Position numbers and translations under genes: made by a program. Under the pieces are notes generated by a model. It was not told the DNA's origin. It was given only the letters and a program-made list of their open reading frames with translations, and searched no databases. Of a stretch of DNA of 51,183 nucleotides, positions 1 to 51,183 are shown one piece after another; positions within the stretch are counted from its first letter, which is position 1; each line of letters opens with the position of its first letter. The stretch comes from Candidatus Eiseniibacteriota bacterium (GTDB taxonomy: Bacteria > Eisenbacteria > RBG-16-71-46 > JACRLI01), in NCBI GenBank assembly GCA_025351485.1, contig JANXVU010000044.1:1-51183 (forward strand), in the 5' to 3' direction.

Positions 1-61
1 GACGATAGCGCTCGTGGATTGCCTTGAGGTACTCGTGCCGGCCCATGCTGGTCATCTCCAT
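1..61 (-). CDS. Transposase/integrase, N-terminal fragment cut by window edge
   Basis: Reading leftwards from an ATG at 61 gives 20 codons before the edge, beginning MEMTSMGRHEYLKAIHERYR. The 'RHEYLxAIxxRYR' opening resembles the N-terminus of integrase-core transposases that begin with a helix-turn-helix, as I recall that family. A GGGAGG-type ribosome binding site lies immediately upstream on the minus strand. No terminal inverted repeat could be defined between this start and the next gene. Only the extreme N-terminus is visible, so the family call is tentative; any protein with a similar basic helix could look the same. Confidence 0.4.
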   Translation of the reverse strand, partial: MEMTSMGRHEYLKAIHERYR

Positions 62-145
62 TTCACCCTCCCGGGGGAGGGTAACAAGTTAGATGACTCG
101 ACGATCCACCCTCGGGTTACATATTAGGCGGCGCGATGCGCATAC

Positions 146-175
146 TTGACAATCTGATCGCGGTTATTGTATTGT
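146..175 (+). promoter_or_regulatory. Sigma-70-type promoter for the secreted protein at 296
   Basis: A perfect TTGACA at 146-151 is followed after 18 bases by TATTGT at 170-175 (four of six matches to TATAAT). Transcription would begin near 182 and give a leader of about 113 nt before the ATG at 296. Confidence 0.55.
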
Positions 176-295
176 AGGAGACGCTAATTGATTCCATGCC
201 GCACGCAGCTTCAACTGAAACACGTTCACGTTTTCGCGGTGCCGAGACGCCTGCGTATGGACAACTGCCCCGTACATCTACCAGGAGAAAGCAAC

Positions 296-1063
296 ATGCG
301 TAAGACCGCTATCATGCTTCTCGCGTTTGGCCTCGCGGCCACCGCGGCTGCTCCCGCCTTCGCGGTGAGCCTGATGACCGAGACCTTTACCTATGCGAAT
401 GGAAACCTGGCGCTTCCGGTTTCGGTTTCCGGCGGCAACTGGGCGAACCACAGCGGCGTGGGCACCGACATCCAGGTGACCGGCGCGGTGGCCGTGGGCA
501 ACATGAACAACGCTCCGGACGACAACCGCTCGTTCACCGCCCAGGACAGCCAGAGCGTGGTCTACGCATGCTTCCAGTGCATGATCCCCACGATGGCGGC
601 GGCGCCGCGCAACAACTACTTCGCGCACCTCAAGGACGGCGGCACGTCCAACTTCGTCACCCGCGTGTTTGTCGCTCCGGTGGCGAGCACCAGCTCGTTC
701 ACGTTCGGCCTGTCCCACTTCTCGGGCACCCAGTCCGACCAGTGGGCGACCCCGCTCAACTACGGCCAGTGGTACACGGTCGTGATCAAGTATGACGGGC
801 CCAGCAAGACCTCCAAGTTGTGGGTGGATCCGGTGAACGAGTCCAGCACCAGCATCACCACTACCTACGTAAGCGGACCGGGCCGCAGCATCATCTCCTC
901 GTTCGCGCTTCGCGAGAGCACCGGCGGCACCGGCGGCAGCCCCTTTATTTACAACGTCGACAACATCAGCGTCGCGACCACCTTCGGTGACCTGGGTTGC
1001 GGCAGCCAGGGAACGCCGGCTCGCGGCACCACCTGGGGCAAGCTGAAGAACATCTACCGTTAG
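296..1063 (+). CDS. Secreted protein with C-terminal WGxLKxxYR tag
   Basis: The protein has 255 residues. It starts at ATG 296, chosen because AGGAGAAA precedes it and a clear Sec signal peptide follows (MRKTAIMLLAFGLAATAAAP, cleavage near AFA-VS); the open frame upstream has no signal features. The mature part is rich in Ser, Thr, Gly and Asn, with beta-strand-like segments and the sequence DNISVATTFGDLGCG near the end, reminiscent of concanavalin/laminin-G-like jelly rolls, though I do not recognise a named family. It ends exactly in TTWGKLKNIYR. The same motif closes or nearly closes five other secreted proteins here (21076, 22004, 40750, 41276, 41776), which share no obvious similarity with this one otherwise. 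A strong terminator follows at 1086, so the gene is probably monocistronic. The location is inferred to be the periplasm, outer surface or medium. Confidence 0.8.
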   Translation: MRKTAIMLLAFGLAATAAAPAFAVSLMTETFTYANGNLALPVSVSGGNWANHSGVGTDIQVTGAVAVGNMNNAPDDNRSFTAQDSQSVVYACFQCMIPTMAAAPRNNYFAHLKDGGTSNFVTRVFVAPVASTSSFTFGLSHFSGTQSDQWATPLNYGQWYTVVIKYDGPSKTSKLWVDPVNESSTSITTTYVSGPGRSIISSFALRESTGGTGGSPFIYNVDNISVATTFGDLGCGSQGTPARGTTWGKLKNIYR

Positions 1064-1085
1064 TCAAAATCGGCAGGCTATGATG

Positions 1086-1123
1086 GACGGCCATCCCCAT
1101 GCGGGGGTGGCCGTCTTTCTTTT
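1086..1123 (+). terminator. Rho-independent terminator
   Basis: A 13-bp stem (1086-1098 with 1103-1115, one T-G wobble) with loop ATGC is followed by TTTCTTTT. It ends the secreted-protein transcript. The loop contains the ATG at 1099 that would otherwise look like the start of the next gene. Confidence 0.85.
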
Positions 1124-1221
1124 CGCGGCCACGGGGTCGTCACCCTCGAATCCGGAGCGCTCATCTGACCGGTTCCAAGCAAAACCCGCCCCCCGGCGGC
1201 CCCGACTCTCCGAAGGGTCCG

Positions 1222-3324
1222 TTGGCGCGCGCCCAGGGTCGTCCCGATCCGCGACTTCTGGCGCTGGCGCTCCTCCTCGTGGGCGTGATCGTGGCGGCAG
1301 TGCACTGGCCGGTCCTGGACTGCCGGGCCCTGGCGCTCGACGATGCAGCTTTCGTCACCCACAACCCGCTGGTCACGCATCCTTCGTGGAACTCGGCCGG
1401 CCGGTTCTTTGGCGAAGTGCTGGAACCCTCCACGGTCAAGGGCTACTACACCCCGCTCACCATGACGTCCCTGATGCTGGACTACGCCATGGGCGGGCGT
1501 CCGGAGGACCCGCGGGCCTTTCACCGCACCAGCCTCCTGCTCCATGCGCTCTGCTCCATGCTGCTGGCGCTCCTCCTGTACCAGTTTTTCGGCGGCCTGG
1601 TCCCCGCCGTGGCGGCGGGACTTGTGTTCGGGCTGCATCCGCTGATGGTCGAACCGGTGGCGTGGATCGCGGAGCGAAAGACCTTGCTGGCCACGCTGTT
1701 CGCCCTCGGGTCGATGCTGGGCTATCTCCAATACTGCTGGCGGAAGGAGTGGCGTTGGATGGCCGTCTCGGCCGCGCTGTTCCTGCTCGCGCTCCTGTCC
1801 AAGCCCACGGTGGTGATGCTTCCGCTACTGCTGCTCCTGCTGGACTACTGGCCGCTCCGAAGGTTCGACGCCCGGGCAATCCCGGAGAAGTGGCCGCACT
1901 TCCTGCTCGCGGCGGCGTCCGGAGCGATCACGCTGGTGTCGCACCAGCGCACCGCCGGAATCGGGGAGGCGTCCTCCTCCGACTTTCTCCAGGTGCCGGT
2001 CCGAGTGGGGTATCTGTTGTCCTTCTATCTCGGAAAGATCGCCTGGCCCTCGGACCTGTGCATCGCCTACCCGCCGCCCGACCCGTTCACGCTCTCGAAT
2101 CCGGTGGTGCTCGGCGGAGTGCTTGGGGTGTGCGCCCTCACGGCTCTGCTGTGGATGCGCCCGCGGCGCGCCCGCGGTCCGCTGGCCTGCTGGCTCTTCT
2201 TCGTGCTCGCCCTGGCTCCCACGCTGGGCGCGGTGAAGTACAGCTGGGTGATCGCGTCCAACAAGTACGTGCATTTCCCGGCCATCGGGCTGGCGGTGCT
2301 GCTGGCATCCACGCTTGCGGCGGCGTGGGGATCGCCGCGGCTGAAAGCGCCGGTTCCTCGGGCGGCCCTGGCGCTCGTCCTGTGCGCGCTGCTCGCCTTC
2401 GAAGCCGCCGGCGCGCGCGCGGCCCTTCGCAGCTGGACGGATTCGCTCACCCTCTTCCGACAGGCGGCGAGGCTGGCGCCCGAATCTTCGGTCATCCAGA
2501 ACGAACTCGGAGTGTTGCTGGAGGATTCCTCCCCGGAGGAATCAATCACTCACCTCCAGCGAGCGGTCGAGCTGGAGCCCGCCTATGGCGAGGCCCAGTA
2601 CAACCTGGGTGTGGCCCAGGGAGAACACGGAATGCTGGCCGAGTCCGTCCTGCATTTTCGGGAAGCGGCGCGCCTGTTGCCCGCGGATGCGGACGCCGCC
2701 TACAACCTGGGTGCTGCGGTGCGTCTGCAGGGCCGGCTGGACGAGGCGGAGGCGCAGTTCCGACGCGCGCTCCAGCTTCGGCCGGACCATGTGCAGGCGA
2801 TGCAACAGCTGGCCGGGTTGCTGGCCGCCCGCGGAAAGTTCGAGGCGGCGATCGCGGAATTTCGCAAGGGCGTGGCGCTGGCTCCCGATGATCCGGGACT
2901 CCGGTTCGGATTGGCCGCGGCGCTGTCGCTGTTGGGCAGCCACGCGCGCGAGTCCGTCCAGCAGATCCGCCAGGCTTTGAGGCTCCGGCCCGATTGGCCG
3001 GAGGCGTTGAATGCGCTGGCCTGGGCCCAGGCGACCAGCTCCGACGATTCCATCCGAAACGCCGGGGAGGCCCTGCGGCTTGCTTCCCAAGCAGTGGAAC
3101 TCACAAACAGGCGGCGTCCCGACATCCTGGACACCCAGGCCTCGGCCCTGGCCGCCCTGGGCCGGTTTGCCGAAGCCGCCCGCACGGCGGGCGAAGCGGC
3201 GTCCATGGCCCAGCGCTCGGGGGCGGTATCTCTCGCCGCTTCCATTCGCTCGCGGGCGGCCCTGTATGAGCGCGGAAAGGCCTATACCGAAAACCCGGCG
3301 CAAGGTTCCGCCAAAGTCCCCTGA
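1222..3324 (+). CDS. Multi-spanning membrane protein with C-terminal TPR repeats (TMTC-like)
   Basis: The N-terminal half is hydrophobic, with about nine to ten membrane segments beginning LLALALLLVGVIVAAVHW, and includes the acidic and aromatic loops (LDDAAFVTHNP, YYTPLTM, GLHPLMVEPVAWIAERK) typical of bacterial proteins resembling TMTC O-mannosyltransferases. From about residue 410 it carries at least six TPR units (for example AYGEAQYNLGVAQGEHGMLA and VQAMQQLAGLLAARGKFEAA). Family members are thought to be membrane glycosyltransferases or assembly scaffolds; the substrate here is unknown. The start is uncertain. ATG 1099 lies in the loop of the upstream terminator and is unlikely. TTG 1222 has AAGGG about five bases upstream and begins MARAQGRPDPRLLAL; CTG 1165 with GGAG is an alternative. 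No partner gene is adjacent. Confidence 0.75.
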   Translation: MARAQGRPDPRLLALALLLVGVIVAAVHWPVLDCRALALDDAAFVTHNPLVTHPSWNSAGRFFGEVLEPSTVKGYYTPLTMTSLMLDYAMGGRPEDPRAFHRTSLLLHALCSMLLALLLYQFFGGLVPAVAAGLVFGLHPLMVEPVAWIAERKTLLATLFALGSMLGYLQYCWRKEWRWMAVSAALFLLALLSKPTVVMLPLLLLLLDYWPLRRFDARAIPEKWPHFLLAAASGAITLVSHQRTAGIGEASSSDFLQVPVRVGYLLSFYLGKIAWPSDLCIAYPPPDPFTLSNPVVLGGVLGVCALTALLWMRPRRARGPLACWLFFVLALAPTLGAVKYSWVIASNKYVHFPAIGLAVLLASTLAAAWGSPRLKAPVPRAALALVLCALLAFEAAGARAALRSWTDSLTLFRQAARLAPESSVIQNELGVLLEDSSPEESITHLQRAVELEPAYGEAQYNLGVAQGEHGMLAESVLHFREAARLLPADADAAYNLGAAVRLQGRLDEAEAQFRRALQLRPDHVQAMQQLAGLLAARGKFEAAIAEFRKGVALAPDDPGLRFGLAAALSLLGSHARESVQQIRQALRLRPDWPEALNALAWAQATSSDDSIRNAGEALRLASQAVELTNRRRPDILDTQASALAALGRFAEAARTAGEAASMAQRSGAVSLAASIRSRAALYERGKAYTENPAQGSAKVP

Positions 3325-3398
3325 GCTTTGGCCGTCCGGGATCGTTCCCGGGTGGGGGAGAGCGGGCCGGCGGCCGATAAACCCTCGGGAGGTGCGTC

Positions 3399-3428
3399 TT
3401 GACGGAACCCTTCCCGGCCCGATAGAAT
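3399..3428 (+). promoter_or_regulatory. Sigma-70-type promoter for the IscA-type gene
   Basis: TTGACG (3399-3404), an 18-base spacer and TAGAAT (3423-3428) lie 57 bases upstream of the start at 3485. No IscR- or Fur-like site was recognised around it. Confidence 0.6.
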
Positions 3429-3484
3429 CCAAGAGTTGAAGGTATTGTTTGGCGCGCCTCGCGCGGGCCCTGAAAGGAGCAGTC

Positions 3485-3895
3485 ATGCCGGAAGTTACGT
3501 CGATAGTTACAGTTACCGAGAGGGCCGCACAGGAGATCAAGACGGTCATGGAGAAGCAAGGCAAGGCGGACGCCTCCCTGCGCATCTACGTGGCCGGCGG
3601 CGGCTGCTCGGGATTCCAATACGGGATGCAGCTCTCTTCGCAGATCGAAGAGGGCGACCAGGTATTTGAGGTCCACGGAATCAAGGTGGTGGTGGACCCG
3701 ATGAGCGCCCCGCACCTGCAGGGCGCCACGGTGGACTGGGAAGGTTCGCTGCTGGGCGGCGGGTTCAAGATCGAGAACCCCAACGCGGTGAAAAGCTGCG
3801 GCTGCGGCCAGAGCTTCCAGGCCAAGGGCACCGAAGAGCCGGAAGCCGGCGCCGGCGGGTGCGGTTGTGGCAGCGGCGGTTGCGGCAGCCACTAG
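3485..3895 (+). CDS. erpA: Iron-sulfur cluster insertion protein, IscA/ErpA/HesB family
   Basis: The 136-residue protein begins at ATG 3485 behind GAAAGGAG. It matches the A-type carrier family throughout: VTVTERAAQEIKTVM at the start, the first ligand cysteine in GGGCSGFQYG, and the paired C-terminal cysteines in SCGCGQSF. Such proteins bind an Fe-S cluster or iron through these three cysteines and deliver it to apoproteins in the cytoplasm. Family members usually end just after CGCGxSF; this one carries an extra tail ending GGCGCGSGGCGSH, whose four additional cysteines and histidine might bind metal. It is transcribed alone, between a clear promoter and a strong terminator; no isc or suf genes are adjacent. 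The family is certain, but erpA versus iscA or sufA cannot be settled from sequence alone. Confidence 0.9.
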   Translation: MPEVTSIVTVTERAAQEIKTVMEKQGKADASLRIYVAGGGCSGFQYGMQLSSQIEEGDQVFEVHGIKVVVDPMSAPHLQGATVDWEGSLLGGGFKIENPNAVKSCGCGQSFQAKGTEEPEAGAGGCGCGSGGCGSH

Positions 3896-3918
3896 ACTTC
3901 CATCTCAGGAAAATCCAG

Positions 3919-3949
3919 GCGGGGGGCCTTCGGGCCTCCCGCTTTTTTT
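3919..3949 (+). terminator. Rho-independent terminator after the IscA-type gene
   Basis: A 10-bp stem GCGGGGGGCC/GGCCTCCCGC (one wobble) with a TTCG tetraloop is followed by seven T residues. Confidence 0.92.
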
Positions 3950-4065
3950 GTGAGCCATCACGAACCGGTTTCGCGGAGGCCCGGCCCGGTCTATTCTACT
4001 AGCGCTTCGGGCGGCGCCATCACGACCAGGCTTCGCGCGCCGGGAAGCGCTTCGGGAGGATCCAG

Positions 4066-5478
4066 ATGATTCATCGCGCCCTGCTTGCCGTTCTCCTTGC
4101 CTCATTCGCATGCGCCGGGGCCGTATCCCCCGCGGCCGCCGGCCCCGAAGGCCGCTGGCGCGGCGCCATCACCATCGCCGGCCAGCAGATCCCCATGCGG
4201 GTCGAGTTCATCCGCGAGATGGACGCCTATTCGGCGACCATCGACATCCAGGGCGCCAAGGCGCTCGCGCTTCAGTCGGTGGTGGTCCGGGACGACTCGG
4301 TCCGGTTCATACTGCCTTCGAACCTCGGCTTCGCGCGATTCGAGGGAGTCCAGGCTGGCGACACCCTGCGGGGCGTGTTCACCCAGGCCGGGCTGGCGGG
4401 AAGCTTCAAGATGATGTTCTCGCCGCCGGAGCTCCCCTCCAGGCACGAGCGCCTGCCCTACACCGAGGAAGAGCTGGAATTCCGCAGTGGCGAGGTGAAG
4501 CTCGTGGGCACGCTCAGCGTGCCGCGCGGCCCGCGGCCTCTTCCCGCGGTGCTGCTGATCACCGGCAGCGGGGCACAGGACCGCAACGAGCAGATCTTCG
4601 ACTTCAGGCCGTTCAAGCTGATCGCCGACCGCCTGGCCCGTGACGGCATGGTGGTGCTGCGCGTGGATGACCGCGGCGTGGGGGAGTCCACCGGCAGCAT
4701 GGCCGGGGCCACCAGCAAAGATCTGGCCGCGGACGTGCGGGCGGGTGTCGACTTCCTGAAGACCTGCCCGGAGGTGGACACCAGCCGTATCGGCCTGTGC
4801 GGCCACAGCGAAGGGGGAATGATCGCCCCGATGGTGGCCTCGCGCTCGCACGACATCGCCTTTGTCGTGATGGTCGCCGGCCCCGGGGTTCGCGGGGACA
4901 GCCTGCTGTTGCTCCAGGACGAGGCGATCGCGCGGACCCACCACGCAAGCGAAGAGGACATCGCCGCCTCGCGCGCGCTCCAGCTGCGGACGTTCGCCGC
5001 CATGCGGTCCGATTCCGGGTGGGCGGACTTGCGAGAAGCCATCCGGGGCGCGGAGCTCGCCGACCTCGGCAGGGGTCCCGACACTTCCGCCGCCGCCTCC
5101 GCAAGGGTGGATGCGAGCGCAACGGCAATGGCCGATGCCCAGATCTCCCAGGTGCGCTCGCCCTGGTTTCGGTTCTTCGTGGACTACGACCCGGTCCCGG
5201 CGCTGGAGGGGGCCCGGTGCCCGATGCTGGCCATCTTTGGCGAGAAGGATACCCAGGTCCCCGCGGGCCCCAACCGCGCGGCCATGCTGGCCGCCTTCTC
5301 CCGGTCGGGAAACAAGGACGCCACCTGCGTGGTGATTCCGCGGGCGAACCACCTGTTCCAGGAGTCCGACTCCGGGGACCCCAACGAGTATCCCGGCCTC
5401 AAGCATGAATTCGCTCCGGGATTCCTGGACACGCTGAGCCGGTGGATGACATCGCGGGCGTTTCCCGGGAAGCGCTGA
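4066..5478 (+). CDS. Secreted alpha/beta hydrolase
   Basis: The protein has 470 residues with a signal peptide (MIHRALLAVLLASFACAGAV, cleavage near AAA-GP). An N-terminal beta-rich region (residues 25-125) precedes the alpha/beta hydrolase fold. The nucleophile elbow is GHSEGG with Ser248; the acid is probably Asp395 in FGEKDTQVP and the base His429 in RANHLF, giving a complete triad. The oxyanion region is LLITGSGAQDRNE. This layout is common in predicted periplasmic peptidases or esterases of the 'alpha/beta hydrolase with N-terminal DUF3887-like domain' type; the substrate is unknown. GGAGGA before ATG 4066 supports the start. It appears monocistronic. Confidence 0.85.
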   Translation: MIHRALLAVLLASFACAGAVSPAAAGPEGRWRGAITIAGQQIPMRVEFIREMDAYSATIDIQGAKALALQSVVVRDDSVRFILPSNLGFARFEGVQAGDTLRGVFTQAGLAGSFKMMFSPPELPSRHERLPYTEEELEFRSGEVKLVGTLSVPRGPRPLPAVLLITGSGAQDRNEQIFDFRPFKLIADRLARDGMVVLRVDDRGVGESTGSMAGATSKDLAADVRAGVDFLKTCPEVDTSRIGLCGHSEGGMIAPMVASRSHDIAFVVMVAGPGVRGDSLLLLQDEAIARTHHASEEDIAASRALQLRTFAAMRSDSGWADLREAIRGAELADLGRGPDTSAAASARVDASATAMADAQISQVRSPWFRFFVDYDPVPALEGARCPMLAIFGEKDTQVPAGPNRAAMLAAFSRSGNKDATCVVIPRANHLFQESDSGDPNEYPGLKHEFAPGFLDTLSRWMTSRAFPGKR

Positions 5479-5521
5479 GGGCCAGGATGCTCAAGGTAAC
5501 CACATGTAGATACTAGGTTTA

Positions 5522-5752
5522 GGGATTTCGCCCCATTTTCGGGTGTTCTTGCAACCTTTTCGGCGCGCGCCTCGTCTTAAGCTGTGAAGGCCGGAGCTCC
5601 ACACCCCGGCCTCCGAAAAGCGAGCGTAGCGTTTCCACCTCCGTGGCGTTGCGAACGTGATGCGAGTCGAAATATCCCCGCGGATGAAATGCGCAAGCAC
5701 ACACATCCGTGAAGAGATCGCCGGGCGGGCACACCCGGCGATTTTCTTTTTT
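5522..5752 (+). ncRNA. Candidate structured small RNA, 6S-like architecture
   Basis: The 315-base gap between the hydrolase and the histidine kinase has no credible gene but folds into one long irregular hairpin. Closing helix: GGGATTTCG (5522-5530) with CGAAATATCCC (5668-5678). Next: GTTC-tt-GCAAC (5545-5555) with GTTGCGAAC (5648-5656). Then CTTTTCGG (5556-5563) with CCGAAAAG (5613-5620), and the inner stem GGCCGG (5589-5594) with CCGGCC (5606-5611). A small CCAC-ctcc-GTGG hairpin sits in the 3' strand of the central internal loop. The fold is about 160 nt and a clean terminator follows at 5717-5752. A long rod with a central bubble and a 3'-strand mini-hairpin recalls 6S RNA, but I cannot match 6S sequence consensus and no strong promoter is visible. 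Confidence 0.35.
5717..5752 (+). terminator. Rho-independent terminator upstream of the histidine kinase
   Basis: A perfect 9-bp stem ATCGCCGGG/CCCGGCGAT with an 8-base loop is followed by TTTTCTTTTTT. It ends a transcript made from the 5479-5716 interval, or a readthrough transcript from the hydrolase gene. Confidence 0.85.
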
Positions 5753-5793
5753 GGGCCGGGCACACGGGGCCGATGGGTTAAGATCAGCCACAA

Positions 5794-7143
5794 ATGCCAG
5801 GCCGCTCAAGCCTCCTGGGCCGGTTTTCCGCCCTTTCTGCCGTCACGCTCGCCGTGCTCGCCCTCAGCCTGGGGGCACTCATGTCGCGCGCTCTCGAGGA
5901 CCTGGTGCTCGAGCGCGCCCGCGAAGACACGGCGCAGTTCATCCGCCAACACGTGCCGGTCTACCTGAAGGGCATCGACCTTTCCCGTCCGCCGGCCGAC
6001 AGCGCCGCTTCCCGTCGGCTCGCCGATCACGTCCACGAGATTTCGATCGGCTCCCACATCGCCCGCGTCAAGATCTGGAACCCCGCCCGGCAGGTGATCT
6101 ATTCCGACAATCCCGCCCAGACCGGCAAGACCTTCACCGACAACGAGGAGCTCAACGAGGCGCTCGAGGGCAAGGTGGAGGCCGAGATCAGCGGGCTCGA
6201 CAAGGCCGAAAACGCGGGGGACCGGGGAGGATTCAAGCGCCTGATGGAGCTCTACGTGCCGGTGCAGTCGCCGGGCAGTACCAGGGTGGACGCGGTGTTC
6301 GAGGTGTACGAGGACCTCTCGGACATCGACCGGGGCCTGGCCCGGGCGCGCCTGAAGGTGTGGGGCGTTCTTGCGGCCGGGATGCTGGCGCTGTACTTCG
6401 CCCTCTTCGGGATCGTGCGCAACGCCTCGAGCACCATCGACAGGCTGCGCCGGGAAGAGCTCGCGCTCACCGAGGAGCTTCGCCGCAAGGAAATCCTGTC
6501 GTCCCTGGGAGAGCTTTCGGCGGTGGTGGCCCACGAGATCAAGAACCCGCTCTCCATCATCCGCGGTTCGGCGGAAACGCTCCGGCGCGAGAGCCCTCAG
6601 AAGCCCGAGGACGACCAGTTGCTCGGGTTCATCGTGGCCGAGGTGAACCGGCTCAACACGCTGGTGGGGAGCCTGCTGGACTTCGCACGCCCGCGCCCCG
6701 CGCATCGCTCGCCCACCGATGTGCACGAGGCCGTGCGCGAGGCGGCCCGGGTGGTGGCCTCGCCGGAGACCCGGGTGCAGCTCGAGCTCGGCGCGCGCCG
6801 ACACGTGCTGCAACTGGACCCCGACCAGCTAAGGCAGGTGCTCATCAACCTGATCAAGAACGCCGAAGAGTCGCTCGAAGGCGGCGGCGAGATCCGGGTC
6901 GCCACCGCGGACGAGGGCGGGAGCCTGGTCCTGACCATGGACGACACCGGCCATGGCATTCCGGAAGAGGACCTCGAAAAGGTGTTCCTGCCCTTCCACA
7001 CCGGAAAGGCCACCGGAAGCGGACTGGGCCTGCCGATTGCCCGCAAGCTGGTGGAGGCCGTGGGTGGGCAGCTGCGCCTGGAGAGGTTGCCGGGCCGGGG
7101 AACGCGCGTGCGCCTGGTGCTGCCCGCGGGAGAGGGAGCCTGA
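5794..7143 (+). CDS. Membrane sensor histidine kinase
   Basis: The protein has 449 residues. TM1 is near residues 8-30 and TM2 near 189-208, enclosing a periplasmic sensor domain of about 155 residues of the single-Cache/PAS-like type (IARVKIWNPARQVIYSDNP). After TM2 come a short linker and the H-box VVAHEIKNPLSIIRG with phospho-acceptor His247, the N-box LINLIKNAEES, G1 DDTGHGI and G2 GSGLGLPIAR, all intact. It autophosphorylates and should pass phosphate to the response regulator encoded next, whose ATG shares one base with this gene's TGA (TGATG). The H-box type is that of NtrB/ZraS-like kinases, which typically pair with sigma-54 activators. The signal is not evident. Confidence 0.9.
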   Translation: MPGRSSLLGRFSALSAVTLAVLALSLGALMSRALEDLVLERAREDTAQFIRQHVPVYLKGIDLSRPPADSAASRRLADHVHEISIGSHIARVKIWNPARQVIYSDNPAQTGKTFTDNEELNEALEGKVEAEISGLDKAENAGDRGGFKRLMELYVPVQSPGSTRVDAVFEVYEDLSDIDRGLARARLKVWGVLAAGMLALYFALFGIVRNASSTIDRLRREELALTEELRRKEILSSLGELSAVVAHEIKNPLSIIRGSAETLRRESPQKPEDDQLLGFIVAEVNRLNTLVGSLLDFARPRPAHRSPTDVHEAVREAARVVASPETRVQLELGARRHVLQLDPDQLRQVLINLIKNAEESLEGGGEIRVATADEGGSLVLTMDDTGHGIPEEDLEKVFLPFHTGKATGSGLGLPIARKLVEAVGGQLRLERLPGRGTRVRLVLPAGEGA

Positions 7144-8498
7144 TGTCGGCCAGCAAGATCCTCATCGTGGACGATGAAGAGCGCATGCGCGCGCTGCTCG
7201 AGCGCCTGGTGCGCCGCCTGGGCCACCGGGCCGACACCGCCGGCGACTATCCGTCCGCCCTCGCGAAGCTCCGCGAGAACACCTACGAGCTGTTCATCAC
7301 CGACGTGCGCATGCCCGGCGGGGACGGCCTCTCCCTGCTGAAAGAGGCACGCGCGCTCGACCCGGACATCGCGGTGGTGGTGATGACCGCCTTTGGATCC
7401 ATTCCCGACGCCGTGGGGGCCATGCGCGCCGGCGCCTTCGACTACCTTGAAAAGCCCTTCGAGATGGAAACCATGGAACTCCTGATGGAGCGCGCGCTGC
7501 AGGGGCGGCGCGTGGCCCGGGACCGCGACTATCTGCTCGGGGCGGTGGACGAGGAGTCCGGCTTCGGAGAGATGGTGGGCTCGAGCGAGGCCATCCGGGG
7601 GCCCCGCGAGCACATCGTGCTGGCGGCCCGGACGCGCTCCACGGTGCTGATCCGGGGCGAGAGCGGCACCGGCAAGGAGCTGGCCGCCCGCGCGCTGCAC
7701 CGCCTCAGCGTGGACCGCGACCGGCCACTCATCAAGGTGAACTGCGCCGCCATTCCCGAGCAGCTCATCGAAAGCGAGCTCTTCGGCCACGTGAAGGGCT
7801 CCTACACCGGCGCCACCGGCAACCGCGTGGGCAAGTTTGCCCTGGCCGATCAGGGCAGCATCTTCCTGGACGAAATCGGATACCTGCCCATGGCGCTGCA
7901 GGCCAAGCTGCTGCGCGTGCTCCAGGAGCGGGAGTTCGAGCCGCTCGGATCCAGTGAGCTGGTCCAGGTGGATTGCCGGGTGATCGCGGCGACCAGCGTG
8001 GACCTGGAAGGGGCGGTGCGCGCTGGAAGCTTCCGGGAGGACCTCTTCTACCGGATCAACGTGATCCCGGTCCACCTGCCGCCGCTCCGGGAGCGGCTGG
8101 AAGATCTGCCGGAGCTGGTGCGGGCGATCCTCTCCAAGCTGGAACGCAAGCTGGCGGTGCGGGCGCCGGAACCCGACCCCGAGGTGCTCGAGGCGTTCCA
8201 CGAATACGCCTGGCCGGGGAACGTGCGCGAACTGGAAAACGTCCTGGAGCGAGTGGTGGTGCTGAACCCCGGCCCGCGCCTGCAGCTGTCCCACCTGCCG
8301 CGTGAAATCGTGGAGGCGTCCCCGGTTCCGCTGCCCGAGGGCCAATCCGATTTTCGCTCGCAGGTGGAGACGTTCGAGGCCGGGCTCATCCAGGCGTCGC
8401 TTCGCGAAACCGGGGGCCGCAAGAAGGAAGCCGCGGAACGGCTCGGAATCACGCCCCGGAACCTCAGCTACTATCTCTCCAAGTACAAGATGTCCTGA
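7143..8498 (+). CDS. Sigma-54-dependent response regulator (NtrC/ZraR type)
   Basis: The 451-residue protein has three domains. The receiver domain (1-120) has Asp54 as phospho-acceptor in ITDVRMPG and Lys in EKPFE. The AAA+ sigma-54 activator domain (about 140-370) has Walker A GESGTGKE and Walker B GSIFLDEIG. A Fis-type HTH (about 410-448) reads GGRKKEAAERLGITPRNLSYYLSKYK. It is translationally coupled to the kinase gene. The sigma-54-contacting loop reads GSYTGA where the consensus is GAFTGA: the Tyr variant is common, the Ser in second place less so. Bacterial enhancer-binding proteins bind tandem upstream sites and drive RNA polymerase-sigma-54. Such a target, a -24/-12 promoter with two upstream palindromes, lies immediately downstream at 8518-8660. 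Confidence 0.93.
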   Translation: MSASKILIVDDEERMRALLERLVRRLGHRADTAGDYPSALAKLRENTYELFITDVRMPGGDGLSLLKEARALDPDIAVVVMTAFGSIPDAVGAMRAGAFDYLEKPFEMETMELLMERALQGRRVARDRDYLLGAVDEESGFGEMVGSSEAIRGPREHIVLAARTRSTVLIRGESGTGKELAARALHRLSVDRDRPLIKVNCAAIPEQLIESELFGHVKGSYTGATGNRVGKFALADQGSIFLDEIGYLPMALQAKLLRVLQEREFEPLGSSELVQVDCRVIAATSVDLEGAVRAGSFREDLFYRINVIPVHLPPLRERLEDLPELVRAILSKLERKLAVRAPEPDPEVLEAFHEYAWPGNVRELENVLERVVVLNPGPRLQLSHLPREIVEASPVPLPEGQSDFRSQVETFEAGLIQASLRETGGRKKEAAERLGITPRNLSYYLSKYKMS

Positions 8499-8517
8499 CC
8501 CCGGGCGTCCGCCAGGA

Positions 8518-8549
8518 TTTCCAAATTTGCTTCGGGTTTCCCAATTTGG
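8518..8549 (+). promoter_or_regulatory. Tandem upstream activator sites (candidate)
   Basis: Two near-identical half-palindromic sequences, TTTCCAAATTTG (8518-8529) and TTTCCCAATTTGG (8537-8549), lie about 20 bases apart centre to centre, close to two helical turns. They end about 97 bases upstream of the -24 element at 8646, the usual position for enhancer-binding-protein sites. They begin 19 bases after the response-regulator stop codon, so that regulator is the natural candidate ligand. Confidence 0.5.
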
Positions 8550-8644
8550 TAAGCGATCCACCCGCCGGGATTTGCGGGCCCGGAGCGGCGCCCCGCAAAG
8601 GTAGATGTTGCAACACATAATTTGCCCGTCCGGTGGGTGAGACG

Positions 8645-8660
8645 TGGCACGGAACTTGTA
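8645..8660 (+). promoter_or_regulatory. Sigma-54 (-24/-12) promoter
   Basis: TGGCACGGAACTTGTA matches the sigma-54 consensus TGGCAC-N5-TTGCA with one mismatch, with GG at 8646-8647 and the -12 GT at 8658-8659 in correct spacing. The start point would be about 8671. The interval 8671-8858 holds no gene with normal features: the only frame with a plausible start (ATG 8775, MSGFWGPVFLVVAGGYAG...) stays open into the terminator at 8859 and into DNA antisense to the minus-strand genes. The product is therefore either a roughly 220-nt RNA or an unusual small membrane peptide. A perfect TGTTGCAACA palindrome also lies between the tandem sites and the promoter. Confidence 0.6.
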
Positions 8661-8858
8661 TTAGATAATTCCCAGTTCCTTTGCCGGGGGACGGCGCCCA
8701 CACGCCTGTGTTCGCCCCGGAACTGGAATGGGCCCCGTTCCGCATGACCCACCATCAGGGGGAAAGTGGATGGGATGAGCGGATTTTGGGGCCCAGTTTT
8801 CCTGGTAGTTGCCGGTGGATACGCGGGGTTCGAGCCGCGGTGGAGCCGCCACAAAAAC

Positions 8859-8898
8859 GAACCGCCCGGGCCTCACGGTCCGGGCGGTTCTTCTTTGT
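8859..8898. terminator. Bidirectional Rho-independent terminator
   Basis: A 14-bp stem (8859-8872 with 8877-8890, one G-T wobble) with loop TCAC has TTCTTTGT on the plus side, and CACAAAAAC on the other side gives a T-run on the minus strand. It ends the sigma-54 transcript on one strand and the SPFH/RHH operon on the other. The stop codon of the RHH gene lies in the loop. Confidence 0.88.
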
Positions 8899-9073
8899 AT
8901 TCCTCCGCAGGGGGCGGCGCTCCGCGTTTCAGGCGCCCGCGCTCGGCGAGCGCGCTGCGAAGCACGTATTCGATCTGCCCGTTCAGGCTCCGCAGGTCGT
9001 CGGAGGCCCATCGCTGCAGGGCCTCCAGCACCGCCGGATCCATCCGGAGCAGGAAGGGTCTTCTTTCGGCCAC
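8873..9073 (-). CDS. Small ribbon-helix-helix (Arc-type) DNA-binding protein
   Basis: The 66-residue protein starts at GTG 9073. The segment RRPFLLRMDPAVLEALQRWASDDLRSLNGQIEYVLRSALAERGRLK fits an Arc/CopG-type ribbon-helix-helix: a beta strand (FLLRMD), then two helices with the characteristic LNGQIEYVLR helix B. The C-terminal tail is Pro/Glu-rich. It lies 15 bases downstream of the SPFH gene and ends in the shared terminator. RHH genes of this type ('toxin-antitoxin system HicB-like/Arc domain protein') are often seen next to SPFH genes. It may repress its own operon through the dyads at 9976-10004; that link is inferred from position only. Confidence 0.8.
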   Translation of the reverse strand: MAERRPFLLRMDPAVLEALQRWASDDLRSLNGQIEYVLRSALAERGRLKRGAPPPAEEYKEEPPGP

Positions 9074-9088
9074 GGCGCCCGCCTGGGT

Positions 9089-9958
9089 CTAAGGGTAGAG
9101 CGTTCCCGCGTTGACCACCGGCTGCACGTGCCGGTCGCTGCACAACACCACCAGAAGGTTGCTGACCATGGCCGCTTTACGTTCCTCGTCCAGGACCAGC
9201 ATCTTGTTCTCGCCCAGCTTCTGGAGCGCCTCCTCCACCATGCCCACCGCGCCCTCCACGATCTTGAAGCGCGCGGCCACGATGGCGCTGGCCTGCTGGC
9301 GCTGCAGCATGGCGCCGGCGATCTCGGGCGCATAGGCCAGGTGACTGATGCGCGACTCGATCACGCTGACCCCGGCCTTGGACAGGCGGTCCTGGATTTC
9401 GATCTTCAGCTGCTCGGCGATCTCGGCGGTGTGGCCGCGCAGCGCCAGCTGCCCCTCCATGTGCGCGTCGTAGGGGTGGGTGGTGGCCAGGTTGCGCAGC
9501 GCCGATTCGGTCTGCACCACGACGAAGTTCTGGTAGTCGTCCACCTGGAACGACGCCTCGGCCGTGTCCACCACCTGCCAGACCACCACCGCGGCGATCT
9601 CGATCGGGTTGCCGTCGAAATCGTTCACTTTGAGCTTGGCGCTCTCGAAGTTGCGCACCCGCTGCGACACCCGCTTGCGGGTGCTGAACGGGTTCACGTG
9701 GTGAAAACCGTGCTGCTTGAGCGTGCCGACGTAGCTCCCGAAGAGCTGCACCACCACGCCTTCGTTGGGGTTCACCACGGTGAGCCCGCCAAGGCCGATC
9801 GATGAAAAGACCAGCGCCAGGATCGAGACCGGGATCATCAGGACGATGCCCATCCTGGTCGAGGCGATCAGCATCACGACCGAGCCGATGATGCACAGGA
9901 TCAGGAACAGCATCATGGGGACACCGGGAATCGTTCGAAGCTCTTTCTCCTGGTACAT
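9089..9958 (-). CDS. SPFH/Band 7 (stomatin/prohibitin) family membrane protein
   Basis: The 289-residue protein has an N-terminal double membrane hairpin (residues 13-34 and 38-59), then the SPFH domain: [56 protein letters not shown] and the helical region [23 protein letters not shown]. It is one of the short bacterial stomatin relatives that oligomerise on membranes and help organise lipid domains or regulate proteases. The start at ATG 9958 has an unusually strong AGGAGGG ribosome binding site. It is co-transcribed with the RHH protein. Confidence 0.92.
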
Positions 9959-9975
9959 GTCTCCCTCCTTTTGGT

Positions 9976-10004
9976 TGACATCATTATGATATCACAATGG
10001 TATC
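9976..10004. promoter_or_regulatory. Overlapping operator-like dyads upstream of the SPFH operon
   Basis: A 19-bp dyad, TGACATCAT-T-ATGATATCA (9976-9994, eight of nine pairs match), overlaps a second weaker dyad built from GATATC (9988-9993) and GGTATC (9999-10004). The half-site theme is GRYATC. The site is 18 bases upstream of the SPFH start codon, where a repressor would block transcription. Confidence 0.45.
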
Positions 10005-10070
10005 GGGAGATTCCAGGAATTCTTTAGCGGAGAGTGGCGAAAGGGTTAAGGCATTACGCTGCAACAGGTT

Positions 10071-10121
10071 AAAAACACAACGGCCCGGATCGGGGAACGC
10101 CTTGGCGCTCCGATCCGGGCC
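10071..10121 (-). terminator. Rho-independent terminator for the small basic protein gene
   Basis: A perfect 12-bp stem (10082-10093 with 10110-10121) is followed on the minus strand by TTGTGTTTTT (complement of 10071-10080). Confidence 0.8.
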
Positions 10122-10144
10122 TGAATTTGGTCGCTGCGGGAACC

Positions 10145-10249
10145 CTAGCGCGCGTTCCGGCGCTCCAGGGCTGCCTTCTTCAGAGCACGGCGACGCTTCC
10201 AGCGTGCCTTGATCTGGTTCTTGCGGACCGTCTGCTTGCTCTTGGGCAA
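10145..10249 (-). CDS. 34-residue highly basic protein
   Basis: Starting at TTG 10249, with GGAGG about six bases upstream, the frame encodes 34 residues beginning LPKSKQTVRKNQIKARWKRR and ending KKAALERRNAR. More than a third are Lys or Arg. No other start codon fits, and the clean terminator just after the stop supports a real gene. Size and composition resemble small ribosome-associated proteins (bS22, bTHX or COX24-domain type), which bind rRNA, but I cannot assign it to one of these. The candidate promoter is at 10290-10318. Confidence 0.65.
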   Translation of the reverse strand: MPKSKQTVRKNQIKARWKRRRALKKAALERRNAR

Positions 10250-10289
10250 TGTGCCTCCGGGTTGTTGTTGGGATTGACCTAGCCCATGG

Positions 10290-10318
10290 AGACTAAGGCC
10301 CCGTGCCCCTCCGGTCAA
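10290..10318 (-). promoter_or_regulatory. Candidate promoter for the 34-residue basic protein
   Basis: On the minus strand TTGACC (10318-10313) and TAGTCT (10295-10290) are separated by 17 bases, about 40 bases upstream of the TTG start. The -10 match is weak. Confidence 0.35.
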
Positions 10319-10422
10319 GCCATCTGCAGGGCTGCACCGAAGGGGCGCTCCTGATAGACTGACCCCGCTCACGCGAAGAGACGGCCCCCCCGCCGCGAAA
10401 TCCGAATCAGAAAGGTCCCGCC

Positions 10423-12450
<2,028 letters not shown>

Positions 12451-12461
12451 CATAAGTCTTG

Positions 12462-12499
12462 CCCGCCGCCGGGAGCCGCGCCATGCTCCGGGCGGCGAG
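12462..12499 (+). other. GC-rich hairpin after the S9 peptidase gene
   Basis: A 14-bp stem with two mismatches pairs 12462-12475 with 12486-12499. There is no T-run, so it may only slow or protect the transcript 3' end. Confidence 0.3.
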
Positions 12500-12571
12500 T
12501 CCGATGATCGATGGCTGAACTGCCCGCGAAGGGACCGCGCGGGACTCCGGTCTCCAGGGAAGGCGAGTGCC

Positions 12572-13996
12572 GTGCCGCCACAGACGCAGCCTAACGCCCG
12601 ACAATTCGAAGAACTGCTGGAGGAGCTGCGCGGCTCCGCCGCCGCGATCGGCCTGGGCGTGGCCGCCGCGGCCGAATCCCCGCGCGCCGTCGTCCGGGAG
12701 GGCGACTGGGGGGACGGCTTTGCCGTCCTGGACCCTTCGCTTCGATTTCTCTTCGTCAACCCGGTGGCCGCCCGGATCCTGGGGAAGAGCCCCGCCACGC
12801 TGCAGGGCGCGAGCTTTCTGGAAGAACATCCCCCGCGGGTCCGGCAGGCGCTGGATTTCCATCTGCGGCGGGTGCTCGGCGGCGGCGCCACGTTCCACTA
12901 CGAAAGCTTCAGCCAGCAACTGGGCGGATGGTGCGAGATCCACGCCTGGCCGGTGACGGGCGGCATGGCCGCGGTCCAGTTCCGCGACTCCGCGGACTCG
13001 CGCGGCAGCCGGGACCGCATGGAGTTCCTCTCCAACGCGACCGAGGTGATGGCCGCGAGCCTGGATTCCGCCACCACCCTGAAGACCGTCGCCCGCCTCG
13101 CGGTTCCAATCCTGGGGGACTACTGCCTGTTCGACGTGGCGGACGGGGCGGGCAGGATGCGGCGGGTGGCCTGGGAGCATGCGGACCCGGGCCTGCGCGA
13201 GTTCTTCGATGCCGCCTTCGCCTCCACGACGCCCGACTCCTTCGAGGACCAGCCTTTCTCCCGGCTCGCGGCTTCGGGCAAACCCGAGTTCGAGCCCGAC
13301 CTCACCGATGAAGTCCTGGGGCGGTGGTCCACCGGTTCGCGGCACGACGAATTCGTCCGGCGGACCGGACCGCGCTCCATCGTGGCGGCGCCGGTGATCG
13401 CGCGGGGCCGGACGCTGGGGGCGCTCACATTTGTATTTGCGGATCATTCCGGGCGCCGCCACACGCACGCCGATCTCGACCTGGCCGCCGAACTCGCCGG
13501 CCGCACGGCCCTGGCCCTGGATAACGCCGTGCTTCACGCCTTCGCGGAGCGCGAGCGTGCCGGGGCCCTGGAGGCCGCGGCCGGCCGCGACCAGGCGCTG
13601 CTGGCCGCGCGCCAGGGTGAAGACCGGTTCCGGTTCATCGCCGCCCTGGTCTCCGAAATGTTATGGCTTGCCGGCCCCGATGGGACCTTCGAATACGCCG
13701 GTGGGGAACGCTTCGCGGAGTACACCGGCATCACGGAAGAGAAGCTGAAGTCGGGGGGATGGCCCGAGGCCCTGCATCCGGAGGACCGGGCTGCCTGCTT
13801 GGAGCTCTGGGACCGTTCGTGCCTGACCGGCGAGCCCTTCGATAAGGAATGCCGGATCCGGCGCGCCGACGGCGAGCAGCGCGCCTTCCTGGTGCGGGCC
13901 CGCGCCATGCGCGGCCCCGGCGGCCGGGTGGTCCGGTGGGTCGGATCCCTGGCCCCGATCGAGGGCCAGGGGCGCCCCGGGGACTCCGGGCGCTAG
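12572..13996 (+). CDS. PAS-GAF-PAS sensor protein without output domain
   Basis: The 474-residue cytoplasmic protein starts at GTG 12572 behind AGGGAAGG. A first PAS fold (about 45-145) reads DGFAVLDPSLRFLFVNPVAARILGKSPATLQG. A GAF domain (about 150-315) reads ATTLKTVARLAVPILGDYCLFDV and RSIVAAPVIARGRTLGALTFVF. A short coiled segment leads to a second PAS of the PAC type (about 345-460), with EMLWLAGPDGTFEYAGGERFAEYTG and WPEALHPEDRAACLELW. The protein ends right after the PAC motif VRWVGSLAPIEGQ. Relatives usually continue into a histidine kinase, a GGDEF domain or a PP2C phosphatase; here nothing follows and the next gene runs the opposite way. It is either a stand-alone sensor or a truncated kinase. 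Confidence 0.82.
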   Translation: MPPQTQPNARQFEELLEELRGSAAAIGLGVAAAAESPRAVVREGDWGDGFAVLDPSLRFLFVNPVAARILGKSPATLQGASFLEEHPPRVRQALDFHLRRVLGGGATFHYESFSQQLGGWCEIHAWPVTGGMAAVQFRDSADSRGSRDRMEFLSNATEVMAASLDSATTLKTVARLAVPILGDYCLFDVADGAGRMRRVAWEHADPGLREFFDAAFASTTPDSFEDQPFSRLAASGKPEFEPDLTDEVLGRWSTGSRHDEFVRRTGPRSIVAAPVIARGRTLGALTFVFADHSGRRHTHADLDLAAELAGRTALALDNAVLHAFAERERAGALEAAAGRDQALLAARQGEDRFRFIAALVSEMLWLAGPDGTFEYAGGERFAEYTGITEEKLKSGGWPEALHPEDRAACLELWDRSCLTGEPFDKECRIRRADGEQRAFLVRARAMRGPGGRVVRWVGSLAPIEGQGRPGDSGR

Positions 13997-14081
13997 TCCC
14001 CGGGCGTGGAGCGCGTCGTCTCCATGTCCCCGCCGCCGCGAGAGATCCCGGTCCGCTTCGCCCGCATCTTCCCGCGACTTG

Positions 14082-14870
14082 CTATCCGGACAGCACCGCG
14101 CCGCCGTTTACGTTGATCACTTCCCCGGTCATGAAACCGCACATCCCCGACACCGCGAAAAGGACAGCCCCGGCGACGTCCTCGGGTCGCCCGATCCGGC
14201 CCAGCGGGATGCCCGATACCACCTGGCGCCGCAGCGGGCCCTTGAGCGCCTTGCCCACCATGTCGGTGTCCACCCATCCGGGCGCGACGCAGTTCACGTG
14301 GATGTTGTGCGGCGCGAGTTCCACCGCCAGGGACTTGGTCATGCTGATCACCGCTCCCTTGGTGGCCGCATAGTGCGAGTGGAACGCCTCGCCGCGCTGG
14401 CCGGCGGTGGAGGAAATGAACAGGATCTGCCCGGTGCGCTTGCGGCGCATGGCCGGCACGGCCGCCTTGCACAGGTGGAAGCACGAGTCCAGGTTGGCGC
14501 GCATGGTCTCCCGCCACGTGGCTTCGCTCATTTTGTCGATCGCCCCTTCGGTCCAGATGCCGGAGTTGAGCACCAGGATGTCCAGCCGGCCCCATTTGTT
14601 GAGCGTCGCCTTGACCAGGGCCTCGCACGCCGTGCGCTCGGCAAGGTCGCCGCGCAGCGCCAGGGCTTCGCCGCCGGTCCCGCGGATCTCGTCCACGATC
14701 TCGCGGGCGGCACGGGCGTCCTTGCGGTAACCGATGCCGACCCGGGCACCGGCCGTGGCCAGCAGGGCCGCCGTGGCGCGCCCGATTCCCCGTGAACCGC
14801 CGGTCACCAGCGCGACGCGCCCGTTCAGGTGGATCGTGACTCCGTGCCGTGTGTCGCGGATGGCGCTCAT
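14082..14870 (-). CDS. Short-chain dehydrogenase/reductase (FabG-like)
   Basis: The 262-residue classical SDR has the cofactor motif TGGSRGIG (residues 23-30) and NSG near 102-104. The catalytic tetrad is Asn126, Ser154, Tyr167 and Lys171 (YAATK), and the C-terminal motif is INVNGGAVLSG. It would reduce a 3-oxoacyl or similar carbonyl with NAD(P)H; the length and the PGWVDTDM motif favour FabG-type reductases, but the substrate is not certain. Arg29 in GGSRG and Arg49 in GYRKD are consistent with NADP. Its ATG overlaps the stop codon of the secreted-protein gene upstream (ATGA), so the two form an operon. Confidence 0.9.
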   Translation of the reverse strand: MSAIRDTRHGVTIHLNGRVALVTGGSRGIGRATAALLATAGARVGIGYRKDARAAREIVDEIRGTGGEALALRGDLAERTACEALVKATLNKWGRLDILVLNSGIWTEGAIDKMSEATWRETMRANLDSCFHLCKAAVPAMRRKRTGQILFISSTAGQRGEAFHSHYAATKGAVISMTKSLAVELAPHNIHVNCVAPGWVDTDMVGKALKGPLRRQVVSGIPLGRIGRPEDVAGAVLFAVSGMCGFMTGEVINVNGGAVLSG

Positions 14871-15433
14871 TTGGACTGGCCTGCTTTCGGCTTGGGCTTG
14901 TGATGGGACTTGCCGGCGCGGTTGCCGCTGGGCCCGGCGGGCGTTTCGTTGTTCTGTATCGCGGCGAGATCGGAGAACCGGGCCACGTAGGGCCGCGGCG
15001 CGCGCACCGAGAATCCGGCGCGCAGCACCAGCTGCGCCCAGTCCTGTTGCCAGGACACCACCCGCGCGCTGTCTTCGTCGGAGGCGGTTGCGGGCGCGCC
15101 GAACCGGCCGGTGAACTCCTGTTCCTTGGCGGCGAATTCGTCGGGCGTGGGAACGCCGGGAAACCGGAACGAAAGCTGGAACACTTTGCCGACGTTCAAC
15201 TCCGCCTCGATGGTCGCCGCCGTGGATTCCGGCGAGGCAAAAGACAGCGACGAGCCGTGGTCTGCGGCCAGCGAGTAGCCCATCTGCGAGGCGGCGACCA
15301 CCAGGCTATCGCGGCCCAGGCGCAGCTGGAGTTCCCCGATCCCGGCGGGCGGGGGTGCGGCGTCCGCGATCGAGGCGGCGGCCAGGATCAGCGCGACCGC
15401 GACGATGGATGTTCGAGCGGCGAGTCGTGACAT
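14867..15433 (-). CDS. Secreted protein of unknown function
   Basis: The 188-residue protein begins with a signal peptide (MSRLAARTSIVAVALILAAA, cleavage near ADA-AP). The mature domain (about 30-145) alternates beta strands and helices (IGELQLRLGRDSLVVAASQMGY, GKVFQLSFRFPGVPTPDEFA). It ends in a basic, Lys/Pro/His-rich tail, KSHHKPKPKAGQSK. I do not recognise the family. It is the first gene of a two-gene operon with the SDR, sharing four bases, so the pairing is probably about dosage or a shared regulator rather than location. Confidence 0.7.
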   Translation of the reverse strand: MSRLAARTSIVAVALILAAASIADAAPPPAGIGELQLRLGRDSLVVAASQMGYSLAADHGSSLSFASPESTAATIEAELNVGKVFQLSFRFPGVPTPDEFAAKEQEFTGRFGAPATASDEDSARVVSWQQDWAQLVLRAGFSVRAPRPYVARFSDLAAIQNNETPAGPSGNRAGKSHHKPKPKAGQSK

Positions 15434-15523
15434 GCAGGGTGTTCCTCCCGCGGCCGATTATGGGGCGGGGAGAGCGGGTTGTCTACGATGAGCCTCCGCG
15501 CGGCCCGCCCGGCCACCCCGCGT

Positions 15524-15552
15524 TTGCCACGTCCTCCGGGGCGTGATAAATT
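15524..15552 (+). promoter_or_regulatory. Candidate promoter for the P5C dehydrogenase gene
   Basis: TTGCCA (15524-15529), a 17-base spacer and TAAATT (15547-15552) lie 60 bases upstream of ATG 15612, in the gap shared with the divergent minus-strand operon. Confidence 0.4.
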
Positions 15553-15611
15553 CGCGCCATCTGATACTGGCCTATTCCGCCACCGTCCTTTCCCCTAAGG
15601 AGCGTCGTCCC

Positions 15612-17171
15612 ATGCTGACCGATTCCGCCGTGTCCGAGTTCCGGAACGAAGCGTTCACCGATTTCACGCGGCCCGAAAATGCTTCCGCGCAGCAGGCCGC
15701 TCTCCAGGACGTCGGGGGGAGGCTCGGGCGAAAGCACCCGGTCGTGATCGGGGGAAACCGGATCGAGGGGCCGATGTTCGCCTCCATCAATCCCTCGCAC
15801 CAGGACCAGGTGATCGGCCACTTCACCCAGGGCACCGCCCTCCAGGCCGGCGAAGCCGTGGGCGCGGCGGCCAAGGCCTTCCAGTCCTGGCAGTACGCAC
15901 CGGTCGAAGAGCGCGCCGGGCTCCTGTTCACGGTGGCCGCGCTCATGCGCCGCCAGCGCTTCGAGCTCAACGCGTGGATGATCCTGGAAGCCGGGAAGAG
16001 CTGGGCCGAGGCCGACGGCGACACCGCCGAGGCCATCGATTTTTGCGAATTCTATGCCCGCGAGGCGCTTCGGTATGCCGCCGAGCAGCCCACCACGAAG
16101 TGTCCCGGCGAGAAGAACCAGCTGGTCTACATCCCGCTCGGGGTGATCGCGGTGATCCCGCCCTGGAACTTCCCGTGCGCCATCCTCGCCGGCATGGCGG
16201 GCGCGGCCATCGTGACCGGCAACACCGTGGTGGTGTAGCCTTCCAGCGACGCTCCGGCCATCGCCTGGCGCGTGTACGAGCTGTTCGAGGAGGCCGGCTG
16301 CCCGCCGGGTGTTTTCAATTTCATGACCGGCGGCGGCGCCACCGTGGGCAACGCGCTGGTCCAGGACATCCGCACCCGCTCGATCTCGTTCACCGGTTCG
16401 CGCGCGGTGGGTCTTTCCATCAACGAGCTCGCGGCCCGCGCCCCCAAGGGCCAGCTGTGGATCAAGCGCGTGGTGGCGGAGATGGGCGGCAAGGACTTCA
16501 TCCTGGTGGACAAGGAAGCGGACGTGGAGGCGGCCGCCACCGGCGTGGTGCAGGCGGCCTACGGTTTCCAGGGCCAGAAGTGCTCGGCCTGCTCGCGGGC
16601 GATCGTGCACCAGGACGTGTACGACGAGTTCATCGAGAAGCTGCTTCCCAAGGTCAAGGCGCTCCGGATGGGGCCCGCGGAAGAGCCCGCCACCCAGGTC
16701 GGCCCGGTGATCAATGAAAAAGCCCGGACGACCATCCTGGGCTACATCGAGCAGGGCAAGAAGGAAGGCCGGTTGCTGGCGGGCGGGGAGAAGGGCCCCG
16801 GGGACGGTTTCTACATCCAGCCCACGGTCATCGCCGACGTGGCCCCCGATGCCGTGATCGCCCAGGAAGAAATCTTCGGTCCGGTGCTCGCCGTGATCAA
16901 GGCGCGCGACTACGACCACGGGGTGGAAATCGCCAACGGCACCGACTACGGTCTCACCGGTTCGGTCTATTCCCGGAATCCCAGGGTGCTCGAAGACGCC
17001 CGGCGCCGCTGCCACGTGGGCAACCTGTACCTCAATCGCAAATGCACCGGCGCCCTTGTGGGCGTGCATCCCTTCGGTGGCTTCAACATGTCGGGCACCG
17101 ACAGCAAGGCCGGTGGACGGGACTACCTGCTCCTGTTCCTGCAGGCCAAGAGCATCAGCGAGCTGGTGTAG
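15612..17171 (+). pseudogene. L-glutamate gamma-semialdehyde (P5C) dehydrogenase with in-frame amber codon
   Basis: Read through its internal stop the product has 519 residues, the usual length for PutA/RocA-type 1-pyrroline-5-carboxylate dehydrogenase. This enzyme oxidises glutamate semialdehyde to glutamate with NAD in proline catabolism. It starts at ATG 15612 behind AAGGAG. Signature parts include IPPWNFPCAILAGM, catalytic Glu290 in AEMGGKD, nucleophile Cys324 in GQKCSACSR, EEIFGPVLAV and the dimer region HPFGGFNMSGTD. Codon 209 is TAG (16236-16238) in GNTVVV-TAG-PSSDAP. Family members have Lys there (AAG), a residue that contacts NAD, so one A-to-T change explains it. The frame is otherwise intact on both sides with normal codon use, so the lesion is recent or a sequencing error. 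TAG is a normal stop in neighbouring genes. Confidence 0.88.
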
Positions 17172-17176
17172 GCCCT

Positions 17177-19078
17177 TTGAGTCGAAATCCCTCCGACATC
17201 CACCGCGAATTCCTGGAAGCGGGCGGGCCTCCGCCTGCTTCCACCTTTCTCCTGTCCGATGGTCGCGGCGGGGCCGCCCAGCTCACTTTGGGGGGATACC
17301 CGGCGCGCGAATGGCACGCGGCCTATCTGCCCGGCGCCGGGTTCGGCACCACTCTCCGGTGGGCATCCCCGGGCCTGGGGCTCGAATGGGCGGGCCGCAA
17401 GATATGGCTGCCCGAAGACCCCGCGGAATTCTCGGCGCTCCCGCCGGACGTGCTCCTGGAATCCTTCGACGAAGATCCCTTCCCCCGCTGGCGGTACCGC
17501 GTGGGGGAGAGCCGCCTGGAGGCCATGCTGGCTTGCCGCCACGGCGAGCCCGCGGTGGTGCTGCGGGTGCACGTGTTTGGCGCGCGCCCCGGGATGAGGC
17601 TGCTCTTTCGTCCCGCTTTTTCGGTGGCGCCGCCCGCACCCGGGGAGGTTGCCCTGCAGCCGCTGGCGCTGTTTGCCGGCGAAACCCCGCACAGCCGCTC
17701 CGTGCACGGCCATGGTGAAGACGCCCACCTGGAGGTGTTGCACCCCGAGGCCGAAACGGTCCGCGGGCCGGGCTGGGACCATGCCCCCCGCGTCTCGGGA
17801 CACTGGTTCCGTCCCGCCACGCTGGCGCTGGCGCTGCCTTTCGGCGAATCGGTCCGCGACTTTCGGGTTTCCGTCTCGGGCGTGAAGTTCCTGGAGGCGG
17901 GCGAGGTGGTGGAAGCCGGGGTCCGCCGCCTGGGGGAACTGCGCGGCCCGTCCGCCGCGGAGGCCTCCGGAGGAGAGCTGCTCACCCGTTCGCTGGACCG
18001 CTTCGTGGGGCGCGACGCGGGCGGAGAATGTCGGCTGTTCCCATGGCTTCCCGGGCGGGAGGCTCCCGGGCTGCGCGACTCCATGCGCGCCCTGCCCCAC
18101 GCGTTGCTGGGGTTCGAGCGGTTCCATGAATCCCGCGAGATCCTGGCCGGGGCGGCGCACCAGGTGCACGCGGTGCTTCTTCCGGAAGGATCCGCCGTGG
18201 CGACCGACGAGGCGCTGGGCCCCGCGCTGCTCCACTGGATCCTGGCCGGCTACCGTCACGCGCAGATCGCGGATGATTTCGATTACCTGCGCGCCGAACA
18301 GTGGCCGGTCTGGATGGAGCTGATCGAAACCATCGAGAGCGGCGCCCTGGCCGCGCTGCGCTTCCGCCGCGGGCCGCTGCTGCTCGCCCCGGAAGTGCAG
18401 GGCCGGGCCGACCTGCCGGCGCACCTGGAGTTGAACGCGCTGTGGCACTCGGCCCTGCGGGTGATGGCCGAGAGCGCGGCCCGCATCGGCAAGTCCGAGC
18501 TGCGCGCCGATTTCGAGAGCAAGTCCCGTTCGGTCAGGCACGCGATACGCGAGGCGCTGTACGATCCGTGGCGCGAATCGTTCGTGGAGCCCGGCGCGCC
18601 CGATGCCCGCCCCCAGGTGAACGCCACGGCCCTCAAGGCGCTGGAGCTGCCGTTCCGCCTGCTGGATCTGGAGCGGGAGCGCCGGCTGCTGCTCCGGGTG
18701 CGCGAGAGGCTGTGGCACCCGCGCGGCATCCGGCTGGTGGAGCCCGGCGGGGAGGGGAGCGCAGGAGATGAAGCGCACGAGGCGCTGGTGCCCGCGCTCC
18801 TGGGGGCCTGGGCGCGCGCCGAATGGCGGCTCGGGCCGCTCGGCGGGCCCACCAGCCAGGCGATGGTGCGTTCGCGCGACGCGGCCGGTCCGCGTCTCCT
18901 GGAAGGGCTCCTCGGGCATGCGTGCCCGGTGCTGGATGCCCGGCCTCCCTTCGGCCCGCACCCCCAGGCCAATCCCGAGGAGTTGGAGCGAGCACACCTG
19001 GAAACCGATGCCGAGACCCTGGCCCTGTTTCTGCCGCAGGCCCACTTGCAGCGACCCGCACGGGAGACCCAAGTTTGA
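17177..19078 (+). CDS. Glycogen debranching enzyme-like protein
   Basis: The 633-residue protein starts at TTG 17177, five bases after the preceding stop. The N-terminal half (about 25-280) is a beta-sandwich like the GDE N-terminal domain (GGYPAREWHAAYLPG, LLESFDEDPFPRWRY). The C-terminal half is an (alpha/alpha)6-barrel like amylo-alpha-1,6-glucosidase: FERFHESREIL, LHWILAGYRHAQI, the well conserved type LELNALWHSALRVMAE, and VNATALKALELPF. This suggests trimming of alpha-1,6 branches or hydrolysis of an oligosaccharide. The usual W-x-GRD-acid motif is present only as PGREAPGLRDSM, so activity is not assured. The stop overlaps the pyruvate kinase start (TTGA), which ties sugar release to lower glycolysis. 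Confidence 0.68.
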   Translation: MSRNPSDIHREFLEAGGPPPASTFLLSDGRGGAAQLTLGGYPAREWHAAYLPGAGFGTTLRWASPGLGLEWAGRKIWLPEDPAEFSALPPDVLLESFDEDPFPRWRYRVGESRLEAMLACRHGEPAVVLRVHVFGARPGMRLLFRPAFSVAPPAPGEVALQPLALFAGETPHSRSVHGHGEDAHLEVLHPEAETVRGPGWDHAPRVSGHWFRPATLALALPFGESVRDFRVSVSGVKFLEAGEVVEAGVRRLGELRGPSAAEASGGELLTRSLDRFVGRDAGGECRLFPWLPGREAPGLRDSMRALPHALLGFERFHESREILAGAAHQVHAVLLPEGSAVATDEALGPALLHWILAGYRHAQIADDFDYLRAEQWPVWMELIETIESGALAALRFRRGPLLLAPEVQGRADLPAHLELNALWHSALRVMAESAARIGKSELRADFESKSRSVRHAIREALYDPWRESFVEPGAPDARPQVNATALKALELPFRLLDLERERRLLLRVRERLWHPRGIRLVEPGGEGSAGDEAHEALVPALLGAWARAEWRLGPLGGPTSQAMVRSRDAAGPRLLEGLLGHACPVLDARPPFGPHPQANPEELERAHLETDAETLALFLPQAHLQRPARETQV

Positions 19079-20517
19079 AGAAAGCGATCTTCGGCAACGC
19101 GTTCGGCCGCCGCGCGCGCATCGTCGCCACCCTGGGGCCCGCGTGCGACACGGCCAGGGTCCTTGGCGAAATGCTGGATTCGGGCATGGACGTGGCCCGG
19201 CTCAACTTCTCCCACGGCACCCACCTGGAGCACGCTCGGCGGGTGCGCCTGCTGCGCCGCGAGGCCGCGCGCCGTGGGCGCCCGTGCTCGATCCTGCTGG
19301 ACCTGCAGGGCCCCAAGATCCGCACCGGGCTGCTCCACGGCGGGGCGGTGACGCTGGAGGCGGGGGCGGCGTTCACGCTGACCACGCATCGGGAAACCGG
19401 AACGGCGCTTCGGGTCTCGGTGGACTGGAAGGGGCTGCCGCGCGACGTGCGCCGCGGCGAGCGGATCCTGCTGGACGACGGGCAGCTCGAGCTCCGGGTC
19501 GAGCGGGTGCGGGGGAAGGAAGTGGCCTGCCAGGTGGTGATCGGTGGGATCCTGTCCGAGCACAAGGGCGTGAACCTGCCGGGCGTTCCCGTGTCACGCC
19601 CCTCGCTCACGGCGAAGGACCGGCGCGATCTGGCCTACGGCCTGTCCATGGGCGTGGATTACGTGGCGCTGTCGTTCGTGCGCCGCGCCGCCGACATCCG
19701 CTCCCTGCGGCGCGCGCTCGGCCCCCGCCACCAGATCATGCCGGTGATCGCCAAGCTGGAAAAGCCGCAGGCGATCGAGCACCTGCACGAGATCCTGGAC
19801 GAGGCTGACGGGGCGATGGTGGCGCGCGGAGACCTGGGCGTGGAGTTGCCCGCGCAGGACGTGCCGTTGCTGCAGAAGCGCATCATCGAGGAGGCCTCCT
19901 CCCGCGATACCCTGGTGATCACCGCCACGCAAATGCTGGAATCCATGGTCCGCAGCGCGCGGCCCACCCGCGCCGAGGTCTCGGACGTGGCCAACGCCAT
20001 CCTCGATGGGACCGATGCGGTGATGTTGTCCGGAGAGACCTCCACCGGCATGTTCCCGGTGCAGGCGGTGCGCATGATGAACGACATCGCGGTGGCGGCC
20101 GAATCAGGGCCGCTGTCCCGGGTTCCACTGCCGGCCACGGGCGCCCGTTCCCGGAGCGCCACCCACTCGGTTGCACTGGCGGCGTGCGCCGCGGCCGTTG
20201 GGGCCGGCGCCAGGGCGATTCTGGTGTACACGCTCAGCGGATCGACCGCGACGTTTCTTTCCAAGCGGCGCCCGGCCGTGCCCATCCTGGTGCTTACGCC
20301 GCGGGAGGACACCTGGAGAAGGATGGCGCTCCTGTGGGGCGTCACCCCGCTGATGTGCTCGTTCGGAACCAGCACCGATGGAATGCTCCTCCACGGTGAG
20401 CGGGCAGTGCTCCGCGCCGGGCTCCTTGGCAAAGGGGACAGGGTGGTGGTGGTTTCCGGAAGCGTGCACCTCCGGGCCGGGAGCGACATGATGAAAATCG
20501 CGGAATTGCGGGGCTGA
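19075..20517 (+). CDS. pyk: Pyruvate kinase
   Basis: The 480-residue protein starts at TTG 19075, overlapping the previous stop by four bases. All hallmarks are present: RARIVATLGPAC, MDVARLNFSHG, LDLQGPKIRTG, SLTAKDRRDL, the Mg/PEP site VARGDLGVE, VITATQMLESM with the active-site Thr, and TDAVMLSGETSTG. The C-terminal domain (about 355-478) is complete. The enzyme makes pyruvate and ATP from PEP and ADP. Lys rather than Glu in GPKIRTG is the residue associated with K+-independent pyruvate kinases. The gene is transcriptionally and translationally linked to the debranching-like enzyme. Confidence 0.96.
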   Translation: MKKAIFGNAFGRRARIVATLGPACDTARVLGEMLDSGMDVARLNFSHGTHLEHARRVRLLRREAARRGRPCSILLDLQGPKIRTGLLHGGAVTLEAGAAFTLTTHRETGTALRVSVDWKGLPRDVRRGERILLDDGQLELRVERVRGKEVACQVVIGGILSEHKGVNLPGVPVSRPSLTAKDRRDLAYGLSMGVDYVALSFVRRAADIRSLRRALGPRHQIMPVIAKLEKPQAIEHLHEILDEADGAMVARGDLGVELPAQDVPLLQKRIIEEASSRDTLVITATQMLESMVRSARPTRAEVSDVANAILDGTDAVMLSGETSTGMFPVQAVRMMNDIAVAAESGPLSRVPLPATGARSRSATHSVALAACAAAVGAGARAILVYTLSGSTATFLSKRRPAVPILVLTPREDTWRRMALLWGVTPLMCSFGTSTDGMLLHGERAVLRAGLLGKGDRVVVVSGSVHLRAGSDMMKIAELRG

Positions 20518-20664
20518 GGGCGGTCCCGGCGGCGATGCGGGAGAGGCGTCAACATATTGTTAAAATATAACTTAGACACACCTGGCAGCCTCTGGAACCG
20601 AGTGTTCCAGCCGCCGATGCGGCTTCTATAATGGAAATATACCGCGTGCTGAGCAATTTCTCCA

Positions 20665-20694
20665 TTGACTTCGGGACCGCCATTCGAATAAAAT
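20665..20694 (+). promoter_or_regulatory. Candidate upstream promoter in the 20.5-21.1 kb gap
   Basis: TTGACT (20665-20670), 18 bases, then TAAAAT (20689-20694). Two stable hairpins follow: a 9-bp stem at 20716-20736 (loop TGC) and a 6-bp stem at 20739-20754 (loop GAAG). Confidence 0.45.
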
Positions 20695-20806
20695 ACCCCC
20701 GTAGCAAGAATTGCGGTTGCTGCGTGCCGCAGCAGCGACTCCGGGAAGCCGGAGGGCCAGATCGGCAAGGAGCGGTGGAATTGTATGTTGCTCCACGCTT
20801 TCGCCC

Positions 20807-20835
20807 TTGACGGATTTGGCAAGTGGCCTTATATT
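20807..20835 (+). promoter_or_regulatory. Strong sigma-70-type promoter for the secreted protein at 21076
   Basis: TTGACG (20807-20812), a 17-base spacer and TATATT (20830-20835) give a predicted start near 20842. This leaves an unusually long leader of about 234 nt. The leader contains no gene that I can support and no riboswitch that I recognise; it ends in CAGGAGG before the ATG. The whole 558-base gap is clearly AT-richer than its surroundings. Confidence 0.65.
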
Positions 20836-21075
20836 TTAGTATGTTATTAGTCCAGTGGTGCTTCCACGCTCATCGGCCAACCAACCCCTCTGGTCAGAGC
20901 GTGCCCGGCATCCAGGGTCGAGAGCCCATTCAAAATCTCCGATTCCCCGCTTGGTCTAGAGTTCTTGATGTTTCGTTGAAAGGCTACCTTGTGGGGGGTG
21001 GCCCAGTGTGCGGACATACGTCATAACATTGTCCGGCCCCGACATCTGCAGCTTAATTTACTCACAGGAGGCATC

Positions 21076-21771
21076 ATGAAGCGTTTCATTACCGGGATGT
21101 TGATCGCCGCGCTGGCCGTTACGGTTGCGAGCGTGGCGATGGCGCAGGAAGAGGCGCACTACGAGGGTTACTTCTACAACAGCGCGAATCCCCCGGTGAA
21201 CCCGAATCCTCTCCCGGGTATGGGTGGCCGTGGCCTCGTGACGGCGATTTACGCCCCGATGATCTCGAACTTCGTCGCCAACGAGTACACCTGGGTGATT
21301 GATGGTCTGCTGCCGACCGGAAACACGGTGGTGGGCACGACGACCTACACGAGCTACGACGTCAGCACGTGGCCCGCGACCATGACGATGTACGAAGACC
21401 CGGCGAACAACGCGCGCCCGACCTTCTACTTCTGCCCGTCCGACATCCACCCGCTTGACCCGCGCTACAGCGACGGGCCCATCTACCTGAAGGGTCACTT
21501 CGTCTCCTTCAGTTCGCAGTACGACGTCGCGACCCAGCAGGGCACGTTCACCGGCCAGATGAACTGGGACGGTGGCTCGGCGAACGGTTTCGGCAAGATC
21601 GCGCCCGGCCGTCGCGGCGCCTACACGTTCGGTGGCACGACCTCTCAGTTCTTCGCCTGCATTCCGTTCGCGGCCGGCTACGACCAGGCGATGACGGGGC
21701 GGATCTTCCAGCTGACCACCGGTGCCAAGCACACCACGTGGGGCCAGCTGCGCAACCTGTACTCCAAGTAG
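21076..21771 (+). CDS. Secreted protein, paralogue A, with WGxLRxxY tag
   Basis: The 231-residue protein begins at ATG 21076 (CAGGAGG ribosome binding site) with a signal peptide ending AMA-QE. The mature domain is beta-rich and carries distinctive blocks shared with the next gene: GRGLVTAIYAPMISNFVANE, VVGTTTY, YED, ARPTFYFCPSDI, GPIYLKGH, GTFTGQMNWDGGS, RRGAYTFGGTT and MTGRIFQLTT. Two cysteines (in FCPSDI and ACIP) are conserved between the copies and could form a disulfide. It ends TTWGQLRNLYSK, the recurrent C-terminal motif. I do not recognise the fold or function. A strong promoter and long leader suggest high or regulated expression. Confidence 0.82.
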   Translation: MKRFITGMLIAALAVTVASVAMAQEEAHYEGYFYNSANPPVNPNPLPGMGGRGLVTAIYAPMISNFVANEYTWVIDGLLPTGNTVVGTTTYTSYDVSTWPATMTMYEDPANNARPTFYFCPSDIHPLDPRYSDGPIYLKGHFVSFSSQYDVATQQGTFTGQMNWDGGSANGFGKIAPGRRGAYTFGGTTSQFFACIPFAAGYDQAMTGRIFQLTTGAKHTTWGQLRNLYSK

Positions 21772-21850
21772 CGGCAAGGTTTCACGGCGCTAGCGCGCCG
21801 CAGTTCGAAGCCTCCAGGGAGTCCAGTTGAGAGCAAAAGGTCAATCAGGG

Positions 21851-21896
21851 GGGATGGTTCCGGAGTTAAAACCGGGACCATCCCGCACCTGTTTTT
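21851..21896 (+). terminator. Terminator between the two paralogues
   Basis: A 13-bp stem (21851-21863 with 21872-21884, one T-G wobble) is followed seven bases later by TTTTT, so the second paralogue probably has its own promoter. Confidence 0.7.
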
Positions 21897-22003
21897 CAGT
21901 CCTTCTGGCATGGATTCACCGGCAGCATGGCTTCGCCAGCATGGAAATTTCTCGAGCGCCTGGCTCGACATCGTTCAGGGATCCCTCCAAAGGAGGCGCT
22001 ACA

Positions 22004-22669
22004 GTGCGCAAGTTGGTAATCGCGATTGGAATCTTCACCGCCCTGGCCACGGCCGGCACGGCGTTTGCCCAGGAAGAGGTGCACTTCGAGGGCTACTGGG
22101 TGACCAACCCCGTGGGCGGCCCGGGAACTACGCTCGATGGCCGCGGCCTGGTGACTGCCCTGTACCCGCCCCTGGTTTCGAACTTTGTTGCCAACGAGTA
22201 CACTTGGACGACCTCCGGTTTGTCCGTGGCCGGATCCAGCGTGGTCGGCACGACCACCTACCAGACGTTCAACCTCGCGGGCGCCCTGTTCACCATTTAT
22301 GAGGACGCCACGCAGGATGCCCGGCCGACCTTTTACCTTTGCCCGAGCGACATTATCGGAGCGGACGGTCGTTACCAGAATGGCCCGATCTACCTCCAGG
22401 GACACTACACGGCGTTCAGCGCGACCTTCGACGTCGGAACCACGACCGGCACGTTCAACGCCCAGGTGAACTGGGATTCGGGTTCCCACCTGACCGATTT
22501 CACGCCGGCCAGGCGCGGGGCTGCCAAGTTCGGCGGCACTACCACGCAGAATTCCACCGGCGCCTGTATCCCGCCGGGTTACCAGATCGGCATGACCGGA
22601 CGCATCTTCCAGGTCACGACGGCCTCCAACGAAACCAGCTGGGGCACGTTGAAGAAGGTCTACCGCTAG
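22004..22669 (+). CDS. Secreted protein, paralogue B, with WGxLKxxYR tag
   Basis: The 221-residue protein starts at GTG 22004, seven bases after AGGAGG, with a signal peptide ending AFA-QE. It aligns with the preceding gene over its full length: GRGLVTALYPPLVSNFVANE, SVVGTTTY, YED, ARPTFYLCPSDI, GPIYLQGH, GTFNAQVNWDSGS, RRGAAKFGGTT and MTGRIFQVTT. The identical start of the mature chain (QEE-H-EGY) is kept as well. Divergence is mainly in loops, so this is an older tandem duplication. It ends exactly in TSWGTLKKVYR. The function is unknown. Confidence 0.82.
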   Translation: MRKLVIAIGIFTALATAGTAFAQEEVHFEGYWVTNPVGGPGTTLDGRGLVTALYPPLVSNFVANEYTWTTSGLSVAGSSVVGTTTYQTFNLAGALFTIYEDATQDARPTFYLCPSDIIGADGRYQNGPIYLQGHYTAFSATFDVGTTTGTFNAQVNWDSGSHLTDFTPARRGAAKFGGTTTQNSTGACIPPGYQIGMTGRIFQVTTASNETSWGTLKKVYR

Positions 22670-22699
22670 AAGTCGGCTTGACTGCTGAGCGAATCCGAA

Positions 22700-22735
22700 G
22701 GGGCCCGCGGCCAACGCCGCGGGGCCCTTTTTTTT
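22700..22735 (+). terminator. Rho-independent terminator after paralogue B
   Basis: GGGCCCGCGGC (22701-22711) pairs with GCCGCGGGGCCC (22716-22727, one bulged G) and is followed by eight T residues. Confidence 0.9.
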
Positions 22736-22836
22736 CCCATTTGGCGGGATCGTGCCTTCGAAGGCGACTTCCCGTATACTCGGCGCATCCAACAGAGGGC
22801 GATTGTCACTCTTTCCAGGGGACTCCCGGAGGATTC

Positions 22837-24009
22837 ATGGGCTCGTTTGCGGGAACAGACTTTTACGACCTCGACTCGCTCCTCACCGAAGAGGAGATCA
22901 TGGTCCGCGACTCGGTGCGCCAGTTCGTGGACGACCGGCTGCTCCCTGTAATCGAGCAGCACTACGAAGACGCCACCTTCCCCATGGAACTCATCCCGGC
23001 CATGGCCGACCTGGGGATCTACGGCGCCACGCTTCCAACGGAATACGGGTGTGCCGGCCTCGGCTCCGTGGCCTACGGCCTGGCGATGCAGGAGTTGGAA
23101 CGCGGCGATAGCGGAATTCGCAGCTTCGCCTCGGTCCAGGGCGCCCTGGTGATGTACCCGATCTTTGCCTATGGCAGCGAGGAGCAGCGCCGCAAGTACC
23201 TGCCGCGGATGGCCAAGGGGGAGTTCATCGGATGCTTCGGCCTGACCGAGCCCGACTTCGGCTCCAACCCCGGCGGAATGATCACGCGAGCGGTGGAGAC
23301 CAAGGACGGCTACCTGATCAACGGCGCCAAGATGTGGATCACCAACGGCAACCTGGCCGACGTGGCGATCGTGTGGGCCAAGACCGAGGGCGACCGCATC
23401 CAGGGCTTCGTGGTGGAAAAGGGCACCAAGGGTTACAGCGCCCGGGAGCAAAAGCGCAAGTTCTCGCTGCGCGCCTCGGTCACCTCCGAGCTCATCTTCG
23501 AGGACTGCCTGATCCCGAAGGAAAACATCCTGCCCGAGGCCAAGGGCCTGAAGGCGGCCCTGGGCTGCCTGTCGCAGGCGCGCTACGGGATCGCCTGGGG
23601 CGCCATCGGCTCGGCCATGGCCTGCTATTGCACGGCCCTCGAGTACTCCAAGACCCGCATCCAGTTCGACCGTCCGATCGGGGGATTCCAGCTCCTGCAG
23701 GCGGAACTGGCCGACATGGTGACTGAGATCACCAAGGCCCAACTCCTGTGCCTGCAACTGGGCCGGTTGAAGGAGCGGGACCAGGCGACGTTCCCGCGGG
23801 TGAGCATGGCCAAGCGCAACAACGTGGCCATGGCCCTGGAGGTGGCGCGCCGCTCCCGCGACATCCTGGGCGCCAACGGCATCACCAGCGAGTACCCGGT
23901 GATGCGCCACATGTGCAATCTCGAGTCGGTCAAGACCTACGAAGGCACGCACAACATTCACACCCTGATTATCGGCGAGGCCGTGACGGGGATCTCTGCT
24001 TATCGCTAG
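22837..24009 (+). CDS. gcdH: Glutaryl-CoA dehydrogenase (acyl-CoA dehydrogenase family)
   Basis: The 390-residue FAD enzyme starts at ATG 22837 behind CCGGAGGA. Family motifs are LERGDSGIRSFASVQGALVM, FGLTEPDFGSNPGGM, WITNGNLADV, the C-terminal FAD/tetramer block DILGANGITSEYP and the catalytic base Glu369 in TYEGTHNIHTLIIG. The 'RGDSGIRSxxSVQ' block and length identify the glutaryl-CoA group rather than general short-chain enzymes. It oxidises and decarboxylates glutaryl-CoA to crotonyl-CoA in lysine, tryptophan or aromatic breakdown. No other pathway genes or electron-transfer flavoprotein are adjacent. A terminator hairpin follows at 24091. Confidence 0.93.
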   Translation: MGSFAGTDFYDLDSLLTEEEIMVRDSVRQFVDDRLLPVIEQHYEDATFPMELIPAMADLGIYGATLPTEYGCAGLGSVAYGLAMQELERGDSGIRSFASVQGALVMYPIFAYGSEEQRRKYLPRMAKGEFIGCFGLTEPDFGSNPGGMITRAVETKDGYLINGAKMWITNGNLADVAIVWAKTEGDRIQGFVVEKGTKGYSAREQKRKFSLRASVTSELIFEDCLIPKENILPEAKGLKAALGCLSQARYGIAWGAIGSAMACYCTALEYSKTRIQFDRPIGGFQLLQAELADMVTEITKAQLLCLQLGRLKERDQATFPRVSMAKRNNVAMALEVARRSRDILGANGITSEYPVMRHMCNLESVKTYEGTHNIHTLIIGEAVTGISAYR

Positions 24010-24090
24010 AACGATCCTTGCTCCGGGCGCCGCTGCCCTTCTTGCACTGACCCTGCTGGCCGCGCCGGGAACGGCCGCGTCATACCGTGG

Positions 24091-24120
24091 CCCGGAAGGG
24101 GATTCCCTTCCGGGCTTTCT
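24091..24120 (+). terminator. Terminator-like hairpin between gcdH and the permease gene
   Basis: A perfect 10-bp stem CCCGGAAGGG/CCCTTCCGGG with loop GATT is followed by CTTTCTT. It sits directly before the only canonical start codon (GTG 24122) of the next gene. Confidence 0.65.
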
Positions 24121-24121
24121 T

Positions 24122-24868
24122 GTGAGCGCCCGGGCAGCGCAGACCGCGGGCCTGCGCGTGGGCGACGTGGTGGAGGTGTCCGCCGATCCCGCGCTGGGCG
24201 AGGCGCGCCGCATGCGGGTGGCGGGGATTCTTCCGATCAAGGCCGACCCGGTGGACATCGGGCGCGGCACGCTGTGGGTGAAGCTGCACTTCACCGACCT
24301 GGCCGGACTCACCGGGCGCGATGACGACGCCGATGAAGTGATCCTCAAGGCCCGGTCGCCCGCCGATGCCAACCTTCTTCGCGACCGGCTCAACTCCATG
24401 GGCACGAGCTTTCGCGCCTACTCCAGCGACGAGCTGGCGCAGAAAACTTCGCAGACCTTCGAGGTGATCTCCCTGTTTCACCAGGCCATCAGCCTGATCA
24501 CGCTGGTGGCCGGGGCCGTGTTCCTGCTGGCAATCCTGTTATTCAAGGTGCAGGAGCGGCGGCATGAGCTGGGGGCGCTGCGGCTGATCGGGATACGCCG
24601 CCGCAGCCTGCTGGCGTTCCTGTCCATGGAGGCGCTGGGGATCGCGCTGGGCGGCAGCGTGCTGGGGATCCTGCTGGGACGGCTGGCCGCGACCGTGGTC
24701 AATTCCTACTATCAGCGCTTCTACCACACCACGCTGGTGTTCGCGTCCGTCACGCCCTCGGTGGCGGCTTCGTCCCTGGCGCTGGGCATCGGATTCGGGC
24801 TCGGCGCGGGGCTGCTGGTTTCCGCACGCGTGCTGCGCACGCCGCCGCTCGAACTGCTGGGGCGCTGA
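24122..24868 (+). CDS. FtsX-like ABC permease, apparently lacking its N-terminal half
   Basis: From GTG 24122 the product has 248 residues. It carries the end of a MacB-type periplasmic domain (VSARAAQTAGLRVGDVVEVS) and a complete FtsX core with three membrane segments near residues 120-142, 165-190 and 210-235 (including QERRHELGALRLIGIRRRSLL). MacB-type permeases normally run to about 400 residues with a first membrane helix and a larger periplasmic domain; both are missing. The frame stays open upstream to 23987 and would add a hydrophobic signal-like stretch (LLALTLLAAPGTA) through the terminator hairpin, but without an ATG, GTG or TTG. The gene is therefore 5'-truncated or uses a rare start. 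The next gene begins one base after the stop. Confidence 0.72.
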   Translation: MSARAAQTAGLRVGDVVEVSADPALGEARRMRVAGILPIKADPVDIGRGTLWVKLHFTDLAGLTGRDDDADEVILKARSPADANLLRDRLNSMGTSFRAYSSDELAQKTSQTFEVISLFHQAISLITLVAGAVFLLAILLFKVQERRHELGALRLIGIRRRSLLAFLSMEALGIALGGSVLGILLGRLAATVVNSYYQRFYHTTLVFASVTPSVAASSLALGIGFGLGAGLLVSARVLRTPPLELLGR

Positions 24869-24869
24869 G

Positions 24870-26066
24870 ATGGTCTTCTTCCTGGCGTGGCGAAACCTGG
24901 TCCGGAGCCGCACCCGGACCCTGCTGCTGTGGGTCGGTATCTCGGTGAGCGGAGCGCTGCTGTACGACATGGTGATGCTCTCGGGCGGGCTCGAGGCCAG
25001 CTTCGGGACCATGCTCAAGCAGATGAACCTGGACATTCGGCTCACCCCGCGCGGCGCGCTGCCGTTCACCGCCGATGCTGAAATTCGGCAGGGCACGCCC
25101 CTGGTGGAGGAGATCCGCCGCGACCCGCGGGTGGCCAAGGCGCAGGGCTACTACGGGACCACCCTGTACTGGCGGGTGAAGCCCGGCGATGTTCCGCGCC
25201 CGGCGTTCGTGATCGGCGTGGATGGTCCGGCGCCCGAGATGTTCCGGCTCTCTTCCGGCTCGGCGCGCACGCCCACATCGCCGCCCTCGATCTGGCTCAA
25301 CCGGCACCTGGCCGCCGAGTCCGGGGCCCGGGTTGGCGATACCCTGGAGATCACCGGCCCGCCGTCCGACGCGGTGATGCGGGGCGAGACGCGGGTAAGA
25401 CTGCCCGTCGGGGCCATCGGAGAATTCCGTTTCGACTCCGCCACGCAGAACAGCTTTCTTGCGCCGCTCGAGGTGGCCAGGCGCCTGCGCGGGTCCGGGG
25501 ACCAGGACCCGCTCTCGCTCATCGCGCTCCGGCTGGTGCGGCCCTCGGAGTCGCCGTCCGTGGCCGCGGATCTTCGCCGGCGTTTTCCCCAGTGCGAGGT
25601 CTACGAGACCCGGGACCTGCTGGCCCGGGTGCGCGGGCAACTCACCTACTTCACGCAGTTTTCCGCCATCCTGGGAAGCATGAGCTTCATCGTGGCGTGG
25701 CTGCTGATCTCGACCCTGCTGGTGCTGTCGCTGAACGACCGGGTGGGCGAGTTCGCGGTGCTGCGCGCCATCGGGATCCGGCCAGGGCGCCTGGTCCAGG
25801 TGATGCTCGTGGAGAGCCTGGTGTTCGTGCTGGTGAGCGTCCCATCGGGGCTCCTCCTGGGCCTGGTGACGGCGGGCCGGCTGGACGCGCTGCTCCTGCG
25901 CGGCCCGGGGCTTCCAGCGGACCTGCATTTCTTCGTGGCCACGGGGGCAGCGACGCTCCGGACCGTGGCGCTGTTGTTCCTGGCGGGCGCCCTGGGCGCC
26001 CTCTATCCCATGATCCGGGTGGCGCGGCTTCCGATCTCCTCCACCCTGCACGAGGCAGTGACATGA
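24870..26066 (+). CDS. FtsX/MacB-like ABC transporter permease
   Basis: The 398-residue inner-membrane protein has a full MacB-like layout. The first membrane helix is near residues 15-38 (RSRTRTLLLWVGISVSGALL), a periplasmic domain spans about 40-265 (with GARVGDTLEIT and VGAIGEFRFDSATQN), and three C-terminal membrane segments form the FtsX domain (LNDRVGEFAVLRAIGIRPGRL in the coupling region). It works with the ATPase encoded next, overlapping by ATGA, as a mechanotransmitting exporter that moves lipids, lipoproteins or peptides out of the inner membrane. It is part of the four-gene cluster 24122-28221. Confidence 0.88.
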   Translation: MVFFLAWRNLVRSRTRTLLLWVGISVSGALLYDMVMLSGGLEASFGTMLKQMNLDIRLTPRGALPFTADAEIRQGTPLVEEIRRDPRVAKAQGYYGTTLYWRVKPGDVPRPAFVIGVDGPAPEMFRLSSGSARTPTSPPSIWLNRHLAAESGARVGDTLEITGPPSDAVMRGETRVRLPVGAIGEFRFDSATQNSFLAPLEVARRLRGSGDQDPLSLIALRLVRPSESPSVAADLRRRFPQCEVYETRDLLARVRGQLTYFTQFSAILGSMSFIVAWLLISTLLVLSLNDRVGEFAVLRAIGIRPGRLVQVMLVESLVFVLVSVPSGLLLGLVTAGRLDALLLRGPGLPADLHFFVATGAATLRTVALLFLAGALGALYPMIRVARLPISSTLHEAVT

Positions 26067-26749
26067 GTGATGTGAATCCCCCGGTGGTGCTCGAGGCGCG
26101 CAACGTCACGCGCGAGTACGTGGTCCCGGCCGGAACGGTGCACGCCTTGGGCGGCGTCAGTTTGCAGGTCCGGGCGGGCGACTTCGTGGCCGTGACCGGG
26201 CCTTCCGGTTGCGGAAAGTCCACGCTGCTCCACCTGCTGGGCCTGGTGGACGAGCCCACGTCGGGCGAGGTGCTGCTGCGCGGCGAGCCCGCCGGAAATC
26301 TCGGGGAATCGCGCCGGGCATCGCTCCGACTGCGGAGCATCGGGTTCATCTTCCAGCGCTTCTACCTGCTCCCCATGCTCACCGCGGAAGAGAACGTCAG
26401 CCTGCCGATGATGGAGGCGGGCGTGCCGGCGGCGGAGCGACGCGAGCGGGCCAGGGAGCTGCTGGACTACGTGGGGCTTTCGAACCGCATGGGCCACCAG
26501 CCCTCGCAACTCTCGGGTGGGGAGATGCAGCGGGTCGCGATCGCGCGCGCCCTGAGCAACCGGCCGGGGGTGGTGCTGGGCGACGAGCCCACCGGAGAAC
26601 TGGACGCGACCAACAACGAGCACGTCGCGCGGCTTCTGGCGCGGCTGGCGGCCGACGGCACGGCCGTGGTGGTGGTGACGCACAATCCCGAACTGGCTTC
26701 CATGGCAGGGCGGGTGCTGCGCCTGCGCGACGGGCGGGAGGCGGAGTGA
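26063..26749 (+). CDS. ABC transporter ATP-binding protein (MacB/LolD type)
   Basis: The 228-residue ATPase has Walker A GPSGCGKST, Q-loop FIFQRFYLLPMLTAEENV, signature LSGGEMQR, Walker B VVLGDEPTGELD and switch His in THNPE. Length and motifs, especially the TAEENV and PTGELD blocks, place it with LolD/MacB/FtsE-type ATPases that energise FtsX permeases. Its ATG overlaps the previous stop (ATGA) and its TGA overlaps the next start (GTGA), so all cluster members are translationally coupled. Confidence 0.93.
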   Translation: MSDVNPPVVLEARNVTREYVVPAGTVHALGGVSLQVRAGDFVAVTGPSGCGKSTLLHLLGLVDEPTSGEVLLRGEPAGNLGESRRASLRLRSIGFIFQRFYLLPMLTAEENVSLPMMEAGVPAAERRERARELLDYVGLSNRMGHQPSQLSGGEMQRVAIARALSNRPGVVLGDEPTGELDATNNEHVARLLARLAADGTAVVVVTHNPELASMAGRVLRLRDGREAE

Positions 26750-28221
26750 TCCGGCTGCTGCTGCGCAGCCTCTTCGAACGTCCGCGGCGGACCGCGCTGT
26801 TCCTGCTGGGCTACGCGTTGGGAGTGGCGGTGGTGACCTCGCTTCTCTCCGTGGGGGAAGCGGTGCTGAACGAGGCGCGGGACAAGGACCTGCTGGGCGG
26901 CGGGGACGTGATCCTGTTGCCGCTGGGGATCGACGTGGAGTCGCTCAAGGTGGGCGGGGCCACCGCGCTCTTCTACAAGATCCCGGGGCTGCGCTTCCTG
27001 GAGCGCTCGGTGTTGAAGAGCCCCCGCGTGGAGCCGCTCCTTGCGGCCTCCTCGCCGCGGTTCGCGGGCGAGCAGTTGTACCTGCGCGCGCACGGCCGGG
27101 TCACGCCGGTGGTGGCGCTGGGCACCGTGCCTTCCCGCGAACGCCAGGTGCTGCCCGGCTGCTCCTGGCCCGACTCCTTCTCCGACCTTCCCGAAGAACG
27201 CGGGCTGCTGGATCCCACTCCCGAGGAGCAGCTCTGCCAGGCCGACCATTTCCACGCCCCGCCCCCGGAGGCCGCGCGCCTGAAGTGGGCCGAGTGGCAC
27301 TACTTCGAGGTGTTCGATCCGGCCACCCGGCGGTTCGCCTACCTCAGCTTCCAGGTTTTCGGGGATTGGCGATCCGGCCAATCGTTCGGAGGGATCCTGG
27401 TGCAGCTCGGCCGTCCGGGCCGCCCGGTCGAGCGTTCCATCCGCCTGGTCCAAGGGCGCGAAGTGCATCCGTCGCTGGAGCGGCCCGACCTTCGTCTTGG
27501 GCCCGCCTATGTCACGCTGGAGGGCGGGGAATACCATGTGAAGTTCTCGGGCGCCGCCGGGATGTCCGGTGACATCCGGTTCACGCCCGACTTGAAGCAG
27601 AGTTTCGCCGCCGGCGAGATCCGCGGCGACTCTGGTTTTGTCTCCGGCTACGCCGTGCCGTTCCTGCGCGGCAAGGCGGTGGGGAGCATTCGGAGTCCCG
27701 GCGGCGAGTGGATGTTCGACCAGGCCGTCGGATACCACGACCACAACTGGGGCGGGTGGAAGGACGTCACCTGGAACTGGGGCAAGGTCTCCGGGGATTC
27801 CATGTCGCTCCTGTACGGGCAGGTCAGCGCCGCCGATCATCGCCAGCCGGGGTTCGCGGCGCTCTTTTCCCCGCAGGGGCTCCTGGGCATCTTTCGCCCC
27901 GACAGCGTGCAGGTGGATTTCGGCGGTGCCCGCTTTGCAAGGACGCCGTTCGGCGTCTCGCCGGTTCCACGCCGCGTCGCATTCCGCGCCCTCGCCAGCG
28001 AGCGCGACTCGCTGGATGTTTCGATCAGCGTGGTGAGCGCGGAGGCCACGCCTCTGCCCGCGGACCGGGACTTCCGGCCGGCCGCCCTGCGAAGGGCCAC
28101 CCGGGCCTTTCTGCAAATGCGCGGGGACTACACCGTGCGTGCTAGACTGGACGGCGCGTCCCGGGTTCTGCGCTCGCCCGGCCCGGCGGAGACCTTTGCG
28201 CCGCTGCGCCACGCCGACTGA
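26746..28221 (+). CDS. Membrane-anchored AttH/CrtC-like (lipocalin-type) protein with permease-like N-terminus
   Basis: The 491-residue protein starts at GTG 26746. Residues 1-75 look like the beginning of a MacB permease: a cytoplasmic RSLFERPRRTALFLLG, one membrane helix, then SVGEAVLNEARDKDLLGGGD. From about residue 165 on it is an AttH/carotenoid-hydratase-like double lipocalin fold with the signature Y330-H-D-H-N-W335 (YHDHNWGGWKDVTWNWGK). AttH-type proteins are encoded with ABC exporters (AttEFGH) and may bind or process the exported lipid or lipoprotein. The N-terminal permease half seen here is what the 24122 gene lacks, so a domain swap between the two is possible. No FtsX core is present in this protein. 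Confidence 0.78.
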   Translation: MIRLLLRSLFERPRRTALFLLGYALGVAVVTSLLSVGEAVLNEARDKDLLGGGDVILLPLGIDVESLKVGGATALFYKIPGLRFLERSVLKSPRVEPLLAASSPRFAGEQLYLRAHGRVTPVVALGTVPSRERQVLPGCSWPDSFSDLPEERGLLDPTPEEQLCQADHFHAPPPEAARLKWAEWHYFEVFDPATRRFAYLSFQVFGDWRSGQSFGGILVQLGRPGRPVERSIRLVQGREVHPSLERPDLRLGPAYVTLEGGEYHVKFSGAAGMSGDIRFTPDLKQSFAAGEIRGDSGFVSGYAVPFLRGKAVGSIRSPGGEWMFDQAVGYHDHNWGGWKDVTWNWGKVSGDSMSLLYGQVSAADHRQPGFAALFSPQGLLGIFRPDSVQVDFGGARFARTPFGVSPVPRRVAFRALASERDSLDVSISVVSAEATPLPADRDFRPAALRRATRAFLQMRGDYTVRARLDGASRVLRSPGPAETFAPLRHAD

Positions 28222-28252
28222 CGCCGCCCATCCCCAACCAAGGAGTACCGGC

Positions 28253-30154
28253 ATGCGCCCGCGCGCACCCCTCGCTCTTCTTTCAATGCTTTTCGTGGCC
28301 GCCGCGCTCATGGCCGCCGCCCCATCCACCCGCGCCGCCAGGACCGCGGTGGACTCCACCCGGGTTCTCGCGGATATCCGTTATCTCGCATCCCCGGCGC
28401 TGGCGGGACGCCGCACCGGCGAACCGGGCTGCGACACCGCGGCCGCGTACCTCGCGGAGCGATTCCGCGAACTGCACCTGGTTCCGCTGGGCGACGACGG
28501 GACCTATCTGCAGCACCTCGCGGTCACCGTGGGGGTCAAGGAAGCCGGCGACAATCGCCTTTCCGCAAACGTGACCGGGCAGGACCGCACCTGGAAGCCC
28601 GATTCCGATTTCATACCGTTGAGCTTTTCCGAAAACGGGGAGATCTCCAACGTCCCGCTGGTGTTCGTGGGCTACGGGATCACCGCCGAGGACAAGCACT
28701 ACGACGACTACGCGGGCGTGGACGTGAAGGGCAAGGCGGTGATTTTTCTGCGCCGCCTGCCGGGGCTGGGAGACTCCAGCGCGATCTTCGGCCGGGTGGA
28801 CCGATCGCCCTACGCCGACCTGCGCTTCAAGGCCAGCAACGCCCTGAACCACGGGGCGGTGGCCGCGCTCATCGCCGAGGGCCCGCGGGGGCGCCGCAAC
28901 GACGCGGACGTGCCGTTGCCGCTGCTGGTCGACCAGGGCGTGGGGGGCGCGCACATCCCCGTGATCAGCGTGCGGCGCGAAGTGGCCGCCGCATTGATCG
29001 GGCCGGGCATGGATGGCGTGCGGGCGCTGCTGAAGCCCGAAGTCGCCATGGACGCGGTGGAAGCGCTGCAGGCACGCATGGATTCGCTGGGCCGGGGCGT
29101 GGGCTCCACGCTTCCGGGTGTGACGGTCTCGCTCAAGGTGGACCTGCTGCGCAACCGCCGCCGGGTGGCGAACGTGGCGGGCATGCTTCCGGGCGCCCGC
29201 GGCGTGGGCGACTCCGAGGTGGTGGTGATCGGGGCCCACTACGATCACCTGGGAATGGGCGGCGCCGGATCGCTGGAGCCGGACAAGCACGCGATTCATC
29301 CGGGCGCGGACGACAACGCCTCCGGCACGGCCGGCGTGCTGGAACTGGCGCGCGTGTTCGGCAGCGATCCGGGAGCGCTGAAGCAGTCCATCGTGTTCCT
29401 TTGCTTCACCGGCGAAGAGGAGGGGCTCTTCGGGTCCAGTTACTTCGCCTCCCACAGCCCCATCACCATCGGCAAAGTCTCCACCATGATCAACATGGAC
29501 ATGATCGGGCGCATGCGCGCGGACAAAGTGGTGGTTAGCGGCACCGGCACTTCTCCCGCCTTCCCCGCGCTGCTCGCCTCCGCGGCCGCCTCCCACGGGA
29601 TCAAGCTCAGCACCGAGGCCAGCGGCTATGGCCCGAGCGACCACACCTCGTTCTATACCCGCAACCGCCCGGTGCTGTTCTTCTTCACCGGCGCCCACCC
29701 CGATTACCACAAGCCGGGGGACACCTGGGAAAAGATCAACGCCGGCGGCGAGGCGCGCCTGCTGGAAATGGTGCGCGACGTGGCGGCGGACCTTTCTTCC
29801 CGCGATTCCGCCGTGGCGTTCAGCCGGGTGGCGGCGGACACGGCCCACTCTTCCGGCGGCGAAGGCTACGGGGGCGGGGGCTACGGCCCGTACCTGGGCA
29901 CGGTGCCGGACTTCGGCGACAACCCCGACATCAAGGGCGTGCTGCTCTCGGGCGTCCGCGAGGGTAGCCCGGCCGAAAAGGCCGGCATCCAGGGCGGGGA
30001 CATCCTGGTCAAGTTCGGCGGCGCGGCCATCGGAAACCTCTATGACTACACGTACGCGCTGCGGGCCCACAAACCCGGGGACATCGTGCCGATCGGGCTC
30101 ATCCGAAAGGGACTGGTGGTGACCGTCACAGCGACGCTCGGGAAGCGCAAGTGA
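28253..30154 (+). CDS. Secreted M28 family metallopeptidase with PA insert and C-terminal PDZ
   Basis: The 633-residue protein has an N-terminal signal peptide (cleavage near TRA-AR) and starts at ATG 28253 after AAGGAG. Domains in order are an N-terminal M28 part (40-110), a PA-like insert (about 110-270), the catalytic M28 core and a PDZ domain (about 540-630; GVLLSGVREGSPAEKAGIQGGDILVKFGG). The zinc ligands and catalytic acid are all present: His329 (GAHYDHLG), Asp353 (GADDNASG), Glu388-Glu389 (TGEEEG), Asp416 (NMDMIGR) and His486 (HPDYHKPGDT). It is a two-zinc aminopeptidase acting outside the cytoplasm. A Gly/Tyr-rich linker (GGEGYGGGGYGPY) precedes the PDZ. Its stop overlaps the next start (GTGA). 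Confidence 0.93.
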   Translation: MRPRAPLALLSMLFVAAALMAAAPSTRAARTAVDSTRVLADIRYLASPALAGRRTGEPGCDTAAAYLAERFRELHLVPLGDDGTYLQHLAVTVGVKEAGDNRLSANVTGQDRTWKPDSDFIPLSFSENGEISNVPLVFVGYGITAEDKHYDDYAGVDVKGKAVIFLRRLPGLGDSSAIFGRVDRSPYADLRFKASNALNHGAVAALIAEGPRGRRNDADVPLPLLVDQGVGGAHIPVISVRREVAAALIGPGMDGVRALLKPEVAMDAVEALQARMDSLGRGVGSTLPGVTVSLKVDLLRNRRRVANVAGMLPGARGVGDSEVVVIGAHYDHLGMGGAGSLEPDKHAIHPGADDNASGTAGVLELARVFGSDPGALKQSIVFLCFTGEEEGLFGSSYFASHSPITIGKVSTMINMDMIGRMRADKVVVSGTGTSPAFPALLASAAASHGIKLSTEASGYGPSDHTSFYTRNRPVLFFFTGAHPDYHKPGDTWEKINAGGEARLLEMVRDVAADLSSRDSAVAFSRVAADTAHSSGGEGYGGGGYGPYLGTVPDFGDNPDIKGVLLSGVREGSPAEKAGIQGGDILVKFGGAAIGNLYDYTYALRAHKPGDIVPIGLIRKGLVVTVTATLGKRK

Positions 30155-30987
30155 GTCCGGCCGCGAAGAAGAAGTCCGCTTCCGCGCGCCGCGTGCCGTC
30201 CGTGCCCACCGTGGACGACTTCCTGAAGCATCGGGACCGGTGGCTGGGGGAGCAGGCGGACGCCGGCATGCTGGGCACCCAGGAGATCGCGGAACGGCGG
30301 CGCGCGGGCTACTTCGAGATGCTCGAGCGCGTGCCCATGCGCCTTCGCCGCGCGGTGCAGGACCAGGTGATGTGGGCGTGCTTCGGGATGCGGCCGCCGA
30401 GCGTGCCCGAGGGGCTCCGCCGGATCCAGTCGGCCATCGACGACCGGCTGTGCATGAGCGCGGTCTATTTCTCCGCCTACACCCGCACCACCCGCCGCCG
30501 GATCCTGCGCCCGCACCGCATCCTGTGCGCGCCGCTGGCCGACTATCTGTTTGCGCGCGACCCGGAGAGGCGCGAACTGGCCACCTACCGGGTGGACCGG
30601 CTGCAGGAGTTCGAGGTCACCATGGAGAAGTTCCCACGCGAGCCGCACATCGAATGGGAGGACTACATCCGCCCCGACCTGTTCGCGCGCCAGGAGCTGG
30701 CGTTCAATCTACGCATGCGTTTCCGTGGCCGGGCGGCCCAGGAGGTGAAGCGCGACAAGGCCCGCTTCCGCGGGGCCCGCCAGAATTCCGATGGCAGCGT
30801 CACCCACGTGTTCCGCGCCGCGGGCGACGCCTACTACATCCACCTGGCCCTCACTCTGTGGGCCTGGAACGCCGAGGTGCTGGCTCCGGAGGCCTCGGTG
30901 GAGAGTTTTCGCGCCGCGGTGGAGGCCCTGCCGGAGCCGCCCCCGAGGGACTTCCTGCGCTGGTCGGCCTCGCTCGCGAAGGCCTGA
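30151..30987 (+). CDS. WYL-domain protein without HTH
   Basis: The 278-residue protein starts at GTG 30151, overlapping the peptidase stop. The region about 95-190 fits a WYL ligand-sensing domain: RRIQSAIDDRLCMSAVYFSAYTRTTRRRILRPHRILCAPLADYLFARDPERRELATYRVDRLQEFEVTMEKF. A WCX-like C-terminal extension follows (DAYYIHLALTLWAWNAEVLAPEASVESFRAAVE). WYL proteins usually carry an N-terminal winged helix. Here the first 90 residues are basic and helical (FLKHRDRWLGEQADAGMLG, FEMLERVPMRLRRAVQDQVM) but do not look like one. It may sense a nucleotide or other small ligand, but the target is unknown. Confidence 0.75.
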   Translation: MSPAAKKKSASARRVPSVPTVDDFLKHRDRWLGEQADAGMLGTQEIAERRRAGYFEMLERVPMRLRRAVQDQVMWACFGMRPPSVPEGLRRIQSAIDDRLCMSAVYFSAYTRTTRRRILRPHRILCAPLADYLFARDPERRELATYRVDRLQEFEVTMEKFPREPHIEWEDYIRPDLFARQELAFNLRMRFRGRAAQEVKRDKARFRGARQNSDGSVTHVFRAAGDAYYIHLALTLWAWNAEVLAPEASVESFRAAVEALPEPPPRDFLRWSASLAKA

Positions 30988-31197
30988 CTTCTCCCTGGCA
31001 GACTTCCGGTGATCCCCGCCGCATCCCCCCGGTCTGAGCCCCCCGCCTCTCGCAAGCCCCTGGACCGCTTTCTAGCGCAAGTCTTGGCAGGCTCTTACGC
31101 GCTCATTGGCCGGATGCGGCCCCGGGCGGCCTTAAGGTACTCCCGTGCGACGAAACGGGTCCATGAGAGCCCGCCACCGGAACCACGGGAGAGATTC

Positions 31198-31788
31198 ATG
31201 TCGCTGGAAAGCCACCGGCCGTTTCATTCCGCCCTCGAATACCTGGTAAGCCTCTCGCAGGCGGCCACCTCCCGCCGCACGGTGCGCGGGCGGTGCGCGC
31301 AGCCGGAAAGCTGCCCGGCCGTGGCGGAAGCCGCGAACATCCTGGAAATCCACCGGCGGCGCGAGCAGCTCAGCCTGCTCTCGGAATCGCCCCACGAGCG
31401 CGGCCCTTTCGGCCTCGCGGACCGGTGCGGGTTTCACGTGCTGGAGGTCAGGATCCTGGCCTACCTGTTTCTCTCGGAAGGGACGGCTCCCAGCGTGCCG
31501 GTGTTCCTGGACTCGCATGAGCTGGTGCGGCTGATCGCGGACGAGTCCGAGGCCGGGGAGATGCTGGGCTTCCTCGAGGACCAGGAGGCGCTGGTCGCCA
31601 GCGGGTGCATGCTGAGGATCCGGGTGGGGGAGCGCTGGATGCTGGCCCTTTCAGAGACTGGCCGCGATGCGCTGGTGAACGGGGACCTCCCGGGAAGCGC
31701 GCGCAACCGCCGCAACCGGGAACAGATGTGGCTCCCGTTCGCGCGGGGCCAGAGGATCCCGCAGAGGCACCATTCCCAGCTGGAGTAG
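31198..31788 (+). CDS. Hypothetical protein with possible winged-helix domain
   Basis: The 196-residue protein starts at ATG 31198 behind GGGAGAGA; an in-frame ATG at 31009 would add a low-complexity stretch and is not favoured. The middle region (RCGFHVLEVRILAYLFLSEGTAPSVPVFLDSHELVRLIADES, then EDQEALVASGCMLRIRVGERWMLALSETGRDALV) reads as helix-helix-helix-strand-strand, in the style of a winged helix found in front of some AAA ATPases. No ATPase is present. The N-terminus has CAQPESCPAV with two cysteines. The function is not recognised. The 210 bases upstream (30988-31197) hold no convincing gene. Confidence 0.65.
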   Translation: MSLESHRPFHSALEYLVSLSQAATSRRTVRGRCAQPESCPAVAEAANILEIHRRREQLSLLSESPHERGPFGLADRCGFHVLEVRILAYLFLSEGTAPSVPVFLDSHELVRLIADESEAGEMLGFLEDQEALVASGCMLRIRVGERWMLALSETGRDALVNGDLPGSARNRRNREQMWLPFARGQRIPQRHHSQLE

Positions 31789-31805
31789 AAGCAGGGAGAT
31801 GGAAC

Positions 31806-31843
31806 GGGCATGGCTGCACTCTGCGCGGCGGCCATGCCCTTTT
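31806..31843 (+). terminator. Rho-independent terminator
   Basis: GGGCATGGC (31806-31814) pairs perfectly with GCCATGCCC (31831-31839), followed by TTTT. Confidence 0.75.
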
Positions 31844-31860
31844 CGCCGTGTTGCTGGAAC

Positions 31861-32349
31861 CTAGGGATGGCCCGGCGGAGGGGGAGGGTCGCCCCCGTCG
31901 TGGTCACCGTCCGGGCCGTCGTGATCGTGTCCGCGTCCGTATCCGTGTCCGTGGTGATGATCGTCGCCGAACGGGAAGAACAGCCACCGGCGTGGCCGAT
32001 GCATGCCCTGGCGGAACTTGGCCATCTGCGCGGGAGTCAGCACGGTCTCCAGCGAGTCCTCGAAGGACGTGCGGGTGGAATCAAACGCGGCTTCCATGCG
32101 CGAGCGCATGGCCATGATCCGCCCTTCGTTCGCGCCCATGATCGTGTCCACGCGCGTCTGCTGGGCCGGGGAAAGGCTGAGATCCTTCTGCATGCGGTCC
32201 AGCATGCGGGCCCGCATGCCGTCGTGTCGATGGTGCCGGAACGGGAAGCTCATCACGGCGCGGTCAAGAATCACTCCCCCGACCATGCCCAGCACCAGCG
32301 CCAGCACCGCCAGCGCCGCCACATTTCGCGTCCGGATTCCGTAGGTCAC
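31861..32349 (-). CDS. Membrane-anchored Spy/CpxP/CnrX-like protein with His-rich tail
   Basis: The 162-residue protein starts at GTG 32349 after GGGAGG, overlapping the anti-sigma stop by four bases. One N-terminal membrane helix (NVAALAVLALVLGMVGGVIL) is followed by a helical periplasmic domain with two LTxxQ-type motifs (LSLSPAQQTRVDTIM and LETVLTPAQMAKFRQGM), the signature of the Spy/CpxP/ZraP/CnrX group. The tail is rich in His, Asp and Gly (DDHHHGHGYGRGHDHD) and ends PPPPPGHP. In CnrYXH-type systems such a protein senses Ni or Co and releases an ECF sigma factor from its anti-sigma partner. The gene order here supports the same role, but the metal is unknown. Confidence 0.8.
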   Translation of the reverse strand: MTYGIRTRNVAALAVLALVLGMVGGVILDRAVMSFPFRHHRHDGMRARMLDRMQKDLSLSPAQQTRVDTIMGANEGRIMAMRSRMEAAFDSTRTSFEDSLETVLTPAQMAKFRQGMHRPRRWLFFPFGDDHHHGHGYGRGHDHDGPDGDHDGGDPPPPPGHP

Positions 32350-32801
32350 GCGCCCTCCCGGGGCGATTGGCCGTCCACGGGGTAAGTGGAGGGCAGCGGG
32401 AGAACCTGCTCCACCCATTCCTTCCGGGCATCGGGAGATCCAAGATTGAGGACCTGCATGGTGGGCGAGGTGTTGCCGACGGAGCTCTGCACCAATTGCA
32501 GCAGGACCACCACCAGCGCGGCGGCCGCGGCCGCCGATCCGGCCAGCCACCAGGTGGAGTCCAGCAGCACTTCGACCAGGCCGCGGCGTGGAGGAGGGGC
32601 GAACGCCGGCAGCGCCCCCGGAAGCGCCGGCATGGGGAAGGCTGAGCGGGTGCTTTCGCGCAATTCGCGCCAATCCTCGATGGCCGCTCCGCACGAGGAG
32701 CATCCACGGACGTGGGCGAGCACATCGACGCTCTCCGTGTCGCTCAACCGGCCGTCGAACCAGTCTTGCAAATGTTCCCGGTCACAGTAGTTCTTGGCCA
32801 C
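32346..32801 (-). CDS. Anti-sigma factor with zinc-binding (ZAS/zf-HC2) domain
   Basis: The 151-residue protein starts at GTG 32801; the GGAGG lies inside the end of the sigma gene and only one base separates the two genes. The N-terminal ZAS motif is His30-x3-Cys34-x2-Cys37 (AHVRGCSSC), with Cys6 and His10 as further candidates. A membrane helix follows near residues 85-105 (LAGSAAAAAALVVVLLQLV), and about 45 residues lie outside, ending in the translational overlap with the Spy/CnrX-like gene. It should hold the ECF sigma factor inactive at the membrane. Confidence 0.88.
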   Translation of the reverse strand: MAKNYCDREHLQDWFDGRLSDTESVDVLAHVRGCSSCGAAIEDWRELRESTRSAFPMPALPGALPAFAPPPRRGLVEVLLDSTWWLAGSAAAAAALVVVLLQLVQSSVGNTSPTMQVLNLGSPDARKEWVEQVLPLPSTYPVDGQSPREGA

Positions 32802-32802
32802 G

Positions 32803-33366
32803 CTAACCGACCTCCTCGCGAACCTGCCCCAACTCCTTACGCAGCCGCTCCCGGGCACGAAACAAATGGGTGCGGACCGTGCCCAGCGGAAGATTCATGG
32901 CTTCCGCGATCTCCTCGTAACTCAATTCACCGATTTCACGCAAAAGAAAACATTCGCGCAGGCTCGCGGGCAGGCGTTCGATCTCCGCCTGGATCCGGGC
33001 CATCAATCCGTGGTCGCGTGTCCGTTCGGGCTCGACCGACAGGTCGGCCCTGCTCTCCAACGTCCGCCCGTCCTCCTGTTCCAGCATTTCCAGTCGCCTC
33101 GGTGCGCGCTTGCGGCGCCTCAGGCAATCCCGCGCGCGGTTGAGCGCGATCCGGGAAATCCACGTCTTCAGCTCGGAGTCCCCGCGAAATCCATCGAGGT
33201 GCTGGTGCACGGCCACGAAGGTGTCCTGCACCACATCCTCGGCCATGTCCGCGTCGCGCACGATGGCGAACGCCGTACGGTACACGGAGGGCGCAAGCTT
33301 TTCATAGAGATCCCGGAATGCTTCCGCGCTGCCGCTTTGCAGCGACTCCATTTGTTGTCGATCCAC
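32803..33366 (-). CDS. ECF-type RNA polymerase sigma factor
   Basis: Region 2 reads AFRDLYEKLAPSVYRTAFAIVRDADMAEDVVQDTFVAVHQHLDGF. Region 4 reads IERLPASLRECFLLREIGELSYEEIAEAMNLPLGTVRTHLFRARERLRKELG with its HTH. The frame extends far upstream; GTG 33366 (giving 187 residues, normal for ECF) has GGGGA before it and is preferred over ATG 33411 or 33351, but the start is uncertain. It heads the operon sigma - anti-sigma - Spy/CnrX-like sensor and probably transcribes its own promoter. The 226-base gap to the divergent AraC gene shows no convincing -35 AAC-type ECF promoter by eye. Confidence 0.92.
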   Translation of the reverse strand: MDRQQMESLQSGSAEAFRDLYEKLAPSVYRTAFAIVRDADMAEDVVQDTFVAVHQHLDGFRGDSELKTWISRIALNRARDCLRRRKRAPRRLEMLEQEDGRTLESRADLSVEPERTRDHGLMARIQAEIERLPASLRECFLLREIGELSYEEIAEAMNLPLGTVRTHLFRARERLRKELGQVREEVG

Positions 33367-33592
33367 ACCGTCCCCGATGTTGCTCCCCTGCAATGCGATC
33401 CAGGCGCGCATCCGGCCGAACCGCCGCGGTGGGAGGCCATGAGCGGGGCCGCCCCAACTGAAGTCTTGGACGACCTCTCCCGGGGGAAAGTTCATGTCCG
33501 GGCGCTCGAAACTTTTGTCGGACCGGGGGCGTCCATGCGGAGCAGGCCCGCCGGAGGCAAGGCCTCCCACCCGTAACGCCAAGGAGTCCCCG

Positions 33593-34603
33593 ATGAATTC
33601 CCATCTTACCCACTTCCCGGCCATTCCGGGACCTATTCCAGTCGGCCGGTCGGTAGCCCCCGCCGACCCCGTGGCTGAAGTGCTGGAGGCTATCCGGCTC
33701 CGCAGGGCCCATTTCGGCGCTTTCCACCTCACCGGGCCGTGGGGCTACTGGGTGGCGCCGGGCTTCGTGGGATTGTACCTGGTCAAGGAAGGCGACCTTC
33801 ACCTGGTTCGGGAATCGGGCGAGCGCGTGGAGTTGGGGGCGGGCGATCTGGCGGTGGTGATGGATCTTGCCGGCCACCGGCTGCTGCACTCTCCGGGGGC
33901 GTCCCTGCGGGACTGGGACGAGTCCGTGCCGGAGCGCGCCGCCATGGCGGGTGGAGAAGGATGGCGTCCGGCCGGGACGTGCGTGTTGCTGGGCGGGACA
34001 CTGGAATGCATGCAGGCCTCCTTTGCGCCGTCGCGGCAGGCGCTGCCCGGACTGGTCGTGGTGCGAGGCTCCAGCGACCGGGCGCAGCCCTGGGTTCGCG
34101 AGATCGCGTCGTGGATGGAAAGGGAGTTGGATTCCGTCGAGCCGGGCGCCGGTGCGGCCTGGTTGCTGCTGGCGCGGCTGATGCTGGTGCAGGCGGTCCG
34201 GGTCGATCATCGCGAGCGGCCACCCCGGGCGGGCGATTGGAACGTGGCCGCGGGCGACCCGGGCATCGGACCTGCCCTGGGACTGATGCACGCGCGGCCG
34301 GAAGAGGATTGGACCGTTTCCTCGCTGGCGCGCGCGGTGGGAATGTCGCGCTCGGCGTTCTCGGCGAGATTCCATGAGAAGGTGGGGGACACGCCGTTGC
34401 GCTACCTCTTGCGCTGCCGCATGGAGAAGACCTGCGCGCTTCTTCGCGACACGCACCTGGGACTGAAACAGATCGCTTCGGAGGTGGGCTACCGCTCGGT
34501 GGCCTCCTTCAGCCACGCGGTGCGGCGGTGGACCGGCATGGCCCCCGGGGCATATCGGTCCTGCCCGGTCGTCGCGGCCGGATCCGAAATGGACGCAGTT
34601 TAG
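33593..34603 (+). CDS. AraC family transcriptional regulator with cupin sensor domain
   Basis: The 336-residue protein starts at ATG 33593 behind AAGGAG. The N-terminal part (about 20-200) is a cupin of the Cupin_6 type (HFGAFHLTGPWGYWVAPGFVGLYLVKEGDLHL, ELGAGDLAVVMDLAGHRLLH). The C-terminal part is a double HTH (about 235-330) with WTVSSLARAVGMSRSAFSARFHEKVGDTPLRYLLRCRMEKTCALL and the second helix pair IASEVGYRSVASFSHAVRRWTGMAPGAYR. This subfamily generally controls nearby enzymes or exporters in response to a small ligand. It is divergent from the ECF operon, so it may also act on it. Confidence 0.9.
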   Translation: MNSHLTHFPAIPGPIPVGRSVAPADPVAEVLEAIRLRRAHFGAFHLTGPWGYWVAPGFVGLYLVKEGDLHLVRESGERVELGAGDLAVVMDLAGHRLLHSPGASLRDWDESVPERAAMAGGEGWRPAGTCVLLGGTLECMQASFAPSRQALPGLVVVRGSSDRAQPWVREIASWMERELDSVEPGAGAAWLLLARLMLVQAVRVDHRERPPRAGDWNVAAGDPGIGPALGLMHARPEEDWTVSSLARAVGMSRSAFSARFHEKVGDTPLRYLLRCRMEKTCALLRDTHLGLKQIASEVGYRSVASFSHAVRRWTGMAPGAYRSCPVVAAGSEMDAV

Positions 34604-34702
34604 GCCGCCCCGTCCACGACAATCTCCGGCCACCTCCCCCGGTTGACACGCTCCTTCCGGCCCCACATAATCCCTGAAGGGTATGTCCCGGAAGGAGTTT
34701 GA

Positions 34703-34969
34703 ATGCCGTATATCATTACCGAACCGTGTATCGGAACTGAAGATAAGTCGTGCGTCGAAGTCTGCCCGGTGGATTGCATCCACCCCGGGGAGAACCAGCT
34801 TTTCATCAACCCGGACGAGTGCATCGAGTGCGCCGCGTGCGAGCCCGCCTGCCCGGTGAACGCGATCTACCTGGACGTCGATGTGCCGGAGAAGTGGAAG
34901 GACTATATCCACAAGAACTCCGATTTCTTCGTCCAAGGCGGCTCCCCGATTCCCCCCTCCAAGGACTGA
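34703..34969 (+). CDS. fdxA: Seven-iron ferredoxin (FdxA type)
   Basis: The 88-residue protein begins MPYIITEPCIG after a GGAAGGAG site. The cysteine pattern C9-x7-C17-x3-C21-P and C40-x2-C43-x2-C46-x3-C50-P matches [3Fe-4S][4Fe-4S] ferredoxins: C9, C17 and C50 for the three-iron cluster; C21, C40, C43 and C46 for the four-iron cluster; C25 free. It carries electrons in the cytoplasm at low potential. The thioredoxin-like gene follows after three bases, so they are co-transcribed. Confidence 0.93.
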   Translation: MPYIITEPCIGTEDKSCVEVCPVDCIHPGENQLFINPDECIECAACEPACPVNAIYLDVDVPEKWKDYIHKNSDFFVQGGSPIPPSKD

Positions 34970-34972
34970 TCC

Positions 34973-35959
34973 CTGGGCAGCGAAGTCGTTCACGCGCCCG
35001 AAATCGAAGGCGGCCCGTGGCTGAACTCCGGGCCGCTCTCCTTGCGCGACCTCCGCGGCCGCGTGGCCCTGATCGATTTCTGGGACTACAGTTGCGTGAA
35101 CTGCCTGCGCACGATTCCCTACGTCAAGGAATGGCATGAGCGGTACGCCTACCTGGGCCTGGTCGTGATCGGGGTGCACGCTCCGGAGTTCGAGTTCGCC
35201 CGCAGCGAGTCCAACGTGGAGAGCGCCGTGGCCGAACTGGGGATTGAATACCCGGTGGTGATGGACAACGACTATGCCACCTGGCACGCCTTCACCAACC
35301 GCTACTGGCCGGCCAAGTACCTGGTGGATGCCGGCGGGTACATCCGCTACTGGCACTTCGGCGAGGGCAACTACGCCGACACCGAGGAAGCCATCCAGCT
35401 GCTGCTCGGCGAGGCCGGGCTGGCCGAGGCGCTGCCGCCGGTGATGGATCCCATCCGAGCGAGCGACGAGATCGGGGCGGTCTGCGAAAAGCCGAGCCCC
35501 GAGATCTACATGGGTCACCTGCGGGGCAAGCCGGGGAACCCCGAGGGCTACCATCACGGCCAGGGGCTGGACTACAATTCGCCCGGTTCGCTCCAGGACG
35601 ACGTTCCCGCGCTCGCGGGGCGGTGGCGTCCGGAAGCGGAGTTCGTCGTATTCGAAGGTCCCGGCGAGGGGCGCGTTTCGCTCTCGTGCGCCGGGGCCGG
35701 GATCAACGCCGTGCTGGAGTCGCGCGCGAGCGGCCCATGCGTGGTGGAGGCGCTCAAGGATGGGCGTCCGGTGCCCCCGGAAGACCGGGGAGAAGACCTG
35801 GTGGAGGACCTCGGCCGCACCTGGCTTCGCGTGAGCCGACCCCGCATGTACCGGATCCTCTCCAACGCCCGGTTCGGCCGGCATGATGTCACCCTGGTCA
35901 CGCGGGATCCGGGCCTGGCCGTGTATGCCTGGACGTTCGTGTCCTGCGTCAAGGAGTAG
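34973..35959 (+). CDS. Thioredoxin-like protein with C-terminal beta domain (DipZ-type)
   Basis: Family similarity begins at APEIEGGPWLNSGPLSLRDLRGRVALIDFWDYSCVNCLRTIPYVKEW, which lies upstream of the first canonical start (TTG 35042). In frame only CTG 34973 precedes it, with AAGGA about eight bases upstream, so this is probably a CTG start (328 residues). The redox motif is Cys41-Val-Asn-Cys44. The thioredoxin fold runs to about residue 160. The C-terminal domain (GHLRGKPGNPEGYHHGQ to the end) is the beta-rich module seen in DipZ/TlpA-like proteins. There is no signal peptide, so it may act in the cytoplasm, perhaps in peroxide or thiol chemistry. It is co-operonic with the ferredoxin. Confidence 0.82.
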   Translation: MGSEVVHAPEIEGGPWLNSGPLSLRDLRGRVALIDFWDYSCVNCLRTIPYVKEWHERYAYLGLVVIGVHAPEFEFARSESNVESAVAELGIEYPVVMDNDYATWHAFTNRYWPAKYLVDAGGYIRYWHFGEGNYADTEEAIQLLLGEAGLAEALPPVMDPIRASDEIGAVCEKPSPEIYMGHLRGKPGNPEGYHHGQGLDYNSPGSLQDDVPALAGRWRPEAEFVVFEGPGEGRVSLSCAGAGINAVLESRASGPCVVEALKDGRPVPPEDRGEDLVEDLGRTWLRVSRPRMYRILSNARFGRHDVTLVTRDPGLAVYAWTFVSCVKE

Positions 35960-35970
35960 CCACTCATTCC

Positions 35971-36159
35971 ATGGAGGGAATGTTGGACAAGCTCTTCCCG
36001 AAGATGCCCGTCGAAGACCGCCAGAGTTCCGGCGTCGAAGCACGCCGCAGGCAGGCGCAGTCCGTCGCCTGCGACATCTGCGGTTCTCCCATGCAGGAAC
36101 ACCACTGCAAGCTGGTCTGTCACGCCTGCGGATTCACCCGCGACTGCACCGATCCCTAG
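35971..36159 (+). CDS. Small zinc-ribbon protein
   Basis: The 62-residue protein starts at ATG 35971, 11 bases after the previous stop. An acidic/basic N-terminal helix leads to two cysteine pairs, Cys34-x2-Cys37 (CDIC) and Cys50-x2-Cys53 (CHAC), with Cys46 and Cys59 nearby, a typical zinc ribbon. The function is unknown. Its place in the ferredoxin/thioredoxin operon suggests a redox or metal link, which is inference. Confidence 0.72.
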   Translation: MEGMLDKLFPKMPVEDRQSSGVEARRRQAQSVACDICGSPMQEHHCKLVCHACGFTRDCTDP

Positions 36160-36181
36160 AGCCTGAAGGCGAGGAGGCCAG

Positions 36182-36817
36182 GTGCCTCGAGTACTGCCCG
36201 AGCCGGTCACCCACTATCTGCTGGAGCTGGCCAAGCACGACGATCCGATCCTGAACGAAATGGAAGCGCTCGCCACCGAGAAGAATTTTCCCATCGTGGG
36301 CCCGGAATGCGGGCGGGTGCTGCACCAGGTGGCGGTCATGACCGGGGCGAAACGCGTCTTCGAGATGGGCTCCGGTTACGGCTACTCCACGCTGTGGTTC
36401 GCCAGGGCCATGCCGGCGGACGGGCGCGTGTTCCACACCGACGGCGACCCCGCGAACACCGCCAGGGCCATGGAATTCCTGAAGCGGGCCGGGCAGGACA
36501 GCAAGGTGGCCTTCAAGACCGGCGATGCCCGCGAAGTGATCGAGCGCACGCCCGGCGAGTTCGACGTGATCTTTATCGACATCGACAAGCACCAGTACCC
36601 CGGAGCCTACGAGCTGGCGAAGGGGCGGGTGCGCGTTGGCGGGGCGATCCTGATCCACAACACCCTGTGGAGCGGCAAGATCGCCGACCCGTCCGTGACC
36701 GACAAGGACACCGAGGGGATCCGCGAGTACATGCGCCGCATCTGGGCGGACAAGAACTTCGTTTCGAGCTTCCTGCCGATGCACGATGGACTGGGGATGA
36801 GCGTGCGGGTGAGGTAG
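36182..36817 (+). CDS. SAM-dependent O-methyltransferase (family 3)
   Basis: The 211-residue protein starts at GTG 36182 after AGGAGG. Motifs are KRVFEMGSGYGYSTLWFARAM (SAM-binding loop), VFHTDGDPANTARAMEFLKRAG, FDVIFIDIDKHQYPGAYELA and GGAILIHNTLWSGKIADP, the last two placing the metal ligands of catechol/caffeoyl-CoA-type O-methyltransferases (Asp in IDIDK, Asn in IHNTLW). The substrate is unknown. It is the last gene of the 34703-36817 run. Confidence 0.9.
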   Translation: MPRVLPEPVTHYLLELAKHDDPILNEMEALATEKNFPIVGPECGRVLHQVAVMTGAKRVFEMGSGYGYSTLWFARAMPADGRVFHTDGDPANTARAMEFLKRAGQDSKVAFKTGDAREVIERTPGEFDVIFIDIDKHQYPGAYELAKGRVRVGGAILIHNTLWSGKIADPSVTDKDTEGIREYMRRIWADKNFVSSFLPMHDGLGMSVRVR

Positions 36818-36841
36818 GGTCGGAATCTGCGGGCAATGCGG

Positions 36842-36869
36842 GAGGGGCGGACCGTGCGGTCCGCCCCTC
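36842..36869. terminator. Hairpin between convergent genes, probable weak terminator
   Basis: A 12-bp perfect stem (36842-36853 with 36858-36869) has only TCCGTTT behind it, so termination would be inefficient or depend on other factors. Confidence 0.5.
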
Positions 36870-36881
36870 TCCGTTTGGCGC

Positions 36882-38231
36882 CTAGTGCTTATCCAGATCC
36901 TTCAGTTCCGAGAGGATCGGCCGCCACACGTCGCCCAGGGCGATGAAGGCCAGTTCGCGGTCCGGCGGAAGTTCTCCCAGGTAGACCGGGTACTCCCACG
37001 TGTTCCGGTTGAATTCGCCGCGGTAGTCGGGCTTGTAGGACTGCCGGTGGCGCTCCTTCTGCGCCGTCTGCAGTACGTCCTTCAGCTTGAGCTTGCCCAT
37101 CCGCGACTTGTAGTCGGTGTTGATCTTCTGCACTTCGGGCGACTTGGTCTTCTCCATTTCGGGGGTGTAGAGCGAGTACTCCTCCGGGTCGCCCTCGGCC
37201 AGGAAATCGGTGTAGTAGGTGCGGGCCTTGTAGGAGACCGGCGAGCTGTGCGTGGCGATGACCTCGCCGGTCCGGGCATCGAGCACCGTGAACTCCCAGG
37301 TCATCGCCACGCTGCGCTCGCGCACCACGTAGTCCATCCGCTGCTCCTCAAAGCTCACCGTGGTCTCATGAGTCTTCGGGTCGGTCTCGGTCACCTTGCG
37401 GAAGATGGAATTCCGAAGGCGGTCCACCTGGCCGTCCGTGTGCAGGCCGTAGATGCGCCCGGTGACCACCAGGTCCGCGCCTACCGCCCGGCCCACGCGC
37501 AGCGCGTCCGCGTGCTCCATGCGGTCCAGCTCGGCCACGGTGAGCCGGTTCAGCACGTCCGATTTGTCGAGCAGCACGGTGAACTTGAATTGCGAGGGCG
37601 TGATGTGGTCGGCCAGCGCGGCAAAGCTGCTCTCGTAGATCTCCCGGGTGAACCCGGCCAGGTCGGTCTGGTTCGCGAACGGCATGATGGCCACGTGCGA
37701 CAGCGACTGGGCGTAGGACTCCCGCACCAGGGTCTCCACGTCGCGATACCCGGGCACCAGGTCGCGGGCGGTGAGGAACTCGGGGTAGGCGAGGCGCGGG
37801 GTGCCGGCTTCGAGCTTTCCGCGGCCACGCCGATAGTGAAACGCGGCGGCGGAATTTCGAAGCTGGTCTTCCCGCACTTCGAAGGTGGTGTCGGCGGCGA
37901 GCTGTACGCCGTATTCACGGACTTCCCGGCGGAAGCGGTCCAGCGCCAGGATCCGCTGGCCCACGACCGCCGTGTCGCGGCCCTCGCCCGCGGTGGCGAT
38001 GCCGCTCTGCCGCTGGCGGATCAGCGCCTTGGCCGCTGCCCCCAGAGCTTCCCGGCCGGGCGCGTAGGTGGGATCTTTCTTGAGCGCCCGGGCGGCCTCG
38101 TCATAGGCATCCTGGGCCCGGCCGGCTTCCAAGGCCTCCCGGCTCTTGATGGAGAGTTTTTCCGGCCCCGCGCACGAAATTGCGGTCAGGGCTGCCAGCG
38201 CCAGCGCGAATCGCCATCCTGCTCGAATCAT
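36882..38231 (-). CDS. Outer-membrane-type lipoprotein with TPR-like and TolB/CsgG-like domains
   Basis: The 449-residue protein starts at ATG 38231 behind GGAGGG. Its signal peptide ends in a lipobox (ALTAISC, Cys22 as lipidation site). Residues 30-170 are TPR-like helices (RAQDAYDEAARALKKDPTYAPGREALG). Residues about 185-330 resemble the TolB N-terminal/CsgG fold: LSHVAIMPFANQT, TVLLDKSDVLNRL, AVGADLVVTGRIYG. A beta-rich segment follows with SVAMTWEFTVLDARTGEVIATHS. Related lipoproteins form or regulate outer-membrane secretion structures; this role is inference. The gene is monocistronic and convergent with the methyltransferase. Confidence 0.75.
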   Translation of the reverse strand: MIRAGWRFALALAALTAISCAGPEKLSIKSREALEAGRAQDAYDEAARALKKDPTYAPGREALGAAAKALIRQRQSGIATAGEGRDTAVVGQRILALDRFRREVREYGVQLAADTTFEVREDQLRNSAAAFHYRRGRGKLEAGTPRLAYPEFLTARDLVPGYRDVETLVRESYAQSLSHVAIMPFANQTDLAGFTREIYESSFAALADHITPSQFKFTVLLDKSDVLNRLTVAELDRMEHADALRVGRAVGADLVVTGRIYGLHTDGQVDRLRNSIFRKVTETDPKTHETTVSFEEQRMDYVVRERSVAMTWEFTVLDARTGEVIATHSSPVSYKARTYYTDFLAEGDPEEYSLYTPEMEKTKSPEVQKINTDYKSRMGKLKLKDVLQTAQKERHRQSYKPDYRGEFNRNTWEYPVYLGELPPDRELAFIALGDVWRPILSELKDLDKH

Positions 38232-38509
38232 GAGCCCTCCCCGAGCTTGCCTGTCCATGGAGACGAGCCACCCTCCCGGTCTTCGGGCGGGGCTCGTCCT
38301 TGGGCTGGGTGATTCGGCTCGGGCGGCCGTGCCGTGTCCCAGTGCTACGATCCCCACTATATTCCGATCGGGGGGCCGCGGCAACGCGGCCTTGACTCCG
38401 GTCCTGCCTCGGCGCAGACTTTGGCTTCCGGCCGCCGCAGGGGTATGGTCGGCCATCAACCCGCTTTCCCCTCAGCCCATCCAGTCGAACCCCCGGGAGC
38501 GCCCGTCCA

Positions 38510-40648
38510 ATGGGATTCCACTCCGGTCGGGAACGCCGTTCGGTGTTCCATGTGTTCCTGCTGTTGGTCTGCGGAGCCCTCGCGCAGGCGCTGCCTGCCC
38601 ATGCCAGCACTCTTCGAAGCCTCAGCCCCGACCAACTCGCCCTTTCGGCGGACCAGATTGCGGTGGGGGTGGTCATCCGGCTCATGCCCCACCCGCTCGA
38701 CGGGATCGATGTGACCGACGTCACCCTGCGCGTGACCGACATCTGGAAGGGCCAGCCCCGGCCGGAGGTCACGTTCAGCGTGATCGGTTCCCTCCAGGGC
38801 GGGCTGCTGCTGCCGGCCGATGGCGAAGCCGCGTTCCGGCTGGGGGAGGAGGTCGTGGTGTTCCTGGAACGGAACTCCTCCTCGGGACGCACCTGGGTGC
38901 TGGGTGGCGAACAGGGGTCCCTGGGCGTGGACGGGGGACGCCTGCAAACCACCCGGCTCGGGATGGGCGAATTGGCTCTCCGGGTGAGGAGCCGGCTGGC
39001 CGGATCCCCGCAGCCCCTGCAACTTCGCGCCACCGTGGAAGCGGAAGACGGTCCCCGCGTCACCGGCATCAGCCCGAAGTCGGCCGGCAGCGCCGCGGAC
39101 GCCCGCCTGCCGGTCACCATCCGCGGCGACCATTTTGGATCATCGCCCGGACGGGTGCGGTTTCCCGACTGGTTCCGCCGCCTGGACGGATACGTGCAGG
39201 ACTGGAGCGACACCCTGATCCACGCCATCGCGCCCCGGCCCGACACCACCCTGCAGATCGAAGTCACCTCCGGTCCGCTGGAGGTGCAGGACTCGCACGG
39301 CAGATCCAGCCTGGATCGCGACGGATGCCCCAACTACAGCTGCCGGCCTCCAAGCTACCTCGACATCGTCTACAACTACCCCCGCTTCCGATGGAAGGGC
39401 GCGGGCGAGGTGACCTGGCGATGCAACTCGCGGAACCTGCCCGATGGTTGCGGGGAGCAGGCGATCGGACGCGCCTTCGAAACCTGGAACGAGGTTCCGG
39501 GCTCCAGCATGTTTTTCCGGAACGGGGGGGAGACCGAAGCCATCCCGGGAAAGCGCGACGGGATCAACGCGGTGGGCTCCCTGAGCCCGTGGCCTTTCAG
39601 CCACGCGTGGATCGCGGCCACGCTTCCGTGGGCCCGTTACGATCCGGACTCGGCCCTCCTCGGCGAGTGCGACACCGGCCTCAACACCGATGACTTCAGC
39701 TTCCGCTGCGACGGCTCGGGTCTTTCCAGCCAGCCGGATCTTCAAACCATCATGCTGCACGAGTCCGGGCACTGGCTGAGGCTGCGCCACGTGAACAACA
39801 GCGACGAGATCATGCAGGCATCTTCCCTGCTCGGGCGGGCGCACCACGAACTGGGCCCCGGCGACGTCGCCGGGATCTGCCACGTCTACCCCGGATTCGG
39901 AAAGGCCCGCGCCCTCAACACCGATGCGGTGGTGTGCCCCGCCGGGGACGCCGACAGCGCCCTGATCGAGGTCATCCTGACCGACCGGGACGGTTTGCCG
40001 GCCGCGGGAGTTTCGGCGGGCGAAATCTGGGCGGATCTCTCCGGCCTGGGGCTGCCGGCAGGGGCCCGGGCCCGGGCGCCTGCCCTGGGTCCGACCGATG
40101 CCCAGGGCCGCACCAGGATCGCCGTCAGCCGCCTTTCGGGGCCGCTGGCGATGCGGGAACTTCCGATCGAAGCCCGTGGAATGGTCCTGCCCCGCCGGGC
40201 GGTTTTCGAAGCCCTGACGCTGGATCTTTCGGGAGACGGGGTGGTCGGCCCCGAGGACCTGGAACTGGCCCGGTCGCTCGACCACCAGATCCACCAGGCC
40301 GGGGGGGACCTGGACACGATGGTGTTCCATCGGCACATGGGCCACAGCTACGCCGGGGCCCGGCCGCCGGGTGCCAGAACGGCGATCTATGTCTCTCCAA
40401 ATCCTTTTTCTACAACGGTTTCCATAGTATTCTCCTTGTCCCGCGGGGGGCCGGCCGAGGTGGAGGTGCTGGACGTCACCGGAGCCCGGATACGGCGCCT
40501 GTGGGGTGGCAACCTGGGCGCGGGATCGCATCGCCTGGAGTGGGACGGAACCACCGATTCGGGCCGCCCGGCAGCCTCCGGGATCTACATGGTCCGGGCC
40601 CGCCTGGACGGTTTTGAGACCGTCCGGAAGGTGCTGCGGGTGCGCTAG
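38510..40648 (+). CDS. Secreted matrixin-type metalloprotease with IPT domain and T9SS/FlgD-like C-terminal sorting domain
   Basis: The 712-residue protein has a signal peptide (FHVFLLLVCGALAQALPAHA). Then come a beta domain (35-165), an IPT/TIG domain (about 184-265, beginning PRVTGISPKSAG) and a catalytic region (about 290-470). That region contains the metzincin zinc site His417-Glu418-x2-His421-x5-His427 (HESGHWLRLRH) and Met435 as candidate Met-turn. After a linker there is a dockerin-like segment (LSGDGVVGPEDLELARSLD). The last 85 residues are a FlgD/T9SS type A domain: YVSPNPFSTTVSIVFSL, VEVLDVTGARIRRLWGG, GSHRLEWDGTTDSGRPAASG and YMVRARLDG. Proteins with this tail are moved across the outer membrane by the type IX system in FCB bacteria. 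Confidence 0.88.
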   Translation: MGFHSGRERRSVFHVFLLLVCGALAQALPAHASTLRSLSPDQLALSADQIAVGVVIRLMPHPLDGIDVTDVTLRVTDIWKGQPRPEVTFSVIGSLQGGLLLPADGEAAFRLGEEVVVFLERNSSSGRTWVLGGEQGSLGVDGGRLQTTRLGMGELALRVRSRLAGSPQPLQLRATVEAEDGPRVTGISPKSAGSAADARLPVTIRGDHFGSSPGRVRFPDWFRRLDGYVQDWSDTLIHAIAPRPDTTLQIEVTSGPLEVQDSHGRSSLDRDGCPNYSCRPPSYLDIVYNYPRFRWKGAGEVTWRCNSRNLPDGCGEQAIGRAFETWNEVPGSSMFFRNGGETEAIPGKRDGINAVGSLSPWPFSHAWIAATLPWARYDPDSALLGECDTGLNTDDFSFRCDGSGLSSQPDLQTIMLHESGHWLRLRHVNNSDEIMQASSLLGRAHHELGPGDVAGICHVYPGFGKARALNTDAVVCPAGDADSALIEVILTDRDGLPAAGVSAGEIWADLSGLGLPAGARARAPALGPTDAQGRTRIAVSRLSGPLAMRELPIEARGMVLPRRAVFEALTLDLSGDGVVGPEDLELARSLDHQIHQAGGDLDTMVFHRHMGHSYAGARPPGARTAIYVSPNPFSTTVSIVFSLSRGGPAEVEVLDVTGARIRRLWGGNLGAGSHRLEWDGTTDSGRPAASGIYMVRARLDGFETVRKVLRVR

Positions 40649-40749
40649 CCGGTTGCCTTGAGACCCCAAGGAGTGGTATTCTGATAACTCGGCAATTTCC
40701 CCAGGGTTTTCATTCGGAGTGGACCCCGAATGGTGTGATAAGGATTCGC

Positions 40750-41226
40750 ATGAGGTTCGCTTTGGGTTGCTCGCTCGCGCTCGCCACCCTGTTCATGGGC
40801 GTGGCTCCCGCGAACGCAACAACGATTCGTAATATCAACATTTCGGGGTTCGCATTTTCACCCCAGTTCGACACCGTGATCGTGCACGATTCGGTGGTCT
40901 GGACCAATCAGGACGCCGCGACCCACGAGCCCAAGAGTGGCAGCGTGAACGGGAACTTCACGGATCCGTGGACCTCTGCAGCCCTGGGAAGTGGCGGGGT
41001 GTTCAGCCGGAAGTTTGACAAGCTCGGGATCTTCAACTACGTGTGCGCCTTCCACGGCAGCATGACCGGCAAGGTGGTGGTGATCACCTCCTTTGCCGCG
41101 GCGCCCGAGACCTGGAGCCGCCTGAAGAGGCAGTATCGGTCCAAGCCCGCGGGGCGGAGTGAGGCGGGAAAGTCCGGGGCGCTCGGCGCACGGTCCACGA
41201 ACGGAGTCGCAAGCCAGCGAAGATGA
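40750..41226 (+). CDS. Secreted cupredoxin with complete type 1 copper site
   Basis: The 158-residue protein starts at ATG 40750 (TAAGGA six bases upstream) with a signal peptide ending ANA-TT. The plastocyanin-like domain has His59 (THEP) and the ligand loop Cys99-x2-His102-x2-Met105 (YVCAFHGSM), so the blue-copper site is complete. After the domain comes ETWSRLKRQYR (residues 120-130), the recurrent tag, here followed by a 28-residue basic, Ser/Gly-rich tail ending ASQRR. It is the first of three tandem cupredoxins and probably carries electrons or copper in the cell envelope. Confidence 0.87.
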   Translation: MRFALGCSLALATLFMGVAPANATTIRNINISGFAFSPQFDTVIVHDSVVWTNQDAATHEPKSGSVNGNFTDPWTSAALGSGGVFSRKFDKLGIFNYVCAFHGSMTGKVVVITSFAAAPETWSRLKRQYRSKPAGRSEAGKSGALGARSTNGVASQRR

Positions 41227-41275
41227 CTATCCGCGCGGTTCGGGCGGAATCTCACAAGCGGAACCGGAGGCATCC

Positions 41276-41680
41276 ATGAAGCTACGGACAACGATTGCCG
41301 GCGCGCTCCTCGCTCTGGGCTGGGCCACGGGCGCCTTTGCGTTCACCTCCAACGTGTCCATCGGGGACAATTTCTTCACCCCCCGGAACGACACGATCCT
41401 GGTGGGCGATGCGGTGAGATGGACCAACAACGGATTCAACAACCACACGTCCAACGGCACGGGTTTCGAGGTGTGGGCCTCGGGAACGCTTGGGTCGGGG
41501 GGGACGTTTACCAGGTTCTTCAATAACGTGGGCCAGTTCACCTATCGCGACAACCTCAGCTCGGCGACCGGAACGATCTACGTGATCGGCGCGACTTCCA
41601 CGTCGAACACCTCCTGGGGAAAACTCAAGCAGGTGTATCGGAAGGGAAACCGCGTCACGAACGCGAAACCCCGGCGCTGA
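41276..41680 (+). CDS. Cupredoxin-fold secreted protein that has lost its copper site
   Basis: The 134-residue protein starts at ATG 41276 behind CCGGAGG, with a signal peptide ending AFA-FT. It aligns with the next gene (NDTILVGDAVRWTNN; NDTISVGDQITWSND) and with the previous one. His57 is kept (NNHTS), but the ligand loop reads TYRDNLSSATGT: Arg91 stands where Cys is expected and neither the second His nor the Met is present. It therefore cannot bind type 1 copper in the normal way and may have a structural role. The tag TSWGKLKQVYR (residues 112-122) is kept, followed by a 12-residue basic tail. Confidence 0.85.
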   Translation: MKLRTTIAGALLALGWATGAFAFTSNVSIGDNFFTPRNDTILVGDAVRWTNNGFNNHTSNGTGFEVWASGTLGSGGTFTRFFNNVGQFTYRDNLSSATGTIYVIGATSTSNTSWGKLKQVYRKGNRVTNAKPRR

Positions 41681-41775
41681 TCCGCCGCAGGCGACTCGCC
41701 GGTCCGGCTCACGCCGGGCCGGCCGCAGCATGTCCAACAACCATTTCCCCCTGAATCCCTACTCCCGAGGCAGTC

Positions 41776-42192
41776 ATGAAAAAAGCGATACTCCTCCTCT
41801 TGGCCGTGGGCGCCCTGCTGCCGGCCACTGAGGCGTTGGCAGTGACCAAGATCGTGTCGATCAATGATTTCTATTTCCTGCCGCGGAACGACACCATTTC
41901 CGTCGGCGACCAGATCACCTGGAGCAACGACAGCGACCTGAGCACGCACTCCACCAGCCGGGCGGCGGTTCCCGGCAGCTGGGACTCGGGCCCGCTGGGG
42001 CCGACCGGAACGTACACGCTGCAGTTCAACACGGCGGGCACGTTTCCCTACAAGTGCAACTTTCACCCGACCCTGATGACCGGGACCATCGTGGTGAAGC
42101 AGGGGGCAACCCCGGCCAAGCCCAGCACCTGGGGCGGGCTGCGAAAGACGTATCGCAAGGCCGCGCCGGTCAACAAGGCGCAGCGCAAGTAG
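41776..42192 (+). CDS. Secreted cupredoxin with complete type 1 copper site
   Basis: The 138-residue protein starts at ATG 41776 behind CGAGG, with a signal peptide ending ALA-VT. Copper ligands are His58 (STHST), Cys94, His97 and Met101 (YKCNFHPTLM), the plastocyanin/pseudoazurin-like set. The tag STWGGLRKTYR (residues 117-127) is followed by an 11-residue basic tail ending AQRK. A bidirectional terminator follows. The three neighbouring cupredoxin genes are 49 and 95 bases apart and probably form one transcript. Confidence 0.88.
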   Translation: MKKAILLLLAVGALLPATEALAVTKIVSINDFYFLPRNDTISVGDQITWSNDSDLSTHSTSRAAVPGSWDSGPLGPTGTYTLQFNTAGTFPYKCNFHPTLMTGTIVVKQGATPAKPSTWGGLRKTYRKAAPVNKAQRK

Positions 42193-42220
42193 CCTTCGCA
42201 GGGCAGATCGGAAACAAGAA

Positions 42221-42258
42221 AAGGGCGGGCCTCCCTCGGGAAGCCCGCCCTTCTTCAT
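42221..42258. terminator. Bidirectional terminator between convergent transcripts
   Basis: AAGGGCGGGC (42221-42230) pairs with GCCCGCCCTT (42243-42252), with inner TCCC/GGGA pairs. CTTCATT follows on the plus strand, and the minus strand continues as TTCTTGTTTC. Confidence 0.75.
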
Positions 42259-42309
42259 TGTGGATTCGCGCCGGCATCGCACTTCCGCCGGCGCCCGCCA
42301 CTGCCCCGA

Positions 42310-42867
42310 TCAGATCGAAGGCGGGGCGATCCCCAGCAGCCGCAGGTAAAGATTCAACTGCGCCCGGTGATGGATCTCGTGCTCCTGCAGGTGGTCAAGG
42401 ATCCAGTGCATCGTGTAGCGGCGCTCGGCGCCCTCGGGGGGCTGGAAGGCGACCACCCGGCTGAGTTCGGAGACGGGCCTTGCCAGCCACTCCTGCGTGG
42501 GTCGATGCGAGTCCTCGAGCTCCTTGAGGAGGAACTCGTGATCGGGGGCATCGATCGTGGTCACCGATCCCTGGGCGGGATCCGGGTGTTCCACCACCCA
42601 GTCCACGTACGGAAGGCCCCCCACGATGTGTCCGATCCACCAGCGCTCGGCTTCGGCGATGTGCAGGATCACCTGGCGCGCGGTCCCCATTTCCGCGCGC
42701 GGCTTGAAGTCGAAGTGCTCCCTGGGAAGCGCCTTCACGGCCAGGTTCAAATAGAACCGGTATTGCACGTCCCAGTAGGGATAGAAGGAGCGGATTGTTC
42801 CCGGGTGGTCGGCCGCCGAGAGGGCCCGGCTCGTGTCCCGGACGCGTTCGATTTCCGTGGAGGACAT
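42310..42867 (-). CDS. DinB/YfiT-like metal-dependent protein
   Basis: The 185-residue four-helix-bundle protein has the DinB metal triad: His in VILHIAEAE and the two-His site HEIHHRAQL near residues 161-166. The first helices contain FYLNLAVKALPREHFDFKPRAEMGTARQ, a typical DinB opening. Members are thiol-transferases (mycothiol or bacillithiol types) or of unknown role. It lies 47 bases after the rhodanese-MBL gene and is probably the last gene of the glc operon. A second DinB-like gene is at 48300. Confidence 0.85.
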   Translation of the reverse strand: MSSTEIERVRDTSRALSAADHPGTIRSFYPYWDVQYRFYLNLAVKALPREHFDFKPRAEMGTARQVILHIAEAERWWIGHIVGGLPYVDWVVEHPDPAQGSVTTIDAPDHEFLLKELEDSHRPTQEWLARPVSELSRVVAFQPPEGAERRYTMHWILDHLQEHEIHHRAQLNLYLRLLGIAPPSI

Positions 42868-42914
42868 GGATCTCCTTGAGGTCAGGGAACGGCGCGGTGG
42901 CCGGGACCGGGGCG

Positions 42915-44045
42915 CTAGCTCGACTGCACTGCGCAGCGATTGGCTCCCGCCTCGAGCGGCGAGAGGTCCGGCGGGGCCTCCAGGACCCCCTCGTTGATCT
43001 GGACGATCAGCATATGGTTCGGAGGATCGGCCGGGATGTGCGCGAGCAGGCCGGTCGCGAAGGCTTCCTCGCCCTGGCCTTCCACCCGGGAGGCGGAGCG
43101 CGCCTCGGCCATGGTGGCCGCGTGGGCCACGCCGTCAAAGGGAATCGGTTCGCTGGTGTGGCCGGGCAACACCACCACGGACGGATCGAGTTGGAACAGG
43201 CGCGCGGTGAGCGAGCGGTACAAGAGCTTCGCGCGCTCCCGGGACTCGTCACCGCTGGCGGCCTTGAGATCCGGCCGGCCCACTCCCTTCACGAACAGCG
43301 TGTCGCCGGTCAGCACCGCCGCCGAGCCCACCATGTAGCTGTAACTCTCGTAGGTGTGCCCCGGAGTGTGCATCGCCCGGATGATCGTCTTGCCCACCGG
43401 GATCTCCTGGCCGTCGGCAAGAGCGGTGAAGGGATACTTCACCCGGTCCTGCGGGGGCAGGAAGTAGCGCGCCCCGGTGCGGGCTCCCAGCGCGCGGGCG
43501 CGGGAAACGTGGTCGGCGTGCACATGCGTGTCGAACACCGCGATGATCCTGGCTTTACGTGCGGCCGCCAGTTCCTCGTAGACCTGTGCCGGCAGGCATG
43601 CGTCCACCACGGCGGCCTCGCCGCTCGATACGATCATGTAGGACAGGCAGCCCTTTCCGGTGCGGCGCACTTGCAGGATTTCCGGCGCCCCGGCGGGGAG
43701 CTTCACGCTGGCGGTGTTCCAGGCCTCGCTCCAGCCCTTCATGCCGCCGACCAGGCTGTAGGCGTCGAATCCCATGGAGGCCAGCGCCTGGGCTGCCAGC
43801 TTGCTGGTATTACCCTGCCCGCATACCGCCACCACCGGCACGTCGCGCGGCCAGTCGCGGACCACCGCCTCGACCGGCGACTTGTCGCCCGCCCGCAGGG
43901 CATCGTGAGCCTCGGCGTGGGCGCTTCCGGGGATCCACCATTCGGAGCGGTCGCCGGCCCCCCGCACATCCAGCACCCGGACCGGCTTGCCGGCCTCCAG
44001 GTCCTTGCAGAGCTCGGCGGAAGTGATTTCCTGGAAGTCGCTCAT
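42915..44045 (-). CDS. Rhodanese - metallo-beta-lactamase (persulfide dioxygenase-like) fusion
   Basis: The 376-residue protein has an N-terminal rhodanese domain (1-115) with catalytic Cys75 in VCGQGNTS, then an MBL-fold domain. Metal motifs are H174-x-H176-x-D178-H179 (THVHADH), His230 (TPGHT), Asp248 (TGD) and PGHT near residue 305. The GVGRPDL block is that of ETHE1/persulfide dioxygenases. Such enzymes oxidise glutathione persulfide to sulfite, and the rhodanese part can transfer the sulfane sulfur. Known fusions I recall place the dioxygenase first; here the order is reversed. The gene is 12 bases downstream of glcF, so it is in that operon. Confidence 0.88.
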   Translation of the reverse strand: MSDFQEITSAELCKDLEAGKPVRVLDVRGAGDRSEWWIPGSAHAEAHDALRAGDKSPVEAVVRDWPRDVPVVAVCGQGNTSKLAAQALASMGFDAYSLVGGMKGWSEAWNTASVKLPAGAPEILQVRRTGKGCLSYMIVSSGEAAVVDACLPAQVYEELAAARKARIIAVFDTHVHADHVSRARALGARTGARYFLPPQDRVKYPFTALADGQEIPVGKTIIRAMHTPGHTYESYSYMVGSAAVLTGDTLFVKGVGRPDLKAASGDESRERAKLLYRSLTARLFQLDPSVVVLPGHTSEPIPFDGVAHAATMAEARSASRVEGQGEEAFATGLLAHIPADPPNHMLIVQINEGVLEAPPDLSPLEAGANRCAVQSS

Positions 44046-44057
44046 GACGGGTCCTCG

Positions 44058-45365
44058 CTACTCAAGGGAAATTCCATGCGCCCGCGCCAGCAATACGAGC
44101 GGGTGAACCATTCTGGAGTCGAGACCGGCTTTCCGCGCCCCACGCTCCATGTGCAGCGCGCAACCGGGATTGGCCACCACGATCTCCGCCGCGCCCGAGC
44201 GGCGGATGGTCTCGATCTTCTCTTCAAGGATGGAGCCGGCCATCGAAGGCTGGAGCAGATTATAGATCCCCGCGCTGCCACAGCAGAAGTCGCTGTTTTC
44301 AAGGTCCTCGACCTCGTAGCCGGCCTCCCGCAGCAGCCGGCGTGGCGCGCTGCGCACCTTCTGGGCGTGCGCCAGGTGACACGGGTCGTGCATCGCCACC
44401 ACCCGGCCGGCCGGAACCTCGGGTTTCGGCAGGCCCAGTTCCACCAGCACTTCGGTCACGTCGCGCACCCGTTCGGAGTAGCGCCGGGCGCGTTCCGCGA
44501 AGATGGGATCGTCCTTCAGCCAGTGCCCGTAGTCTCTCAGCGACGCGCCGCAGCCGGAGGCGTTGGTCACGATGTAGTCCAGCGGCTCCAGCGCTTCCAC
44601 GGCGTCGATCTGGGTGCGCGCCAGGTCGCGGGCCTCGTCCAACCGGCCCGAGTGGGCGTGCAGCGCGCCGCAGCAGCCGCCGGCGCCGGGCACCAGCACT
44701 TCGGCGCCGGCCCTGGCCAGCAGCAGCGCCGCGGCCCGGTTGACGTCGGGATAGAAAGGGCGCATCACGCACGTCACCATGAAGGCCACCCGCGCCTTGG
44801 GCTCGCCGTCCGCGCACGGGGTGCGGCGGGGAAGCGTGCGGCGGGCCCGGCCCGATGGCACCGCCGGCAGGATGGCCTCGGCCTGGTCCATTCCGTTCCT
44901 CGCGAGCCTCAGCAATCCCGAGCCGCGCACCAGAGCCTGCAAGCCGCTGCGCTGGTACAGGCGCAGCGCGCCCGCCAGCAGGGCGATGGCGCCCACGCTG
45001 GGAAGCACGCGCTGGAAGGCGAAGCTTTCCGCCCATGCTCCCGAGCCCTTGCGCGGATCGCGGCGCTGGATCTGGGCGCGGGTGGCTTCCATCAATTCCC
45101 CGAACGGCACTCCCGAGGGGCAGGCGGTCTCGCAGGCGCGGCACACCAGGCACAGGTCCATGTGTCCGCGGATCTCTTCGGACAGGGTGAGGCGGCCTTC
45201 GTGCAGCGCGCGCATCAGGTACAGCCGCCCGCGCGGGGAGTCCGTTTCCACCTTGAGCTCGCGATAGGTGGGGCAGGCGGGCAGGCACAGGCCGCAGTGC
45301 ACGCACGAGCGAAGCTTCTTCCAGTCGGGCGGGTCCTGCCCGTCGAACCAGTTCAGGTCGCTCAC
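44058..45365 (-). CDS. glcF: Glycolate oxidase iron-sulfur subunit GlcF
   Basis: The 435-residue protein has two N-terminal [4Fe-4S] motifs, CVHCGLCLPACP (residues 21-32) and CLVCRACETACP (near 72-83). Two CCG domains follow (GCCGALHAHSG; HDPCHLAHAQ; FCCGSAGIYNL). It passes electrons from the flavin subunits to the quinone pool during oxidation of glycolate to glyoxylate. The ATG overlaps the glcE stop by four bases. The start and length fit the family. Confidence 0.93.
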   Translation of the reverse strand: MSDLNWFDGQDPPDWKKLRSCVHCGLCLPACPTYRELKVETDSPRGRLYLMRALHEGRLTLSEEIRGHMDLCLVCRACETACPSGVPFGELMEATRAQIQRRDPRKGSGAWAESFAFQRVLPSVGAIALLAGALRLYQRSGLQALVRGSGLLRLARNGMDQAEAILPAVPSGRARRTLPRRTPCADGEPKARVAFMVTCVMRPFYPDVNRAAALLLARAGAEVLVPGAGGCCGALHAHSGRLDEARDLARTQIDAVEALEPLDYIVTNASGCGASLRDYGHWLKDDPIFAERARRYSERVRDVTEVLVELGLPKPEVPAGRVVAMHDPCHLAHAQKVRSAPRRLLREAGYEVEDLENSDFCCGSAGIYNLLQPSMAGSILEEKIETIRRSGAAEIVVANPGCALHMERGARKAGLDSRMVHPLVLLARAHGISLE

Positions 45366-46741
45366 CGCTCAAACTCCATTCGCCCGGGAGAAAGCACGCC
45401 ACGCGGGTCAAAGCTCTGCTTGAGCGAGCGCATCAGAGGGAGCGGGCCGGAGGAGCCGTGCCACAGCGGGATTCTTGTCTTGAGCGCCGTGGGAACGTCC
45501 AGCAGCTGCGCCGTGGCTTCCACCTGGCGCTCCTCCAGGTCTTCCAGCGCCTGGGTCCACGAGGCGGCCAGCGCTTCCAGCGATGCGCCGGCCACGCGCA
45601 CGTAGAGGTGTCCGCTCGCGGCGTGCGCGTGCAGGTGCACGGCCAGCCGGTCCTCGAACAGGCCGCTCTTCCAGCGTTCGGCGAGCCCGGCCACCTGGTC
45701 GGGCAGCACGCACACCTGCGCCATGAGGTGGCCGCGCCCGTCGGGAGCCAGCGCCGAGCCGCGCGGAGCGGAAAGATCGGAGACCGCCTCCCAGAACTCG
45801 TCGGAAGCAGGTCCGTCCAGCGCGATGGGGCGCCGTCCCGCCACCAGCTCCTGCGCGCGCCGGGAGTGCTCCTCCACCAGTTCCAGGTCGCCCTCGAACA
45901 GAGCGGCCACGGTCCACGAGTCCACGCTCACCGAGGCGCGCCACGGCAGGCTGGAGTCGCGCGCGGCGGTGGCGCGGATGGCCGAGCCGTCCAGCAGCTC
46001 CAGCGCGCACGGTTCCAGGTTGGCCGCCCTCAGCACCGCCAGCAGCTCGCCGGCTTCCGATGCCGATGCCACGACGGCGAGCAGGGTGCGTCGCTTTTCG
46101 GGCAGTGCCAGCAGTCGCACGTGGATCCGGGCCAGCACCGCCAGCGAACCACACGAGCCGGTGTAGAGCCGGTGCAGGTCGTAGCCCGACACGTTTTTCA
46201 CGACACGTCCGCCGGTCTTGGCGACGGTTCCGTCGGCCAGCACCGCGGTCATCCCCAGCACCCGGTCGCGCGGGGCGCCGGTGGAAACGCGCCGCGGCCC
46301 GACGCGCGCGCCCGCGAACACCCCGCCCACGGTGGCCGTGCGCGCGCCCGGGGGATCCAGCGCCAGCCACTGCCGGTGCGCGCGAAGCTCCTCTTGAAGT
46401 GCCGAGAAACGAACCCCCGCCTGCACCCCGGCGGTCAAGTCGTCCGGCTCGTACTCCACGATCTCGGACAGGCGCTCCGTGAGCAGCGCCACGTCGTAGC
46501 GCGCGGGCGGCAGCCCCACCTCGGACCAGGTGCCCGATCCGCGCGGGATCACCGCGGACCCGCTCTCACCGAGCAGCTTCACCACCGCGGAGAGTTCTTC
46601 CAGCGTTCCCGGGCGCACCGCCAGCGGCGGCCGCATGCCGTCCACCGCGTACACGGCGGCCTGGCTTCCGCCCAGCACGTTGGCCGAACCCACCATGCGG
46701 GCCAGTTCGCGCTCCAGGGACTCCGGCGGGGCGGGGGCCAC
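45362..46741 (-). CDS. glcE: Glycolate oxidase FAD-binding subunit GlcE
   Basis: The 459-residue protein starts at GTG 46741, sharing one base with the glcD stop (TAGTG). It is a VAO/PCMH-type FAD protein with VIPRGSGTWSEVG, ATVGGVFAGARVGPRRVSTGAPRDRVLGMTAVLADGT and GGRVVKNVSGYDLHRLYTGSCGSLAV, the exact GlcE arrangement. The C-terminal FDPRGVLSPGRM block is kept. The protein is somewhat longer than many GlcE proteins because of a well-developed substrate domain (about 190-400). Confidence 0.92.
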   Translation of the reverse strand: MAPAPPESLERELARMVGSANVLGGSQAAVYAVDGMRPPLAVRPGTLEELSAVVKLLGESGSAVIPRGSGTWSEVGLPPARYDVALLTERLSEIVEYEPDDLTAGVQAGVRFSALQEELRAHRQWLALDPPGARTATVGGVFAGARVGPRRVSTGAPRDRVLGMTAVLADGTVAKTGGRVVKNVSGYDLHRLYTGSCGSLAVLARIHVRLLALPEKRRTLLAVVASASEAGELLAVLRAANLEPCALELLDGSAIRATAARDSSLPWRASVSVDSWTVAALFEGDLELVEEHSRRAQELVAGRRPIALDGPASDEFWEAVSDLSAPRGSALAPDGRGHLMAQVCVLPDQVAGLAERWKSGLFEDRLAVHLHAHAASGHLYVRVAGASLEALAASWTQALEDLEERQVEATAQLLDVPTALKTRIPLWHGSSGPLPLMRSLKQSFDPRGVLSPGRMEFER

Positions 46742-48219
46742 TAGATCCAGGCTCCTTCGGCGGCGAAGTGGTGCGAGATCTCGCCGCACCCGCGCCCGTT
46801 GGGGAACACTTTGCCGGGATTGCACAGGCCCCGGGGATTGAACACCATCCGCACCCGGTTCATCAGTTCCAAGTCCGCCTCGGCGAAGAGCCGCGGCATG
46901 AAGTCGCGCTTTTCCAGCCCCACGCCGTGTTCGCCGCTGATGGCCCCGCCCACCTCGATGCACATCTCGAGAATTTCGTGGGAGGCGGCCAGGGCGCGGC
47001 GGTGCTCGTCGGGGTTCTCGGCGTCAAAAAGGATGTTGGGGTGAAGGTTGCCGTCGCCCGCGTGGAACACGTTGGCGACCCGAAGGCCGTGCTTGTCGGC
47101 GATGGCGGCGATGCGGCGCAGAGCTTCCAGGATCTTCGTCCGGGGAACCACGCCGTCCATCACGTGGGTGCCGCTCGCGAGGCGCCCGTAAGCGCCAAAC
47201 GCGGATTTGCGGGCCTTCCACAGCAGGGCGCGCTCGGCTTCGTCCTTCGCATCCCGAACTTCGCGGGCGTCGTGGGCAGCGGCGATCCCCCGGATCCGGG
47301 CAGCCGCGGAGTCGATCCCGGCCAGCGGACCGTCCAGTTCGATCAAGAGCGCCGCATCGGCATCCAGGGGCAGCCCCACGTTGGCGTACGGTTCCACCGC
47401 CTGGATGGTAAGCCGGTCCAGCATCTCCAGCGCGGCGGGCAGGATGCCGGCGGCGATGATGGCGCTCACGGTGCGGCTGGCATCGTCCAGGTGGTCGAAC
47501 ACCGCCAGCATGGTGCGCACGGTTTCAGGAGCGGGCAGCAGGCGCACCACGATCTCGGTGATCACGCCGAACGTGCCCTCGGATCCCACCACCAGGCCCA
47601 GCAGGTCGTAGCCCGGGGAGTCCAGCGTGCGTCCGCCGATTTGCATGACTTGCCCGTCGGGCGTGACCAGCACCACCCCGAGCACGTGGTTGGTGGTGAC
47701 GCCGTACTTGAGGCAGTGCGGCCCGCCGGCGTTGGTGGCCACGTTCCCGCCCAGCGTGCACGCCTGCTGGCTGGCCGGATCGGGCGCGTAGTAGAGCCCC
47801 TGCGGGGTGGTGGCCCGGGAGAGCCACAGGTTGACGAGGCCCGGCTGCACCACCGCCACCCGGTTCACCGCGTCCACATCCAGCAGCGCGTCCATGCGGG
47901 CGGTGGAGAGAAGCACCCCGCCGGCTTCCGCCATGCAGCCGCCCGAAAGCCCGGTGCCCGCGCCACGCGGCACGAACGGGATGCCCTCGCGGTCGCACAG
48001 CTTCACCACTTCGGCGACTTCGGCCGTGGTCGCCGGCAGCGCCACCCAGTCGGGGCGGGACTTTTCGGTGACCAGCGCGTCCGCCTCGTACACCAGGAGG
48101 TCCACCTCGTGGTGCAGCAGCGCGCCCTTGCCCAGGATGGTCTGGAGCTCGGCCGTGATGCGTCCGCGGTCCACGCGCTGGCGCCACGAACTGTCCATGG
48201 ATTCGACCTGGAAGGGCAT
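46741..48219 (-). CDS. glcD: Glycolate oxidase catalytic subunit GlcD
   Basis: The 492-residue flavoprotein has VPRGAGTGLSGGCMAEAGGVLL, the FAD region YAPDPASQQACTLGGNVATNAGGPHCLKYGVTTNHVLGV, GSEGTFGVITEIVVRLLP, and the C-terminal NVFHAGDGNLHPNILFD, GGAISGEHGVGLEKRDFM and FNPRGLCNPGKVFP. It oxidises glycolate (or D-lactate in close relatives). The start at ATG 48219 has GGAG upstream; ATG 48198 is an alternative. It is first in the operon glcD-glcE-glcF-rhodanese/MBL-dinB, in which the genes overlap or nearly touch. Confidence 0.94.
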   Translation of the reverse strand: MPFQVESMDSSWRQRVDRGRITAELQTILGKGALLHHEVDLLVYEADALVTEKSRPDWVALPATTAEVAEVVKLCDREGIPFVPRGAGTGLSGGCMAEAGGVLLSTARMDALLDVDAVNRVAVVQPGLVNLWLSRATTPQGLYYAPDPASQQACTLGGNVATNAGGPHCLKYGVTTNHVLGVVLVTPDGQVMQIGGRTLDSPGYDLLGLVVGSEGTFGVITEIVVRLLPAPETVRTMLAVFDHLDDASRTVSAIIAAGILPAALEMLDRLTIQAVEPYANVGLPLDADAALLIELDGPLAGIDSAAARIRGIAAAHDAREVRDAKDEAERALLWKARKSAFGAYGRLASGTHVMDGVVPRTKILEALRRIAAIADKHGLRVANVFHAGDGNLHPNILFDAENPDEHRRALAASHEILEMCIEVGGAISGEHGVGLEKRDFMPRLFAEADLELMNRVRMVFNPRGLCNPGKVFPNGRGCGEISHHFAAEGAWI

Positions 48220-48299
48220 GCGATCTCCGTTGGGATGGAATTTGTGGGACGGGGATCATTGTAGGGCGGGGGGAGCGCGGGGGCAATGGGGGGGAAGCC

Positions 48300-48845
48300 T
48301 CAGGGGTTCGTGCTATGCCCCGCGCATTGCAACACCCCGAGGTAGACGCTCCACGGTCCCACGGTGTCCCGGTACTGGTGGGCCAGGACCCGGGAAATCT
48401 GGTGCAGGTGGGTCAGGTCGTGGACCGCCCAGGTTGCCAGCAGCTGCGAGAGCGTGACGGCTCCGAAGGCCGGATGCCGGCCGCGCCGCTCGAAGTCCTC
48501 CGGGCGCAGGTTCAGCGCTCTCAGTTCGGACAAGTTTTCCGAACGCAGCCGGGCGAATTCATCCAGCATCTGCCCCAGCGACTTGCCCTGGATCTCTCGT
48601 GCGTGTGCCAGGCGATCGAACGGCTCGAACACGCGGCTCTCGCCGGATTCCAGGATCATCTTCACCCGCGGCATCCAGTCGGTGCGTTCGCCGCTGACCA
48701 GGTGGGCGACGATGTTGAATGAATTCCAGGTCCCTTCGCCTTCATCTTGCAGTGTCCAGGATTTCGGCAGGTCGCGAAGGAGAGCGTCGAGGGCGGTGGG
48801 AGTTCGGGCGAGCAAGGCCATGGCGTCCAGTGGATCGTGCTTCAT
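48300..48845 (-). CDS. DinB family protein
   Basis: The 181-residue protein starts at ATG 48845, five bases after GAGGAG. The helices and metal ligands fit the DinB superfamily: FNIVAHLVSGERTDW early and WAVHDLTHLHQISRVLAHQY late. It is not closely similar to the other DinB-like protein at 42310. The function is unknown. It follows the 48905 gene by 59 bases on the same strand. Confidence 0.82.
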   Translation of the reverse strand: MKHDPLDAMALLARTPTALDALLRDLPKSWTLQDEGEGTWNSFNIVAHLVSGERTDWMPRVKMILESGESRVFEPFDRLAHAREIQGKSLGQMLDEFARLRSENLSELRALNLRPEDFERRGRHPAFGAVTLSQLLATWAVHDLTHLHQISRVLAHQYRDTVGPWSVYLGVLQCAGHSTNP

Positions 48846-48904
48846 CAAGCTCCTCAAATCAGGAAAGCCGCGCCCTTGAGGTCCGCAGTTGCGCGTGCGA
48901 CAAC

Positions 48905-49468
48905 CTACGTCTTCCGCAGCGGCACGTACACGTAATGCACCTTCACCGGCCGGGGCAGCTTTTCGCTGATGATGGTAAGCGTCAGCCCCAGCTCCTCGCC
49001 GTTTTCCGAGAGCGCAAATCTGCGGGTGATGCTGCCGTTCTTGCCCTTGCGGTAGTTCACCAGCGCGCCTTCGTTCCAAGAGTCCAGGCTGGTGACCCGG
49101 CCCTCGTCCTTGTTGTTGTAATAGAACTCCGGGTGCCCGGGCAGCATGTAGTAGCGGTCCTTGTGCCAGCGGAAGATCAGGCTGTCGGAGGATACGTGGA
49201 GCCGCATGGTCGGGGAGGGATCGAGGTGCTTGTGGAGCTTGCTCTTGGCGATGCCTTTGACCGCGAAGAACAGGCCCCGCACGCCGCTCCGGATGGCGGT
49301 ATCGGGGAGGTCGCTTCGCGAAGGATCCAGGCGCCACTCGCCGGCCAGCGCGCTCCAGTTGTCCGCGGCGCGCGCCGGGTGCGCCGAGGCCATGGCCAGG
49401 GCGAACAGCAGAGCGGCCGTGGCCGCGAACCGCCCCGCCGCCCCCACCTCGGTCAGGTACTCAAGCAA
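48905..49468 (-). CDS. Secreted protein of unknown function
   Basis: The mature domain contains ALAGEWRLDPSRSDLPD, the strand-turn motif seen in small lipocalin-like 'WxLNxxKS' proteins, then YYMLPGHPEFYYNNKDEG and TLTIISEKLPRPVKVHYVYVPLRK. A signal peptide precedes it (AATAALLFALAMASAHPARA). The start is uncertain: TTG 49468 lies five bases after the previous stop, GTG 49447 is an alternative, and neither has a clear ribosome binding site. The function is unknown. Confidence 0.7.
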   Translation of the reverse strand: MLEYLTEVGAAGRFAATAALLFALAMASAHPARAADNWSALAGEWRLDPSRSDLPDTAIRSGVRGLFFAVKGIAKSKLHKHLDPSPTMRLHVSSDSLIFRWHKDRYYMLPGHPEFYYNNKDEGRVTSLDSWNEGALVNYRKGKNGSITRRFALSENGEELGLTLTIISEKLPRPVKVHYVYVPLRKT

Positions 49469-49473
49469 CGAGG

Positions 49474-50901
49474 CTAGTACCGCGCCAGATTTGGATCCAC
49501 CTGCACCGCCCAATGATCGATCCCTCCGGAGAGATTCTGAACCTTTCGAAAGCCGGCCGAACGCAGGAAAGCCGTGGCCGAAGCGCTGCGCAGACCATGG
49601 TGACAGTAAGCCACGATGGAGTCGGTGCTGTCCAGTTCCGAGACGCGGCCCGGCAGGTCGTTCAACGGAATTAACCGGGAGCCTTCGATACGCGCGATGG
49701 CCGCCTCGTGGGGCTCGCGCACGTCCAGCAGCACCAGCTTTTCGCCCTTGTCCAGGCGCGCCTTGAGCTCCACGGCGGTCAGGGCGGTTTCGTCCTCCTC
49801 CGGCTCGTCGGCGATGCCGCAGAACGCCTCGTAGTCCACCAGCTCCTTGATGCTCGGGTGGTCGCCGCACACCGGGCATTCGGGATTGCGGCGCAGCTTC
49901 AGGGTGCGAAAGGTCATGCCCAGGGCGTCGTACAGCAGCAGCCGTCCCACCAGCGGCTCGCCGATCCCCATGATCAGCTTGACCACCTCGGTGGCTTGCA
50001 GGATGCCGATCATGCCGGGGAGCACGCCCAGCACGCCCCCTTCTGCGCAGCTCGGGACCAGGCCCGGCGGCGGCGGCTCGGGGTACAGGCAGCGGTAGCA
50101 CGGTCCGCCCGGGGCGCCAAAGATGCTGGCCTGGCCCTCGAACCGGAAGATGCTGCCGTACACGTTGGGCTTGCCCAGCAGCACGCAGGCGTCGTTGACC
50201 AGGTAGCGGGTGGGGAAGTTGTCGGTGCCGTCGGCCACGATGTCGTAGTCCTTGAGGATCTCCAGCGCGTTCTCGGACGTGAGGCGCACTTCGTGCAGCA
50301 CCACGTTCACGTGGGGGTTCACCGAGAGCACCGAGTCCTTCGCGGAAAGCACCTTGCGGCGGCCCACGTCTCCGGTGCCGTGCAGGATCTGGCGCTGCAG
50401 ATTGGACTCATCCACCACGTCGAAGTCCACCAGGCCCAGGGTGCCCACTCCGGCCGCAGCCAGGTAGAGCGCCGCCGGCGATCCCAGCCCGCCCGTGCCC
50501 ACCAGCAGCACCCGCGCGGCCTTGAGCTTGCGCTGACCTTCCAGCGTTACCTCGGGCATGATCAGGTGGCGGCTGTAGCGGCGGATCTCTTCCTTGCTCA
50601 GTTTGGGCAGCTCTTCGGCGACGCCCGAACCGCCTGCCACGGAAGGCACGATGCTCACGGTGTCGCCGGCCGCCAGCGCGGTGCCCTGGCCCTGCAAATA
50701 GCGGATGTCTTCTTCGTTCTTGTAGATGTTGACGTAGCTGCGCAGCTTGCCGGAGTCGTCGAAGAGGTGCTTTTGGAGCGCGGGATACTTGGCCGTGAGT
50801 TCGCCCAGGACAGCCCGGACGTCAGGGCCGATCGCCTGGAGGCTCGCCTGTTGGGCGGCGTAGGCGCGCAGCGGCGTCGGGATCAAGATTCGGACGGACA
50901 T
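49474..50901 (-). CDS. MoaD/ThiS - MoeB/ThiF E1-like - rhodanese triple fusion
   Basis: The 475-residue protein has three parts. Residues 1-95 are a MoaD-like sulfur-carrier fold (VRILIPTPLRAY to VSIVPSVAGGSG) with the characteristic Gly-Gly at 90-91, here internal. Residues about 100-350 are an E1-like adenylyltransferase: nucleotide loop GTGGLGSP (135-142), NLQRQ, Asp227 in DGTDNF, zinc cysteines C268/C271 and C342/C345, and candidate active Cys285. Residues about 370-470 are a rhodanese domain with Cys433 in CHHGLRS. MoeB/MoeZ proteins activate the C-terminal Gly-Gly of MoaD- or CysO-like carriers; with the carrier fused in front, its tail is blocked unless cut. ATG 50901 (GAGGT site) overlaps the JAMM gene by 80 bases. 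Confidence 0.9.
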   Translation of the reverse strand: MSVRILIPTPLRAYAAQQASLQAIGPDVRAVLGELTAKYPALQKHLFDDSGKLRSYVNIYKNEEDIRYLQGQGTALAAGDTVSIVPSVAGGSGVAEELPKLSKEEIRRYSRHLIMPEVTLEGQRKLKAARVLLVGTGGLGSPAALYLAAAGVGTLGLVDFDVVDESNLQRQILHGTGDVGRRKVLSAKDSVLSVNPHVNVVLHEVRLTSENALEILKDYDIVADGTDNFPTRYLVNDACVLLGKPNVYGSIFRFEGQASIFGAPGGPCYRCLYPEPPPPGLVPSCAEGGVLGVLPGMIGILQATEVVKLIMGIGEPLVGRLLLYDALGMTFRTLKLRRNPECPVCGDHPSIKELVDYEAFCGIADEPEEDETALTAVELKARLDKGEKLVLLDVREPHEAAIARIEGSRLIPLNDLPGRVSELDSTDSIVAYCHHGLRSASATAFLRSAGFRKVQNLSGGIDHWAVQVDPNLARY

Positions 50902-51183
50902 GATTACCTCGTTCATCGAGCCACAGGAGCGGCTCTTCGTGAAAACCACTGCGGTCGTCGGCCAGGCGGTGGCTCCTGGCCTCCGCGAGCTTGCCCGATC
51001 CGACCGCGACGATGACGTAGCTGTACCAGGGCCAGGCGCCTTCGATGTCGAACCGCGAAGGCCGCGCGGCCACGTCGGGGTGCGAGTGGTAGATGCCCAG
51101 CACCGAGAGTCCCGCCGCCCCGGCCTCGCGCTCGGCCCGCACAAAGTCCCCGGGCTCGATCCGAAAGTGGCGCTGCGGCGCTT
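50822..51183 (-). CDS. JAMM/M67 metallopeptidase (Mec/RadC-JAB-like), 5' end beyond the window
   Basis: The frame runs in from the right edge (APQRHFRIEPGDFVRAEREA...) and contains the JAMM motif GIYHSHPDVAARPSRFD: His-x-His, Ser and Asp as zinc ligands and second-shell residues, followed by AWPWYSYVIVAVG. This is the bacterial Mec+/JAB1 group that cleaves after the Gly-Gly of ubiquitin-like sulfur carriers; the N-terminal catalytic Glu lies outside the window. The stop at 50822 is 80 bases inside the next gene in another frame, so the two are tightly coupled. In mycobacteria a related protease frees cysteine from CysO. Confidence 0.87.
   Translation of the reverse strand, partial: APQRHFRIEPGDFVRAEREAGAAGLSVLGIYHSHPDVAARPSRFDIEGAWPWYSYVIVAVGSGKLAEARSHRLADDRSGFHEEPLLWLDERGNHVRPNLDPDAAARLRRPTGEPPGDRP

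Follow-up and report, generated by a model that had tools for sequence, protein, structure and literature searches.

The signals closest to the one described here are the sorting tails of the PEP-CTERM, GlyGly-CTERM and MYXO-CTERM families (with exosortase, rhombosortase and myxosortase) and the sorting domain of T9SS cargo. The CTERM tails consist of a motif, a membrane helix and a basic end. Like the tag of this study, they are short, C-terminal, restricted to certain lineages and found on many unrelated exported proteins, whereas the column composition of the tag has no hydrophobic block anywhere between positions -30 and -1. C-terminal tags have more than once been the way to a new machine for secretion or anchoring: PorU was reached from the T9SS domain, rhombosortase from GlyGly-CTERM and myxosortase from MYXO-CTERM. 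The T9SS type A domain (TIGR04183, PF18962; with PorU and PorV) is, like the tag, C-terminal on Sec-exported proteins, present in tens of copies per genome and found on related passenger domains in the same genomes. It is, however, a beta-sandwich of 70–80 residues compared with about 17 residues for the tag, and we saw no motif common to the two; the short form of the domain in Prevotella intermedia has 40–51 residues according to the available part of one article (PMC11969387). None of the 23 NCBIfam families matched at E 0.01 in a set of 99 tagged proteins is a model of the tag, and a literature search confined to open-access articles yielded neither a description that we recognised as the tag nor a paper joining Eisenbacteria with type IX secretion. 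The families named PEP-CTERM among the NCBIfam matches (ScyF, PepA) are, as we read them, models of passengers.

The protease and cupredoxin genes of the locus

The window, i.e. the whole stretch of 51,183 nucleotides that was analysed, encodes on its + strand a secreted, matrixin-like metzincin protease of 712 aa, P0001 (38510..40648). Peptidase_M10 (PF00413) matches residues 406–460 in a profile search (E 6.7e-7), and the sequence HESGHWLRLRH provides the HExxHxxxxxH site shared with the M10 matrixins. The matrixin consensus is HExxHxxGxxH, and P0001 differs from it in that Arg replaces the Gly normally found there. The C-terminus carries a T9SS type A-like sorting domain (residues 628–709; 40391..40636, + strand), with FlgD_ig (PF13860) matching residues 649–697 above its cut-off (E 1.8e-9) and TIGR04183 just passing (23.6 bits vs. 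a cut-off of 23), while PF18962 reaches only 14.1 bits against a cut-off of 27. With a C-terminal sorting domain above a curated cut-off (that of TIGR04183; PF18962 stays below its own) in a genome that has SprA, PorU and a PorV/PorQ-family gene, P0001 fits the description of T9SS type A cargo. The original prediction, which placed such a protease directly before tagged cupredoxins, is borne out by these matches and by the next three + strand genes (40735–41226, 41276–41680 and 41776–42192), all of the cupredoxin family.

The first of these, P0002 (40735..41226), matches an amicyanin-like model (E 8e-7) and PF00127 (E 6e-4), the latter at 20.6 bits and thus slightly below the Pfam cut-off of 21.2. 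The third, P0004 (41776..42192), matches PF00127 above the cut-off (E 1.1e-5). As read from the alignment, both retain the type 1 copper ligands His, Cys, His and Met in the usual order, as in plastocyanin/amicyanin-type cupredoxins. The middle protein, P0003 (41276..41680), is 43% identical to P0004 but has lost this ligand set, and a Pfam search at E 1 gave no match for it. All three differ from plastocyanin/amicyanin-type cupredoxins in having a tag and a tail. The tags are WSRLKRQYR in P0002 (41113..41139, followed by 28 residues to 41223), WGKLKQVYR in P0003 (41615..41641, followed by 12) and WGGLRKTYR in P0004 (42130..42156, followed by 11), all on the + strand, so that W[GS]xL[KR]xxYR stands near the C-terminus of every one, whereas the exact form WGxLKxxYR ascribed to all three fits only the middle protein. 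In a structure model of P0004 the beta-strands are followed by a separate, low-confidence helix (119–129) that spans the tag.

Consensus, distribution and passengers of the tag

The tag is a genuine feature and is found well outside the window too. Its consensus is [TV]-P-[TAV]-x-x-[ST]-[TS]-W-G-x-[LI]-K-[AS]-[LI]-Y-R-stop. A DNA pattern for the motif gave 20 matches in its own genome and none in a reversed control, so the tag there is not a product of chance; four of the 20 have no proper gene end and were rejected as chance matches. In the window together with stretches L293–L314, 22 open frames of at least 60 aa end in some form of the tag, and the genome has about 20 or more carriers. In the window itself, the exact form ends two exported proteins for which there is no Pfam match, at 188..1063 (TTWGKLKNIYR) and 21827..22669 (TSWGTLKKVYR), and a relative of the latter's family at 20989..21771, also without a Pfam match, ends in the variant TTWGQLRNLYSK (all + strand). 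Across 47 genomes, a strict DNA pattern gave 209 matches vs. two in the reversed control, and a relaxed pattern gave 124 vs. two in 16 genomes. With Ile forms counted, 43 of the 47 genomes were accepted as tagged; G012 and G017 were not, since the matches L028 and L031 (frames of 18 and 23 aa) are chance matches without a proper gene. Four further matches (L057, L072, L128 and L161) were discarded for the same defect. In a scan of named genomes, the frame ends at the tag in 118 of 120 cases (113 loci) among the matches listed, of which three are complete frames of at most 22 aa and one is cut by the locus edge.

Conservation extends to columns outside the search patterns. Among 153 non-redundant tails, Pro at -15 carries 1.9 bits, Thr/Val at -16 1.6, Leu/Ile at -3 1.4 and Ala/Ser at -4 1.1. 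The codons of the tag vary, so the constraint acts on the protein. Nearly all carriers seen have the tag at the end or a few residues from it; in the cupredoxins of the window it is followed by a longer tail, probably a derived variant in which recognition may or may not persist. A home-made rule (the gene models and the T9SS-domain HMM used here are likewise home-made) predicts a Sec signal for 131 of 146 tagged frames vs. 92 of 318 control frames. The passengers themselves are unrelated, the largest Pfam family covering at most eight of 99 tagged proteins, and the core of the tag is kept where passengers are only ~30–55% identical, most of these having been found through the tag itself.

Outside Eisenbacteria, the tag occurs at least in Krumholzibacteriia, Latescibacterota and a Kerfeldbacteria-type CPR order, which also has the T9SS sorting domain and in which seven of ten genomes are tagged. 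SprA was not found in any of five genomes tested from this order, nor was the PorU peptidase in ten, where the PorU model matches by its C-terminal part only (nine genomes) or not at all (one). Tags in MAGs labelled Rokubacteria, Verrucomicrobia, Actinobacteria and Chloroflexi were dropped as evidence. SprA was not found in the Rokubacteria, Verrucomicrobia and Actinobacteria MAGs (G053, G066 and G052), and genes with T9SS-type domains adjoin the tag on the Rokubacteria- and Verrucomicrobia-labelled contigs, which look misbinned.

Two signal classes and the T9SS machinery

The genome of the window has SprA (500.7 bits, cut-off 200), PorU (438.7 bits, cut-off 420) and, directly adjoining PorU, a member of the PorV/PorQ family (180.6 bits against a cut-off of 90, although it scores too low for the stricter PorV model). 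Of the T9SS core genes that the original prediction had proposed to look for, sprA and porU are thus present, and the lack of core genes that would have counted against that prediction does not apply to this genome. Among 29 genomes tested from the class, the SprA and PorU models both match in every one (above cut-off in 24 and 21, respectively), compared with 0 of 14 controls for SprA and two of 14 for PorU, none above cut-off. SprA also matches in tagged Krumholzibacteriia and Latescibacterota genomes. None of the 99 tagged proteins matches TIGR04183 at E 0.01, and none of 71 frames that match the T9SS-domain HMM is tagged. By these searches the tagged proteins have no T9SS domain, as had been claimed for them, and with it no folded C-terminal sorting domain of the kind borne by T9SS cargo. 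That a single cell has two different classes of C-terminal signal is well supported; that it has two routes is a conjecture, as the data would also fit one machinery reading two signals.

Several observations tie the two signals together. Among cupredoxin relatives, L222 and L246 end precisely in the tag, L227 and L223 have it followed by 1–2 residues, and others have a T9SS-type domain in its place (L228 and L238 by Pfam, L240 by eye); many have neither. NHL propellers likewise occur with the tag or with the T9SS domain, and nine complete frames of NHL relatives have neither. T9SS-domain genes neighbour 25 of 310 tagged genes vs. 54 of 1278 control genes (Fisher p 0.008, with crude gene models), a modest adjacency. 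When 13 genomes were searched for the two signals, ten proved to have both and three, all CPR, to have the T9SS domain only, which favours shared machinery. An apparent lack of the tag in T9SS-bearing relatives (family f11, G004 and G015) did not hold up, the tag being present with Ile at position 4. Only G038 and G043 have no tag even with Ile allowed there, and T9SS without the tag could therefore not be shown phylum-wide. The passenger swap, the adjacency and the co-occurrence in CPR genomes in which neither SprA nor the PorU peptidase was detected would all be compatible with one machinery as well.

Candidate roles of the tag

The short tail has the appearance of a so far undescribed label by which secreted proteins are addressed. 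That WGxLKxxYR is the core of a C-terminal sorting tag of ~17 residues, marking a second Sec-exported class beside the T9SS-domain class, is in our estimation slightly better than an even bet. We propose more tentatively, at rather less than even chances, that an undescribed sorting system reads the TP-x-W-G-x-L-K-x-x-Y-R tail, running parallel to T9SS in Candidatus Eisenbacteria, Krumholzibacteriia and Latescibacterota and independent of the T9SS translocon in the CPR order with its orphan T9SS sorting domains. A tagged passenger would first be exported by Sec, after which an envelope protein may recognise the tail by its linker, short cationic helix and Tyr-Arg end. The passenger would then be moved to, or fixed at, an outside location of the sort that T9SS-domain cargo reaches, a shared destination being suggested because relatives of one passenger carry either signal. 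The tail would most likely have its own receptor or processing enzyme and not use the T9SS-domain binding site, because 9–17 residues cannot form the beta-sandwich of that domain. Clustering of 988 ORFs from the tag loci (some loci being omitted as duplicates or chance matches) gave, among the 45 largest clusters and apart from generic families, no untagged family that recurs next to tagged genes; an adjoining partner gene was thus rejected, and no receptor or enzyme was found in these neighbourhoods.

It is possible, although we consider it rather unlikely, that the tag is instead a minimal T9SS signal, its carriers leaving through SprA and being collected by a PorV-family protein that reads the short tail in place of a folded domain. 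The SprA and PorU matches throughout the class, SprA in tagged Krumholzibacteriia and Latescibacterota genomes, the PorV/PorQ-family protein beside PorU, the passenger swap and the adjacency would all be accommodated, and P. intermedia domains of 40–51 residues still work. Against this, the tag contains no sorting-domain motif, is far below the length of the T9SS signals described in the available parts of PMC11969387 and PMC10202324, and occurs in the CPR order, with its undetected SprA and its partial or missing PorU matches. That the tag is a cationic amphipathic helix which by itself keeps exported proteins on one face of a membrane, with no dedicated receptor, appears improbable. Trp, Leu, Lys, Tyr and Arg do fall at helix spacing, and the tag of P0004 is modelled as a separate helix, at low confidence, but a plain anchor should tolerate more variation than is seen in the linker Pro and Thr/Val and the near-invariant Gly at -8, which are conserved at fixed spacing (the near-invariance of the Gly being partly due to selection, as Ser was allowed in some searches only). 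Finally, an old tail copied along with genes and now functionless is very improbable: some carriers are related (the NHL group and tandem arrays, e.g. L138) and some of the tagged CPR proteins fall into clusters with families that Eisenbacteria also have, but the spread over Pfam families, the core kept in divergent passengers and the conservation beyond the search pattern all speak against it.

For the dedicated sorting tag that we favour, the sharp consensus, the number of carriers and the natural signal swaps make the question of the receptor directly testable. For many functionally uncharacterised proteins of uncultured phyla, the tag further hints at a place outside the cell or on its surface, and CPR bacteria are shown to have T9SS-type sorting domains together with the tag, with no T9SS translocon detected where tested. 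A loose lipoprotein rule flags 20 of the 146 tagged frames, most of which read as ordinary signal peptides; eight pass a stricter lipobox, and only a few of these are trusted. The few apparent tagged lipoproteins (L039, L136) are a poor fit to release from the outer membrane.

A C-terminal tag on unrelated exported proteins

The motif WGxLKxxYR is a C-terminal tag borne by unrelated Sec-exported proteins and was not seen together with a T9SS domain. In 153 non-redundant tails, the consensus at the very end is [TV]-P-[TAV]-x-x-[ST]-[TS]-W-G-x-[LI]-K-[AS]-[LI]-Y-R, and positions -17 to -11, -4 and -3, specified by none of our search patterns, carry up to 1.9 bits of information (Pro at -15). Synonymous codons differ among the tag-encoding sequences, and the constraint therefore acts on the protein. 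No hydrophobic block was seen ahead of the tag.

The passengers are mutually unrelated. A Pfam scan of 99 tagged proteins has NHL propellers as its largest family with eight members, followed by lamin-tail, beta-helix, phosphoesterase, cohesin and CHRD with one to four proteins each. As originally noted for the three tagged window proteins, a T9SS sorting domain is missing: the model gives no match to any of the 99, and the tag is not covered by an NCBIfam tag model in this set. The 168 distinct tagged frames include 146 complete ones with a length of 100 residues or more; a home-made rule assigns a Sec signal to 131 of these 146 vs. 92 of 318 controls drawn from the loci of the tagged frames. 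Longer lamin-tail-like proteins at L231, L234, L235, L243 and L250 also terminate in the tag or a closely similar sequence and give a weak cupredoxin-like match (27-31% identity). In the window, two other genes have products ending exactly in the tag (gene ends at 1063 and 22669) and one has a product ending in a YSK variant (gene end at 21771); the full tag and the YSK variant at 20989-22669 belong to adjoining genes without a Pfam match, which fall in one similarity cluster.

The tag is more than chance. The DNA pattern matched 20 times in the window's own genome (GCA_025351485.1) vs. 0 times when run backwards as a control; four of the 20 are not real gene ends. Some form of the tag terminates 22 open frames of 60 residues or more across the window and stretches L293-L314. 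Within a phylum-level set of 47 genomes, the pattern including the stop codon matched in 32 (209 matches vs. 2 in the control), and a relaxed pattern allowing Ile and other changes matched in 13 of the 15 genomes unmatched by the strict one, each of the 13 showing one or more gene ends. G012 and G017, whose single matches lie in frames 18 and 23 residues long, were not counted, and 43 of 47 genomes were accepted as tagged by the two patterns, G036 and G037 on the pattern match and the others with gene ends inspected. A scan of named genomes yielded at least 113 loci, mostly from Candidatus Eisenbacteria; the matches listed also include Krumholzibacteriia, Latescibacterota, Zixibacteriota, Poribacteria and Kerfeldbacteria, and in 118 of 120 of them the open frame stops at the tag (three of the 118 in complete frames of at most 22 residues, one cut by the locus edge). 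Poribacterial loci L108, L141 and L153 encode a shorter relative (e.g. ATTWGKLKQAW, ATTWGKLKQAR) beside full-tag proteins, and the Eisenbacteria contig L138 has seven tagged frames inside 8 kb, several related to one another. Tagged genes also occur in MAGs labelled Rokubacteria, Verrucomicrobia, Actinobacteria and Chloroflexi (L075, L177, L178-L181, L067, L165), some adjoining T9SS-type domain genes; these contigs are possibly misbinned.

Relation of the tag to the T9SS

Core genes of the T9SS presumed by the original idea of two routes recognising different C-termini are present in the window's own genome, where a gene search found SprA (500.7 bits; cut-off 200), PorU (438.7 bits; cut-off 420) and, adjoining PorU, a PorV/PorQ-family protein. 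The lack of a T9SS core that would have spoken against that idea is thus not seen in this genome. The T9SS domain model has 81 matches there at E 0.001; it matched in 2 of 14 controls, above cut-off in one.

The strongest link between tag and T9SS-type domain is passenger swapping. Cupredoxin relatives end exactly in the tag at L222 and L246 (both in genome G006), one or two residues behind it at L227 (G027) and L223 (G016), and in a T9SS-type domain at L228, L238 (Pfam) and L240 (by eye); many remaining relatives have neither. The NHL relatives comprise eight frames with the tag at their end, one with a single-substitution variant there and three with a T9SS-type domain (one by rule, two by eye), besides nine complete frames with neither signal and seven that are cut off. 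On crude gene models, the excess of T9SS-domain neighbours is modest (25 of 310 tagged genes vs. 54 of 1278 control genes). Most likely, an envelope receptor or enzyme reads the tail of the tagged protein and then sends the protein outside or fixes it there. We lean slightly towards a reader separate from the T9SS; that the reader is itself part of the T9SS appears less likely.

C-terminal tags are an already known kind of signal. This one matches no model among those searched, and no description of it was found in the literature searched. It lacks the fold of the T9SS signal and the membrane helix of CTERM tags, and falls below the length of every T9SS signal described in the literature consulted, those of Prevotella intermedia having 40-51 residues (PMC11969387).

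Both signals in a Kerfeldbacteria-type CPR order

Ten genomes of this order were sampled (G047-G051 and G069-G073; loci L168-L175). Seven contain one to three tags, and the T9SS-domain model matches every one of the ten two to seven times, with one match or more over the cut-off in each genome. A search for SprA that matched 13 of 22 genomes overall did not detect it in the five tested from this order, and the PorU peptidase part was not matched in any of the ten (nine match only the C-terminal part of the model, one has no match). Both signals thus persist in the CPR genomes tested without a detected T9SS translocon. In two of these genomes the tag loci have neighbours in common, up to 67% identical, and this speaks against contamination. 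The two signals are here either transferred cargo or readable by something other than the T9SS.

The window protease and cupredoxins

The originally noted arrangement of a protease with a T9SS/FlgD-like C-terminus directly preceding tagged cupredoxins holds up. By profile matches, P0001 (38510-40648, + strand; 712 residues) combines a matrixin zinc-protease domain with a C-terminal FlgD/T9SS-type domain that scores 23.6 bits against TIGR04183, narrowly above the cut-off of 23, and does not reach the cut-off of the Pfam version. Within 90 bases follow three adjoining genes for small exported cupredoxin-family proteins, P0002 (40735-41226), P0003 (41276-41680) and P0004 (41776-42192), all on the + strand. 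Alignment indicates that the copper ligands are retained in P0002 and P0004 and lost from P0003.

All three carry W[GS]xL[KR]xxYR close to the C-terminus, with 28, 12 and 11 Lys- and Arg-rich residues, respectively, behind it. With this longer stretch behind the tag, the window cupredoxins may go unrecognised by its reader and would make a natural test case. They are not alone in missing a strictly terminal tag, since L223 and L227 also continue past it. The Lys/Arg-rich tails (41140-41223, 41642-41677 and 42157-42189) are similar in all three proteins and are therefore probably older than the duplication of the window cupredoxins; such a tail is absent from the relatives at L222 and L246, and just one or two residues follow the tag in those at L223 and L227. 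Finally, structure modelling of P0004 with four sequences (mean pLDDT 71) places the tag in a low-confidence helix, residues 119-129, separate from the strands.
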